Virus record (IMG/VR): IMGVR_UViG_3300023274_000006
Span: 1-39,363 of that record
DNA from: a virus
Reading direction: 5' to 3' (one strand)
DNA: 39,363 nt
Shown: positions 1 through 39,363 of the stretch, piece by piece
How positions within the stretch are numbered: the stretch's first letter is position 1
How the letters are laid out: each line of letters opens with the position of its first letter
Position numbers and translations under genes: made by a program
Notes under the pieces: generated by a model
Seen by the model: the letters and a program-made list of their open reading frames with translations, nothing else
Told to the model about the DNA's origin: nothing
Databases searched by the model: none

Positions 1-13
1 ATGGGAGATCCAG
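1..13. other. Inverted chimeric tip of contig
   Basis: Positions 1-13 are the exact reverse complement of 242-254, and 1-9 disagree with the sequence that precedes the repeat at the other end (39229-39237). Positions 10-13 (CCAG) are shared by both, a microhomology junction. This fits a fold-back read or amplification chimera, not phage biology. Confidence 0.8.
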
Positions 14-1507
14 GACGCACGCGCCGGTCGCGTGGCGCATCGCCCGTACGGCGTCGGTCAGGTAGCCCATCTGTCCGGCGTCGTTCTCGTTCAGCCCCAC
101 CGTCACGCGCGCCTGCGTGTCGATGATGACCATGCCGACGTCCAAGCGCTTCGCCGCGCCGATCAGCGCCGCCCACCTCCGAGCGTCCGAGACCTGCACC
201 GGGATCGGCAGGAAGAACACGTCGGTCATGCGGCGCTCGTTCTGGATCTCCCATGCCCTCTTGCGCAGGGTGATCCCCTTCGCCCCCTCCGCGACGACGT
301 ACAGCACGCGCCGCTTCGCGACGTTCTTGCCCCGCCACGGGATCCCCGACGCGACGTGCCCCGCCCAGTCGAGCGCGACGAACGACTTGAAGCCGCCCGA
401 CGGACTGATCAACCAGGTCTCACTGTCGAGGTCGATCAGGTCCCAGATCAGCGGTTCCGGCGGGGGCTGCGCGTCCATCGCGTCGGTGTCGAGCACCTGC
501 GCCATGAGCGCGTCGATGTCCGCGTCCTCCGCCGCGACGTCGGTCCGCTCGGTGACGACCGGTGCCGCCTTCGCCGCCTCCCAGACGCGAGGCTGTCCGG
601 CGCCCGCCGCGATCTGCCGGCGCAGCGTGTCGATCATCGCGTCACGGTCGTGCGGCCCCCGCCACGTCCAACCAGACAGGGCGCCCTCCAGGATCGCGAG
701 CACCGTCGGCGCGGCGAGCTGTCCGGCGCCGACCACCTGTCCCGCCCGGAACGCCAGCGACGCGGCGAGGGGGTTGCCCCGTCCGTCCGGCGCGGCGGCC
801 AGCTCGACCGCGAGCGAGGTCACGTAAGCCATGGCCTCCGCTGCGTCGGCGGCGACGCCCGTACCGGTGAGCACGGTGCTGGGCTGCGCAAACAGGTCTC
901 CCGTGCTCGCCGTGCTCACCTGCGTGCTCGGTGAGCGTCGCGCGGCGACGCGACGCGCGAGGATCAGGCCGGACGTGTCCGTTGCCAATCGTTCATCGAG
1001 CTTGGGCTCTACCAACCAGGCGTATGCCCGCTCCACACCGTCCAGCGCCCGGCGCACCGTCGGGCCGATGAACACGAACCCTCGGCCGGTGCCGTCGGGT
1101 GCTCCGCCCTGGACGTCGACCCCCCGGTACGGCGTGCTCTTGCCCTGCCCGAGCGGTGCGATCAGATCGTGCGTACCGCCGTTCGGGGTGCTCTGCCTGC
1201 CGTAGGAGTACGGGAGGGCGCTGTCGGCCACCATCTCCCGGTAGCCCTCCGTGCCACCGTTGCGCGGGTCGACGTCGAGAAAGTCGACGGCGTGTCCGCC
1301 GACGGCGCAGAGCGCCCAACCAGGACGCCACCTGTTCACGACGTCCGGCGTCGGGGTTGAGGTCTCCCACCCCGACGGCAGTTTGAAGCCGATCTTCGTG
1401 TCGGGTGCGGGCGGTGCTACGAACACCGGTACGCCGGCCTTCACCAGCTCGCGCGCGATGTCGAGTGCGCGCTCCTGCTCCGGCGTCAGGTTCACATCCG
1501 TACCCAT
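1..1507 (-). CDS. Primase-polymerase/helicase fusion, N-terminal part (runs off window start)
   Basis: Reading leftward from ATG 1507 (GGAAGG ribosome site 9-14 nt upstream) the frame stays open to the window edge. Met459 falls at 133 and, through the terminal overlap, is the same codon as 39361, so the full protein is 679 residues (458 here plus 221 at 38696-39363). Residues 1-190 form a bifunctional prim-pol domain: acidic pair D78/D80 in FLDVDPRNGG, an S-x-GG-x-H motif (STPNGGTH), and a third motif ending GFVFIGP. A Ser/Thr-rich linker (about 190-215) follows, then a RepA/AAA_25-type ATPase with Walker A PSGGFKSF (Lys374) and Walker B VIIDT (Asp463). The family primes and unwinds DNA for phage or plasmid replication. 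Codons at positions 1-9 are not genuine (see the chimera entry). Confidence 0.93.
   Translation of the reverse strand, partial: MGTDVNLTPEQERALDIARELVKAGVPVFVAPPAPDTKIGFKLPSGWETSTPTPDVVNRWRPGWALCAVGGHAVDFLDVDPRNGGTEGYREMVADSALPYSYGRQSTPNGGTHDLIAPLGQGKSTPYRGVDVQGGAPDGTGRGFVFIGPTVRRALDGVERAYAWLVEPKLDERLATDTSGLILARRVAARRSPSTQVSTASTGDLFAQPSTVLTGTGVAADAAEAMAYVTSLAVELAAAPDGRGNPLAASLAFRAGQVVGAGQLAAPTVLAILEGALSGWTWRGPHDRDAMIDTLRRQIAAGAGQPRVWEAAKAAPVVTERTDVAAEDADIDALMAQVLDTDAMDAQPPPEPLIWDLIDLDSETWLISPSGGFKSFVALDWAGHVASGIPWRGKNVAKRRVLYVVAEGAKGITLRKRAWEIQNERRMTDVFFLPIPVQVSDARRWAALIGAAKRLDVGMVIIDTQARVTVGLNENDAGQMGYLTDAVRAMRHATGACVLDLP
10..135. repeat. Terminal overlap, left copy (126 bp)
   Basis: Identical to 39238-39363 with an offset of 39,228. 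The prim-pol/helicase frame continues seamlessly across it, so it is most simply an assembly overlap of a circular or circularly permuted genome. A true 126-bp terminal redundancy is not excluded. Confidence 0.95.
867..937. repeat. Iteron-like GTGAGCAC/GTGCTC cluster inside the prim-pol linker
   Basis: Six TGAGCA/TGCTC-type cores (at about 868, 877, 904, 913, 925, 932) lie in 71 bp, matching the core of the repeats at 1797-2023. They encode a Ser-Thr rich linker, so coding constraint is an alternative explanation. Confidence 0.4.
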
Positions 1508-1545
1508 TTGCGGTACCTTCCGGTGTAGGTGAGGTAAAGCGTCAG

Positions 1546-1579
1546 GTGAAGCCCCGGGAGCGTCGACCCGGGGCTTCAC
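1546..1579 (-). terminator. 13-bp hairpin between the 51-residue gene and prim-pol gene
   Basis: Arms 1546-1558 and 1567-1579 (GTGAAGCCCCGGG and its complement) enclose an 8-nt loop. The right arm overlaps the stop codon of the upstream 51-residue gene. No T-run follows, so it may attenuate or process the transcript and not fully terminate it. Confidence 0.6.
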
Positions 1580-1731
1580 TGTCCCTCCGGTCGGACCTGA
1601 TCCGGCGGAACGACGGCGTATCCCTCCTCCGTGATCAGTTCGATCGCCTCGAGGATCTTCTTCTCCCGGTACTTGCGCGCTCGTGTCGCGCGTGCGTTCG
1701 CCGTCTGCTGACGGCGTGCGTCGGTGGTCAT
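1576..1731 (-). CDS. Small basic protein upstream of the replication gene
   Basis: Fifty-one residues from ATG 1731, preceded by AGGA about 10 nt upstream; an in-frame TTG 27 nt earlier lacks better support. The N-terminal half is Arg/Lys-rich (ARRQQTANARATRARKYREKK) and probably helical; the rest is acidic then ends PPDQVRPEGQ. No family is recognised. It is transcribed with, and 68 bp upstream of, the prim-pol/helicase gene and directly faces the iteron region, so a DNA-binding or replication accessory role is a reasonable guess only. Confidence 0.6.
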   Translation of the reverse strand: MTTDARRQQTANARATRARKYREKKILEAIELITEEGYAVVPPDQVRPEGQ

Positions 1732-1744
1732 GGACGATGATCCT

Positions 1745-1775
1745 GTCACAGTAAACAATTCATGTCTACTGTGAC
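1745..1775. promoter_or_regulatory. 9-bp dyad upstream of the leftward replication operon
   Basis: GTCACAGTA (1745-1753) and TACTGTGAC (1767-1775) form a perfect inverted repeat with a 13-bp centre, 14 bp upstream of ATG 1731. The spacing suits a dimeric regulator or a leader hairpin; no convincing -35/-10 pair could be assigned on the minus strand here. Confidence 0.45.
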
Positions 1776-1796
1776 TCTTGCTCTACAGCCAGTGAG

Positions 1797-2023
1797 TGCT
1801 CGGTAGCAAATCGTGATGCTCACCAGTGAGCATACTATATACTTAATAGGTGGGTGTTATGCTCAGTGCGTGCTCAGTGCGTGCTCAGTGCGTGATCTCC
1901 ATTTTCGCAGGTCACGGCTTTGCGTGCTCACGCGTGCTCAGTCGTGCTCAGTACGACGGCTACCAATGCTCGCGAAGCGTGCTCAGGGGGTTCTCTTACC
2001 CCTGAGCACGCTGAGCATGAGCA
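1797..2023. repeat. Iteron region, candidate replication origin
   Basis: In 227 bp there are twelve exact TGCTCA/TGAGCA cores (1817, 1827 minus, 1860, 1871, 1882, 1925, 1935, 1945, 1980, 2003 minus, 2012 minus, 2018 minus) and two TGCTCG variants (1797, 1967). Copies at 1860, 1871 and 1882 are perfect 11-bp tandem repeats (TGCTCAGTGCG); those at 1925, 1935 and 1945 recur every 10 bp, one helical turn. A perfect palindrome ATGCTCAC-CA-GTGAGCAT (1816-1833) adjoins an AT-rich stretch (1833-1860). Placement next to a prim-pol/helicase gene and between divergent operons suits an iteron origin; an operator array is the alternative. The surrounding 1732-2095 holds no credible gene. Confidence 0.7.
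1980..2008. terminator. 10-bp inverted repeat within the iteron region
   Basis: TGCTCAGGGG (1980-1989) pairs with CCCCTGAGCA (1999-2008) around a 9-nt loop. The arms incorporate two iteron cores, so it may be a protein-binding dyad and not a transcription stop. Confidence 0.4.
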
Positions 2024-2056
2024 CCGGATGAGGGTGGGTGAAGGTAGGGAAAATGA

Positions 2057-2088
2057 AGCTACTAGAAACCTCCTACGTCGCGTATAGT
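2057..2088 (+). promoter_or_regulatory. Left-arm promoter with shared operator; leaderless start
   Basis: A -10 hexamer TATAGT (2083-2088) lies 7 nt before ATG 2096, implying a leaderless transcript. Just upstream, AGCTACTAGAAACCT (2057-2071) matches the right-arm spacer operator with one mismatch in 15 positions. No strong -35 is seen (TACTAG at 2060-2065 has the right spacing), which suggests dependence on the factor that binds the operator. Confidence 0.55.
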
Positions 2089-2095
2089 GGACATC

Positions 2096-2383
2096 ATGAA
2101 GCTGAGCGGCGACCCGGCACCGGACTTCGGAAGGTCCGGCTACCCCTCCCGGGGGGAGCTGATCGGTCCGGCATGGCAGGCCATGTGGGACGATCTTGCA
2201 GAGGACAGGTGGACCTTCGCTGATGTCGCGATCTCCGGCGGCTGCGCCGCCGGCGTCCAACCGAAGACGGCTCTGAACCTTCTTCGGTCGGCGCGACGGG
2301 CCGGAATCTTGGAGGTCGAGTACCGCAAGATCGGCAACCCGACGCGTAGGCGGCCGTACTACCGGATCAAGGCAAGCCGGTGA
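2096..2383 (+). CDS. Putative winged-helix DNA-binding protein
   Basis: Ninety-five residues. ATG 2096 is chosen because a TATAGT -10 box ends 7 nt before it; the upstream in-frame GTG 2087 overlaps that box. The region from about residue 38 (TFADVAISGGCAAGVQPKTALNLLRSARRAGIL) reads like a helix-turn-helix followed by a wing (EVEYRKIGNPTRRRPYYRI). No named family is recognised. It is first in the left-arm early operon and overlaps the resolvase gene by 4 bp, so a regulatory or replication-linked role is likely but unproven. Confidence 0.7.
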   Translation: MKLSGDPAPDFGRSGYPSRGELIGPAWQAMWDDLAEDRWTFADVAISGGCAAGVQPKTALNLLRSARRAGILEVEYRKIGNPTRRRPYYRIKASR

Positions 2384-2883
2384 CGGCGGAGGCGGGTGAC
2401 CGGGGAGCGCCCAACCTCCTGGTTGGCTTCACGGTGATGGGGCGGGCGCGGCCGAAGGGGTCGCTCAAGGCGATCCCGTTCCGAAAGGCCGGCGGCAAGA
2501 TCGGCGTGCACATGAAGGAGCAGTCCACCGACGGGTCGCTCTGGCGCCAACACGTGGCGACGGTTGCGCGGGTGGCGGTGCGCGCCCTGGGCGGTTACGC
2601 GGAAGGTGGCGTGACGGGGTTCCCGACCGTGCTGCCGGTCCGGGTGGTCATGCGGTTCGGGTTCGAACGGATCAAGGGCACGACGGTCGAGGGCGCCGAG
2701 CACGCGCCTGTGTCCGGGTACTTCGGGGACGTCGACAAGCTCGTGCGCAACGTCCTGGACGCCCTGACCGACGCGGGGGTCTACGCGGACGATCGGTTGG
2801 TGACGCGGGTGGAGGCGGTCAAGTGCTACGTCGCCGATGGCGAGACGGCGCACACGACGGTAGAGGTCTGGGAGGACTGGTGA
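2380..2883 (+). CDS. RusA-family Holliday junction resolvase
   Basis: A 167-residue protein from GTG 2380, overlapping the previous stop. The segment GDVDKLVRNVLDALTDAGVYADD (about residues 116-138) is the RusA signature, with the acidic and lysine residues that hold the catalytic metal; the N-terminal GRARPKGSLKAIP is also typical. RusA dimers cleave four-way junctions, here presumably resolving recombination intermediates of replicating phage DNA before packaging. Length is usual for phage members, somewhat longer than E. coli RusA (120). Confidence 0.88.
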   Translation: MTAEAGDRGAPNLLVGFTVMGRARPKGSLKAIPFRKAGGKIGVHMKEQSTDGSLWRQHVATVARVAVRALGGYAEGGVTGFPTVLPVRVVMRFGFERIKGTTVEGAEHAPVSGYFGDVDKLVRNVLDALTDAGVYADDRLVTRVEAVKCYVADGETAHTTVEVWEDW

Positions 2884-3083
2884 GCGAGACGAGGGACTTC
2901 GTGCCGAGCGAGGCGTACGGCACGGGCGGCATCAGCAACGCGCTAGCGGTGGAGCGCCTGGAGCGGCGGTGCAATGAGCTGCGGTCGATGATCGGGACGC
3001 TGGAGCGTGAGCTTGGTGAGCTCCGGGACCGGGTTCGCGAACTGACGGAGCGGGTCCCGGACTGGACGGTGCGGGATGAGTGA
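2880..3083 (+). CDS. Small coiled-coil protein
   Basis: Sixty-seven residues from GTG 2880, overlapping the resolvase stop by 4 bp. Residues 22-60 (VERLERRCNELRSMIGTLERELGELRDRVRELTE) show regular heptads and are predicted coiled coil; the ends are charged. No family is recognised. Tight coupling to the resolvase suggests co-expression; it may be a subunit or adaptor. Confidence 0.65.
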   Translation: MSETRDFVPSEAYGTGGISNALAVERLERRCNELRSMIGTLERELGELRDRVRELTERVPDWTVRDE

Positions 3084-3258
3084 CGCGGTGGTGGTGAGGC
3101 CTGGCGACGTGTTGCTGCTGCCTACGGAGCGGATGCTCAACAGAGACGCGAGGTGCACGATCGAGAGGCTTCAGGATTGGATGCCGGGGGTGACGGTCGG
3201 CCTCGTGGAGGGCACTCTGATGACGCACGCGGTGATCTATCGGGTGGAGAAGGGCTGA
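3076..3258 (+). CDS. Hypothetical 60-residue protein
   Basis: Starts at ATG 3076, overlapping the previous gene by 8 bp. Alternating hydrophobic stretches (VVVRPGDVLLLPTER, GVTVGLVEGTLMTHAVIYRV) suggest a small beta-rich fold. No family is recognised. The chain of overlaps continues the left-arm early operon. Confidence 0.6.
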   Translation: MSDAVVVRPGDVLLLPTERMLNRDARCTIERLQDWMPGVTVGLVEGTLMTHAVIYRVEKG

Positions 3259-3461
3259 TGCCGGACGGGGTGCGGCGTTACTGGGTGGCGTACAGCGGCA
3301 AGACGTTCGACGGGCGGCACGTCATCGGTGCGATCGACATCACGTGTCCGGGGATCTTCGGACCGGATGATCTTGATGAGATTGTCCGGATGGTCAAAGA
3401 GCGTCGGTCCGAATTCTCGTCCGTCGTCATCACGCACTGGACGGCGTTCGATGGACGTTGA
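3258..3461 (+). CDS. Hypothetical 67-residue protein
   Basis: Starts at ATG 3258, sharing one base with the upstream TGA. It begins RRYWVAYSGKTFDGRHVIGAIDI, a pattern of short beta strands, and ends with a helical segment (DDLDEIVRMVKERR). No family is recognised; the position in a run of overlapping genes supports its being translated. Confidence 0.6.
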   Translation: MPDGVRRYWVAYSGKTFDGRHVIGAIDITCPGIFGPDDLDEIVRMVKERRSEFSSVVITHWTAFDGR

Positions 3462-4089
3462 CAGCGAGCGCGCGGCGGTGAGGTGGCAGCGGGAGCAAGC
3501 GCTGTACGAACTAGGCGGTCTCGGCAAGTGCTGGGTGTGCGGCGGCAGGACCGCTGAGAGGCTCCCTGACGGCCGAAACCGGCATGGTGGGTGTACCGGG
3601 GAGGGTTACGTCACGAAGGAGGACGGGAGCCCGTTCAGGGCGCCGGACATTCCTTGGGACACTCCGGGCGTCGCTCCGGATCCGGAGAGGCGTACTGAGC
3701 TGGGCGTACTGCCTGACTGGTGGCGGACAATGCCACCGGACAGGGCGACCAGGACGGCGCGGGTCGAGGCGGTCGCTGACGGGAGGCGACCGGAGATCGA
3801 CCCATGGGTGCTGGGCGCGCCGGACAAGGTGCGTGCGGCGGTGGGCAAGGTGCGCGCGGCAGGCTGGACGGTTTGGACGGCGGCGCTGAACGATGCCGGC
3901 GTCGGGGGGCGGGCACGGGTGCTCATGGTGGCGTACCGGGGTGCCGACATGATCGTCCTGCCCTGGGATCAGGGCGTCGACCTGACATGGAAGGGCGGGG
4001 CCGGGTCGCATTGGCGGGGCCGGGTGCCGATCACCGGCAAGGCGACGATGACGGCGCTGATGAAGATCATGATGGAGGTGGCGGAGTGA
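3451..4089 (+). CDS. Cys-containing hypothetical protein
   Basis: A 212-residue protein from ATG 3451, overlapping the previous stop; the open frame extends further upstream but that part is antisense-like and lacks a start with a ribosome site. An N-terminal zinc-ribbon-like unit (CWVCGGRT at about 26-33, then HGGC near 45) precedes a Pro/Trp-rich middle. The last 80 residues (AAVGKVRAAGWTVWTAALND to GRVPITGKATMTALMKIMMEVAE) look like a compact alpha/beta domain. Function unknown. It ends the left-arm early operon. Confidence 0.65.
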   Translation: MDVDSERAAVRWQREQALYELGGLGKCWVCGGRTAERLPDGRNRHGGCTGEGYVTKEDGSPFRAPDIPWDTPGVAPDPERRTELGVLPDWWRTMPPDRATRTARVEAVADGRRPEIDPWVLGAPDKVRAAVGKVRAAGWTVWTAALNDAGVGGRARVLMVAYRGADMIVLPWDQGVDLTWKGGAGSHWRGRVPITGKATMTALMKIMMEVAE

Positions 4090-4118
4090 AACCTAACAGC
4101 CACCTACCGGCCTTACAG
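4090..4118 (-). promoter_or_regulatory. Degenerate copy of the right-arm promoter/operator element
   Basis: On the minus strand: weak -35 CTGTAA (4113-4118), 17-nt spacer GGCCGGTAGGTGGCTGT (4096-4112; 12 of 17 match AGCTAGTAGGTTCCTGT), then TAGGTT (4090-4095). It points back into the left-arm operon from the junction with the packaging genes. It could be an operator-only site or a source of antisense RNA. Confidence 0.4.
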
Positions 4119-4140
4119 CTTGCGTTATAAGCTTCATAAC

Positions 4141-4635
4141 GTGGGACAACGAGACGGGACGCCGTTGGGCCAGCGACGACACAGGTCGCTGGCCATCCGG
4201 CTTTTGGCCGAGGGGAGACTCCCCCAGACCGAGATCGCCAAGGCGTGCGGCGTGTCGCAGCCCGCCATCTCCGTCTTCGCTCGCGACAACGCCGAGGAGA
4301 TTCAGCGCCTGCGCGAGAACGCGAACGCCGGCATGTCGCAACTGTGGATCGCCGACCAGACGGCGCGCGTCGAGCAGTTGCAGGAGCGCGTGGAGCAGTT
4401 GATCGAACTGGCGACGGCGGAGTTGCCGCCGAAGTTCGACGTCAAGGGGTCGCCGCTGTGGGGGCCGAACGGCGAGCCGGTCAGGGACGCGTCGACCCGC
4501 GTGGAGGCGATCCGGGAGATTCGGGCGTCGCTGCGCAGCGTGGCCGAGGAGTTGGGCCAGCTCAAGCCGAAGCTTGAGTTGGACGGGCAGACGCTCCGGG
4601 TGGAGATCGTCGGCGTGGACATGAACCAGGTGTGA
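4141..4635 (+). CDS. Terminase small subunit
   Basis: A 164-residue protein taken from GTG 4141; a TTG 21 nt upstream is also in frame, and neither has a clear ribosome site. TTATAA at 4125-4130 could be a -10 box for a leaderless GTG. A helix-turn-helix (TEIAKACGVSQPAISVFARDN, about residues 25-45) would recognise the packaging site, followed by a helical oligomerisation region (RVEQLQERVEQLIELA) and a C-terminal segment for large-subunit contact. Identity rests on this layout and on the large subunit 260 bp downstream. Confidence 0.75.
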   Translation: MGQRDGTPLGQRRHRSLAIRLLAEGRLPQTEIAKACGVSQPAISVFARDNAEEIQRLRENANAGMSQLWIADQTARVEQLQERVEQLIELATAELPPKFDVKGSPLWGPNGEPVRDASTRVEAIREIRASLRSVAEELGQLKPKLELDGQTLRVEIVGVDMNQV

Positions 4636-4648
4636 CGGGAGAGCGGGC

Positions 4649-4768
4649 ATGGGGATCAGGGAAGCGCTGCGCGCCGTGTCGGCGTTCGGATGGTGGACGT
4701 ACGGCGTGGCGTGCGTCGGGGCGTTCTGCGTCGGCTACGTGATCGGACTGTTGCGAGACGCGTCATGA
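4649..4768 (+). CDS. Tiny membrane protein between terminase subunits
   Basis: Thirty-nine residues from ATG 4649 with GGGAGAG 8 nt upstream. One hydrophobic helix with aromatic flanks (FGWWTYGVACVGAFCVGYVIGLL) is predicted to span the membrane. The stop overlaps the next start (ATGA). No family is recognised. Confidence 0.6.
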   Translation: MGIREALRAVSAFGWWTYGVACVGAFCVGYVIGLLRDAS

Positions 4769-4896
4769 CGGCGTTGCGCCGTGCTGGCGCGGAGGTCGTG
4801 CGCACCGTGGAGCTGGGAGGCGTCTGCGCCGTGCTACTCCTGGTTGGCGTCGCGCTGGTGCACGGTGCCGTCGCGCTGCTGAAGCTCACGCTGTGA
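4765..4896 (+). CDS. Second tiny membrane protein between terminase subunits
   Basis: Forty-three residues from ATG 4765, overlapping both neighbours by 4 bp. A basic N-terminus (TALRRAGAEVVR) is followed by one hydrophobic helix (LGGVCAVLLLVGVALVHGAVALL). Function unknown; translational coupling ties its dosage to the terminase large subunit. Confidence 0.6.
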   Translation: MTALRRAGAEVVRTVELGGVCAVLLLVGVALVHGAVALLKLTL

Positions 4897-6221
4897 GCAC
4901 TCCGGTCCTGACGCGGTACGTGCCGCGCGGCGCGGCGCGCGACGTGCTGACGGACCGTTCGCCCGAACTGCTGATGGACGGCCCGGCGGGTACGGGGAAG
5001 TCCATGGCGTGCCTGATGAAGATCATGCTGTGCGCGATGAAGTACCCGAACGCGCGCTTCCTGATCGTGCGGCAGACGCTCGTGTCGCTGTCGACGTCGG
5101 CGATGGTGACGTGGACGCAGAAGGTGGCGAAGGACGCGCTTGCCACCGGGCAGATGACGTACTACGGCGGCTCGCGTAACGAACCTGCGCAGTACCGGCT
5201 GGCGAACGGCAGCAAGATCATGCTGGCCGGGCTGGACAAGCCCAGCAAGATCATGTCCACCGAGTACGACATGATCTATGTCCAGGAGGCGACGGAGCTT
5301 CAGGCGACGGCGTGGCTCGCCCTGTCGTCGCGCCTGCGCAACGGCGCCATGCCGTACCAGCAGTTGCTCGCTGACTGCAACCCGGACGCCGAGACGCACT
5401 GGCTCAACCAGCGCGCGAACAGCGGCGCGATCAAGCGGCTGGTCTCCCGGCACGTCGACAACCCCGTGTACTACCGCGAGGACGGGACGCTGACACCTGA
5501 GGGTGCGGCGTACATGGCGCGGCTGGACGCGTTGACCGGCGTGACGCGGTTGCGCCTGCGCGACGGGCTGTGGGTCAGCGCCGAGGGTGTGATCTACGAA
5601 GGATGGAACCCCGGCATTCACCTGATCAACAACGTGCCGGCGCCGGGTGGGCACGTGCCGTTGTCGTGGCCGCGCTTCTGGGTGATCGACTTCGGCTTCA
5701 CCAACCCGTTCGTCTGCCAGTGGTGGGCGCAGGATCACGATGGCCGGCTGTACATGTACCGCGAGATCTACATGACGCGCCGCACCGTCAAGGATCACTG
5801 CGAGAAGATCAAGGGATTGTTGATCCGCAAGGACGGCACGTGGATCGAGCCCAAACCGCAGAAGATCATCACGGACCATGACGCGGAGGACCGGGCGACG
5901 TTCGAGCAGGAGATGGGACTGCCGACCCACGCCGCGACCAAGACCGTGAAGGACGGCATCGACGGGGTGACGGAGCGGCTGAAGCCGGCGGGCGACGGGC
6001 GGCCGAGGCTGTTCCTGGTGCGCGGTGCGCTGGTGGAGCGGGACAGCGCGCTCGCGCTCCAGATGCGGCCGACGTGCACGGCGGAGGAGTTCCCCGTGTA
6101 CGTGTGGAACGAGGCGAAGGACCAGCCGATCAAAGAGCATGATCATGGGATGGACACGACGCGGTATATCGTGGCCGACCAGGACCTGCGTCCGCAGTAC
6201 AACATCCGATGGATCGGCTGA
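4893..6221 (+). CDS. Terminase large subunit
   Basis: A 442-residue packaging motor and nuclease from GTG 4893. The ATPase half has Walker A GPAGTGKS (residues 30-37) and a Walker B-like DMIYVQEATEL (about 128-138, catalytic Glu). The nuclease half carries the RNase H-like acidic motifs VIDFGFTNPF (about 268) and ITDHDAEDRATF (about 327). It translocates DNA into the prohead through the portal and cuts concatemers. Length is normal for the family. It overlaps the upstream membrane gene. Confidence 0.95.
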   Translation: MSTPVLTRYVPRGAARDVLTDRSPELLMDGPAGTGKSMACLMKIMLCAMKYPNARFLIVRQTLVSLSTSAMVTWTQKVAKDALATGQMTYYGGSRNEPAQYRLANGSKIMLAGLDKPSKIMSTEYDMIYVQEATELQATAWLALSSRLRNGAMPYQQLLADCNPDAETHWLNQRANSGAIKRLVSRHVDNPVYYREDGTLTPEGAAYMARLDALTGVTRLRLRDGLWVSAEGVIYEGWNPGIHLINNVPAPGGHVPLSWPRFWVIDFGFTNPFVCQWWAQDHDGRLYMYREIYMTRRTVKDHCEKIKGLLIRKDGTWIEPKPQKIITDHDAEDRATFEQEMGLPTHAATKTVKDGIDGVTERLKPAGDGRPRLFLVRGALVERDSALALQMRPTCTAEEFPVYVWNEAKDQPIKEHDHGMDTTRYIVADQDLRPQYNIRWIG

Positions 6222-6237
6222 CAGGACGGGAGTGGAC

Positions 6238-6441
6238 ATGGATCAGGTTGATGCATCGGGTTTGACGTGGCGCAAGTCGTCGTTCAGCGACAGCACCAGC
6301 GATTGCGTCGAGGTGGCCGAGCTGTACGACGGGGAGGTCGGGGTGCGTAACAGTAAGCGGCCCGACGACGCGGTCGTGTGGTTCAACGGCCCTGAGTGGG
6401 CGGCGTTTGTCAAGGGCGTCCGGGCGGGAGAGTTCGACTGA
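6238..6441 (+). CDS. DUF397 domain protein
   Basis: Sixty-seven residues, covering one entire DUF397 domain: LTWRKSSFSDSTSDCVEVAEL, then VGVRNSKRPDDAVVWF and the terminal WAAFVKGVRAGEFD. In actinomycete chromosomes DUF397 proteins are usually encoded beside an XRE/DUF5753 regulator and are thought to be its partner. Here there is no such neighbour; the gene sits between terminase and portal. The nearest XRE-type gene is at 26603-26833. The domain points to a Streptomyces-like host and to past acquisition from one. Confidence 0.9.
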   Translation: MDQVDASGLTWRKSSFSDSTSDCVEVAELYDGEVGVRNSKRPDDAVVWFNGPEWAAFVKGVRAGEFD

Positions 6442-6662
6442 TGAGCAGGGACAGGCGCATCGCCGAGGCGATGCTGAAGCAGGACGTCACCGCCGCATTC
6501 ATCGAGCGGCGTCGCGAGCTTGCCGGGCAGAACCACGGCAAGGGCGTTGCGGCCGAGCGCGCCCTTGCGTCCGAGGATCGGGCGCGCGCGGCGGGCAGCG
6601 ACCGGGTGAACCGCATCCGGGACGCCGCTCGTGAGGCCGCACGGAAAGACCCTCTCTGGTGA
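6441..6662 (+). CDS. Hypothetical charged helical protein
   Basis: Seventy-three residues from ATG 6441, sharing a base with the upstream stop. Almost entirely helical and highly charged (ERRRELAGQNHGKGVAAERA), ending KDPLW. No family is recognised. Part of the terminase-to-portal cluster. Confidence 0.6.
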   Translation: MSRDRRIAEAMLKQDVTAAFIERRRELAGQNHGKGVAAERALASEDRARAAGSDRVNRIRDAAREAARKDPLW

Positions 6663-6817
6663 CGACCATCGACATGAGGTGGGGCAAGTCCCGTGAGAAC
6701 GGGGTGTGGATTGCGCCGACTTCACGACGGCGCGTTCTGTGGCGTGGACACGATGCGTTGTTCGTCGCGGTCGGACGTCTCCGGTTGCGGATCATGAAGC
6801 CCGGGAGAAGCGCATGA
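6659..6817 (+). CDS. Hypothetical 52-residue basic protein
   Basis: From GTG 6659, overlapping both neighbours by 4 bp. It opens TTIDM, the same words as the next gene at 6814 with nearly identical DNA, then is Arg/Trp-rich (TSRRRVLWRGHDALFVAVGRLRLRI). Function unknown. The shared opening suggests a small tandem duplication around the start. Confidence 0.5.
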   Translation: MTTIDMRWGKSRENGVWIAPTSRRRVLWRGHDALFVAVGRLRLRIMKPGRSA

Positions 6818-7080
6818 CGACTATCGACATGATGCAGGCCGGCATCGGCCGCTGGATGGTGGCGCGTACGGAGCGCCGGGCGCGCACGCGACGGTTGAAC
6901 AAGGGCGCGGGAGAGCGGTTGCTGCGCGGCCTGCTCCAGCTGGTAGGCCTCGGCTGGCTCGACTACGCCGCGTGGGACATCAGCCGAACGGCCGGGTACG
7001 TCGCGATCGGAATCACGTTCATACTGGTGAGCGCTATGATCACGGGCAATAGCGGTAACGGGGGCGGGGAGCGTACGTGA
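6814..7080 (+). CDS. Small membrane protein upstream of portal
   Basis: Eighty-eight residues from ATG 6814. A basic amphipathic first half (ARTERRARTRRLNKG) precedes a predicted transmembrane helix (TAGYVAIGITFILVSAMI, about residues 60-77) and a Gly/Asn tail. Overlaps the portal start by 4 bp. No family is recognised. Confidence 0.6.
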   Translation: MTTIDMMQAGIGRWMVARTERRARTRRLNKGAGERLLRGLLQLVGLGWLDYAAWDISRTAGYVAIGITFILVSAMITGNSGNGGGERT

Positions 7081-8651
7081 GGTTGCTCGGTGAGGTGATC
7101 CGCGACTCGGTCGCCGGACTGCTGAACCGCACCCCCGTGCCCCTGTCGCATCGGGTCGAAACGCCGTATTTCGGCGGCGGCCTGGGCGCCGGATCGCAGG
7201 ACCGCCTGGGACAGATGACGGCGTACGGCGCCGTCGGCACGCTGTTCCAGGTCGTGCACGCGCTGTCCGAGGACACGTCGCGCGTCGACTGGCACATGCA
7301 CCGGATCCGCCAGCGCAACCCCTCGAGGGACGCCGCCACCTGTCCGCTGTGCGACAAGGCCGGTGTCGATCTCCTGGAGAAGCATCCGGCGCTCGATCGG
7401 TGGAACGAGCCGAACGAGCACACGACCGGGCAGGAGTTCGTAGAGGCTGTTCAGCAGCACGTCGATCTCACCGGCGAGGGCTACTGGGTCATGGACCTGG
7501 TGAGCGCCGGGGCGCTGTCCGGCGTGCTCGACATGTACCCGGTGCGCCCCGATCGGATGGCGCCTGTCGCGAGCGCGACGGACTACCTGACCGGGTGGCT
7601 GTACCGCTCGCCGGACGGCGAGGTGATCCCGCTGTTCAAGGAACAGGTGATCCCGCTCAAGTCGCCGAACCCGCTTGATCCGTACCGGGGGCAGGGGCCG
7701 GTCGGCTCGATCATGCGGGACATCCGGTCGGCGGCCGCGTCGGGCGACTGGACGGAGATGTTCTTCCGCAACTCCGCCATGCCGGGCGGCGTGCTCGAGG
7801 TGCCGACCGCGCTCGGTCAGACGGAGTTCGATCGGCTGGCGGATCAGTGGAAGCGCGATCACCAGGGGATGAGCAACGCGCACCGGGTGGCGATCCTGGA
7901 GAACGGGATCACGTGGTCGGACCGGTCGTATTCCCCGAAGGACATGATCCTCACGGAGATCCGCAAGTACAGCGCCGATCAGATCCGTCAGGCGTACGGT
8001 TTCCCGGAGTTCGCGGCCGGCATCCTGGAGAACGCCAACCGGGCGAGCTCGGACGCGGCGTCGCGCTGGTACACGTCGCGCATGATCGTGCCGCGCCTCG
8101 ACAAGATCCGCGATGCGCTCAACTACCGCTACCTGAAGCGCTGGGGCGCTACCGGCACGAACGTGGAATTCGCCTACTCCGACCCGACCCCGCCGGACGT
8201 GGAGAGCGAGAACGCGACGCGCACCAGTAAGACGGAGGCGTATTCCGTACTGCGCCTGGCCGGCGTCAACCCGGAGGACGCGGCAATGGTCGTCGGGCTA
8301 CCTCCCATGAGGGAGGTCTCTGACCCGATGGCGGCCGGCGCGAATCGCCGTACGGGATGGGACCAGGATCCGGATGATCCGTCGGGACGCCCGCGCCGCC
8401 GTCGCAGCGGCGACGATGACGACGACAGCGGGTGGGACGACCGGTTCGACAATGCCATGAAGTGGGTGGCCGTCGAGCACATTGACGAGAACACCTGCCA
8501 GGCCTGCAAGGACAACGACGGCAAAACGTACCGCAACCGGCAGGACGCGTATGCCGACTACCCGGAGGGTGGCGGCTACGCGAAGTGCGAGGGGCGCGGC
8601 AACTGCCGGGGCCGGGTCGTCAAGCGCGGACGGAAGGGCGAGGGATCATGA
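7077..8651 (+). CDS. Portal protein
   Basis: A 524-residue HK97-type portal from GTG 7077. It forms the dodecameric ring at one prohead vertex through which DNA is pumped. The central part contains typical segments (GEGYWVMDLV, VIPLKSPNPLDPYRGQGP, DQWKRDHQGMSNAHRVAILENG). The C-terminus carries a charged linker, then a Cys-containing module (CQACKDNDGKTY to KCEGRGNCRGRVV, about 475-515) that resembles the tail of SPP1 gp7/MuF-type minor capsid proteins and may bind metal. The protease start overlaps its stop. Confidence 0.92.
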   Translation: MRLLGEVIRDSVAGLLNRTPVPLSHRVETPYFGGGLGAGSQDRLGQMTAYGAVGTLFQVVHALSEDTSRVDWHMHRIRQRNPSRDAATCPLCDKAGVDLLEKHPALDRWNEPNEHTTGQEFVEAVQQHVDLTGEGYWVMDLVSAGALSGVLDMYPVRPDRMAPVASATDYLTGWLYRSPDGEVIPLFKEQVIPLKSPNPLDPYRGQGPVGSIMRDIRSAAASGDWTEMFFRNSAMPGGVLEVPTALGQTEFDRLADQWKRDHQGMSNAHRVAILENGITWSDRSYSPKDMILTEIRKYSADQIRQAYGFPEFAAGILENANRASSDAASRWYTSRMIVPRLDKIRDALNYRYLKRWGATGTNVEFAYSDPTPPDVESENATRTSKTEAYSVLRLAGVNPEDAAMVVGLPPMREVSDPMAAGANRRTGWDQDPDDPSGRPRRRRSGDDDDDSGWDDRFDNAMKWVAVEHIDENTCQACKDNDGKTYRNRQDAYADYPEGGGYAKCEGRGNCRGRVVKRGRKGEGS

Positions 8652-9391
8652 ACCTTGATCAGCGGATCGAGGCGCTGCGCGCGCGCAACCTCGCGCCGGT
8701 CGCGAAGGTCCGGCGTGGCATCCGGCTGGAGAACTCCGGCGCGGCCGTGTCGCTGTACCTGTACGACGACATCGGCGGGTACGACGGCATCATGGCGAAG
8801 GACGTCCTGGACGGCTTGAAGGGCGCCAAGGGTGGCCCGGTCGAGCTGCACGTCAACAGCGGCGGTGGCGACATTTTCGAGGCGCACGCCATCCACAACG
8901 TGATCAAGCGCCACCCTGGCAAGGTTGTCGCCTACGTCGATGGCATCGCCGCGTCGGCCGCCTCGTACATCCTCATGGCGTGTGACGAGGTGTGGATGGA
9001 GCCGAACGCGCAGCTCATGATCCACGACGGTTTCGGCGGCGGTCCCGGTCACCCGGCCGACCTGCGCGAGACCGCCGACATTCTCGATCTCCTGTCGGAC
9101 AGCATCGCGGCGATGTACGCCGAGCGTGCCGGTGGCACGGCGCAGGAATGGCGCGCGCGAATGACCGCCACGACGTGGTACAACGCCAGCCAGGCCGTAG
9201 CCGCCGGGCTGGCGACCGGCATCCACGGCGCGACGACCGCTCCGACCAACCAGATGGGCATCACCGGCGACGGTGGGTCCGGTGGGAACAGGCAACCTCC
9301 GTCATCCGAGACGGACAAGATCGACGCAGCAGCGACCGCTCCCGACTGGTTCGGTGGGCTGACCTCTGGTCTGAAAGGACTATTCGCATGA
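8648..9391 (+). CDS. ClpP-type prohead protease
   Basis: A 247-residue capsid maturation protease from ATG 8648. The ClpP/crotonase fold is evident: HVNSGGGDIFEAHAI, nucleophile Ser103 within DGIAASAASYI, catalytic His126 in LMIHDGFGG, and a later acidic region completing the triad. It would cut scaffold or the capsid N-terminal segment during prohead assembly. The disordered C-terminal 40 residues, ending in an amphipathic helix, may act as scaffold or targeting tail. Overlaps portal and capsid genes. Confidence 0.9.
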   Translation: MNLDQRIEALRARNLAPVAKVRRGIRLENSGAAVSLYLYDDIGGYDGIMAKDVLDGLKGAKGGPVELHVNSGGGDIFEAHAIHNVIKRHPGKVVAYVDGIAASAASYILMACDEVWMEPNAQLMIHDGFGGGPGHPADLRETADILDLLSDSIAAMYAERAGGTAQEWRARMTATTWYNASQAVAAGLATGIHGATTAPTNQMGITGDGGSGGNRQPPSSETDKIDAAATAPDWFGGLTSGLKGLFA

Positions 9392-10725
9392 CGACGACCA
9401 AGGCCCTGCCGAAGAACGCGAAGGAGTGGGAGGAGTACGTCAACTCCTTCGACACGCCGGAGAAGTTCGCGAAGGCCTTCAACGACGGCTCCTTCAAGGA
9501 GACGATGAGGGCGTATCAGGACGCGTCCAACGCGACCATGCAGGACATGAAGGCCGAGCTGACCGAGCAGATGCAGGCCTCGATCCTGGAGCTCGCGAAG
9601 CGCAACGGCATCGGGTCCGGCGCCATCCGCCACCAGGTGGAGCGTGGCGCCGCCTACAACGCCGCCGCGCCGGGCACCGTCCTGGACGGTAAGACGAAGT
9701 CGCTGGCGAACTTCTTTCAGGCCGCCCTGCGCCCCGGTTCGCAGCTCACCCCGGAGGGGCGGGCACTCAAGGAGGAGATGCTGAACTACTCCTCCACGAC
9801 CGGCGAGGGTGGCGGCTACCTGATCCCGGAGGAGTGGCGCTCCGAGATCTTCAGCGGCCCCGAGCTGGAGGAAGCGGTCGTGCGTCCGCGCGCGACCGTC
9901 ATCCCGATGAACACGCTGCGTCTGCACTACCCGGCCGTCGACTTCACGACGGAGAACGGTGAGACGCTGGGCGGGATGATCTTCTACTGGATGGACGAAG
10001 AGGGCACCATCCCCGACACGTCCGCCAACTTCGCCGAGATCGCGCTCAACGCGTGGCGGATGGCCGGTGCGGCCGTCGTGCCGAACGACACGCTGAAGGA
10101 CGCCGGAGCGCTCGAGGCGTGGCTGCGCACCAACCTGCCGCGCGGCATCCGGGACTTCGAGGACCGCGCGTTCCTCAAGGGCGACGGTGTCAAGAAGCCG
10201 CTCGGTGCGCTGCACACCGCCAACCCGTCGCTGATCGTCGCGTCGGCGGAGGTCGGCCAGCAGGCTGCCACGATCACGTGGAACAACGTGCTGGCGATGT
10301 TCGCCCGGATGCTGCCGGAGTGCTACGACTCGGCGATCTGGACGATCACCCCGGACGCCCTCCCGGAGGTGTTCACCATGGCGCTGCCGGTCGGTACCGG
10401 CGGGTCGGCCGTGATGATCGCACCGGGTGCCGGCAACGCCGCCCCGGCCATGACGCTCCTGGGGCGTCCGATCAAGTGGACCCGCAAGGCGCCGGGCGTG
10501 CTCGGCACGCAGGGTGACATCAGCCTCGCGGACTTCCGGATGTACGCGATCGGCGACCGGCAGGACGTGCGCCTGGACACCAGCGAGCACGCGCAGTTCC
10601 TCGCCGACAAGACCGTGTTCAAGGTGATTGAGCGGGTCGACGGCCAGCCGCTGCTGAAGTCGCCGCTCACCCCGGAGAACGGTGGCCCGACCCTGTCGGC
10701 GTTCGTCCAGCTCGCGACGCGGTAA
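9388..10725 (+). CDS. Major capsid protein (HK97 fold)
   Basis: A 445-residue protein from ATG 9388. The first 120 residues are charged and helical (TPEKFAKAFNDGSFKETMRAYQ), a delta/scaffold domain likely removed by the adjacent protease. The mature region (GGYLIPEEWRSEIF onward) has the pattern of Phage_capsid family proteins, including WRMAGAAVVPNDTLKD, LKGDGVKKPLGAL and a C-terminal DRQDVRLDTSEHAQFLADKTVFKVIERVDG. Position after portal and protease is canonical. Confidence 0.93.
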   Translation: MTTTKALPKNAKEWEEYVNSFDTPEKFAKAFNDGSFKETMRAYQDASNATMQDMKAELTEQMQASILELAKRNGIGSGAIRHQVERGAAYNAAAPGTVLDGKTKSLANFFQAALRPGSQLTPEGRALKEEMLNYSSTTGEGGGYLIPEEWRSEIFSGPELEEAVVRPRATVIPMNTLRLHYPAVDFTTENGETLGGMIFYWMDEEGTIPDTSANFAEIALNAWRMAGAAVVPNDTLKDAGALEAWLRTNLPRGIRDFEDRAFLKGDGVKKPLGALHTANPSLIVASAEVGQQAATITWNNVLAMFARMLPECYDSAIWTITPDALPEVFTMALPVGTGGSAVMIAPGAGNAAPAMTLLGRPIKWTRKAPGVLGTQGDISLADFRMYAIGDRQDVRLDTSEHAQFLADKTVFKVIERVDGQPLLKSPLTPENGGPTLSAFVQLATR

Positions 10726-10742
10726 CCATGGAGACGGTGATC

Positions 10743-10931
10743 ATGTCCGACGATCCGCCGGGCGCTCCGCAGCCGGGCAACGTGTCGCTTCAGACATGGT
10801 TGCCCGGCCAGGAACACTACGACGAAGTGGTGCGCCGCAACAGCGACCCGTCGGCGCGCTGGGCGCTGGTGACGCTCGGCCCGGATGACGAACCCGACGA
10901 CCAGGGCTCGATCCTGGTGACGCTCGGCTGA
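10743..10931 (+). CDS. Small acidic protein after capsid
   Basis: Sixty-two residues from ATG 10743, which has GGAG 9 nt upstream; an in-frame ATG 10728 lacks a ribosome site. It is acidic and Pro/Gly-rich (SDDPPGAPQPGNVS) and ends with two VTLG repeats. Function unknown; possibly a decoration or packaging accessory peptide. Confidence 0.6.
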   Translation: MSDDPPGAPQPGNVSLQTWLPGQEHYDEVVRRNSDPSARWALVTLGPDDEPDDQGSILVTLG

Positions 10932-10934
10932 TCT

Positions 10935-10987
10935 ACCGGCAGGAGTAGAGCGGGTCCTTTAATGGGCAGTAGATCGCTCCTGCCGGT
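10935..10987 (+). terminator. Hairpin downstream of capsid genes
   Basis: ACCGGCAGGAG (10935-10945) pairs with CTCCTGCCGGT (10977-10987) around a 31-nt loop, in the only sizeable gap of this part of the late operon. No T-run follows. It may reduce or process readthrough to set capsid mRNA excess. Confidence 0.45.
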
Positions 10988-11047
10988 GCACGATCCCTGC
11001 GCGCGAGCCCACTCAGGGCCAGCAAGGGCGACAGAAAGGAGCCCGCT

Positions 11048-11608
11048 ATGCGCGGACTCGGAAGACTGTACGACATTGGTCTGGGTGTCAGTCCGATCGA
11101 CATGAACAGTGGCGACGGCGCGACCGGCAAGCGGATCAACATGATGTCCGCCGAGTCGGTCGACGTCGTCGTAGTCCTCGGCGCGGCCGCGTCGGGTACC
11201 GATGACGTGACGATCGACGCGCAGCAGCACACGGCGTACACGTCCGGCACGTCGAACGATCTCGACGCCACCGGCGTGTCGACGTCGATCGGCATCTCGG
11301 AGTACTTCGTCAAGAGCGAGACGCTCTTGGACAACGACGAAGCGTGGGCGCGGGTGACGCAGACCGCCGCGTCGGAGATCGTGCTCACCGGCGCGACGTA
11401 CGCCGCGCGTGAGTGCATCGTCGTCTTCAACGTCCGGGCCTCGCAGCTCGGCACGGGCTACTCGCACATGTCGGTGACGCTGTCCTACGCGACGAACGCC
11501 GTGCGCACCGGCGCCGTGCTGTACCTGCCGGTCGGCCTGCGTGCCGGCGCACGTCCGGACCGTCTCACCTACCCGAACCTCCTGCGCCCCGGCGCGGCGA
11601 ACGCCTGA
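11048..11608 (+). CDS. Hypothetical structural protein
   Basis: A 186-residue protein from ATG 11048 with AAAGGAG 5-8 nt upstream. Beta-rich sequence (VDVVVVLGAAASGTDDVTIDAQQHTAYTSG, SHMSVTLSYATNAVRTGAVLYLP) reads like a head accessory or decoration protein, which its position after the capsid gene also suggests. No named family is recognised. Confidence 0.65.
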   Translation: MRGLGRLYDIGLGVSPIDMNSGDGATGKRINMMSAESVDVVVVLGAAASGTDDVTIDAQQHTAYTSGTSNDLDATGVSTSIGISEYFVKSETLLDNDEAWARVTQTAASEIVLTGATYAARECIVVFNVRASQLGTGYSHMSVTLSYATNAVRTGAVLYLPVGLRAGARPDRLTYPNLLRPGAANA

Positions 11609-11622
11609 TCGGGGACTGAGAC

Positions 11623-12084
11623 ATGACGGTAGTCAACGAAGCGGCCGCATACCGCAAGTCGATGCTCGGTGCCGGTCCGGTCAGCAAGGCGACCGGCACC
11701 ATCACGGGCAACCCGACGACCCCGCTGTTCACCATCGCCGGTGGTGACGTGCTCGTGACGGGGATTTGGGGCAAGGTCACCACCGCCCTGTCCACCGACT
11801 CGGGTACGTACGCGCTCCAGGCCAACCCGACCACCGGCGACACCCAGACGATCGTCACGGCGACGGACCTGGGTACGTCGGACACGGCGGTCGGCTCGCT
11901 GATCGGGCTGACGCGCGGCACGACCGCCGCACCGGCGTTCCTGCGAGGCGGCACCGTGCGACACGAGGCGGTCGTCACGACCGGCCAGATCGAATTCGTC
12001 GGCGCGGCGAGCGCCAACGGTGCGATCACTTTCTACGTCACGTGGGTACCACTCACTGACGGCGCGACGCTGGTCGCGGCCTGA
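11623..12084 (+). CDS. Hypothetical head protein
   Basis: A 153-residue protein from ATG 11623. Rich in Gly, Thr, Ala and short beta strands (ATGTITGNPTTPLFTIAGGDVLVTGIWGKV). The pattern is like small beta-sandwich head decoration proteins, but no family can be named. It lies between two other head-region genes with short spacers. Confidence 0.6.
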   Translation: MTVVNEAAAYRKSMLGAGPVSKATGTITGNPTTPLFTIAGGDVLVTGIWGKVTTALSTDSGTYALQANPTTGDTQTIVTATDLGTSDTAVGSLIGLTRGTTAAPAFLRGGTVRHEAVVTTGQIEFVGAASANGAITFYVTWVPLTDGATLVAA

Positions 12085-12098
12085 CGAGAGGAAGTCTC

Positions 12099-12449
12099 AT
12101 GAGTGAACTGGACGAAACGCCGACCGTCACGCACGACCCCTCGGTCATGGAGTCGGACGACGACGAATCGCGCGGCACCGACGGCCTGACGGACGACGAA
12201 CGCCGCCACGCCAAGCAGGAGCGGCGCGACGCGGAGCAGAAGCAGGTCGACCGGGACGGCGATGCCGAGCGCGCCCGGATCGAGCGCGAGCACGGCGAGG
12301 CGGAGGGGGCGCGCGGCCGCAACGCCGGGACCGAGTCCGGCGCCGACCCGGCGACCGGTGTCGACTCGGCCGAGCGTTCCGGCGCGACCGAGAAGGACAA
12401 GCCGGTGAAGGCGACCGGTCGCGGCGCGCGCACGCAGGACAGCAAGTAG
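12099..12449 (+). CDS. Disordered, highly charged protein
   Basis: A 116-residue protein from ATG 12099 with GAGAGGAAG 6-8 nt upstream. Composition is dominated by D, E, R, K, A and G with no hydrophobic core (DDERRHAKQERRDAEQKQVD), predicting disorder or a single charged helix. Function unknown; such proteins in head clusters can be scaffolding-like or virion internal proteins. Confidence 0.6.
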   Translation: MSELDETPTVTHDPSVMESDDDESRGTDGLTDDERRHAKQERRDAEQKQVDRDGDAERARIEREHGEAEGARGRNAGTESGADPATGVDSAERSGATEKDKPVKATGRGARTQDSK

Positions 12450-12490
12450 TTCCCCGACCCACGCGTCACGCAGTCCGTTAGGTGGCATAG

Positions 12491-12907
12491 ATGGCAATTC
12501 GATACTCGACCGCCACCCGAAACGCGCTGTGTGACGCGTGGGTCGACCGGTTCGACGCCGGATCCGGTGCCGGCAAGATCCGCATCTACAGCGGGACGCA
12601 GCCGGCGTCGGCGAACGACGCGGCCGCCGGGACGTTGCTCGCGACCGTGACGCTGAACGATCCGGCATTCGACGCGGCCAGTACCGGCGCGGCATCGATC
12701 GACGCCAGCCCCACCCTGTCCGGCACGATCGTCGCAACCGGTACGGCGGCGTGGTGGCGGGGACTCGACTCGGACAACAACGTCGTGTGCGACGGGTCCG
12801 TCACGGCGACCGGCGGTGGCGGGGATCTCACCCTGTCGACCGTCTCGTTGGTCGCCGACGCGTCCGTCACGATCACCGGTGGCACGCTGACCGTTCCGGC
12901 GGCGTAG
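12491..12907 (+). CDS. Small beta-rich virion protein
   Basis: A 138-residue protein from ATG 12491. The opening AIRYSTATRNALCDAWVDRFDAG and the following repeated beta strands (KIRIYSGTQPASANDAAAGTLLATV) match a family of small proteins common in actinophage head-tail clusters that I recognise by pattern but cannot name functionally. The C-terminal third is a Ser/Thr/Gly beta repeat. Confidence 0.65.
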   Translation: MAIRYSTATRNALCDAWVDRFDAGSGAGKIRIYSGTQPASANDAAAGTLLATVTLNDPAFDAASTGAASIDASPTLSGTIVATGTAAWWRGLDSDNNVVCDGSVTATGGGGDLTLSTVSLVADASVTITGGTLTVPAA

Positions 12908-12911
12908 TCCG

Positions 12912-13889
12912 GTGGCCAACGTCCTGGCGTCGCAGGCGTACGCATTCGCCGACGGCACGTCGGGCAAGTCCCTCGATCTCGGGAGCGCGCCGAGCGTCGG
13001 GCAATGGGACATCCTGTGCATCAACAGCAACACCGTGATGGACAGCGTGACGTCCTCCGGCGGCGCGTCATGGAGCGCGCTGGAGACAGCGGTCGCCAAC
13101 CAGGGCGCCTACGTGTACGGGCGCAAGGCGACCGGTGGTGAGCTGACCACCGTGGTGGTCGACACCAACGGCAACGAGCCGACGTCGGTGATCTGGCTAC
13201 GGGTCGGCGGGCTGGACGCAGTGGACGCCTCGCCCACCAGCAACACGCAGTCCCCCTCGAGCGTCGCCGGATCGACACCGTCGCACAACACCGGCGCACT
13301 GAGCGCTACCGGTGAGTTCGTCGTCGCGTTCGGCGCGCTGCACTCCATCGGCGCGGCCAACCAGAGCGCGCCCGTCTGGTCGTCGGGCTATACCGGGCTG
13401 CTGACCAGCGTGCAGGGATCCGGCATCACCGGCGTGCGCGGCTACGTCGCGACGAAGGACGGTGCCGGCACGGCGGCCGAGACGCCGTCGGTCTCCTGGT
13501 CGGGCGACGGCGCGTTCAACCGCTACATGCTGACCGCCGTGTTCTCCGCCGCGACCGGTGCGACGGGCGAGCTTGCCGGTACCGGCCCGGTCGGCACGGC
13601 AGCCCTGGCTGGTGGACAGGAGACGGCGGCCGCGCTCGCCGGTACCGGCCCGATCGGCACGGCGCTGCTGGCGGGCACGGTCGTCACGGGTGGCGTGGTG
13701 GCGCGGCCGCGCACCGGATGGAACGGCCTCGCCGCCATCTACCGCAACGCCGATGCCGAGCTGCGCCGAGACGCGGCCGGTCCGCCGACGAATTGCCCGA
13801 ACGACGGCACCGCGCTGGTTTTCGTGCGCGGTGAGCACTGGTGCCCGTTCGACGGGTGGATCTGGGGCGGGGAGCCTGTAACCTGGTGA
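12912..13889 (+). CDS. Virion protein with lectin-like body and zinc-ribbon-like C-terminus
   Basis: A 325-residue protein from GTG 12912, 5 bp after the previous stop. Residues 1-215 are a Ser/Gly/Thr beta-rich region resembling a jelly-roll or Ig-like head fibre. Two tandem repeats of LAGTGP(V/I)GTA(A/L)LAG follow (about 220-255). The last 45 residues contain CPNDGTALV and CPFDGWIW, a two-knuckle arrangement that could bind zinc. It could be a capsid fibre or decoration protein. A hairpin terminator follows. Confidence 0.6.
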   Translation: MANVLASQAYAFADGTSGKSLDLGSAPSVGQWDILCINSNTVMDSVTSSGGASWSALETAVANQGAYVYGRKATGGELTTVVVDTNGNEPTSVIWLRVGGLDAVDASPTSNTQSPSSVAGSTPSHNTGALSATGEFVVAFGALHSIGAANQSAPVWSSGYTGLLTSVQGSGITGVRGYVATKDGAGTAAETPSVSWSGDGAFNRYMLTAVFSAATGATGELAGTGPVGTAALAGGQETAAALAGTGPIGTALLAGTVVTGGVVARPRTGWNGLAAIYRNADAELRRDAAGPPTNCPNDGTALVFVRGEHWCPFDGWIWGGEPVTW

Positions 13890-13892
13890 TCA

Positions 13893-13927
13893 CCGGAGCG
13901 CGGGCACTCCCGTCGTTCGCGCTCCGG
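13893..13927 (+). terminator. 10-bp hairpin after the virion fibre-like gene
   Basis: CCGGAGCGCG (13893-13902) and CGCGCTCCGG (13918-13927) with a 15-nt loop, 4 bp after the stop codon. A smaller GCCCC-GGGGC hairpin follows at 13952-13965. No T-run; probably partial termination between head and connector genes. Confidence 0.55.
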
Positions 13928-14004
13928 CTACAACTGAAGATCGCCATTCCTGCCCCCTACGGGGCGGCTAGGAACCAGAAAGCGAGTTCGAGGGACATGG
14001 CGTC

Positions 14005-15027
14005 ATGACTTGGTACATCACCAGGGAAGCCGTCAAGGATGCCCTGGACATCAAGGCCACCGCGCGTTCCGACGCGCAGATCGATCGTTGCATTGCGACG
14101 GCGACCGATCAGATCACCGGCCTGCTCCGGCGTCAGTTCGACCCGTTGAGCGCCACCCTCCGTTTCCCCGCCCCGGCCGGCCAGACGCTGTGGTTCGGGC
14201 GGCGCAGTCTGGTAAGTGTCACGTCCGTCTCGGTCGACGGCGTCGCGCTGGACGATGCGGACTACCTCCTCCTGCCCCTCGATGACGGACCTCCGTACGA
14301 CGGCATTCGGATCGTCGCGACGTCGACCGCCAGCCTCTTCGGTGGCGAGGATCCCGCCGTGTCGATCACCGGGGTGTGGGGCTACGACTTGACGGAGATC
14401 ACGGCCGGCGCGACGGCGGAGGCGCTGGACGCGGCGGAGACGTCGGTCGATCTGAACGGCGAGGCGTCGGCCGCCGTCGGGGTTGGCAGTGTCATCCGTG
14501 TCGACAGTGAGCGGATGACTGTCACTGCCAGGTCCCTACTGTCAACGGGCGTGACACTGTCAGCGAACCTGACAGCGGCGAAAGCTGACACGGCGGTGAC
14601 AGTGTCATCCGGCGCCGGGGTGACAGTCGGCGAGACGGTGTTGATCGACGCGGAGTACATGAAGGTCCATGCCGTCGCGGGGAACGTGCTCCTGGTGACG
14701 CGCGCCGTCGACGGCTCGACGCTCGCGACGCACACCAGTGGTGCGACGCTGTACGCGCCCCGCACGGTGACGGTGACGCGCGGCGCACTCGGCACCACGG
14801 CAGCGACGCACACGGACGCGAGCGTCGTCCGCGTGTGGCAGCCGCCACCTCTGGTTGGCGAGCTGGCCCTCGCGTACGCGCTGACGTCTCTCGGCCAGAG
14901 CCAGGCGGGCTACGCCCGTACGGTCGGCTCGAACGAGAACGAGCGCGAGGCGTCGGGTCGTGGTCTGAAGCAGATCCAGGAGCACGCGATGCGTGAGTAC
15001 AAGCGCTGGCTGACGGGGGCGGTGTAG
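14005..15027 (+). CDS. Head-tail connector (gp6-like) with inserted beta domain
   Basis: A 340-residue protein from ATG 14005. The N-terminal 125 residues (TREAVKDALDIKATARSDAQIDRCIATATDQITGLLRRQF) and the C-terminal helix (NEREASGRGLKQIQEHAMREYKRWL) match HK97 gp6-type adaptors, normally only 100-200 residues. Between them lies an insertion of about 145 residues with repeated beta motifs (IRVDSERMTV, LIDAEYMKV, VTVTRGALGTTAATHTDASVVRVW). A three-codon open frame, ATG 13997 to TGA 14008, carries the GAGGGA ribosome site and overlaps this start. Confidence 0.8.
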   Translation: MTWYITREAVKDALDIKATARSDAQIDRCIATATDQITGLLRRQFDPLSATLRFPAPAGQTLWFGRRSLVSVTSVSVDGVALDDADYLLLPLDDGPPYDGIRIVATSTASLFGGEDPAVSITGVWGYDLTEITAGATAEALDAAETSVDLNGEASAAVGVGSVIRVDSERMTVTARSLLSTGVTLSANLTAAKADTAVTVSSGAGVTVGETVLIDAEYMKVHAVAGNVLLVTRAVDGSTLATHTSGATLYAPRTVTVTRGALGTTAATHTDASVVRVWQPPPLVGELALAYALTSLGQSQAGYARTVGSNENEREASGRGLKQIQEHAMREYKRWLTGAV

Positions 15028-15410
15028 TGGTCAGTCTCGACGTACGCGTCACCCGGCGCGGCCCGCTCCTGGATGGCAGCGCGCCCCGGCACATCCGCCG
15101 CGCGGTCGATGACATCGAGAAGCAGGTCGCGCACTACGGCGCACAGCAGGTCGACCGGCGACTCAACCAGGTACTGCGCAAGCAGACGCCGTACTACCGC
15201 ACCCGGATCCGGGCCGTGCGCACCGGTGGCGACTGGGAAGTGGATGACTCGGGTGTCATCTACGGGCCTTGGCTGGAAGGCACCGGCAGCCGGAACAAGA
15301 CCACCCGCTTCAAGGGTTATCGCACGTTCCGGTACGTCGCGCAGATGGTCGATCGCAACGCCGATCAGATCGCCGAACGAGTGCTGCGTCCCTACGTGGC
15401 GAGGCTCTGA
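15027..15410 (+). CDS. Head-tail joining protein (gp10-like)
   Basis: A 127-residue protein from GTG 15027, sharing a base with the previous stop. Contains QTPYYRTRIRAVRTGGDWEVDDSGVIYGPWLEGTGSRN and a C-terminal RNADQIAERVLRPYVARL, the pattern of minor tail/neck proteins of the HK97 gp10 type that sit between connector and tail terminator genes. Confidence 0.7.
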   Translation: MVSLDVRVTRRGPLLDGSAPRHIRRAVDDIEKQVAHYGAQQVDRRLNQVLRKQTPYYRTRIRAVRTGGDWEVDDSGVIYGPWLEGTGSRNKTTRFKGYRTFRYVAQMVDRNADQIAERVLRPYVARL

Positions 15411-15411
15411 C

Positions 15412-15873
15412 ATGTCACTGACGACGGCGTTCCGCGACGCGCGCGACCGGCTGACATCACTGGCACTGTCAACCGGCTACTTCGAAGCGACGGCACAGCA
15501 CGAACCGAAGAACGCTCCGGGCCGGGGCTTGACACTGTTCGTGTGGCTGGCGCGGGTGACGCCGATTCAGTCCTCGGGACTCAACAGCACGTCGGTCCGG
15601 ATGGACATCAACGTGCAGCTTCGGTGCTCGATGACGCGCGAACCGCAGGACGATATCGATGTCGATCTGCTCGAAGCGGGCGACGCGATGTGTGCAGCGA
15701 TCAACGGGGACCTGCGACTCGGCGGATCGATCCGGTCGGTCGACGTGTTCGGACAGCATGGCGTCGGCATGGACGCGCTGACGGGCTACATCGACCAGGA
15801 CGGTCACAAGTTCCGGGTGCTGGACATCACTGTTCCTTGCCTGGTCAACGATGCCTGGACTCAGGCGCAGTAG
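15412..15873 (+). CDS. Tail terminator-like protein
   Basis: A 153-residue protein from ATG 15412. Alternating helix and strands (FRDARDRLTSLALSTGYFE, GLTLFVWLARVTPIQSSGLNSTSVRMDINVQLRCSM) and its place just before the major tail protein support a tail completion (gpU-like) role. The assignment relies on order more than on a diagnostic motif. Confidence 0.65.
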   Translation: MSLTTAFRDARDRLTSLALSTGYFEATAQHEPKNAPGRGLTLFVWLARVTPIQSSGLNSTSVRMDINVQLRCSMTREPQDDIDVDLLEAGDAMCAAINGDLRLGGSIRSVDVFGQHGVGMDALTGYIDQDGHKFRVLDITVPCLVNDAWTQAQ

Positions 15874-15886
15874 GGAGGTCTGAGAG

Positions 15887-16627
15887 ATGGCGAAGAGCAA
15901 CGGACTCGGTGCTGCGTTCTACGTGGACGGCTACGACCTGTCCGGCGATATCGGCTCGCTGAGCAGGATCAACACGGCGCGCACCGTAAACGAAGTACCC
16001 GGCATCGACAAGTCGGCGCAGGAGCGGTTGCACGCGCACCGCGACGGCGGCATGGAGTGGCAGGCGTGGTTCAACGACGCCGCCCTTCAGGAGCACGTAG
16101 CCCTGCGCAACTACACCTCCAACGACCGGCACGCGATGTACCTGCATCGCACGACGCTCGGCGCGTCGGCGGCCGCCACCGTGTGCAAGCAGCTCGACTA
16201 CGGCGGCAACCGGGGCACGGACGCGAGCTACGTCCTGAACGTCGTCGCCGAGTCGAACGGCTACGGCCTGGAGTGGGGGACGACGCTCACGGCCGGCAAG
16301 AGGACCGATACGGCGGCGACGAACGGCACGGCGGTCGACTTCGGCGCGTCGTCGGCGTTCGGTCTCCAGGCCTACCTCCAGGTGTTCAGCTTCACCGGCA
16401 CGTCCGTCACGGTGAAGGTCCAGGAGTCCAGCGACAACGGCGCCGACGCCTACGCCGACGTGGTCGGCGGGACGTTCACCGCCGCGACGGCGCAGGGCAA
16501 GGAGCGCATCCAGACGGCGCGTGCCCTGAGTGTCGAGCGCTACCTACGGGTGGTGACGACCGGGACGTTCAGCTCGGCCGTGTTCGCCGTGATGGTCGTG
16601 CGCAACGCGGCGACGGTGAACTTCTGA
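15887..16627 (+). CDS. Major tail protein
   Basis: A 246-residue protein from ATG 15887 with GGGAGG 9 nt upstream. It opens AKSNGLGAAFYVDGYDLSGDI and includes PGIDKSAQERLHAHRDGGMEW, followed by an additional Ig-like C-terminal half (LQVFSFTGTSVTVKVQESSDNG). It would polymerise into the tail tube. The first 150 residues are paralogous to the protein encoded at 17678-18076. Confidence 0.8.
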   Translation: MAKSNGLGAAFYVDGYDLSGDIGSLSRINTARTVNEVPGIDKSAQERLHAHRDGGMEWQAWFNDAALQEHVALRNYTSNDRHAMYLHRTTLGASAAATVCKQLDYGGNRGTDASYVLNVVAESNGYGLEWGTTLTAGKRTDTAATNGTAVDFGASSAFGLQAYLQVFSFTGTSVTVKVQESSDNGADAYADVVGGTFTAATAQGKERIQTARALSVERYLRVVTTGTFSSAVFAVMVVRNAATVNF

Positions 16628-17076
16628 TGCGCCCCGTTCAGCGCCTTGATCCGGTCCTGCCGGTGCGCGCGATGCAGACGTACAAGGTCTCCCGCCCCGC
16701 CGCGACACACTCCAGGCCGGCGACGTGCGAAGAGGTGGAGTGCCCGGACTTCGTCAAGGGGTACGTCGTGCGCCTGCCGCGCGGCGACGATCGGATCGCA
16801 CTACTCCGCGAGGCGGCGGCCGGACGGGTCGACGGGCTGAAGCGCTCGATGGCCGACGTCACCGGGATCGATTCGGCGGAGCAGGTGTTCCTGATGAACG
16901 GCCCCTGCCTGAAGGCGACGCAGCACCGGGTGCCGATCGACCGGCCAGAGATCTACCTGGTGCGCGGTGGTGACTGGCGGGCGAATCTCGGGTTGATCCG
17001 CAAGCACGCGCGCCCCGAGCACTGGGTGGAAGACATGCAGGAATCGCTGGACGCGACCGCGCGGAGGTTACGGTGA
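16627..17076 (+). CDS. Hypothetical tail-region protein
   Basis: A 149-residue protein from ATG 16627, sharing a base with the preceding stop. Mixed alpha/beta; ends in a charged helix (HWVEDMQESLDATARRLR). No family is recognised. It lies between the major tail protein and an antisense HNH endonuclease. Confidence 0.6.
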   Translation: MRPVQRLDPVLPVRAMQTYKVSRPAATHSRPATCEEVECPDFVKGYVVRLPRGDDRIALLREAAAGRVDGLKRSMADVTGIDSAEQVFLMNGPCLKATQHRVPIDRPEIYLVRGGDWRANLGLIRKHARPEHWVEDMQESLDATARRLR

Positions 17077-17099
17077 CCTCCGCGCTGTCGCTTGGACCT

Positions 17100-17627
17100 C
17101 TATTCGGAGGCTTCAGCCTCGCGAGCCATGCGGGCGCGTCGGGCCTTCCATCCTCCGGGGTCCTCCCTGCGCGCGATGTTCTCGGCACGTGTCAACCAGC
17201 GGCAATTACTCGGTTCGTAGTTTCCGTTCGGGTCGATTCGATCGACAGCCCACTCCTTGCCGGGGCGCGCTCCCATGTCCGCCAGGAAGTTCAGGAAGTC
17301 AGCGCGCCATCGTTCGCAGACGGTAACGCCCTTCGCTCCGTAATGGGGGTAGGACGCGTTGCGCGAGTCATAGCAGCGCTCCTGCATCGACTTCCAAGAC
17401 TTCCACGTGGGGGTGGTGGACCAGCCGTGCTTGAACATGGAGGATTTCTCGCCGGTCAGATCCTTCAGCTTGACGATCGTCTCGGCCGTGTGCTTCTTAC
17501 CCTTCATCGGGTGAGCGGTCCGAGAGTTGTGTCCCGACACGTACTTGCTGACGCGCTTACGTCGCAAGTCGACGGCGGCCATTTGGCCGCAGCCGCAGGC
17601 GCATTCCTGCGGAATCAGTTCGGTCAT
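17100..17627 (-). CDS. HNH homing endonuclease (antisense insertion)
   Basis: A 175-residue protein from ATG 17627, opposite in direction to the late operon. A Cys/His cluster (CACGCGQMA, 9-17) and a NUMOD3-type DNA-binding motif (HPMKGKKHTAETIVKL, about 39-54) precede the nuclease core ending WAVDRIDPNGNYEPSNCRWLT, with the His/Asn-type catalytic layout of phage HNH enzymes. It is a selfish element that cuts cognate alleles lacking it. A near-consensus promoter sits so that the ATG is the predicted first transcribed codon; an in-frame TTG 36 nt upstream lies in the -35 box and is rejected. Confidence 0.87.
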   Translation of the reverse strand: MTELIPQECACGCGQMAAVDLRRKRVSKYVSGHNSRTAHPMKGKKHTAETIVKLKDLTGEKSSMFKHGWSTTPTWKSWKSMQERCYDSRNASYPHYGAKGVTVCERWRADFLNFLADMGARPGKEWAVDRIDPNGNYEPSNCRWLTRAENIARREDPGGWKARRARMAREAEASE

Positions 17628-17634
17628 GTATATG

Positions 17635-17663
17635 AGTCTAGTTTCGGCTGGACTCAAGGTCAA
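17635..17663 (-). promoter_or_regulatory. Promoter of HNH gene, leaderless
   Basis: TTGACC (17658-17663), 17-nt spacer, TAGACT (17635-17640), then 7 nt to the A of ATG 17627. It overlaps the ribosome site region of the plus-strand tail gene at 17678. The spacer lacks the right-arm operator sequence. Confidence 0.7.
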
Positions 17664-17677
17664 GGAGGGCAGTAGTC

Positions 17678-18076
17678 ATTGCGAAGGAAAACGGCCTCGG
17701 CTGGACGACGTGCAGCGTCGACAACAGCGCCGGAGTGCTGAAAGCGATCGTGAACGACGTCAACTCGCTGGAGTACTCGACGCCGCGCGCGGTGATCGAG
17801 ACGACCGGTCTGGACAAGTCGGCGATGGAGCGCTTGCACGGGATCGCCGACTTCTCGGCGACGCTCAACGGCACGTTCAACGACGCGACGGACTTCTCGC
17901 ACGACGTGTTCAAGGTGCTCGACAACGTCCGTACCTTCACGCTCGTGGTGTCGGGGCAGACGCTGTCGAACGAAGTCCTGTTCACGGACTACGCGCTCAA
18001 CCGGGGCACGGACGGGTCGTTCGCCTGGACGGCGCCGTGCGTGCTCGCGAACGGCACCGTGCCCACCTGGTCTTAG
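17678..18076 (+). CDS. Second major-tail-protein-like gene, apparent ATT start
   Basis: A 132-residue protein. The only codon correctly placed behind AAGGAGG (17662-17668) is ATT 17678, and the resulting IAKENGLGW aligns with MAKSNGLGA of the major tail protein at 15887. Between the in-frame stop at 17639 and GTG 17735 there is no ATG, GTG or TTG; starting at GTG 17735 would remove the conserved first strand. The shared TGLDKSAMERLHGIADF segment confirms paralogy. It may be a tail tube component alternating with, or initiating, the longer protein. Confidence 0.75.
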   Translation: MAKENGLGWTTCSVDNSAGVLKAIVNDVNSLEYSTPRAVIETTGLDKSAMERLHGIADFSATLNGTFNDATDFSHDVFKVLDNVRTFTLVVSGQTLSNEVLFTDYALNRGTDGSFAWTAPCVLANGTVPTWS

Positions 18077-18088
18077 ACGGGAGATCTC

Positions 18089-18490
18089 TTGAGTACTTTC
18101 ACCCGGCCGCGTCGGCGCTTCCGCGTCGACTTCGCCGAGCACCAGGACGAGACGCTGCACGGGCTCGTGGTCGTGTTCGTCGGCATGTCGATGGGTAAGC
18201 TTCTCGAACTCATGCGTCTAGTGGGTGACGGCGCGCGTACCGCCGACCTTCTCGATCAACTGATCGAGCGGCTTGCCGCCGGTATCGCGGAGTGGAACTA
18301 CTGCGATCCGGACAGCGACGGCGTCGTGGCGCCGATCAGCGTCGAGACGCTGCACAGCATGGATCCGGACCTGGTGTTCATCCTCGCCGAGGAGTGGCAG
18401 GACGCGATCGCCGGAGTGCCCGCCCCTTTGGAACGGACGTCGAACGGTGGGCCGCAGTCCCTGGCGGCATTGCCGACGACGGCACTGTAG
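18089..18490 (+). CDS. Tail assembly chaperone, short form (G-like)
   Basis: A 133-residue protein from TTG 18089 with GGGAG 6 nt upstream. Helical, acidic (MSMGKLLELMRLVGDGARTADLLDQLIERLAAGIAEWNYCD). It would keep the tape measure protein soluble and recruit tail protein. Position immediately before the tape measure gene and the presence of a slippery site define it. Confidence 0.85.
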   Translation: MSTFTRPRRRFRVDFAEHQDETLHGLVVVFVGMSMGKLLELMRLVGDGARTADLLDQLIERLAAGIAEWNYCDPDSDGVVAPISVETLHSMDPDLVFILAEEWQDAIAGVPAPLERTSNGGPQSLAALPTTAL

Positions 18491-18648
18491 TCGGCAAGCC
18501 GCTCGCACTGATCGAGGCGGAGCTGATGCTCGGACTGTGTGAGCGGTTCGGATGCCTGCCCTCCGCACTGCTCGATGAGGACGCGGAGCTGGTGCGGTAC
18601 CTGAATATCGAGAAACGCTACCGGGAAGCGAGGGGCGACGATGGCTAG
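18089..18648 (+). CDS. Tail assembly chaperone, frameshifted long form (GT-like)
   Basis: A -1 shift on CCCTTTG (18424-18430) joins the first 114 codons to the frame ending at 18648, giving 186 residues. In the zero frame the codons are CCT TTG; after slipping they are CCC TTT, a perfect X XXY YYZ site. The extension (GTDVERWAAVPGG to YLNIEKRYREARGDDG) has good coding character, includes AELMLGLCERFGCLPSALLDED, and has no start codon with a ribosome site of its own. Its stop overlaps the tape measure start. Confidence 0.85.
18424..18430 (+). promoter_or_regulatory. Programmed -1 frameshift heptamer CCCTTTG
   Basis: Canonical slippery sequence in register with the chaperone frame. It lies 20 codons before the short-form stop, with GC-rich sequence downstream that could pause ribosomes. 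Confidence 0.85.
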
Positions 18649-20392
18649 CACCGTGACGATCCACGTTACCGCGTCGTCGCACGGCGTGGCCGGTACGTTC
18701 GCGCGCGTCGCCGCCATGGCGGAGCGGATGGGTCGACGCATCGAGCGATCGGTCAACCGGGCAACCGACGTGGCGGGACAGGCGTTCGCCGACATGGCGT
18801 CCGGCGCCGTCGAGAGCTTTGTCGGCATTCTTCAGGATGCTCGCACGGCGGGCCTGAAGCTTGCGGCTATCGGCCCCCCGCTCGCCGGTCTCGGCGTGGT
18901 GATCGCAGGAGTCATCGGCAATTTGACCGGCTTGGCGTCGACGCTGCCGGCCGCACTTCTGGCTGGTGCCGCGTCGTTGGCGGTATTCAAGCTCGGACTC
19001 AAGGGCGTCGGTGACGCGTTCGAGGCCGGCATCTCCGGTGACGTGGAGAAGTTCAAGGAGGCGCTGAAGGGGCTGGACGTCCACGCGCAGGACTTCGTCA
19101 GGACCGGAGTCAAGATTGTCGATGCGTGGAAGCCGCTACAGAAGGTGGTCCAAGGTCACCTGTTCCGAGGTGCGGCCGCTGCGATCCGGGACATCAACTC
19201 CGTCGTGCAACCGTTGGCCGAGAAGTGGTTGCCGAAGATCGCGAGCCTGTTCGCGCAGGCGGGGCAGGGGGTTGCGAAGTTCTTCAAGTCGGCTGGCGTC
19301 GGTGACCAGCTCGACACGATCATGCGTGGTGTCTGGCGGAACATCGACGGGATCCTGAAGTCGATCCCGTTCCTGATGCAGGCGTTCCTGGACATCGGCG
19401 AGGTCGGTGCCAGCATGTTCGGTGACGTCGGCGAGGGGGTCGCCGGTCTCGCCGAGAAGTTCGCGAACTGGATCAGAGGACTGAAGGAGTCCGGCGAACT
19501 TCAGCGCTGGGCGGACCGCGCGAAAGAGGCGTTCAGCACGCTCGGTCGGATCGCCGAGAATGTCGGGCGCGTCATCATGTCGATCTTCAAGAACGGCAGC
19601 GACGAGGGGCAGACGTTCCTGGAGAACATCGAGAAGCAGACGCAGAAATGGGCGGAGTTCATGGAGTCCGCCGACGGGGCGAAGCTGGTCGACTCCCTCG
19701 GCACCATCGGCGCGGCGATGGGCAATCTGGTCGGCCTCATCCAGTTCCTCTCCGAGGTCTGGTTGGGATGGGTCGCTGTCTTTGAGGACGGCATCGCCTT
19801 CATCAACCGGGGGTGGGAGGCCATGATGCAGATGGCGATCACCGCGTTCGGGGCGATCATCGACGCGATGGTGGCGGTGTTCGGGAATTTCCCGATCATC
19901 GGCGACCTGCTGAAGAAAGCGCAGTCCGACTTCAACGCGTTCAAGAACGGCGCGACGAATTCGATGAACCAGGTGGCATCCAGCACGATGAGCGCGGGGG
20001 GTGCGGTCAACAGCCTCAGCGGCGCGATCAACTCCCTTCACAGTAAGACGATCTACATCGACGTCATCGAGCGCAAGACGATGACGGGCACCCTGGGTGG
20101 ATCTGGCGGGTATCGCGGATTCGCGCACGGCGGCATCGCGACCGGCGTGAAGCAGATCAACGAGCGTGGTCCCGAGCTGGTGGACTTCGGCGCGTATCCG
20201 GCGAAGATCACGCCTGCCGGAACGGCGCGCGAGATGGCGCGGCGGGACAGCGGCGGTGGCGGAGGCGACCTCAATCTCACGGTCATGCCGGGTCCCGGCG
20301 CGGGCACGATGGAGGGGATGCTCCTTGAAGCCTTGCAGTACGGGCGCATCATCCTGAAGCTCGACTCCTCCGGCCGGGTGAAGCCGGCATGA
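18641..20392 (+). CDS. Tape measure protein
   Basis: A 583-residue protein from ATG 18641. Helical N-terminus, a hydrophobic stretch (GLGVVIAGVIGNLTGLASTLPAALLAGAA region, about 83-115) expected to enter the host membrane, further membrane-prone segments near residues 370-430, and a Gly-rich C-terminus (GGSGGYRGFAHGGIATG). It sets tail length; at roughly 0.15 nm per residue the tail would be near 90 nm. No peptidase domain was seen. Confidence 0.9.
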   Translation: MASTVTIHVTASSHGVAGTFARVAAMAERMGRRIERSVNRATDVAGQAFADMASGAVESFVGILQDARTAGLKLAAIGPPLAGLGVVIAGVIGNLTGLASTLPAALLAGAASLAVFKLGLKGVGDAFEAGISGDVEKFKEALKGLDVHAQDFVRTGVKIVDAWKPLQKVVQGHLFRGAAAAIRDINSVVQPLAEKWLPKIASLFAQAGQGVAKFFKSAGVGDQLDTIMRGVWRNIDGILKSIPFLMQAFLDIGEVGASMFGDVGEGVAGLAEKFANWIRGLKESGELQRWADRAKEAFSTLGRIAENVGRVIMSIFKNGSDEGQTFLENIEKQTQKWAEFMESADGAKLVDSLGTIGAAMGNLVGLIQFLSEVWLGWVAVFEDGIAFINRGWEAMMQMAITAFGAIIDAMVAVFGNFPIIGDLLKKAQSDFNAFKNGATNSMNQVASSTMSAGGAVNSLSGAINSLHSKTIYIDVIERKTMTGTLGGSGGYRGFAHGGIATGVKQINERGPELVDFGAYPAKITPAGTAREMARRDSGGGGGDLNLTVMPGPGAGTMEGMLLEALQYGRIILKLDSSGRVKPA

Positions 20393-23307
20393 CGACCGAG
20401 TGGGATCCCGAAGTCCAGGTGATCGTGGACGGGGACTGGGAGACGATCACTCGCCTGGATGACGAGACGCGTGTGCTCGGCCCGACCGGGCGCGACGGCG
20501 TGGAGATCACGGCGGGATCCGGGTCGGAGCAGGGCGAGGCGTCGCCGCTGTCGATGCGGATGTACCTCTTGGACAACGACAGCACGTTCAACACGGACAA
20601 CCCGCTGTCGACGTACTACGGCAAGCTCGGACGCAACACCGTCGTGCGGGTACGCACGACGCCGGACACCGGTGACACAGTTGTCACCGACACGTTCACC
20701 CGGACGACGTCGAACGGGTGGGGGGACAGCACCGGCGGAGGCCCCTGGTCGGTCGGTGGTAACGCGTCGACCCTCGCGTACTCCGACTTCGCCACCACCG
20801 GATCCGTCGGGACCATGAGCGTGCCCGCAGCCAACAGCTTCAGGCTGGCGATCCTGCGACAGACGCGGCTCGCGTCGGTGGACATGTACGCCGAGTGCAC
20901 ATGTCCGCTTGCGACCGGCGGTGCGCTGGAGCCGACGTTGCTCCTGCTCTACAACGCGACGCCGGACGGCACGGACGCCTTCATGTGCCGCGTCCTGGTG
21001 AACACCGACAACAGCGTCGGGGTCACGATCATCGCAATCGATGACGGCGTGGAGACCACCCTGGGCAGTGCCACGACCCTGGTCACGCACGCCGCCGCGA
21101 CCCCGCTCAAGATCAGGGCGCAGTACATCTATGCCGACGTCGGACTTGAGCCGACCCTTCAGATGAAGGTGTGGAACTCCGGGTCCGAGCCCGGTTCGTA
21201 CAACGTGATCGTGACGCCGTACGCGACGAACGCGCCGCTGAAGCGGGCGGCCGCCGGGCCGGTCGGCATCCGCTCCGGCGTGGCCAGCGGCAACACCACC
21301 GCCAAGCCGGTCATCTTCTCCTGGGACAACGTCGCCGTGCGGGATCTCGGCGCCCGCGCGACGGGCGAGATCGTGTCGTTCCGTCCGACGTGGGTGAAGA
21401 CGGCGTCGGGGGGCTATGTCCTGACGGTGGAGCTCGAAGCGGCCGGCGCGCTGCGTCGGTTGCAGCAGGGGGGATCGTCGCTGCGCTCGATCGCGTACCG
21501 GGGCATCACGTCGGCGGAAGACGCTGACTTCCTGGTCGCGTACTGGCCGCTGGAGGAAGAGGACGGCGCGACCCCGACCGTGCTGTTCACCCCGTACGAC
21601 ACGACCGGCGCGGTAGCCTACCCGATCAACGCCGCCGTGACGCCGTACGACTACGGCGCCTACACCGACCATCCAGCCGCTGAACGGATGCTGACCTTCT
21701 CCACCGACCAGCGCATCGATTGCTACCTGCCGACGTACACCAGTACCGGCGAGACGAAGATCTTCGCTCTCTGGTCGATCCCGTCCGGCCTGTCGGCCGC
21801 CGAGCGTCAGCTCTACCGGATCTACACGTCCGGCGGCTCGTTCGACTACGTCGACCTGGTGTTCAACGGCAGCACGTTCGGACTGAACGCCTGGTCGGGC
21901 GGGGCGATCACGAAGTCGTCCAGCGGTTCGGTCAGCTCCGACTTCTTCGCCAACCCGTGCGCGATCGGATTGGAGTTCATCGAGTCCGGCGGGTCGGTGG
22001 TCACGCACCTCTACACGTACGGGCCGGTGAACATCGGCGCCATCGACGCCACCTGGACGACGTCGACCTTCGGCCGGGTCACCCGGATCACGGTCGGCGA
22101 CCGGCGCGTACTGGCCGTCGCCGACCTGGCGACGATCAGCTTCGGGCACCTCGCGATCGCGAAGGACACCGACGCGTTCTTCAAGCTGGTGCCGGTCTCC
22201 GCGCCGTACGGCTACCGGGGCTACGTCGGCGAGACGGCCGGCGCGCGCTTCGCCCGACTCTGCGAGGAGAACGGCCGCGACTACGTCATCGCTGGGACGG
22301 CCAGCAAGACCGAGGCGATGGGCGTGCAGCGCGTCGACACCGAGTACAACCTCCTGCGCGAGTGCGTGGACACCGACCAGGGTGTGATGTTCGAGCCGCG
22401 CGACTCTCTCGCGATCGGTTTCCGCACCCGGCGCAACCTCTGCGGGCAGCGCGGGGTCCCGCTGTCCTACGTGTCGTCGCACCTGCACGGGGACTTCCTG
22501 CCGGTGGACGACGACCGGTTCACGGCGAACGACGTCACCGTCAGCCGGCCCGACGGCGGGTCCGGTCGCTACGTCATCCCCGACGGGGATCTCGAACACC
22601 TGACGACCGAGTCTCCGCCCGCCGGGGTCGGCACGTACGAACAGACGCAGACGCTCAACGCGTACACCGACGACCGGCTGTCGTATATCGCGCAGTGGGC
22701 GGCGCACGTGGCGTCCTGGCGGGGGCAGCGTTACCCGTCGGTGGAGGTCGACCTGTCGCGCTCCGCCCTGGTCGGTGACGCGGCCACCTCTACCGCCGTG
22801 CGCGGCGCGGCGATCGGCGACGTCCTGGAGATCACGACGACCGGCATGCCGGGATGGGTGTCGGAGAATCCGGCGAAGCTGTTGATCCGAGGCGTGACGG
22901 AGACGGTGTCGCGCTTGTCGCACCGGTTCAGGTTCAACGCCGCCCCTGGTCGGCCGTTCGACACAGCGGTCTACTCCGACGCGAACGGTCTCACCAATCT
23001 CCTGCTCGCGCGCCGGGACACCGACCTGTCCACGATCAATGAGGACTTGACGACGACCGAGACGGACGTGACGGTCGCGTCGACCGGCGGCGTGGTCTGG
23101 ACGACGGACGCGAACGACTGGAGTACGTCACTGTCCGGCGGCGGCCTGTACATCAAGATCGGCGGGGAGATCATGCAGGTCACGAACATCTCGGGTGCGT
23201 CGTCTCCGCAGACGTTCACCGTCGTGCGCTCGATCAACGGCATCGTCAAGACCCACAGCAGCGGCGCGGCCGTGCACGTGGCTTACCCCGCCCGGAGGGC
23301 GCTGTGA
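20389..23307 (+). CDS. Large minor tail protein with lectin-like insertion
   Basis: A 972-residue protein from ATG 20389, overlapping the tape measure stop. Residues about 1-100 resemble distal tail/baseplate hub starts (VIVDGDWETITRLDDETRVLGPTGRDGVEI). Residues about 110-325 look like a concanavalin-type carbohydrate-binding domain (TFTRTTSNGWGDSTGGGPW to FSWDNVAVRDLG). The centre continues as hub-like beta structure (ARFARLCEENGRDY). The C-terminal 80 residues contain IKIGGEIMQVT and TVVRSINGIVKTHSSGAAVHV, related to the insertion in the connector at 14005. Likely part of the tail tip and a receptor-binding candidate. Confidence 0.82.
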   Translation: MTTEWDPEVQVIVDGDWETITRLDDETRVLGPTGRDGVEITAGSGSEQGEASPLSMRMYLLDNDSTFNTDNPLSTYYGKLGRNTVVRVRTTPDTGDTVVTDTFTRTTSNGWGDSTGGGPWSVGGNASTLAYSDFATTGSVGTMSVPAANSFRLAILRQTRLASVDMYAECTCPLATGGALEPTLLLLYNATPDGTDAFMCRVLVNTDNSVGVTIIAIDDGVETTLGSATTLVTHAAATPLKIRAQYIYADVGLEPTLQMKVWNSGSEPGSYNVIVTPYATNAPLKRAAAGPVGIRSGVASGNTTAKPVIFSWDNVAVRDLGARATGEIVSFRPTWVKTASGGYVLTVELEAAGALRRLQQGGSSLRSIAYRGITSAEDADFLVAYWPLEEEDGATPTVLFTPYDTTGAVAYPINAAVTPYDYGAYTDHPAAERMLTFSTDQRIDCYLPTYTSTGETKIFALWSIPSGLSAAERQLYRIYTSGGSFDYVDLVFNGSTFGLNAWSGGAITKSSSGSVSSDFFANPCAIGLEFIESGGSVVTHLYTYGPVNIGAIDATWTTSTFGRVTRITVGDRRVLAVADLATISFGHLAIAKDTDAFFKLVPVSAPYGYRGYVGETAGARFARLCEENGRDYVIAGTASKTEAMGVQRVDTEYNLLRECVDTDQGVMFEPRDSLAIGFRTRRNLCGQRGVPLSYVSSHLHGDFLPVDDDRFTANDVTVSRPDGGSGRYVIPDGDLEHLTTESPPAGVGTYEQTQTLNAYTDDRLSYIAQWAAHVASWRGQRYPSVEVDLSRSALVGDAATSTAVRGAAIGDVLEITTTGMPGWVSENPAKLLIRGVTETVSRLSHRFRFNAAPGRPFDTAVYSDANGLTNLLLARRDTDLSTINEDLTTTETDVTVASTGGVVWTTDANDWSTSLSGGGLYIKIGGEIMQVTNISGASSPQTFTVVRSINGIVKTHSSGAAVHVAYPARRAL

Positions 23308-23855
23308 CCATCTGGACACCACCCAGCATGCCCGCCGGTGGGCGGATCCTCGCCGAGGGCGACGCCGCACAGAACACTCAGATCCAACTCCTGAGCGACG
23401 AAGAGTGCACCCTGCTGACGGATCACGCCGGTGTCACGAACTCCACGACGCTCACCGCGACGAACCTGTCCCGGCCGGTCGCCGCGTCCACGAAGTACGC
23501 GGCGCGCGGCACGCTGTTCTACACGGCCGGAACGGGCGAGGATTTCAAGCCCGGCATCACCCTGCCGTCCGGCGCGACGTTGCGCCGACTGACGCTGCTG
23601 TCACTGCCGAGCACGACGAACACCAACACCGGCGACGCCTACTTCGGCACGGCCACCACGTCGGGTAGCTTCGCCGCGCCCGGTCAGACCACGTCGTCCG
23701 ACGTGATCGTCTGCTACTACACCGTGGTGTTCGAAACCTCCACGACGGCCGGCAACGCCGTGCTGACGTACGCGCAGTTCAGCGCCGGCGCCGGCACGGC
23801 GACCGTGCTGCGTGCGTGGTCGACATGGTGGGTACGAAAGATCGAAGGCGTGTAG
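23304..23855 (+). CDS. Minor tail or tail-fibre protein
   Basis: A 183-residue protein from GTG 23304, overlapping the large tail gene by 4 bp. Thr/Ala-rich beta sequence (TLTATNLSRPVAASTKYAARGTLFYTAGTGEDFKPGITLPSGATLRR) typical of small fibre or appendage domains. Position suggests a receptor-binding accessory; specificity cannot be read from sequence. Confidence 0.65.
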   Translation: MTIWTPPSMPAGGRILAEGDAAQNTQIQLLSDEECTLLTDHAGVTNSTTLTATNLSRPVAASTKYAARGTLFYTAGTGEDFKPGITLPSGATLRRLTLLSLPSTTNTNTGDAYFGTATTSGSFAAPGQTTSSDVIVCYYTVVFETSTTAGNAVLTYAQFSAGAGTATVLRAWSTWWVRKIEGV

Positions 23856-23887
23856 GGGCACAATGAAGCGAGACGGGAGGTAGGAAC

Positions 23888-24772
23888 ATGGCAGGTAACC
23901 CGAATCCGGGCAGGATCACCGACGCACTGTGGTACTTCCGCACGCAGTGCCTGGCGCTTCAGTCGGGCACGCAAGACGGTGGCATCACGGTCGAACAGCC
24001 CGGCTACCACGGCACGCGCAACTGGATGATCGTCAACCGGCCGAACGACTACAGCATCCGCTTCGCCCCGGACAAGCTGGGGCCGGGCGACAAGGCGGCG
24101 GCGTTCGACTGGACGTTCCCCGACGCGCAGAGCGGCCGGTACGGCACGATCATCACCTACGGCTCACGGGTGCGCGACGCGCACCAGGCACGCGATCCCC
24201 GCGCCTACGGCTTCCGCGAGGTGCTGATTCAGGCGGATGCCGACGGCAACGCGGAGGGGTACGACTTCCTTCTGTGGAGCACCCGCACGCCGGACGACTC
24301 GCACCTGTGGCACGGGCACTTCAGCGTGCTGCGGCAGTACCTGAACGACATGACAGCCATGCGCGGGATGCTGAGCATCCTGGCTGGTGAACCGCTGTCG
24401 ACCTGGCAGGCGGGACGTAGCCGCTACGGCGGCACGGGAGTGGAGGACGACGTGGACAGCGATCAGAACCGACGACTGTTCAACCTGGAGGAGTTCGGAT
24501 CCTCCACGGAGAACATGGAACGCGACCGGCGGTACCTGGAGTGGGGCAAGAACCCGGGTGACGCGCCGAAAGTCGTGCCGAACAAGTTCGTCCGGGCGTT
24601 CGAAGAACTTCAGGCGGACGTCACGGAGATCAAGGAGGCGCTGGACGCGCCGACCGAGGTGAAACTGCCAGCCGACTTCGCCGATCAGGTCGCCGGAAAG
24701 GTCGCCGCACTGATGGGCGAAGAGCTGGCGACGTTGGTCGCCGACAAGCTGGCCGCGCGGCTGAAGGACTGA
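23888..24772 (+). CDS. Putative M15-like peptidoglycan hydrolase (endolysin candidate)
   Basis: A 294-residue protein from ATG 23888 with GGGAGG 8-10 nt upstream. The N-terminal 165 residues contain an ordered set of likely zinc/active-site segments: PGYHGTRN (about 38-45), GPGDKAAAFDWTFPDA (about 68-83) and SHLWHGHFSV (about 138-147). This resembles D,D-carboxypeptidase/hedgehog-fold (M15) hydrolases, though the first metal ligand is not certain. The C-terminal region is helical and charged, perhaps for binding or multimerisation. It precedes membrane genes, consistent with lysis; a tail-associated hydrolase is the alternative. Confidence 0.55.
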   Translation: MAGNPNPGRITDALWYFRTQCLALQSGTQDGGITVEQPGYHGTRNWMIVNRPNDYSIRFAPDKLGPGDKAAAFDWTFPDAQSGRYGTIITYGSRVRDAHQARDPRAYGFREVLIQADADGNAEGYDFLLWSTRTPDDSHLWHGHFSVLRQYLNDMTAMRGMLSILAGEPLSTWQAGRSRYGGTGVEDDVDSDQNRRLFNLEEFGSSTENMERDRRYLEWGKNPGDAPKVVPNKFVRAFEELQADVTEIKEALDAPTEVKLPADFADQVAGKVAALMGEELATLVADKLAARLKD

Positions 24773-24792
24773 AGCGCTCTCTTGATCGCCGC

Positions 24793-24828
24793 GTGCACGT
24801 GCGGATGCAACGCTTACTGCACGTGCAC
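24793..24828 (+). terminator. 10-bp hairpin after the hydrolase gene
   Basis: GTGCACGTGC (24793-24802) and GCACGTGCAC (24819-24828), loop 16 nt, about 20 bp after the stop of the hydrolase. No T-run. It may separate hydrolase from holin-region translation. Confidence 0.45.
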
Positions 24829-24869
24829 CCTCCCCGAGAGGGTATGCAGGGGACGCGGGGAGGGACAGG

Positions 24870-25199
24870 ATGCAACCGAGAGACGTATTCACCCTGGTAA
24901 AGGACGCATTATGTATGACGGTGGCATTGGCGGGCGGAATTTTCGAAGGGTTCATCAGGCAGGAGGAGCCCCGTCTGGGACTGCTGGGGTTTTACGTAGT
25001 GCTACTGGGGTTCGGCACGGCCGCGCCGGCCGCTCTCTCGCTCTTCAGTCCCACCAACCAGGCGGGGTCTTCGCCGCCGGACCCAGGGCCGGCGCCCGTC
25101 ACTTCGTCATCGACCCGACCGGTGGATCTGCAACACCCCCGCCGCCGTCGTCGTGGCGACGACGGTACGACGTCGTCGCACTCACGCTCGCGTCGGTGA
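24870..25199 (+). CDS. Lysis-region membrane protein
   Basis: A 109-residue protein from ATG 24870 behind GGGAGGGACAGG. Two hydrophobic segments (ALCMTVALAGGIFEGF and LLGFYVVLLGFGTAAPAALSLF) precede a Ser/Pro-rich tail, the organisation of small actinophage holin-associated membrane proteins. The last 30 codons overlap a second, better-coding frame (next entry), where this frame becomes an Arg/Ser run of doubtful meaning (HPRRRRRGDDGTTSSHSRSRR). Confidence 0.7.
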   Translation: MQPRDVFTLVKDALCMTVALAGGIFEGFIRQEEPRLGLLGFYVVLLGFGTAAPAALSLFSPTNQAGSSPPDPGPAPVTSSSTRPVDLQHPRRRRRGDDGTTSSHSRSRR

Positions 25200-25249
25200 T
25201 CGGTACGGGGATCATCGGAATGCTGCTGGTCGCGTGGGTCCTGAGATGA
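25091..25249 (+). CDS. Overlapping -1 frame encoding a membrane segment, start unresolved
   Basis: In the -1 frame relative to 24870, codons to 25249 encode FVIDPTGGSATPPPPSSW then RRRYDVVALTLASVIGTGI and a hydrophobic end, a good transmembrane helix with high third-position GC. Its TGA overlaps the next ATG (25246), as other real genes here do. No ATG, GTG or TTG with a ribosome site lies between 24911 and the helix. The left boundary given is arbitrary. Options are a -1 frameshift from the 24870 gene, a non-standard start (for example ATC 25109), or a sequencing indel. Confidence 0.45.
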   Translation, partial: GARHFVIDPTGGSATPPPPSSWRRRYDVVALTLASVIGTGIIGMLLVAWVLR

Positions 25250-25491
25250 GCCCGTACCGGGATCCACGGATGCGGGGGTACTTCGCCGCCGTCCTGGTGG
25301 TGTCGCTGGTGCTGAGCATGCTGGGCACGCTGCTCTACGTGAACTGGCAGCAGCACCGGTCCGACCGGCGCTTCTGCGCCGTGGTCGGCTCGACCGTCCA
25401 GGGCTACCGCGTCTCGCCGCCGACCAGCGAGGTCGGCCGCACCCAGCAACGCAACGCCGAGAAGTTATATCGAGATCTTGGATGTGAGTGA
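25246..25491 (+). CDS. Single-pass membrane protein (spanin-like candidate)
   Basis: Eighty-one residues from ATG 25246. A basic N-terminus, one transmembrane helix (YFAAVLVVSLVLSMLGTLLYV, about 12-32), then an extracytoplasmic part with two cysteines (FCAVVGSTVQGYRVSPPTSEVGR, and Cys near the end in YRDLGCE). Small proteins of this pattern recur in actinophage lysis cassettes; whether they act as spanins is inference. Confidence 0.65.
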   Translation: MSPYRDPRMRGYFAAVLVVSLVLSMLGTLLYVNWQQHRSDRRFCAVVGSTVQGYRVSPPTSEVGRTQQRNAEKLYRDLGCE

Positions 25492-25492
25492 G

Positions 25493-25861
25493 ATGAACCT
25501 GTCCTTCCGGCGCGAGCCGACCTTCTACCTTCAGGCGCTCCAGGCGGTGCTCGCACTCCTGGTCGCGTTCCGCGTCTTCGGCATCACCGACGAACTCAGC
25601 GCGCTGGTGCTGGCCCTGGGTGGTGCGGTGCTCGGCGCGATCAACGCGCTGAAGACCCGCCCCGTCGCGCCGGCCGCGTTCGTCGCCCTGGTGACCACGC
25701 TGGCGCCGCTGCTGGCGTACTTCGGGCTGAGCCTCACGGAGGTGCAGATGGGCGCGCTCCAGTTCGCGATCGTGACGTTCTTCGCGCTGCTGGTCCGTAC
25801 GCAGGTGTCCCCGACCGTCGACCCGGCGCCTACCGTTCCCGCCCAGGGCTCGGTACGGTAG
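25493..25861 (+). CDS. Holin-like protein
   Basis: A 122-residue protein from ATG 25493. Predicted membrane helices at about 14-30, 38-52, 65-82 and 88-104 (LQAVLALLVAFRVFGI, ALVLALGGAVLGAI, AFVALVTTLAPLLAYFGL, LQFAIVTFFALLV) with a short Pro-rich tail. It ends the late operon and lies downstream of the hydrolase, consistent with forming the inner-membrane lesion that releases or activates the lysin. Confidence 0.72.
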   Translation: MNLSFRREPTFYLQALQAVLALLVAFRVFGITDELSALVLALGGAVLGAINALKTRPVAPAAFVALVTTLAPLLAYFGLSLTEVQMGALQFAIVTFFALLVRTQVSPTVDPAPTVPAQGSVR

Positions 25862-25884
25862 CGGAGTCCTGGCCCTAGGACACG

Positions 25885-25923
25885 ACGAAGCACCTGCCCT
25901 CCACCCCGGGGCAGGTGCTTCGT
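25885..25923. terminator. Bidirectional terminator between converging arms
   Basis: A perfect 15-bp stem (25885-25899 with 25909-25923, ACGAAGCACCTGCCC) and 9-nt loop, placed between the last late gene and the last gene of the leftward arm. Confidence 0.85.
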
Positions 25924-25934
25924 GTTGTGCGGGA

Positions 25935-26015
25935 TCAGCGTCCGGGGCGCGGCGGGCGGATGCACGTGCACGCGGACGGGTAGTTCCCGCAACCGAGGCA
26001 GGGGCGGTCCTTCAT
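25935..26015 (-). CDS. 26-residue zinc-knuckle-like peptide
   Basis: From ATG 26015 with AAAGGAG about 10 nt upstream, overlapping the previous gene (ATGA). It contains CLGCGNYPSACTC, a C-x2-C and C-x-C pair, in a Pro/Arg-rich context. Too short for family recognition; the ribosome site and overlap support translation. Confidence 0.55.
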   Translation of the reverse strand: MKDRPCLGCGNYPSACTCIRPPRPGR

Positions 26016-26197
26016 GGCTGGTCACTCCTTTCGGGGCGATCGTGAACGGGGCAGATCATCAGGCGGTACCCGGCGAGCGTCGGATGGTAGAGCGGGATGC
26101 GCTTGGGGGCCAGATCTTCTACCCCGCCGTGCGTTTCCTCGCACATCGTGCACCGACGCCCCAAGTTGACCTTCAGAGTGCGTCGCCCCTCGCTCAC
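26012..26197 (-). CDS. Small zinc-ribbon-like protein
   Basis: Sixty-one residues from GTG 26197, overlapping the 30-residue gene upstream. RRCTMCEETHGG and ICPVHDRP supply C-x2-C and C-x2-H, a probable single zinc site. A longer frame to 26308 exists, but its extra part is antisense-like and the overlap favours GTG 26197. Function unknown. Confidence 0.6.
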   Translation of the reverse strand: MSEGRRTLKVNLGRRCTMCEETHGGVEDLAPKRIPLYHPTLAGYRLMICPVHDRPERSDQP

Positions 26198-26286
26198 CGC
26201 GCCACCCTCCAGAGCCACACCAGCCAGGCTGCGGCGACGGCGGCGCCGGCCGCCAAGCCGGCCAGGAAAGCGCGTGCCCCGTTCAC
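26194..26286 (-). CDS. 30-residue single-helix membrane peptide
   Basis: From GTG 26286, overlapping genes on both sides. The sequence NGARAFLAGLAAGAAVAAAW and the following LVWLWRVAR form one membrane helix ending in basic residues. No family is recognised. Confidence 0.5.
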   Translation of the reverse strand: MNGARAFLAGLAAGAAVAAAWLVWLWRVAR

Positions 26287-26600
26287 CGGACCCGCTCCCA
26301 GCGATCACCGATCCGGGCGTTCAGGCACTCGGCCTCGGAGTTCGGATCGAGCAGCACGCGATGCGCGATCGTGTTGCCTGCCGGCTTGATCCACAGCCGG
26401 CACCGGTGCGGGAAGTCTCCGGAGAAACGGAAGCCGATGACCGTGCCCGACGTCGGGGCGAGCGTCGCGCCCGTGCGCGGAACCACCCACACGATCAGCA
26501 CGATGCAGGCCGCCGCCAGCGCGATACCGACCAGGAGTTGCGCCCACGCCTCGGCCGCGCTCGGCGGCCGGGTCACGTAGTGTCTGCCGGTCCTCCGCAC
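26283..26600 (-). CDS. Membrane-anchored hypothetical protein
   Basis: A 105-residue protein from GTG 26600 with GGAGG 7-11 nt upstream. One transmembrane helix (LLVGIALAAACIVLIVWVV, about 23-41) anchors a beta-rich domain with two cysteines (HRCRLWIK, EAECLNAR). Function unknown; it could alter the infected cell surface, but nothing shows this directly. Confidence 0.6.
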   Translation of the reverse strand: MRRTGRHYVTRPPSAAEAWAQLLVGIALAAACIVLIVWVVPRTGATLAPTSGTVIGFRFSGDFPHRCRLWIKPAGNTIAHRVLLDPNSEAECLNARIGDRWERVR

Positions 26601-26602
26601 GG

Positions 26603-26833
26603 CTACACCTCCTGTTCGCGCACGGTCAGGTTGATGTCCATCCCCAGCACGTCCGCCCATCGTCGCAGGATCGGCAGCGTCGTGGCGTTGAACCCTCGCT
26701 CGGCGCGACTGATCAGCCCCGCCGCGCACGGGATCCTGCGCTGCACGTCGGACTGCGACAGGCCCTGCCGGATCCGCTCGGCGGTCAGCGCGACGATGAT
26801 CGGATCAATCGAATTGCCGACCTCCGGGCTCAT
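26603..26833 (-). CDS. XRE-family helix-turn-helix regulator
   Basis: Seventy-six residues from ATG 26833, overlapping the upstream stop. A standard HTH_3 domain fills it: AERIRQGLSQSDVQRRIPCAAGLISRAERGFNATTLPILRRWADVLG. The recognition helix is around AAGLISRAER. Candidate regulator of phage promoters or of a host gene; the only cognate-type protein in the genome is the DUF397 protein at 6238, far away. It lies inside the leftward operon starting at the promoter 27371-27399. Confidence 0.85.
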   Translation of the reverse strand: MSPEVGNSIDPIIVALTAERIRQGLSQSDVQRRIPCAAGLISRAERGFNATTLPILRRWADVLGMDINLTVREQEV

Positions 26834-27339
26834 GATCCCGCCGCCGTGCCGAACGTGAACGGAGCACCGGGCAGGGTGAGCGGCCCCCACTCCTCTTCCA
26901 CCTGCGCGGGGGTGAGGGCGACCGCTCCCATCGAATACGTGCCGTCGTCGTTGAGCGTCCACTCATCCCCGTCGCGGTCGGCCACTACCGGCGGCAGCGC
27001 ACTCGCAGTCACGGACGGCACCGCCTGCCCCTCGGCCAGCACGTGCGCCGCGAGATTCCGGTAGCCGGCGGCGTACGCCTCGCGCAACGCCTGGCAGATC
27101 GATTCATTGGTGCCCCCAGCACGGAGAACGCTCTCCAGGAGCCGCGTCGCCGTGCCGTCCGGGATCTCGATCAGCTTCATGCCCCTACCGTCCTGTTCGT
27201 CTCGCTCGTTCCGGGCTTCCCATCCGCGCACGTAACCGACGAACTCCGCCTCGATCAGCACGCGCTCGATTTCCGCGTTCGTCGGATCGCCGGAGGCGAT
27301 CCTGTTCAGCAGTTCAGCTCGCTTCTCCGGCCAGTTCAC
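26830..27339 (-). CDS. Hypothetical 169-residue protein
   Basis: From GTG 27339 with GGAG 12-15 nt upstream. The N-terminal half is helical with two repeats of a similar layout (ELLNRIASGDPTNAEIERVLIEAEFVGYVRGWEA and RLLESVLRAGGTNESICQALREAYAAGYRNLAA); the C-terminal half is a short beta unit (DEWTLNDDGTYSMGA). First gene of the operon that includes the XRE regulator. No family is recognised. Confidence 0.65.
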   Translation of the reverse strand: MNWPEKRAELLNRIASGDPTNAEIERVLIEAEFVGYVRGWEARNERDEQDGRGMKLIEIPDGTATRLLESVLRAGGTNESICQALREAYAAGYRNLAAHVLAEGQAVPSVTASALPPVVADRDGDEWTLNDDGTYSMGAVALTPAQVEEEWGPLTLPGAPFTFGTAAGS

Positions 27340-27370
27340 GATCCCGCCTCTCCGTCGTCGTCATACCAGT

Positions 27371-27399
27371 AGCCTAACAGGTTCATGGTAGCGATGCAA
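27371..27399 (-). promoter_or_regulatory. Right-arm promoter for the 27339 operon
   Basis: TTGCAT (27394-27399), 17-nt spacer CGCTACCATGAACCTGT, TAGGCT (27371-27376). The spacer keeps CTA and AACCTGT of the shared operator but diverges in the middle. Confidence 0.75.
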
Positions 27400-27408
27400 G
27401 AAGACACA

Positions 27409-27445
27409 GCAACCCCCGACCAAGATCAATCTGGTCGGGGGTTGC
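27409..27445 (-). terminator. Terminator of the DUF2637 gene
   Basis: A 14-bp stem (GCAACCCCCGACCA, 27409-27422, with 27432-27445) and 9-nt loop, 15 bp after the DUF2637 stop and immediately upstream of the next promoter. Confidence 0.8.
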
Positions 27446-27460
27446 GTGACGGTGGCAGTG

Positions 27461-28279
27461 TCAGGCGGTCGCGCGGTAGGCCCTGACGTACCGCCACCCG
27501 GTCGACAGGCTGACGTCGAACAGCGACGCCACCTTGTCCGCCAGGACGCTGTCGCTCGTCGCCACGCTCGCGTTGTCGTCCAGCCACTTCAGCGCGGCCG
27601 CCTTGACGCTGGCACGCTTCGTCGGGACCGTCGCGACGGGGCCGGCGTCGGTGTCGACGGTGAGGGCGCCCCGCCCGCCGGTGGCGACGCGGGGTGCGGT
27701 GACGGCGGCCAGCGTCTCACGCGTCAGCGCCAGCTCAGCGCGCAGCTCCTGGTTGGTGGACGCGGTCGCGGCGGCGGCGTGGATCAGCGACAGCGGCAGG
27801 AGGCCGGCCGTGATCTTGTCGGTGGCGGTGCCGGTACGCGCGGCGACCACACCGATGCTGCGCATGTGGATGCCAAGCGCGGCGAACGCCGGAGGGATCG
27901 CCCCCATCACGACGGACAGCACGACCAGCACGATCGCCGCGCCGGCAAGCGCCTGCGTCGCGCCGTGGTAGAGACTCTGCGCCGCGACACCAACCAGGGC
28001 GGCGGCGTAGGTGTTCTTGCGCGCGAAGCTGGCCAGCGTCCGGTTACTGCTGAAGGTCCACAGCACCAGCGCGCTGATCACGTACGCGTCGACCACGCCG
28101 ACCATCGCCCACGACGTGCGCAGCGTCAGCTCGCTGGTGACGCCCGGCACGGACACCGTGATCTTGCCGGTATACCCGGCCAGCTCGGCGAGGCGGACCC
28201 ACGTCTCCGCGCTCAGGACGAACGAGCAGAGGATCGAAACCCAGCTTGCCCGCTTCGCCAGCTTCGGCTCTACCGTCAT
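27461..28279 (-). CDS. DUF2637 membrane protein with C-terminal HTH-like domain
   Basis: A 272-residue protein from ATG 28279 (GGGAG 8 nt upstream; the in-frame ATG 28309 has none). Four hydrophobic helices are interspersed with LSAETWVRLAELAGYTG, VDAYVISALVLW, NTYAAALVGVAAQSLYHGATQ and GAIPPAFAALGIHMRSI, the DUF2637 pattern known from actinomycete plasmids and integrative elements. A linker leads to about 50 C-terminal residues (AALKWLDDNASVATSDSVLADKVASLFDVSLSTGWRYVRAYRA) resembling a DNA-binding helix-turn-helix. On plasmids such proteins accompany transfer or spread functions; here the role is unknown. Confidence 0.8.
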   Translation of the reverse strand: MTVEPKLAKRASWVSILCSFVLSAETWVRLAELAGYTGKITVSVPGVTSELTLRTSWAMVGVVDAYVISALVLWTFSSNRTLASFARKNTYAAALVGVAAQSLYHGATQALAGAAIVLVVLSVVMGAIPPAFAALGIHMRSIGVVAARTGTATDKITAGLLPLSLIHAAAATASTNQELRAELALTRETLAAVTAPRVATGGRGALTVDTDAGPVATVPTKRASVKAAALKWLDDNASVATSDSVLADKVASLFDVSLSTGWRYVRAYRATA

Positions 28280-28327
28280 GTCACTGTCTCCCGTCAGCGT
28301 CCCTGTCATCTCATCTGCTCTGACACT

Positions 28328-28356
28328 AGCCTAACAGAAACCTAGTAGGTCTGCAA
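28328..28356 (-). promoter_or_regulatory. Right-arm promoter for DUF2637 gene
   Basis: TTGCAG (28351-28356), spacer ACCTACTAGGTTTCTGT, TAGGCT (28328-28333). Predicted leader about 42 nt. Confidence 0.82.
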
Positions 28357-28373
28357 GCGGCAGGCTGACATGA

Positions 28374-28412
28374 CAGTGACACCCCTGACATGTCATGTCA
28401 GGGGTGTCACTG
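28374..28412 (-). terminator. 17-bp terminator hairpin
   Basis: Arms 28374-28390 and 28396-28412 are perfectly complementary with a 5-nt loop (TGTCA). It ends the short RNA described at 28374-28442. Confidence 0.85.
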
Positions 28413-28442
28413 GTGCTGTTCGCAGGGCCTTCTCCACCCTGC
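28374..28442 (-). ncRNA. Putative phage small RNA (about 70 nt)
   Basis: A right-arm promoter (28449-28477) predicts a first base at 28442, exactly the foot of a 6-bp hairpin GCAGGG-N9-CCCTGC (28442-28422). A 9-nt linker and the 17-bp terminator follow. The 9-nt loop reads TGGAGAAGG, which contains a Shine-Dalgarno-like GGAG. The only coding potential is a 14-codon GTG frame with no ribosome site of its own. The layout is that of a self-contained small RNA gene; a leader peptide is the alternative. Confidence 0.6.
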
Positions 28443-28448
28443 CTCTAT

Positions 28449-28477
28449 AGGCTAACAGGTTCCTAGTAGGTATGCAA
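28449..28477 (-). promoter_or_regulatory. Right-arm promoter for the small RNA
   Basis: TTGCAT (28472-28477), spacer ACCTACTAGGAACCTGT, TAGCCT (28449-28454). Its -35 abuts the preceding terminator. Confidence 0.78.
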
Positions 28478-28512
28478 GTGCCGGCCGGGAGCTGACTCTC
28501 ACCGGCCGGCAC
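28478..28512 (-). terminator. 11-bp terminator after the 28544-28780 gene
   Basis: GTGCCGGCCGG (28478-28488) with CCGGCCGGCAC (28502-28512), 13-nt loop. It ends one base before the small-RNA promoter begins. Confidence 0.78.
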
Positions 28513-28543
28513 AAGATCTTGAGCGGCGAGGCCGCCCCGGGCC

Positions 28544-28780
28544 TCAGCCCCGGCGCCCCGTGCGGATGCTGGTCCGGGCGTGCTCGGCGTTCCAGAAGAT
28601 CGCGATCTCGGCCCGCTCGGTGAGGTTGGCCCGGATCTCGGTGGCCGTCGCGGCCGGCTTGCCGCGCATCTGGCGGACCGCGTTGATCTCGGCGAGGTTG
28701 GCGGCGACCCGCTGGTCGGTGGCGCTGTCGGCAACCTGGGTGGTCTTGACGATCGTCCCGGCCTTGGTGATCTTCCGCAT
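28544..28780 (-). CDS. Hypothetical 78-residue early protein
   Basis: From ATG 28780 with GAGGAG 7 nt upstream. Helical and basic (RKITKAGTIVKTTQVADSATDQRVAANLAEINAVRQMRGK), then ATATEIRANLTERAEIAIFW. Carries its own shared-type promoter and its own terminator, so it is a single-gene transcription unit. No family is recognised. Confidence 0.68.
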   Translation of the reverse strand: MRKITKAGTIVKTTQVADSATDQRVAANLAEINAVRQMRGKPAATATEIRANLTERAEIAIFWNAEHARTSIRTGRRG

Positions 28781-28816
28781 GTCCCGCTCCTCTGTCTCCG
28801 TCTTCCTTGTACCTAA

Positions 28817-28845
28817 AGTCTAACAGGAACCTACTAGGTCTGCAA
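28817..28845 (-). promoter_or_regulatory. Right-arm promoter for the 28780 gene
   Basis: TTGCAG (28840-28845), spacer ACCTAGTAGGTTCCTGT, TAGACT (28817-28822). Confidence 0.82.
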
Positions 28846-28874
28846 GGGGTCGAGCAAAAGATCTTGGGACGACG

Positions 28875-28904
28875 TCGGACCGGCGTCACCCGACGCCGGT
28901 CCGA
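28875..28904 (-). terminator. 13-bp terminator
   Basis: TCGGACCGGCGTC (28875-28887) with its complement (28892-28904) and a 4-nt loop (ACCC), 10 bp after the 13-residue frame. Confidence 0.82.
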
Positions 28905-28913
28905 TGATCTTGA

Positions 28914-28955
28914 TCAGCTCCAGAAAATGTCGAAGATCGTGGCAAGGTCGTGCAT
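28914..28955 (-). CDS. 13-residue peptide (possible leader or toxin-like peptide)
   Basis: ATG 28955 follows GGGGAGG with an 8-nt gap, a better ribosome site than most genes here, and encodes MHDLATIFDIFWS. The peptide is hydrophobic and amphipathic. Hairpins lie just upstream (28975-28996) and a terminator just downstream. With so few codons, coding status rests on the ribosome site. Confidence 0.45.
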   Translation of the reverse strand: MHDLATIFDIFWS

Positions 28956-28974
28956 GGTCGTTGCCTCCCCTCGG

Positions 28975-28996
28975 CCGATTGAAGCGTTTCAATCGG
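28975..28996 (-). other. 9-bp hairpin upstream of the 13-residue frame
   Basis: CCGATTGAA (28975-28983) with TTCAATCGG (28988-28996), 4-nt loop; a second GGCGG-CCGCC hairpin is at 28995-29008. The two share bases and are mutually exclusive at the junction. Confidence 0.55.
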
Positions 28997-29026
28997 CGGG
29001 GCTCCGCCGACCGGTCTCGGGGGACG

Positions 29027-29386
29027 CTACCGCTGATCCCCGCCAATCCCCCAGCGCTGCCGGATATCGTTCAGCTTCACACCCGGATCACTACAGACGT
29101 AGCGATCCCCACCGACGACCCGGAGCCAGATGTCACCCTCACCGTCGGTCACGACGTCCGGCAGTCCGGCCGACTCCGGCGTCTCGGCCGGTGCCGGCAT
29201 GGCGTTCGCATGCTCCATCTGCGTGAGCATGTCCTTCGCCAACTGGACCTGCGCCTTCAGACTGTCGGCGATCGAGCACGCCGCCGTGACCGCCGCCCAC
29301 GTCAGCGCGGACTCCATGCGCTCCGGGTCGGTCACCCGGTGCGAGCGCGCCGCCTTCAGGTGGTCCTGGTAGTCCTGGTCCGTCAT
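29027..29386 (-). CDS. Hypothetical 119-residue protein
   Basis: From ATG 29386 with GGGAGA 5-10 nt upstream. The first 75 residues are helical (DQDYQDHLKAARSHRVTDPERMESALTWAAVTAACSIADSLKAQVQLAKDML); the C-terminus is a small beta unit (GDIWLRVVGGDRYVCSDPGVKLNDIRQRWGI). No family is recognised. The tRNA-like gene 29421-29497 lies directly upstream on the same strand. Confidence 0.65.
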   Translation of the reverse strand: MTDQDYQDHLKAARSHRVTDPERMESALTWAAVTAACSIADSLKAQVQLAKDMLTQMEHANAMPAPAETPESAGLPDVVTDGEGDIWLRVVGGDRYVCSDPGVKLNDIRQRWGIGGDQR

Positions 29387-29420
29387 GATCTCTCCCGTCG
29401 CTGCACTGGTTGGTCTACGT

Positions 29421-29497
29421 GCGCCCGGTGGGAATCGAACCCACTTGATCACCCACCTGCCGATGGGTGCCCCTTCCCGGTGTCGGGGTTCGGGCGC
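29421..29497 (-). tRNA. tRNA-like gene with 8-nt anticodon loop
   Basis: A perfect 7-bp acceptor (GCGCCCG/CGGGCGC), D-arm CCCC-loop-GGGG with GGG in the loop, and T-arm GTGGG-TTCGATT-CCCAC. The anticodon stem is 5 bp (ACCCA/TGGGT) but its loop is 8 nt (TCGGCAGG) without the near-universal U33, and position 8 is A. Decoding identity cannot be assigned. Confidence 0.6.
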
Positions 29498-29500
29498 TTG

Positions 29501-29526
29501 CCGGGCGGCGGGGGAGTGCCGCCCGG
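29501..29526 (-). terminator. 9-bp hairpin between the 29994 gene and the tRNA-like gene
   Basis: CCGGGCGGC (29501-29509) with GCCGCCCGG (29518-29526), loop 8 nt. Either a terminator or a processing signal ahead of the tRNA-like RNA. Confidence 0.6.
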
Positions 29527-29535
29527 TGTCGTGCG

Positions 29536-29994
29536 TCAGATCTTGCCGGCGTCCTCCAGCCAGGCCTCGCCCGCATCGTTGATCTTGAACACCTGAACCA
29601 TGTCGGCGGAGCAGTCGTCACCGGGCGGGCAGGCGAAACCGTGCGTCTCGCAGTCCGTCTGCACGTCGCCCATCCTCTCCTCCACCAGCTCGCGCGCCGT
29701 CTCGGAGTCGAAGATGCCGCCCAGCTCGACACCGAAGCGCGGCGTCATGAGGTACGCCTCCGTCAGCAGCTCCGCCGCCGCGTCCGTGATCTGTGCGAGC
29801 GGGGCGCTGCCGACGGGGAACTGCGCGAGCCTCTCGCAGTCCTTCACGCCGGTGACGATCGGCGGCGTGTGGACCTTGTTGCCGCAGGTGTGCGAGAGTC
29901 CGCCGCAGTAGCAGGGCTCCGGCTTACCGGTCGGTGCGATCATGCCGTACTGCGCCCACACCATGTCCCGGTCGCTGCGCATCTGCGTGCCCAT
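29536..29994 (-). CDS. Cys-rich hypothetical protein
   Basis: A 152-residue protein from ATG 29994 with GGGAG 7-11 nt upstream. Two cysteine clusters, CYCGGLSHTCG near the N-terminus (residues 28-38) and CETHGFACPPGDDC near 115-128, suggest metal binding or disulfides. The centre is helical (ITDAAAELLTEAYLM). First gene behind the promoter at 30033-30062. No family is recognised. Confidence 0.66.
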   Translation of the reverse strand: MGTQMRSDRDMVWAQYGMIAPTGKPEPCYCGGLSHTCGNKVHTPPIVTGVKDCERLAQFPVGSAPLAQITDAAAELLTEAYLMTPRFGVELGGIFDSETARELVEERMGDVQTDCETHGFACPPGDDCSADMVQVFKINDAGEAWLEDAGKI

Positions 29995-30032
29995 CTCGAT
30001 CTCCCTCGCTCGCTCCGTCTTGCTGTACCCAT

Positions 30033-30062
30033 AGCCTAACAGGAACCTACTAGGTCAGTCAA
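30033..30062 (-). promoter_or_regulatory. Right-arm promoter for the 29994 gene
   Basis: TTGACT (30057-30062), 18-nt spacer GACCTAGTAGGTTCCTGT, TAGGCT (30033-30038). The -35 overlaps the stop of the upstream gene. Confidence 0.82.
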
Positions 30063-30249
30063 GCCGATCGGGGAACTCCGCCAACAGAGCCTCGGCGCGG
30101 GCGCGTCCGGCGTCCGTGGTCCCGATCTCTGCCATCTGCTTCAGCGCGGAACGAATCGTCCTCATCTCCTGCGGAGACAGCGACGCCACCCAGGGCGTGC
30201 GATGTCCCGGCGCCGGGACCATCGGCTCCAGCGCGCGCCACACCTGCAT
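30055..30249 (-). CDS. Hypothetical 64-residue protein
   Basis: From ATG 30249, sharing a base with the upstream TGA. Mostly helical (SPQEMRTIRSALKQMAEIGTTDAGRARAEALLAEFPDRLD). No family is recognised; part of the three-gene run 31087 to 30055. Confidence 0.6.
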   Translation of the reverse strand: MQVWRALEPMVPAPGHRTPWVASLSPQEMRTIRSALKQMAEIGTTDAGRARAEALLAEFPDRLD

Positions 30250-30884
30250 CAGACCAGCCCGCACCGGGGGCACATCTCGACACCGAGGATGATGCCCGGA
30301 TGCCGGCACGGGCGGCGGATCTCCTGCGTCACCTCGCCCGGCACGCGCGGCATGACCTGCGTGTCCGCATCACGCGCGTCGCGGGGAGGCACGTAGCCGC
30401 GCGGCCCGCCCGGCGCCTCGCCCCTGCCGGTGATCAGCGTGTCGACCGCGTTCTGCGCGACGCGCTCGGAGACCTCCCCGACGGACGGCATGACCTGCGT
30501 TTCCATCTGCCGGAACGCCGCATCCGCCAGGTCGGCCGACGCGTCACCGTCGTAGCGCAGCTCGCCCTTCATCTCGTACCGGGTGTTGGCGTTCACCGTG
30601 ACCGGCGCCTCGCTCGCCCATGCCGCCAGCTCGCGCACCCCGTGCATCCGGGCGGCCTCCACTACGGCGGACGCGACGGCCATCAGTGCCCGGGACAAAT
30701 CCTCCATGCGGTCGACCCCGCCGGTGTACAGCCGCAACGCCCGGTCGATCTCCGGGTCGGCCGGCTCGTACGTCGCCCGGATCACCAGCGCGGCAAGCAT
30801 GTACCCGTCCGCCAGGTCGCGCCCGGTGCGCGGGTACCCGGCGACGGCCGCCGTCACCGCCGCGTCGTTCAGCTCTTCGTTCAT
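30249..30884 (-). CDS. Hypothetical 211-residue protein with terminal zinc knuckle
   Basis: From ATG 30884, overlapping the upstream stop. A long helical body (DLADGYMLAALVIRATYEPADPEIDRALRLYTGG, MEDLSRALMAVASAVVEAARM) ends in a disordered stretch and a Cys/His tail (RPCRHPGIILGVEMCPRCGLV) that looks like a zinc knuckle. Function unknown. Confidence 0.65.
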   Translation of the reverse strand: MNEELNDAAVTAAVAGYPRTGRDLADGYMLAALVIRATYEPADPEIDRALRLYTGGVDRMEDLSRALMAVASAVVEAARMHGVRELAAWASEAPVTVNANTRYEMKGELRYDGDASADLADAAFRQMETQVMPSVGEVSERVAQNAVDTLITGRGEAPGGPRGYVPPRDARDADTQVMPRVPGEVTQEIRRPCRHPGIILGVEMCPRCGLV

Positions 30885-31087
30885 GGCTCGATCAGCCCCT
30901 TCCGGTGCTGCGTCAGAATGTCCAGGAGATCACCGACGGAGAGCCGGCGCGAGTCGCTTCGGATCTTGTCGCCTCCGCAGGTGCAACCGTCCAGTTGACA
31001 CCACAGCTCTCCGTCGTCGTTCAGGTAGAGCGGTTGGTCGAGGTCGACCGTTACCGCCCTCCTGCCGTCGCTGAACATCAGCTCCAT
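30881..31087 (-). CDS. Small Cys-containing early protein
   Basis: Sixty-eight residues from ATG 31087 with GAGG 9 nt upstream; a longer frame runs into a strong hairpin and is not used. Beta strands (RAVTVDLDQPLYLNDDGELWCQLDGCTCGG) include C-x4-C-x-C. No family is recognised and no shared-type promoter was found directly upstream. Confidence 0.62.
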   Translation of the reverse strand: MELMFSDGRRAVTVDLDQPLYLNDDGELWCQLDGCTCGGDKIRSDSRRLSVGDLLDILTQHRKGLIEP

Positions 31088-31138
31088 GATTACGGCCTCG
31101 CCCCCCTGGTCGCGAACGTGATCAGTCGGTGGATACGA

Positions 31139-31174
31139 GGGAGGGGGCGACGCTTCCACTCGTCGCCCCCTCCC
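31139..31174 (-). terminator. 14-bp terminator after the 31275-31898 gene
   Basis: GGGAGGGGGCGACG (31139-31152) with its exact complement (31161-31174) and an 8-nt loop. The preceding 31175-31274 carries nothing recognised. Confidence 0.82.
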
Positions 31175-31274
31175 GGTGATCGGCGCCACAGGGGCTCGGT
31201 CCAGCGCGCCGATCGGTCGGGCCTCCCTCGCGCCGGTTCGTGGTAGCGCGTTGTCGGTCAGCCCTGTGAAGCTG

Positions 31275-31898
31275 TCAGCGCAGGAACTCCGGGTGCGCCG
31301 CCAGGAACTCCCGCGCCTTCACCGCGTCGTCCGGCGTGTGGTCGGCCAGGATCAGCGCGACGTTGGGCTTCTCGCCCCGGTGCTTGCCGTTCTTGAACGC
31401 TTCGTATGCCTCCGGCAGGTCGTCCACGTCGGTAGCGAACCCCTGACCGGGGTACTTCTCGGCGTTCTTCTTCTCGATCTTGCTGGGCACCTCGATGAAG
31501 CGACCCAGGATGCACCGGGTGTTGTCCTTCTTCGCGCGCCTCACCGCGCCGACGATCGCGGTGTTGTAGTAGTACATCTGCTCACCGGTGCGCCCGGCGT
31601 GCTCCCCGTCCAGCGCGGCCGTGTCGGCGGAGAGCCGGTCCTGCTTACCGCCGCCGTACTCAGCGGGCTTGTCCACCTCTTCGATCTTGGCGTTGTCGAC
31701 GCGGATCAGCACCAGCGCGCCCGGCGTGCCGGCCATGCCGTTCGGCACCAGGTCCGACTTGCTCAGGAAGTTGCTGTCCGGCTTCGGCGCGTTCCCGAAC
31801 GGGTCACCGGCCGGCGCGCTGCCGTCCGCCTGCCCGAACGGGTCGGCCACCGTGCTGGTCTTGCTGCTCTCGTTCGTCGCGAACGGGTCGGTCGTCAT
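31275..31898 (-). CDS. Putative early DNA-metabolism protein with DPF repeats
   Basis: A 207-residue protein from ATG 31898 with GAGGA 8 nt upstream. The N-terminus repeats DPF(A/G) three times (DPFATNESS, ADPFGQADG, GDPFGNAP), then a beta-rich domain (GALVLIRVDNAKIEEVD, RCILGRFIEVPSKIEKKN) and a C-terminal helix. In actinophages genes of this look accompany RecB-type exonucleases and helicases, so a single-strand binding or annealing role is plausible, but no diagnostic motif was identified. Confidence 0.65.
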   Translation of the reverse strand: MTTDPFATNESSKTSTVADPFGQADGSAPAGDPFGNAPKPDSNFLSKSDLVPNGMAGTPGALVLIRVDNAKIEEVDKPAEYGGGKQDRLSADTAALDGEHAGRTGEQMYYYNTAIVGAVRRAKKDNTRCILGRFIEVPSKIEKKNAEKYPGQGFATDVDDLPEAYEAFKNGKHRGEKPNVALILADHTPDDAVKAREFLAAHPEFLR

Positions 31899-31936
31899 GT
31901 TGCGTTCCTCGTTTCGTTGTGCTGTCGATTCGTTGT

Positions 31937-32005
31937 GATGACGGCGCGCCCGACGCTGGTTGCCCCCAGCGTCCCCGTTTGCGGCCCACAGGGCGCGCCG
32001 TCATC
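31937..32005 (-). ncRNA. Highly structured leader element between tRNA and 31898 gene
   Basis: Perfect 15-bp outer arms (GATGACGGCGCGCCC, 31937-31951, with 31991-32005) enclose an inner 8-bp hairpin (31952-31959 with 31966-31973, loop TTGCCC) and a 17-nt unpaired strand. It starts 2 nt after the tRNA discriminator base and ends 39 nt before ATG 31898. It could be a terminator, a processing stem or a regulatory leader; no known riboswitch class was recognised. Confidence 0.6.
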
Positions 32006-32007
32006 GC

Positions 32008-32085
32008 TGCCACCCCAGGACTCGAACCTGGGACCTCCCCCTCCGTGCGCACGGCGGGCGCTCTGTCCAACTGAGCTAGGTGGCA
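32008..32085 (-). tRNA. tRNA with canonical acceptor, D and T arms but abnormal anticodon arm
   Basis: Acceptor TGCCACC/GGTGGCA; U8 A9; D-arm GCTC-AGTTGGACA-GAGC with conserved GG; variable AGGTC; T-arm CCAGG-TTCGAGT-CCTGG; discriminator G at 32007. The anticodon arm (32037-32058) is 22 nt where 17 are expected, and folds best as stems CCC/GGG and CCGT/ACGG with a GA mismatch and a GCGC tetraloop. A forced 8-nt loop (GTGCGCAC) would give U33 and GCG. Amino acid identity is left open. No CCA is encoded. Confidence 0.7.
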
Positions 32086-32187
32086 AGGTGGATCCGCGAC
32101 TCACGCTCCCGGGGCGATCAACCCCTAGTCCCGCTTCGTCCGACCCTCTCCCGACGCCTCATGGGTGTGTCGTCGTGAGTGAAGCGC

Positions 32188-32277
32188 GATCACCCGGGGA
32201 GTCGAACCCCGGTCCGGGGACCCGTCCGCACCAAGCAAGTGCGGGTCAGGGTCTCGGTGCTCCGTACACCAGTGATC
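32188..32277 (-). tRNA. tRNA-like gene with doubled anticodon stem
   Basis: Acceptor GATCACT/GGTGATC, D-arm GGTG-TACGGAG-CACC and T-arm CGGGG-TTCGACT-CCCCG. Where the anticodon arm should be there are 34 nt: GACCC/GGGTC, an internal loop, then CCGCAC/GTGCGG closing a 7-nt loop TTGCTTG. That loop has U33 and would present GCT (serine), but the arm is twice the normal length and no serine-type variable arm is formed. Confidence 0.55.
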
Positions 32278-32317
32278 TACCAGGACTCTCCGGGCGCTTA
32301 TCTCCGGTTCGTCCAGC

Positions 32318-32398
32318 GAGAGGTGAGGGAATCGAACCCTCTCCGCACGGTACCCAGTACGGTTTTTCCAAGGTCCGATGCGCATTGGACCCCCTCCC
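32318..32398 (-). tRNA. tRNA-like element
   Basis: T-arm GAGGG-TTCGATT-CCCTC is perfect and the 3' acceptor strand ACCTCTC pairs with GGGAGGG over 6 positions (one wobble, one mismatch). The D-arm (GGTCC/GGACC) has a 10-nt loop lacking GG, and the anticodon-side hairpin CCGTAC/GTGCGG has an 8-nt loop. Decoding function is doubtful. Confidence 0.42.
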
Positions 32399-32462
32399 GT
32401 TCGCAGTTCATCCGACCGTCGTCGGCGTCACGCCTCATCGGTCGCAACGACTTCTGCGAAGT

Positions 32463-32578
32463 GGCGAGCCGGGGAGTCGAACCCCGGTGATCCATCGCTG
32501 GCGTCTTCTGCCACCTGGTGCCTGGCTGCGCACTCGATCTGATCGTCCGAGTCGGGTAATGTACCCCGACCTCTCGCC
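32463..32578 (-). tRNA. Long tRNA-like element (about 116 nt)
   Basis: T-arm CGGGG-TTCGACT-CCCCG next to acceptor strand CTCGCC, which pairs perfectly with GGCGAG at the 5' end. Between them are extra hairpins (TCGGG/CCCGA, CTCG/CGAG, TGGC/GCCA) in place of ordinary D and anticodon arms. It is too long for a normal tRNA; the outer pairing is only 6 bp, so the 5' boundary is tentative. Confidence 0.38.
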
Positions 32579-32585
32579 GTGCTGC

Positions 32586-32759
32586 TTACCGCTTCGGTTC
32601 CTCCCCGTACGTCGGACCGGGGTTGCGGCGACCGCGCGGGGCGAAACCCGACGCGGGAGTCCCGGTCTTCGGACCGTCCGGCTGAACCGTTGACCCGTGG
32701 GTCCGCGAGTCGTGCCGGTGTTCAGGCCCGTCGGCGGCCGTGTCGCTTGCCCTCGTCAC
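32586..32759 (-). CDS. Disordered small basic protein heading the tRNA-like cluster
   Basis: Fifty-seven residues from GTG 32759 with AGGAGA 5-10 nt upstream; an in-frame ATG at 32804 lies inside the promoter. Pro, Gly, Arg and His dominate (PEHRHDSRTHGSTVQPDGPK). First frame downstream of the promoter 32795-32823; the tRNA-like genes follow on the same transcript. No family is recognised. Confidence 0.5.
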   Translation of the reverse strand: MTRASDTAADGPEHRHDSRTHGSTVQPDGPKTGTPASGFAPRGRRNPGPTYGEEPKR

Positions 32760-32794
32760 TGTCTCTCCTGTCGCTCTCCGTCTTGCTCGGCACA

Positions 32795-32823
32795 AGCCTA
32801 ACATGATCCTAGTAGCTAGGCAA
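32795..32823 (-). promoter_or_regulatory. Right-arm promoter for tRNA-like cluster and 31898 gene
   Basis: TTGCCT (32818-32823), spacer AGCTACTAGGATCATGT, TAGGCT (32795-32800). The -35 overlaps the end of the exonuclease gene. Confidence 0.8.
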
Positions 32824-33754
32824 GCGGTTCCATCGGACGAACGTAGTCCTTCTTGGTACGCAGCACCCGCAGCGCGTGCGCTACCTCAGCGACCTGCCGA
32901 CCGAGCTTCAGGTTCGCCCAGTACGTCTGGCACGTCGCGCTACCGGCCGGCGCGTGGATCACGATGCCGGCGTTCATGTTCCAGGGGCGCCCGGTCAGTT
33001 CGTACTTCGGCCCGTCTCCGGCACGCTCGGCCAACGCCGGAGCAATCGGCTCGGTGGTGTTCTTCTCCGGGTCGTAGAAGTGAGTGGCCAGGGAGTACAG
33101 GCCGAGCTGACAGGCCTCTTCGTACCAGGATTTGCGAGACTGCTTCGTCTTGCGGTCGCCCAGGTGCAGCTCCGCATTCTGTTGGTGGTCTTCCAGTCCT
33201 TCTGGACGCCACCACGCCCCGTCGATCCGGCCGATGAGCCGGTACTTGGGGATCAGCACGAAGCGCTCCGCGAAGCGCGCATCAGGTTCGAGCGCCTGTC
33301 GCGCCATCTCCGCCTTGTACGCCTCGACGTCGCTGACGTACTTCGTCGGCACGCGCGAGTCCTCACCCCGGTCGACACGATCCTGAAAGCCGTGCAGCGC
33401 GGTGCCGAGATTCGCACCGGCGAACGCACCCGCGCCGCGCTTCGCGTCCTCCGCGATCTGATCGAGCGAGCGCGTGTCGCCGGGGTCGGTGCCGGCGGCG
33501 CGCACCCAGAGCGCTTCGTCCATCCCGAGGCCGGTGACGATCATCCGGCCCGTCCACTTCAGCAGACCCTCGGAGTCCTTCAGCGCGCCGAGGAACGTCG
33601 TCACCGCCGTCCAGGGGACTTTTTCCCCCGTATAAGGATGTGTGATGAGCCGCCGCTTCCACTGATCGCGCTCCTCCTGCGGCCGCCCGGGAGGCTGCGA
33701 GAAGAGGTCGTCGGCGAACGGCAGTGCGTCGGCCGGGATGTCGGAGATGGTCAC
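32816..33754 (-). CDS. RecB/Cas4-type PD-(D/E)XK exonuclease
   Basis: A 312-residue protein from ATG 33754, overlapping the upstream stop. The nuclease core is visible: His121 in GTALHGFQ, Asp178 in LIGRIDGAWW, the D-x-K pair in GDRKTKQS (Asp200, Lys202) and Gln216 in CQLGLYS, which corresponds to the QhXXY-type motif. It would resect DNA ends for recombination-dependent replication together with the helicase and RusA-like resolvase. The cysteines of iron-sulfur Cas4 proteins are not evident. Confidence 0.87.
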   Translation of the reverse strand: MTISDIPADALPFADDLFSQPPGRPQEERDQWKRRLITHPYTGEKVPWTAVTTFLGALKDSEGLLKWTGRMIVTGLGMDEALWVRAAGTDPGDTRSLDQIAEDAKRGAGAFAGANLGTALHGFQDRVDRGEDSRVPTKYVSDVEAYKAEMARQALEPDARFAERFVLIPKYRLIGRIDGAWWRPEGLEDHQQNAELHLGDRKTKQSRKSWYEEACQLGLYSLATHFYDPEKNTTEPIAPALAERAGDGPKYELTGRPWNMNAGIVIHAPAGSATCQTYWANLKLGRQVAEVAHALRVLRTKKDYVRPMEPLA

Positions 33755-34152
33755 CGGTCGCGCTCCGGGTCGAATCCGTATCCGTCGATGATCGCGTCAG
33801 GATGCACGCCCATACCGATGCCGGCGCGTCGGCCGGGTGGCTGGTCGAACGGGTCGGGCTTGACGGTCTCTCGCGCGTCAGGCGTCACCAGGTCGTGCTG
33901 AGTGACGCCCTGCTCCGGCACGCCGTTCATGGCGATCCCGTCGTGCGCACCGGACTTCACCGCGATCACGTGATCGTAGAACTCCTGGTAGGTGAACTGG
34001 CAGACGTAGCCGTGTTCGTCCGCGACCGCCACGTCGGTGTCAGGACGCAGCTCCAGGAACCGTCGATTCGTGTGCTGTCGCAGCGCTGCCCCCGCGTCGA
34101 CCCGTACGTCGAACACGTGCACGCAGTCATTGCCGCCGGTGTCTCCACCCAT
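33751..34152 (-). CDS. Hypothetical early protein ahead of the exonuclease
   Basis: A 133-residue protein from ATG 34152 with GGAG 9 nt upstream; ATG 34170 lacks a ribosome site. Contains VHVFDVRVDAGAALRQHTNRRFLELRPDTDVAVADEHGYVCQFTYQEFYDHV, an alpha/beta region, and a Pro/Asp-rich C-terminus with PDPFDQPPG, echoing the DPF words of the 31275-31898 protein. Coupled to the exonuclease by a 4-bp overlap; function unknown. Confidence 0.66.
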   Translation of the reverse strand: MGGDTGGNDCVHVFDVRVDAGAALRQHTNRRFLELRPDTDVAVADEHGYVCQFTYQEFYDHVIAVKSGAHDGIAMNGVPEQGVTQHDLVTPDARETVKPDPFDQPPGRRAGIGMGVHPDAIIDGYGFDPERDR

Positions 34153-34185
34153 GCCTTGCTCCTGTCTCATCTGCTCTCAGGGGAA

Positions 34186-34220
34186 ACTAGACCCCTATCC
34201 ACCTGCGATAAGGGTCTAGT
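34186..34220. other. Inverted repeat across the 34152 promoter start region
   Basis: ACTAGACCC (34186-34194) and GGGTCTAGT (34212-34220) flank a 17-nt centre that adds a TAT/ATA pairing. It overlaps part of the -10 box and the transcription start, so it could be a second operator or an early attenuator. Confidence 0.5.
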
Positions 34221-34246
34221 CTATCAGGATCCTAGTAGCTGGTCTA
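34218..34246 (-). promoter_or_regulatory. Right-arm promoter for the 34152-exonuclease operon
   Basis: TAGACC (34241-34246), spacer AGCTACTAGGATCCTGA, TAGACT (34218-34223). The -35 contains the TAG stop of the helicase. Confidence 0.75.
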
Positions 34247-36118
34247 CCGGCGGTACGACGCCGCCCATCGTGCGATCGGGTCGATGCGCTGGCCGGCGGC
34301 GTGCGCGTCGATCAGGATCGACGCGTCTCCCTTGGTGATCGGGCAGACTCGGCGGAACACGTCATCCGCCGACTGTTCCAGCCATTCCGCCATCCCGTCG
34401 ATCCCGGAGACGTCGATCTTCCGGCGCCGGATCTCGTTGAGCTGCGCGAGGCTGGCTTCCTGCTTGCGCCAGGTCGCACGCTTGTTCGTCGTGTTCAGGT
34501 CGGCCGACACGTGCGCGCCGGCACCCGTCGTCCACCCGTTCATCTTCCAGTCCTCGGCGACGTCCTCCGCCCACGCGAACGCGATCTCCATCGGGATGCC
34601 CCGGTGCTCGGTCGCGCCCTGCTCCCGGTCCCGGCCGTAGCCCGACTTGCTCGCCCAAATCACATCCCAGGTGCCGAGCTCCGCGCCCGGTAGCGTGGAC
34701 GGCAGGAGGAACACGTACCGGCCGTCCTTGCCGCCGACCGACAGGAACCAGACATCGCCGGTCGTGCGGTTCCACACGAACTTGCTCGCCCGGTCGAGCG
34801 GGTCGAATTCGATCGTCTCGACCGGACCATCGTGCACGATCTTGATCGGCTCATCCCCGCTGAGCTCTTCGAAGTCCTCCGCCTCGGTCAGCGTCATGTC
34901 GTCGGGGATCTCCGCGAGATCCTTCTCCGACAGGTCAACCAGGCTTGCGAGCCCGTGCACCTTGCTCGCCCCGACGACGTCGAGGATCAGGCCCGTTTCG
35001 ATCACGTCGTCACAGCACTTGACCGGCTTGAGCCTCGCCCCGTGCCGACCGTGCGTCGGGCACCACAGGCGCAGACCCCGGCCGACCATCTGCTGGTACA
35101 GCGGCGCACTCCTGGTTGGCCGCGCGACCGCGACGCAGGAGACGCGGGGGCAGTTGAACCCCTCGGTCAGCACCATGCAGTTGGCGACCCACTGTGTCGC
35201 GCCGCTCTCCAGCCGCTCCAGGATCGCCCGGCGCTCCGGCTTGGGCAGTTCGCCGTAGACCACCTCGGTCTTGATCCCCAGCGCGTTCATCGCGTCGGCG
35301 AAAACGTGAGCGGCCGAGACGGTCGGCGCGAAGAGCACGCCGGAGCGATCACCCGCGTGATCCAGGATCGCCTGCGCGACGATGCCCGGTGCCATCGACA
35401 CCTCGAGCGCGTCGCCGAGATCGGCGGCCTGGTAGTCGCCGCCGGAGCGCTTGACCTTGGACAGCTCCAGGTCGGGCACCTCGACGCGCCGCCCGATCAC
35501 GTCGCGCAGGTAGCCCCGGCGGATCATGAAGCCGATGTCCTTGCGGTACGCGACCGACTCCCAGACCTCCGACAGCTTCGCGCTGTCGCCCCGCGCGAGC
35601 GTCGCGGTGAAGCCGGCGGCGATCGCCGGTGCGTCGGCGTACTCGGGTGCGGTGACGTACCGCGCCCACTCCTGTCCGGGGGTGAGCGCTCCGAAGTGAA
35701 TCAGGATCGCCCGGTAGGTCGGAGCGACACCGTGGTGGCATTCGTCAACCAGCACCAGCCCGATGCGCCGGAGCTGCGCGCGACGCTTCGGCGTGCGCAG
35801 CGTCGGCACGCTCGCGACGATGATGTCGGCGGTGACCTGGTTGCGGGCCGCCTGCACGATGCCGACCGACAGGTGCGGCGCGACGGCACGGATGTCGGCG
35901 GCCGCCTGTGCGACCAGCTCATCCGTGTGCGCCAGCACCAGCACCCGCCGACCGGGGTTGAGCTTCATCCAGCCGGCGATCAGGTGCGAGAACACGAATG
36001 TCTTGCCTGCGCCGGTGGGCAGGACGACGGCGGTACGCCGATCTCCCGCGTCCCAGCGCGTGTGCAGCGCCTCGATGCTCGCGATCTGGTAGTCGCGAAG
36101 CTTCAGCATGGTCGACAT
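34244..36118 (-). CDS. SF2 DEAD/DEAH-type helicase
   Basis: A 624-residue protein from ATG 36118 with GAGGGG 6-11 nt upstream. Helicase motifs in order: Q-like region RDYQIASIEAL, Walker A PTGAGKT (34-40), motif Ia LVLAHTDELVAQ, Walker B LVDECHHG, motif III GFTATLARGD, and motif VI QMVGRGLRLW. Residues after about 430 form an extra domain of unknown fold. The architecture is that of the UvrB/RAD3-like restriction/repair helicases common in phages; a role with the neighbouring exonuclease in recombination or replication restart is likely. Confidence 0.92.
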   Translation of the reverse strand: MSTMLKLRDYQIASIEALHTRWDAGDRRTAVVLPTGAGKTFVFSHLIAGWMKLNPGRRVLVLAHTDELVAQAAADIRAVAPHLSVGIVQAARNQVTADIIVASVPTLRTPKRRAQLRRIGLVLVDECHHGVAPTYRAILIHFGALTPGQEWARYVTAPEYADAPAIAAGFTATLARGDSAKLSEVWESVAYRKDIGFMIRRGYLRDVIGRRVEVPDLELSKVKRSGGDYQAADLGDALEVSMAPGIVAQAILDHAGDRSGVLFAPTVSAAHVFADAMNALGIKTEVVYGELPKPERRAILERLESGATQWVANCMVLTEGFNCPRVSCVAVARPTRSAPLYQQMVGRGLRLWCPTHGRHGARLKPVKCCDDVIETGLILDVVGASKVHGLASLVDLSEKDLAEIPDDMTLTEAEDFEELSGDEPIKIVHDGPVETIEFDPLDRASKFVWNRTTGDVWFLSVGGKDGRYVFLLPSTLPGAELGTWDVIWASKSGYGRDREQGATEHRGIPMEIAFAWAEDVAEDWKMNGWTTGAGAHVSADLNTTNKRATWRKQEASLAQLNEIRRRKIDVSGIDGMAEWLEQSADDVFRRVCPITKGDASILIDAHAAGQRIDPIARWAASYRR

Positions 36119-36177
36119 GCAGCCCCCTCGGCCCTCCCGGTGCGCCCGTTCCGGTGTGTCGTGATGGGCGCAGAGAT

Positions 36178-36206
36178 AGCCTAACAGGAACCTACTAGCT
36201 AGGCAA
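36178..36206 (-). promoter_or_regulatory. Right-arm promoter for the helicase
   Basis: TTGCCT (36201-36206), spacer AGCTAGTAGGTTCCTGT, TAGGCT (36178-36183). It lies across the 3' end of the methyltransferase gene. Confidence 0.82.
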
Positions 36207-36923
36207 CCCCTGTCGCGTACGGGCCGGCTCACCGTCCACAGTGGATCTGAGGAACGCGCGACCGATGTGCTCGGTGTAGACCGGCGGGATCGCCTCGGTC
36301 AGTTCCTCGCGCACGTCCGTCCAGTAGATCCCCAGTGCCCACTGCATCTCCGGAACGGTCGCCTTTCCGCCGCCACTGCCGTACGCCGCGACGTACGGAC
36401 CCTCGCGCACGACGCCGTGCCGCATACCACGCACGTACCCCTGGTGCTTCACGTGCGCCGGTTGCGGCACGGTGAACCCGGAGATCTCGAAGTCCCGGTG
36501 ACGCTGTACCCAGGGCGGGTCGCCCTTCGGGAACATGTCCATGCACAGGCGCAGGTCGGTCCGGATCAAGCCGCCATGTCCCTGCGGCTGTTCGATCACG
36601 TACGGCAGGCCGATCGCGTCCAGCGCTTCGCGCACCTGCGGTACCAGTTGCACGTGATCCCGCCCCCATCCCCGCGAAGCATTGGTGCCGTTCGTCAAGG
36701 TGCAACCCTTCTGGCAGGGCGGAGACGAGTGGATCAAGTCGTAACGCCCGTACAGGCCGGGCTGTTTCAGCAGACGTCGCAGGACGTGAAGCGCGTCATC
36801 CTCCACGAACGAGTGCGGGTAGTTCGGGCGAGACACGATGTCCACCCCGATCACGTCGAACCCGGCGCGTCGGTACCCGGCCGACGCTCCGCCCGCGCAG
36901 CAGAACAGATCAAGTACTCGCAT
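36195..36923 (-). CDS. DNA (cytosine-5) methyltransferase
   Basis: A 242-residue protein from ATG 36923. Motif I DLFCCAGGASAGYRRAGF binds S-adenosylmethionine, motif IV SSPPCQ contains nucleophile Cys70, and YVIEQPQG stands where ENV (motif VI) is usual. Shorter than typical enzymes (330-400 residues), so the target recognition region is compact. It probably protects phage DNA against host restriction or changes expression. ATG 36923 is preferred because the promoter's -10 box ends 6 nt upstream, predicting a leaderless message; GTG 36929 overlaps that gap. Confidence 0.87.
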   Translation of the reverse strand: MRVLDLFCCAGGASAGYRRAGFDVIGVDIVSRPNYPHSFVEDDALHVLRRLLKQPGLYGRYDLIHSSPPCQKGCTLTNGTNASRGWGRDHVQLVPQVREALDAIGLPYVIEQPQGHGGLIRTDLRLCMDMFPKGDPPWVQRHRDFEISGFTVPQPAHVKHQGYVRGMRHGVVREGPYVAAYGSGGGKATVPEMQWALGIYWTDVREELTEAIPPVYTEHIGRAFLRSTVDGEPARTRQGLPS

Positions 36924-36929
36924 GCCCAC

Positions 36930-36958
36930 AGCCTAACAGGAACCTAGTAGCTCGACAA
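36930..36958 (-). promoter_or_regulatory. Right-arm promoter for the methyltransferase, leaderless
   Basis: TTGTCG (36953-36958), spacer AGCTACTAGGTTCCTGT, TAGGCT (36930-36935), then six bases to ATG 36923. Confidence 0.8.
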
Positions 36959-36979
36959 TCCTTATCCGGACCGGGTGAT

Positions 36980-37288
36980 CTAACCGTCCACAGTGGACAC
37001 GTCGAACCCGCCGAGACGGAGTCGACCGATCGCGAACGCCTCGGCGCCCGGAAGGGGCGGCGCGTCCCGGAACCGCCACGCCATGACCTTCGCGCCGCGC
37101 GGACGGTCCGTCCAGACCTCCGTCTCCTCCCGGCCGACCAGCGCGATCAGCAGCGACAGGAGTCCGTCGCCCGGGACGTCGACCTTCGCCGTGACGTGCC
37201 AGGCCGCCCCGTCCGGCGTCCGGACGTGATCACCGGCCTCGATCACGTCCCATGCCACCTCAACCCAGGGGTGCGCCGCGTCGGTCAC
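36980..37288 (-). CDS. Hypothetical 102-residue protein
   Basis: From GTG 37288, overlapping the upstream stop (GTGA), with GAGG upstream. A beta-rich sequence (WDVIEAGDHVRTPDGAAWHVTAKVDVPGDGLLSLLIALVG) like a small barrel, ending in IGRLRLGGFDVSTVDG. No family is recognised. Last gene of the operon starting at 38281. Confidence 0.65.
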   Translation of the reverse strand: MTDAAHPWVEVAWDVIEAGDHVRTPDGAAWHVTAKVDVPGDGLLSLLIALVGREETEVWTDRPRGAKVMAWRFRDAPPLPGAEAFAIGRLRLGGFDVSTVDG

Positions 37289-37602
37289 GAGTCCTCGCCC
37301 CTCAGTGCGCCCAGGTGCCAGCACCCGTGCATGTTGCAGTAGTAGGACCTGGTGCCGGCCTTGACGGCGTCGACCTCGGCCTGCTCCGGCGTGTCGTACC
37401 AGTTCTTGGCGACACGCCTCGTCCCACGAAAGCTGGAGCACTGGCGGGGGAGTTGGTCAACCGGCATGGCACTCACGTCGAACATGTCGGCACACGAGTA
37501 GGAGCAGTACAGCCGCTTGATCACGATGAAGTCGAAGAAATTCCGGCACTTCAGGCAACGCCGACGCTGCGGATAAACGTGCGACTCACCTCGCGCACTC
37601 AC
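37285..37602 (-). CDS. Double zinc-knuckle protein
   Basis: A 105-residue protein from GTG 37602, overlapping both neighbours. RRRCLKCRNFFDF with LYCSYSCADMF gives a four-cysteine site; a second unit TRSYYCNMHGCWHLG near the C-terminus is a recurrent actinophage motif. Likely a nucleic-acid or protein-binding zinc protein; role unknown. Confidence 0.68.
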   Translation of the reverse strand: MSARGESHVYPQRRRCLKCRNFFDFIVIKRLYCSYSCADMFDVSAMPVDQLPRQCSSFRGTRRVAKNWYDTPEQAEVDAVKAGTRSYYCNMHGCWHLGALRGEDS

Positions 37603-37892
37603 GTTCGACTCTCCAGTGCGTTGATCACTTCGTCCAAGTGGCGCTTGCTCAGGTGGAGCTGAAGGGCGAACGTGCCGACGACCGTCGCGTCACGGCCGTC
37701 CATCCCGGGGCCGGTGATCGACTGTGGACGTCGACAGACCTGCGATACGCGCTCGTTGTAGTCACAACCGTCCACACCGCACGCCACGACCGGACCGGGG
37801 CGCACGGTTACGCTGTCCCAGTGATCGAAGTCGCCTCGGAAGATCGCCCGGTCGGCCATCTCCGGCGTGACGTCCGGCGTCGTCCGACTCAT
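37599..37892 (-). CDS. C2H2-like zinc finger protein
   Basis: Ninety-seven residues from ATG 37892, overlapping both neighbours. ACGVDGCDYN and HLSKRH supply C-x4-C and H-x4-H ligands separated by about 35 residues, resembling a stretched C2H2 finger. Function unknown; could bind nucleic acid. Confidence 0.63.
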   Translation of the reverse strand: MSRTTPDVTPEMADRAIFRGDFDHWDSVTVRPGPVVACGVDGCDYNERVSQVCRRPQSITGPGMDGRDATVVGTFALQLHLSKRHLDEVINALESRT

Positions 37893-38281
37893 GGGGCCAC
37901 CTGCCCGATCAGCGCGGCGACGCGCTCGGCGAGGGCGAGCGTCATGGCGTCGGACTGGAGCGGGGACCGGTGGTCCAACTGGATTCCGGCGTCACGCAGC
38001 ACGGTGCGTGCTGCGTTCATCCGGTCGTCGTACGCCTTCTGCTCCGGCGTTACGAAGTGCCACCGGTAGTTCGAATCACCGCCGTCGTCCTGCGTGTCGA
38101 GACGGAAGCGCGCCTCACGGGGGAACCCGCCGTACTCGTGCTTCACCGTGATCCACACTCGCGCAACCTTCGTGACGACACCGGCGTGCTCGCGCGCCGG
38201 CTGACGGCGCATCGGCTCGATCACGATCACCTTGTCCCCCTTGCTCAGCGTGCCGAGCGTCGGCCGTTCGATCTTCTCCAT
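37889..38281 (-). CDS. Beta-barrel domain protein, first gene of right-arm operon
   Basis: A 130-residue protein from ATG 38281 with GGTGGGAG just upstream. GTLSKGDKVIVIEPMRRQPAREHAGVVTKVARVWITVKHE reads like a KOW/SH3-type small barrel, followed by a helical C-terminus (AYDDRMNAARTVLRDAG). Similar small barrel proteins are frequent in actinophages with no known activity. Its promoter is divergent from, and overlaps, that of the ribbon-helix-helix gene. Confidence 0.68.
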   Translation of the reverse strand: MEKIERPTLGTLSKGDKVIVIEPMRRQPAREHAGVVTKVARVWITVKHEYGGFPREARFRLDTQDDGGDSNYRWHFVTPEQKAYDDRMNAARTVLRDAGIQLDHRSPLQSDAMTLALAERVAALIGQVAP

Positions 38282-38300
38282 CTCCCACCTCCCTGTTAGC

Positions 38301-38328
38301 TGTCTACCAGGTTCACTGTAATGGACAA
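38301..38328 (-). promoter_or_regulatory. Promoter for the 38281 operon
   Basis: TTGTCC (38323-38328), 16-nt spacer, TAGACA (38301-38306). The spacer retains AACCTGG but lacks a full CTASTAG. Its -35 occupies the same bases as the -35 of the divergent promoter. Confidence 0.6.
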
Positions 38329-38351
38329 ACCTATTAGGTGTCCAGTAGGGT
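38322..38351 (+). promoter_or_regulatory. Promoter for the ribbon-helix-helix gene
   Basis: TGGACA (38322-38327), 18-nt spacer AACCTATTAGGTGTCCAG, TAGGGT (38346-38351). The spacer contains ACCTATTAGGT, a palindromic relative of the right-arm operator. Confidence 0.62.
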
Positions 38352-38395
38352 TATGTGAGATCGGCGCGCGGCGTGCCGAAGGTGGAGGTGTGGAG

Positions 38396-38632
38396 ATGGC
38401 ACGGGTGGCGCAGTACACGGAGCAGGTCAGCTCGCTGGTGACCGAGCCGATGAAGGTCGAGATCGAGCGGCTGGCGGATCAGTACCAGGTGTCACAGGGC
38501 GTGGTGGTGCGCCTCGCGATGGAGGGCGACGGACTCAAGAGCGTGGAGAACTCCCTCCGGGGGACCAAGGGACTTCAGCCGATCGGGATTCTTTCCACGT
38601 CGGAGGGGCTTACGTCCCCGTTCAGCGGCTAA
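38396..38632 (+). CDS. Ribbon-helix-helix DNA-binding protein
   Basis: Seventy-eight residues from ATG 38396 with GGAGG about 12 nt upstream. QVSSLVTEPMKVEIERLADQYQVSQGVVVRLAME (about 10-43) fits a ribbon-helix-helix fold: a short strand, then two helices. The C-terminal 35 residues look disordered. The family (Arc, CopG, ParG, MetJ) represses transcription by inserting the strand pair into the major groove. It is the only rightward gene in this arm and its promoter carries a relative of the shared operator, so autoregulation and control of the regulon are plausible. Confidence 0.78.
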   Translation: MARVAQYTEQVSSLVTEPMKVEIERLADQYQVSQGVVVRLAMEGDGLKSVENSLRGTKGLQPIGILSTSEGLTSPFSG

Positions 38633-38654
38633 CGTCGCAGCACGTGCATACGAA

Positions 38655-38687
38655 AAGCCCCGCACCGGATCGTCAGGTGCGGGGCTT
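38655..38687. terminator. Bidirectional terminator at end of prim-pol/helicase gene
   Basis: AAGCCCCGCACC (38655-38666) with its complement (38676-38687), loop 9 nt. Reading leftward the stem is followed by TT after the paired CTT, giving a short T-tract; it serves the replication gene and the converging ribbon-helix-helix gene. Confidence 0.83.
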
Positions 38688-38695
38688 CGTCGTAC

Positions 38696-39363
38696 TCAGG
38701 CACCGATGTTGTCGGCCGCGTCGAGGTGTTCCGGCAGGGTGTACTTCACGCCGATTTTCGTCACGACGCCGTCCTTGATCAGCCGGCGTGCCGGCTGGAG
38801 GGCCGTACCGACGGACGACTTGTTCAGCGCAATGCCCTGCTCCTTGCCGCGCGAGACGATCTGGTCGACGGTCAGGCCGTCCTCGTTCGCGAAGTCGCGC
38901 AGCACCCGTACGATCTTGCGCTGGTTGTCGGACAGGTTCTCGATGTACTCAGGCTGCGGCCGGATCGGCTGGTCGAACGGGTTGTACGGCTTCAGCGCGA
39001 GGGACGTCATCTCCTGCCCGGTCGTGGGGTGCGGGCCGAGCTTGATCACCTCCATCTGGCAGTGCCACTCCCCGTCCTCGCCCCGGTCCTTCTGCTTGTC
39101 GGAGGAGATCGTAAAGGTCATCTTCGCGCGCTCGGACTTCTTCTCCGGCCGATCGACGCGAAGCTCCGAGTCCTGCGCGGCGTCGATGGCCGAGGACCCG
39201 CGCGCGTTCCTGCCGTCACGACCGATGTGGTGGACGACCAGGACGCACGCGCCGGTCGCGTGGCGCATCGCCCGTACGGCGTCGGTCAGGTAGCCCATCT
39301 GTCCGGCGTCGTTCTCGTTCAGCCCCACCGTCACGCGCGCCTGCGTGTCGATGATGACCATGC
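38696..39363 (-). CDS. Primase-polymerase/helicase fusion, C-terminal part (continues at 1-1507)
   Basis: Continuation of the gene beginning at 1507. It carries Walker B (VIIDTQARVTVG), the sensor segment VVHHIGRDGRNARGSSAID typical of RepA-like hexameric helicases, and a C-terminal winged-helix-like domain (about the last 85 residues, starting NLSDNQRKIVRVL) likely to contact DNA or a partner. A gene finder run on the linear contig would call this piece as a 221-residue protein starting at MVIID; that start is internal. The stop lies just above a strong terminator (38655-38687). The gene converges with the ribbon-helix-helix gene at 38396. Confidence 0.92.
   Translation of the reverse strand, partial: MVIIDTQARVTVGLNENDAGQMGYLTDAVRAMRHATGACVLVVHHIGRDGRNARGSSAIDAAQDSELRVDRPEKKSERAKMTFTISSDKQKDRGEDGEWHCQMEVIKLGPHPTTGQEMTSLALKPYNPFDQPIRPQPEYIENLSDNQRKIVRVLRDFANEDGLTVDQIVSRGKEQGIALNKSSVGTALQPARRLIKDGVVTKIGVKYTLPEHLDAADNIGA
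39238..39363. repeat. Terminal overlap, right copy (126 bp)
   Basis: Right-hand copy of the overlap with 10-135. Joining the two copies restores one uninterrupted 679-codon gene. Confidence 0.95.

What the first reader, a model, noticed from the sequence alone, without database searches (positions are those of the whole stretch)
32008..32578. Cluster of tRNA-like genes with intact T-arms but rebuilt anticodon arms
Seen: four elements in 570 bp have a perfect 5-bp T stem with TTCGANT loop and a matching acceptor. None has a normal 5-bp/7-nt anticodon arm. The clearest (32008-32085) is canonical everywhere else, yet its anticodon arm is 22 nt with an apparent tetraloop; the next (32188-32277) has a 34-nt arm. 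Known: phages carry tRNAs that replace host tRNAs cut by anticodon nucleases. Inference: these could be nuclease-resistant variants, decoys for nucleases or tRNA-modifying enzymes, four-base decoders, or decaying genes. All four share one early promoter.
Basis: partly seen in the sequence, partly recalled or inferred. Interest (0 to 1): 0.72.

Follow-up and report, generated by a model that had tools for sequence, protein, structure and literature searches.

The report
tRNA-like elements with non-decoding arms
This phage carries five tRNA look-alikes that keep the half of a tRNA that tRNA-cutting enzymes recognise but have lost the half that reads the genetic code; related phages carry the same kind of element, down to 45-base versions sitting one per gap between genes, so they are probably cut sites in phage messages rather than working or decaying tRNAs.

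Summary
Four tRNA-like elements lie at 32008-32578 (minus strand), and a fifth lies at 29421-29497. All have an intact T arm, an acceptor helix giving an 11-12 bp acceptor/T stack, and R73-C74 at the 3' end. None has a 5-bp/7-nt anticodon arm. Shuffled windows give 0.18 T arms (maximum 2); the window has 5. They are not assembly errors or an isolated decay event. Relatives by terminase carry unannotated elements with 34- to 74-nt or wholly replaced anticodon domains. One syntenic gap in Streptomyces phages holds three different versions, all keeping acceptor, T arm and A-C. A much larger, apparently undescribed family was found: about 45-nt minis made only of acceptor helix, a linker with AYGGUY, and T arm. 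It has strong covariation and no Rfam match. In mycobacteriophage Indlulamithi, 12 of 12 successive gaps of 80 nt or more hold exactly one element; minis, D-arm-only and enlarged versions are mixed there. Best explanation (inferred, untested): tRNA-mimic processing sites, cut by host RNase P and perhaps RNase Z, analogous to mitochondrial tRNA punctuation. Anticodon-nuclease decoy, resistant tRNA and four-base decoder readings are not supported. No RNA data were available.

The parts
32008..32085 (-). E1: tRNA-like element; acceptor TGCCACC/GGTGGCA, canonical D arm, T arm CCAGG-TTCGAGT-CCTGG; anticodon arm CCCGCC-GTGCGCAC-GGAGGG (8-nt loop or GCGC tetraloop); G73-C74 at 32007-32006
32188..32277 (-). 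E2: tRNA-like element; acceptor GATCACT/GGTGATC, D arm GGTG-TACGGAG-CACC, anticodon domain about 35 nt ending in hairpin CCGCAC-TTGCTTG-GTGCGG, T arm CGGGG-TTCGACT-CCCCG; G73-C74
32318..32398 (-). E3: tRNA-like element; acceptor GGGAGGG/ACCTCTC, hairpins GGTCC-AATGCGCATC-GGACC and CCGTAC-TGGGTACC-GTGCGG in place of D/anticodon domain, T arm GAGGG-TTCGATT-CCCTC; G73-C74
   Evidence: acceptor match alone not significant
32463..32578 (-). E4: tRNA-like element; acceptor GGCGAG/CTCGCC, enlarged D/anticodon domain of about 75 nt, T arm CCGGGG-TTCGACT-CCCCGG; A73-C74; starts 7 nt after the stop codon of the 57-aa ORF
   Evidence: acceptor match alone not significant
29421..29497 (-).
32586..32759 (-). 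Small ORF (GTG start with GGAGAG ribosome-binding site, 57 aa) immediately upstream of E4 in the same transcript
   Evidence: sequence inspection
32795..32815 (-). Promoter-like 21-bp motif CTACTAGGATCATGTTAGGCT ahead of the 57-aa ORF and E4-E1
   Evidence: 9 copies, all minus strand, 0 expected
30033..30053 (-). Same promoter-like motif ahead of the gene at 29536-29994 and E5
32400..32460 (-). Hairpin TTCGCAG...CTGCGAA starting directly after A73-C74 of E4
32132..32186 (-). Hairpin CGCTTC...GAAGCG directly after E2
31937..32005 (-). 15-bp inverted repeat GATGACGGCGCGCCC...GGGCGCGCCGTCATC directly after G73-C74 of E1, before the next gene (31275-31898)

Best explanation
E1-E5 are non-decoding tRNA-like RNA elements in early phage transcripts. 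What is kept is the upper half of a tRNA: an acceptor/T-arm stack of about 12 bp with a TTCRANY loop, usually the elbow-forming GG, and R73-C74. The lower, codon-reading half is free to be enlarged, replaced or, in related elements elsewhere, deleted. They most likely work as processing sites. After transcription they fold into a tRNA mimic. Host RNase P measures 12 bp from the T loop and cuts at the acceptor 5' end; a 3' tRNA-processing activity (RNase Z or exonuclease) probably trims after position 73. This divides polycistronic phage RNA or frees small RNAs. Shown here: the anatomy, its recurrence and covariation in relatives, and one-per-gap placement between stop codon and RBS in other phages. 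Inferred: transcription, RNase P or RNase Z cleavage, and the benefit to the phage. In the window only E5 sits singly between two genes; E4-E1 form a tandem block after one small gene, so release of small tRNA-like RNAs is an alternative outcome of the same processing.
For: Five T arms against 0.18 expected; all five are followed by R-C; all are in the early, minus-strand gene block. Terminase relatives carry elements with expanded anticodon domains. A syntenic gap in five Streptomyces phages keeps acceptor, T arm and A-C while the inside is three different things. Dagobah, collinear with the window over the structural genes, has two full minis. 34 minis: 95.3% of cells paired against 52.7% shuffled, all 10 variable pairs with compensatory changes, and linker R7-Y13 covarying AU 20 / GC 13. 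Continuous 3' strand of T + acceptor helix is 11-13 positions, mode 12, in 78 of 80. Minis start a median 9 nt after a stop codon, random 216. Indlulamithi: 12 of 12 gaps of 80 nt or more hold one element each, with minis, D-arm-only and enlarged forms mixed, each followed by a hairpin and most by an RBS. [quoted passage not shown] PMC4919913).
Against: No transcript, end-mapping or cleavage data. Position 75 is not conserved as C, so the RNase P 'RCC' contact would be partial. E3 and E4 acceptors are not significant alone, and E1 does not fold to a cloverleaf as minimum energy. The window has no full mini; the model matches only its T arms. Four of the five elements are in tandem with no ORF between them, which is not punctuation in the strict sense. 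Not every relative has one: Mischief19 lacks it at the syntenic place, and 11 of 20 related contigs, many of them fragments, lack the T-loop pattern.
Confidence: 0.55

Rival explanations
1. Stable small tRNA-mimic RNAs (decoys or sponges): processed tRNA-like RNAs titrate a host factor that binds the acceptor/T half, such as a tRNA nucleotidyltransferase, T-loop modification enzyme, EF-Tu, RNase P itself or a toxin acting on tRNA 3' ends.
For: Four elements in tandem after one small gene, with hairpins directly after three of them, look like an array made to be released; only the acceptor/T half is kept.
Against: In Indlulamithi, L110, L128 and L132 the elements sit one per gap between genes with tight spacing to stop codon and next start, which a trans-acting decoy would not need.
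Confidence: 0.22
2. Cis-acting mRNA end protectors: the tRNA-like fold stays attached as a 3' end (or 5' leader) that blocks exonucleases, like viral 3' tRNA-like structures, without being excised.
For: Median 9 nt from the upstream stop codon; a hairpin follows before the next gene.
Against: The 12-bp length, T loop and R-C of a tRNA would not be needed for a plain stem-loop protector; that geometry invites RNase P.
Confidence: 0.1
3. Decaying former tRNA genes.
For: Anticodon arms are non-functional and D arms absent in E3 and E4. E1 and the Xkcd426 and phiSAJS1 elements clearly derive from tRNAs.
Against: 58 of 60 acceptor and T-stem pairs intact in five elements; the same half kept in relatives through replacement of the inside; compensatory changes in minis; multiple copies per genome in gaps.
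Confidence: 0.08
4. Working tRNAs of unusual kind: nuclease-resistant replacements or four-base decoders.
For: E1 and E5 have a full cloverleaf with 8-nt anticodon loops; E1 keeps U33. Phages do use tRNAs against tRNA-cutting defences (PMC11555353).
Against: E3 and E4 and most relatives have no usable anticodon loop; E5 lacks U33; minis have no anticodon arm.
Confidence: 0.05

Closest known systems
Canonical tRNA (Rfam RF00005), including phage tRNA clusters
   Same: Acceptor helix, T arm with TTCRANY loop, R73-C74, often D arm with GG
   Different: No 5-bp/7-nt anticodon arm in any element; ARAGORN and Rfam mostly fail on them
Model RNase P substrates and natural non-tRNA RNase P substrates of phages (bacteriophage M3 RNA, C4 antisense RNA; PMC11143913)
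   Same: Acceptor/T-like 12-bp stack presented in a phage RNA
   Different: Here the elements carry a true T loop, repeat many times per genome and lie in gaps between genes; cleavage not shown
Mitochondrial tRNA punctuation of polycistronic transcripts
   Same: One tRNA-like fold between successive genes (Indlulamithi, L128, L110, L132)
   Different: Elements are non-decoding and reduced; in a DNA phage; excision not shown. In the window, strict punctuation applies only to E5
mascRNA/menRNA (RF01684)
   Same: Cloverleaf reduced to acceptor and T arm with a short inner part; weak match of E2 (21.7 bits, cut-off 42.5)
   Different: Animal lncRNA 3' processing; match below the family's threshold
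tmRNA tRNA-like domain (RF00023)
   Same: Acceptor plus T arm without an anticodon arm; one Indlulamithi element matches weakly
   Different: No tag-peptide reading frame and no tmRNA core
T7-type RNase III processing sites between early genes (own knowledge)
   Same: Structured cut site in each gap of a phage operon
   Different: tRNA-like, not a long duplex; different enzyme expected

Membership tests
tRNA | 7-bp acceptor plus 5-bp T stem with TTCRANY loop | tested here: met
   E1, E2, E5 full; E3 and E4 6/7 acceptor pairs
tRNA | 5-bp anticodon stem with 7-nt loop and U33 | tested here: not met
   None of E1-E5
tRNA | Score above Rfam RF00005 cut-off | tested here: not met
   No RF00005 match at E<=1 in 30500-34000; E5 was not in the stretch searched
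Mini tRNA-like intergenic elements (family defined here) | 11-13 position acceptor/T stack, TTCRANY loop, N73-C74 | tested here: met
   E1-E5 all R73-C74
Mini tRNA-like intergenic elements (family defined here) | 10-12 nt linker with AYGGUY instead of D and anticodon arms | tested here: not met
   Covariance model matches only T arms in the window; so the window elements are related, not members
Mini tRNA-like intergenic elements (family defined here) | One element per gap between co-directional genes | tested here: inconclusive
   E5 met; E4-E1 are a tandem block after one small ORF
RNase P substrate | Cleavage at acceptor position 1 by RNase P | not testable with these tools
   Geometry fits the published ruler and model substrates; R73-C74 present but C75 not conserved
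Phage tRNA evading anticodon nucleases | Functional tRNA with altered but usable anticodon loop | tested here: not met
   Anticodon loops replaced or absent
mascRNA/menRNA | Score above Rfam RF01684 cut-off | tested here: not met
   21.7 bits against 42.5
tRNA pseudogene | No selective constraint on remaining parts | tested here: inconclusive
   Relatives argue against it: syntenic conservation of acceptor/T half only and compensatory changes in minis; for the window elements themselves no close relatives exist, so constraint on them could not be measured directly

The most novel reading that the evidence does not exclude
Phages of many hosts use a previously undescribed class of tRNA-mimic RNA elements, ranging from 45-nt acceptor/T-arm minis to tRNAs with replaced anticodon domains, as RNase P-dependent punctuation of their operons: a phage counterpart of mitochondrial tRNA punctuation that captures the host's essential tRNA-maturation ribozyme for mRNA processing.
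Probability: 0.45. Interest if true: 0.92.

Novelty: new variant of a known kind. Interest (0 to 1): 0.8.

Why it matters
If right, gene-by-gene processing of phage messages by the tRNA-maturation machinery would be a new layer of phage gene expression. It would explain puzzling undetermined or odd tRNAs in phage annotations and give many natural minimal substrates for RNase P. The elements are invisible to ARAGORN and Rfam, so they are unannotated even in well-curated mycobacteriophage and Streptomyces phage genomes. The idea is directly testable in M. smegmatis and S. coelicolor with phages that already exist.

Tried and rejected
DNA similarity of the window to 50,697 phage records: none. 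Exact-peptide searches with three early proteins in IMG/VR found no close relatives, so relatives were reached through terminase. A pattern for E1-like tRNAs with a long gap found only an ordinary jumbo-phage tRNA cluster. The stretches of Streptomyces phages Verse, Nishikigoi, Dubu and Cumberbatch that were read have no such T arms. Considered and rejected: integration (att) site remnants, because several different elements occur in one genome; aminoacylation by one synthetase, because acceptor sequences vary freely; hammerhead-like cores in the spacers, where no Rfam match was found. The tmRNA call at 7440-7769 lies inside the portal gene and is treated as false. Ten literature searches found no description of such elements; the library lacks most subscription papers.

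Full report
WHAT WAS CLAIMED AND WHAT IS THERE. The window is a 39,363-bp virus record. Its structural genes are collinear with Streptomyces phage Dagobah (terminase 48%, portal and capsid 38% identical), and its terminase is 52% identical to Thermobifida phage P1312, so the host is most likely an actinomycete (inference). The four elements are real. A scan for a T stem with TTCRANY loop finds five T arms in the whole window, all on the minus strand: E4, E3, E2, E1 and a fifth, E5, at 29421-29497. Shuffles give 0.18 (maximum 2). A covariance model built later from unrelated phages ranks exactly these five T arms first in the window. Acceptor matches are individually significant for E1, E2 and E5, not for E3 and E4. 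All five are followed by R73-C74 (background C frequency 0.34). E1 and E5 have a cloverleaf with 8-nt anticodon loops, E2 a lengthened arm, and E3 and E4 no recognisable cloverleaf interior. ARAGORN labels only E1 and E2; Rfam labels none above threshold in the stretch searched, which did not include E5.

SURROUNDINGS. A 21-bp promoter-like motif occurs nine times, all on the minus strand, with none expected. One copy (32795-32815) precedes a 57-aa ORF whose stop codon ends 7 nt before E4; E4, E3, E2 and E1 follow in tandem. Another copy (30033-30053) precedes the gene that ends before E5. Hairpins start directly after R73-C74 of E4, E2 and E1.

RELATIVES CARRY THE SAME KIND OF ELEMENT. Among terminase relatives, IMG/VR contigs hold elements with intact acceptor and T arm and altered interiors: a 34-nt anticodon arm capped by GAAA (L218), 6-bp stems with 8-nt loops (L220, L224), an insertion in both D loop and anticodon arm (L223), and near-minis with longer linkers (L219, L229). 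In Streptomyces phages Xkcd426 and phiSAJS1 an unannotated cloverleaf has anticodon domains of about 54 and 74 nt. At the same place, between the same orthologous genes, YDN12, Geonosis and Abt2graduatex2 keep only acceptor, T arm and the 3' A-C-T, with different inner hairpins; Mischief19 has no element there and instead a promoter-like sequence. The half that is kept is the half that does not decode.

THE EXTREME FORM: MINIS. Dagobah has two elements made only of acceptor helix, an 11-nt linker and T arm. Of 95 non-tRNA pattern hits, acceptor pairing, which the pattern did not select, is 0.80 against 0.52 for shuffled partners (maximum 0.56). The T-plus-acceptor 3' strand is 11-13 positions with mode 12 in 78 of 80, followed mostly by A73-C74. 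On 34 aligned minis, 95.3% of cells pair against 52.7% shuffled and 36-52% when slid; all ten variable pairs have compensatory changes; linker R7 and Y13 covary as A-U 20 and G-C 13 with one exception. Selection of paired members inflates the percentage paired, and contigs may be related, so the counts are not independent events; the compensatory pattern is nevertheless spread over many unlike acceptors. No Rfam family matches six multi-copy loci at E<=1. Model hits also occur in assemblies of Streptomyces, Nonomuraea, Nocardia, Amycolatopsis, Bacteroidota and Clostridia, probably prophages (not checked).

POSITION. Minis start a median 9 nt after a same-strand stop codon (random 216) and a median 67 nt before the next start (random 223). 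In mycobacteriophage Indlulamithi, with deposited annotation, 12 of 12 successive gaps of at least 80 nt between gp40 and gp57 hold exactly one element: stop, usually 2-17 nt (135 in one gap), element, 31-66 nt, start. Each is followed by a small hairpin, in most followed in turn by an AGAGGATGG-type RBS. The series mixes minis, a D-arm-only form, two with extra hairpins in the linker and, further on, a 70-nt aberrant element beside a true tRNA-Gln. This links the enlarged elements of the window to the minis by continuity. Two later gaps (L354 13047-13219 and 13439-13579) hold none.

HOW IT MOST LIKELY WORKS. [quoted passage not shown] PMC4919913). The conserved features here are just those, except that C75 is not kept. 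I infer that the elements are cut by host RNase P at acceptor position 1 and probably trimmed at the 3' side, dividing polycistronic messages (Indlulamithi type) or freeing small RNAs (the window's tandem block). Known phage RNase P substrates such as M3 and C4 RNA show that phage RNAs can be cut this way. Shown: structure, covariation, placement, recurrence. Not shown: transcription, cleavage, function.

RIVALS. Free tRNA-mimic decoys fit the tandem block but not the one-per-gap series. End protectors without cleavage do not explain the tRNA geometry. Decay conflicts with the selective preservation of one half. Nuclease-resistant or four-base tRNAs conflict with loss of the anticodon loop in most members.

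MEMBERSHIP AND NOVELTY. The window elements are not tRNAs by the anticodon test and not members of the mini family by the linker test; they look like the enlarged members of the same wider class. The concept (tRNA-like RNase P substrates, tRNA punctuation) is known elsewhere; the phage elements appear undescribed in Rfam 15 and in the searchable open literature. I therefore rate the window elements a new variant of a known kind, with a real chance that the mini family is a new RNA class.

Noticed in passing
window 27371-36950, nine sites: 21-bp motif CTASTAGGNTCNTGTTAGGCT, nine copies all on the minus strand upstream of early genes, none expected; likely phage promoter or operator.
   Followed up: partly
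L354 (Indlulamithi, NC_048824 30001-71538) 5024-12413: Twelve successive intergenic gaps each hold one tRNA-like element, followed by a small hairpin and usually an RBS; annotated start of gp53 overlaps one element (10963-11008) and may be wrong.
   Followed up: yes
L030 6743-6980, L079 8955, L089 4490, L132 1108, L059 1211: Second linker type (GGCA..AC) that goes with T loop TTCGAGT instead of AYGGUY with TTCGAYT, suggesting a tertiary contact between linker and T loop.
   Followed up: no
L029, L030, L055, L061: Low-complexity GGCAAGGCATGGC-type repeats flank several minis in G+C-rich contigs.
   Followed up: no
L230 5062-5330, L231 5507-5830, L232 5830-6045: YDN12-type phages have a second T-arm-like hairpin (TTCAAGT/TTCAAAT loop) inside the element.
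   Followed up: partly
L233 25190-25350 (Mischief19): Where relatives have the tRNA-like element, Mischief19 has a TTGACA-N17-TATAGT promoter-like sequence.
   Followed up: partly
L009 9190+ (Dagobah): Perfect T-arm hairpin GGGGG-TTCGATT-CCCCC in an intergenic gap without a clear acceptor partner.
   Followed up: no
window 7440-7769: ARAGORN calls a tmRNA inside the portal gene; treated as a false positive.
   Followed up: partly
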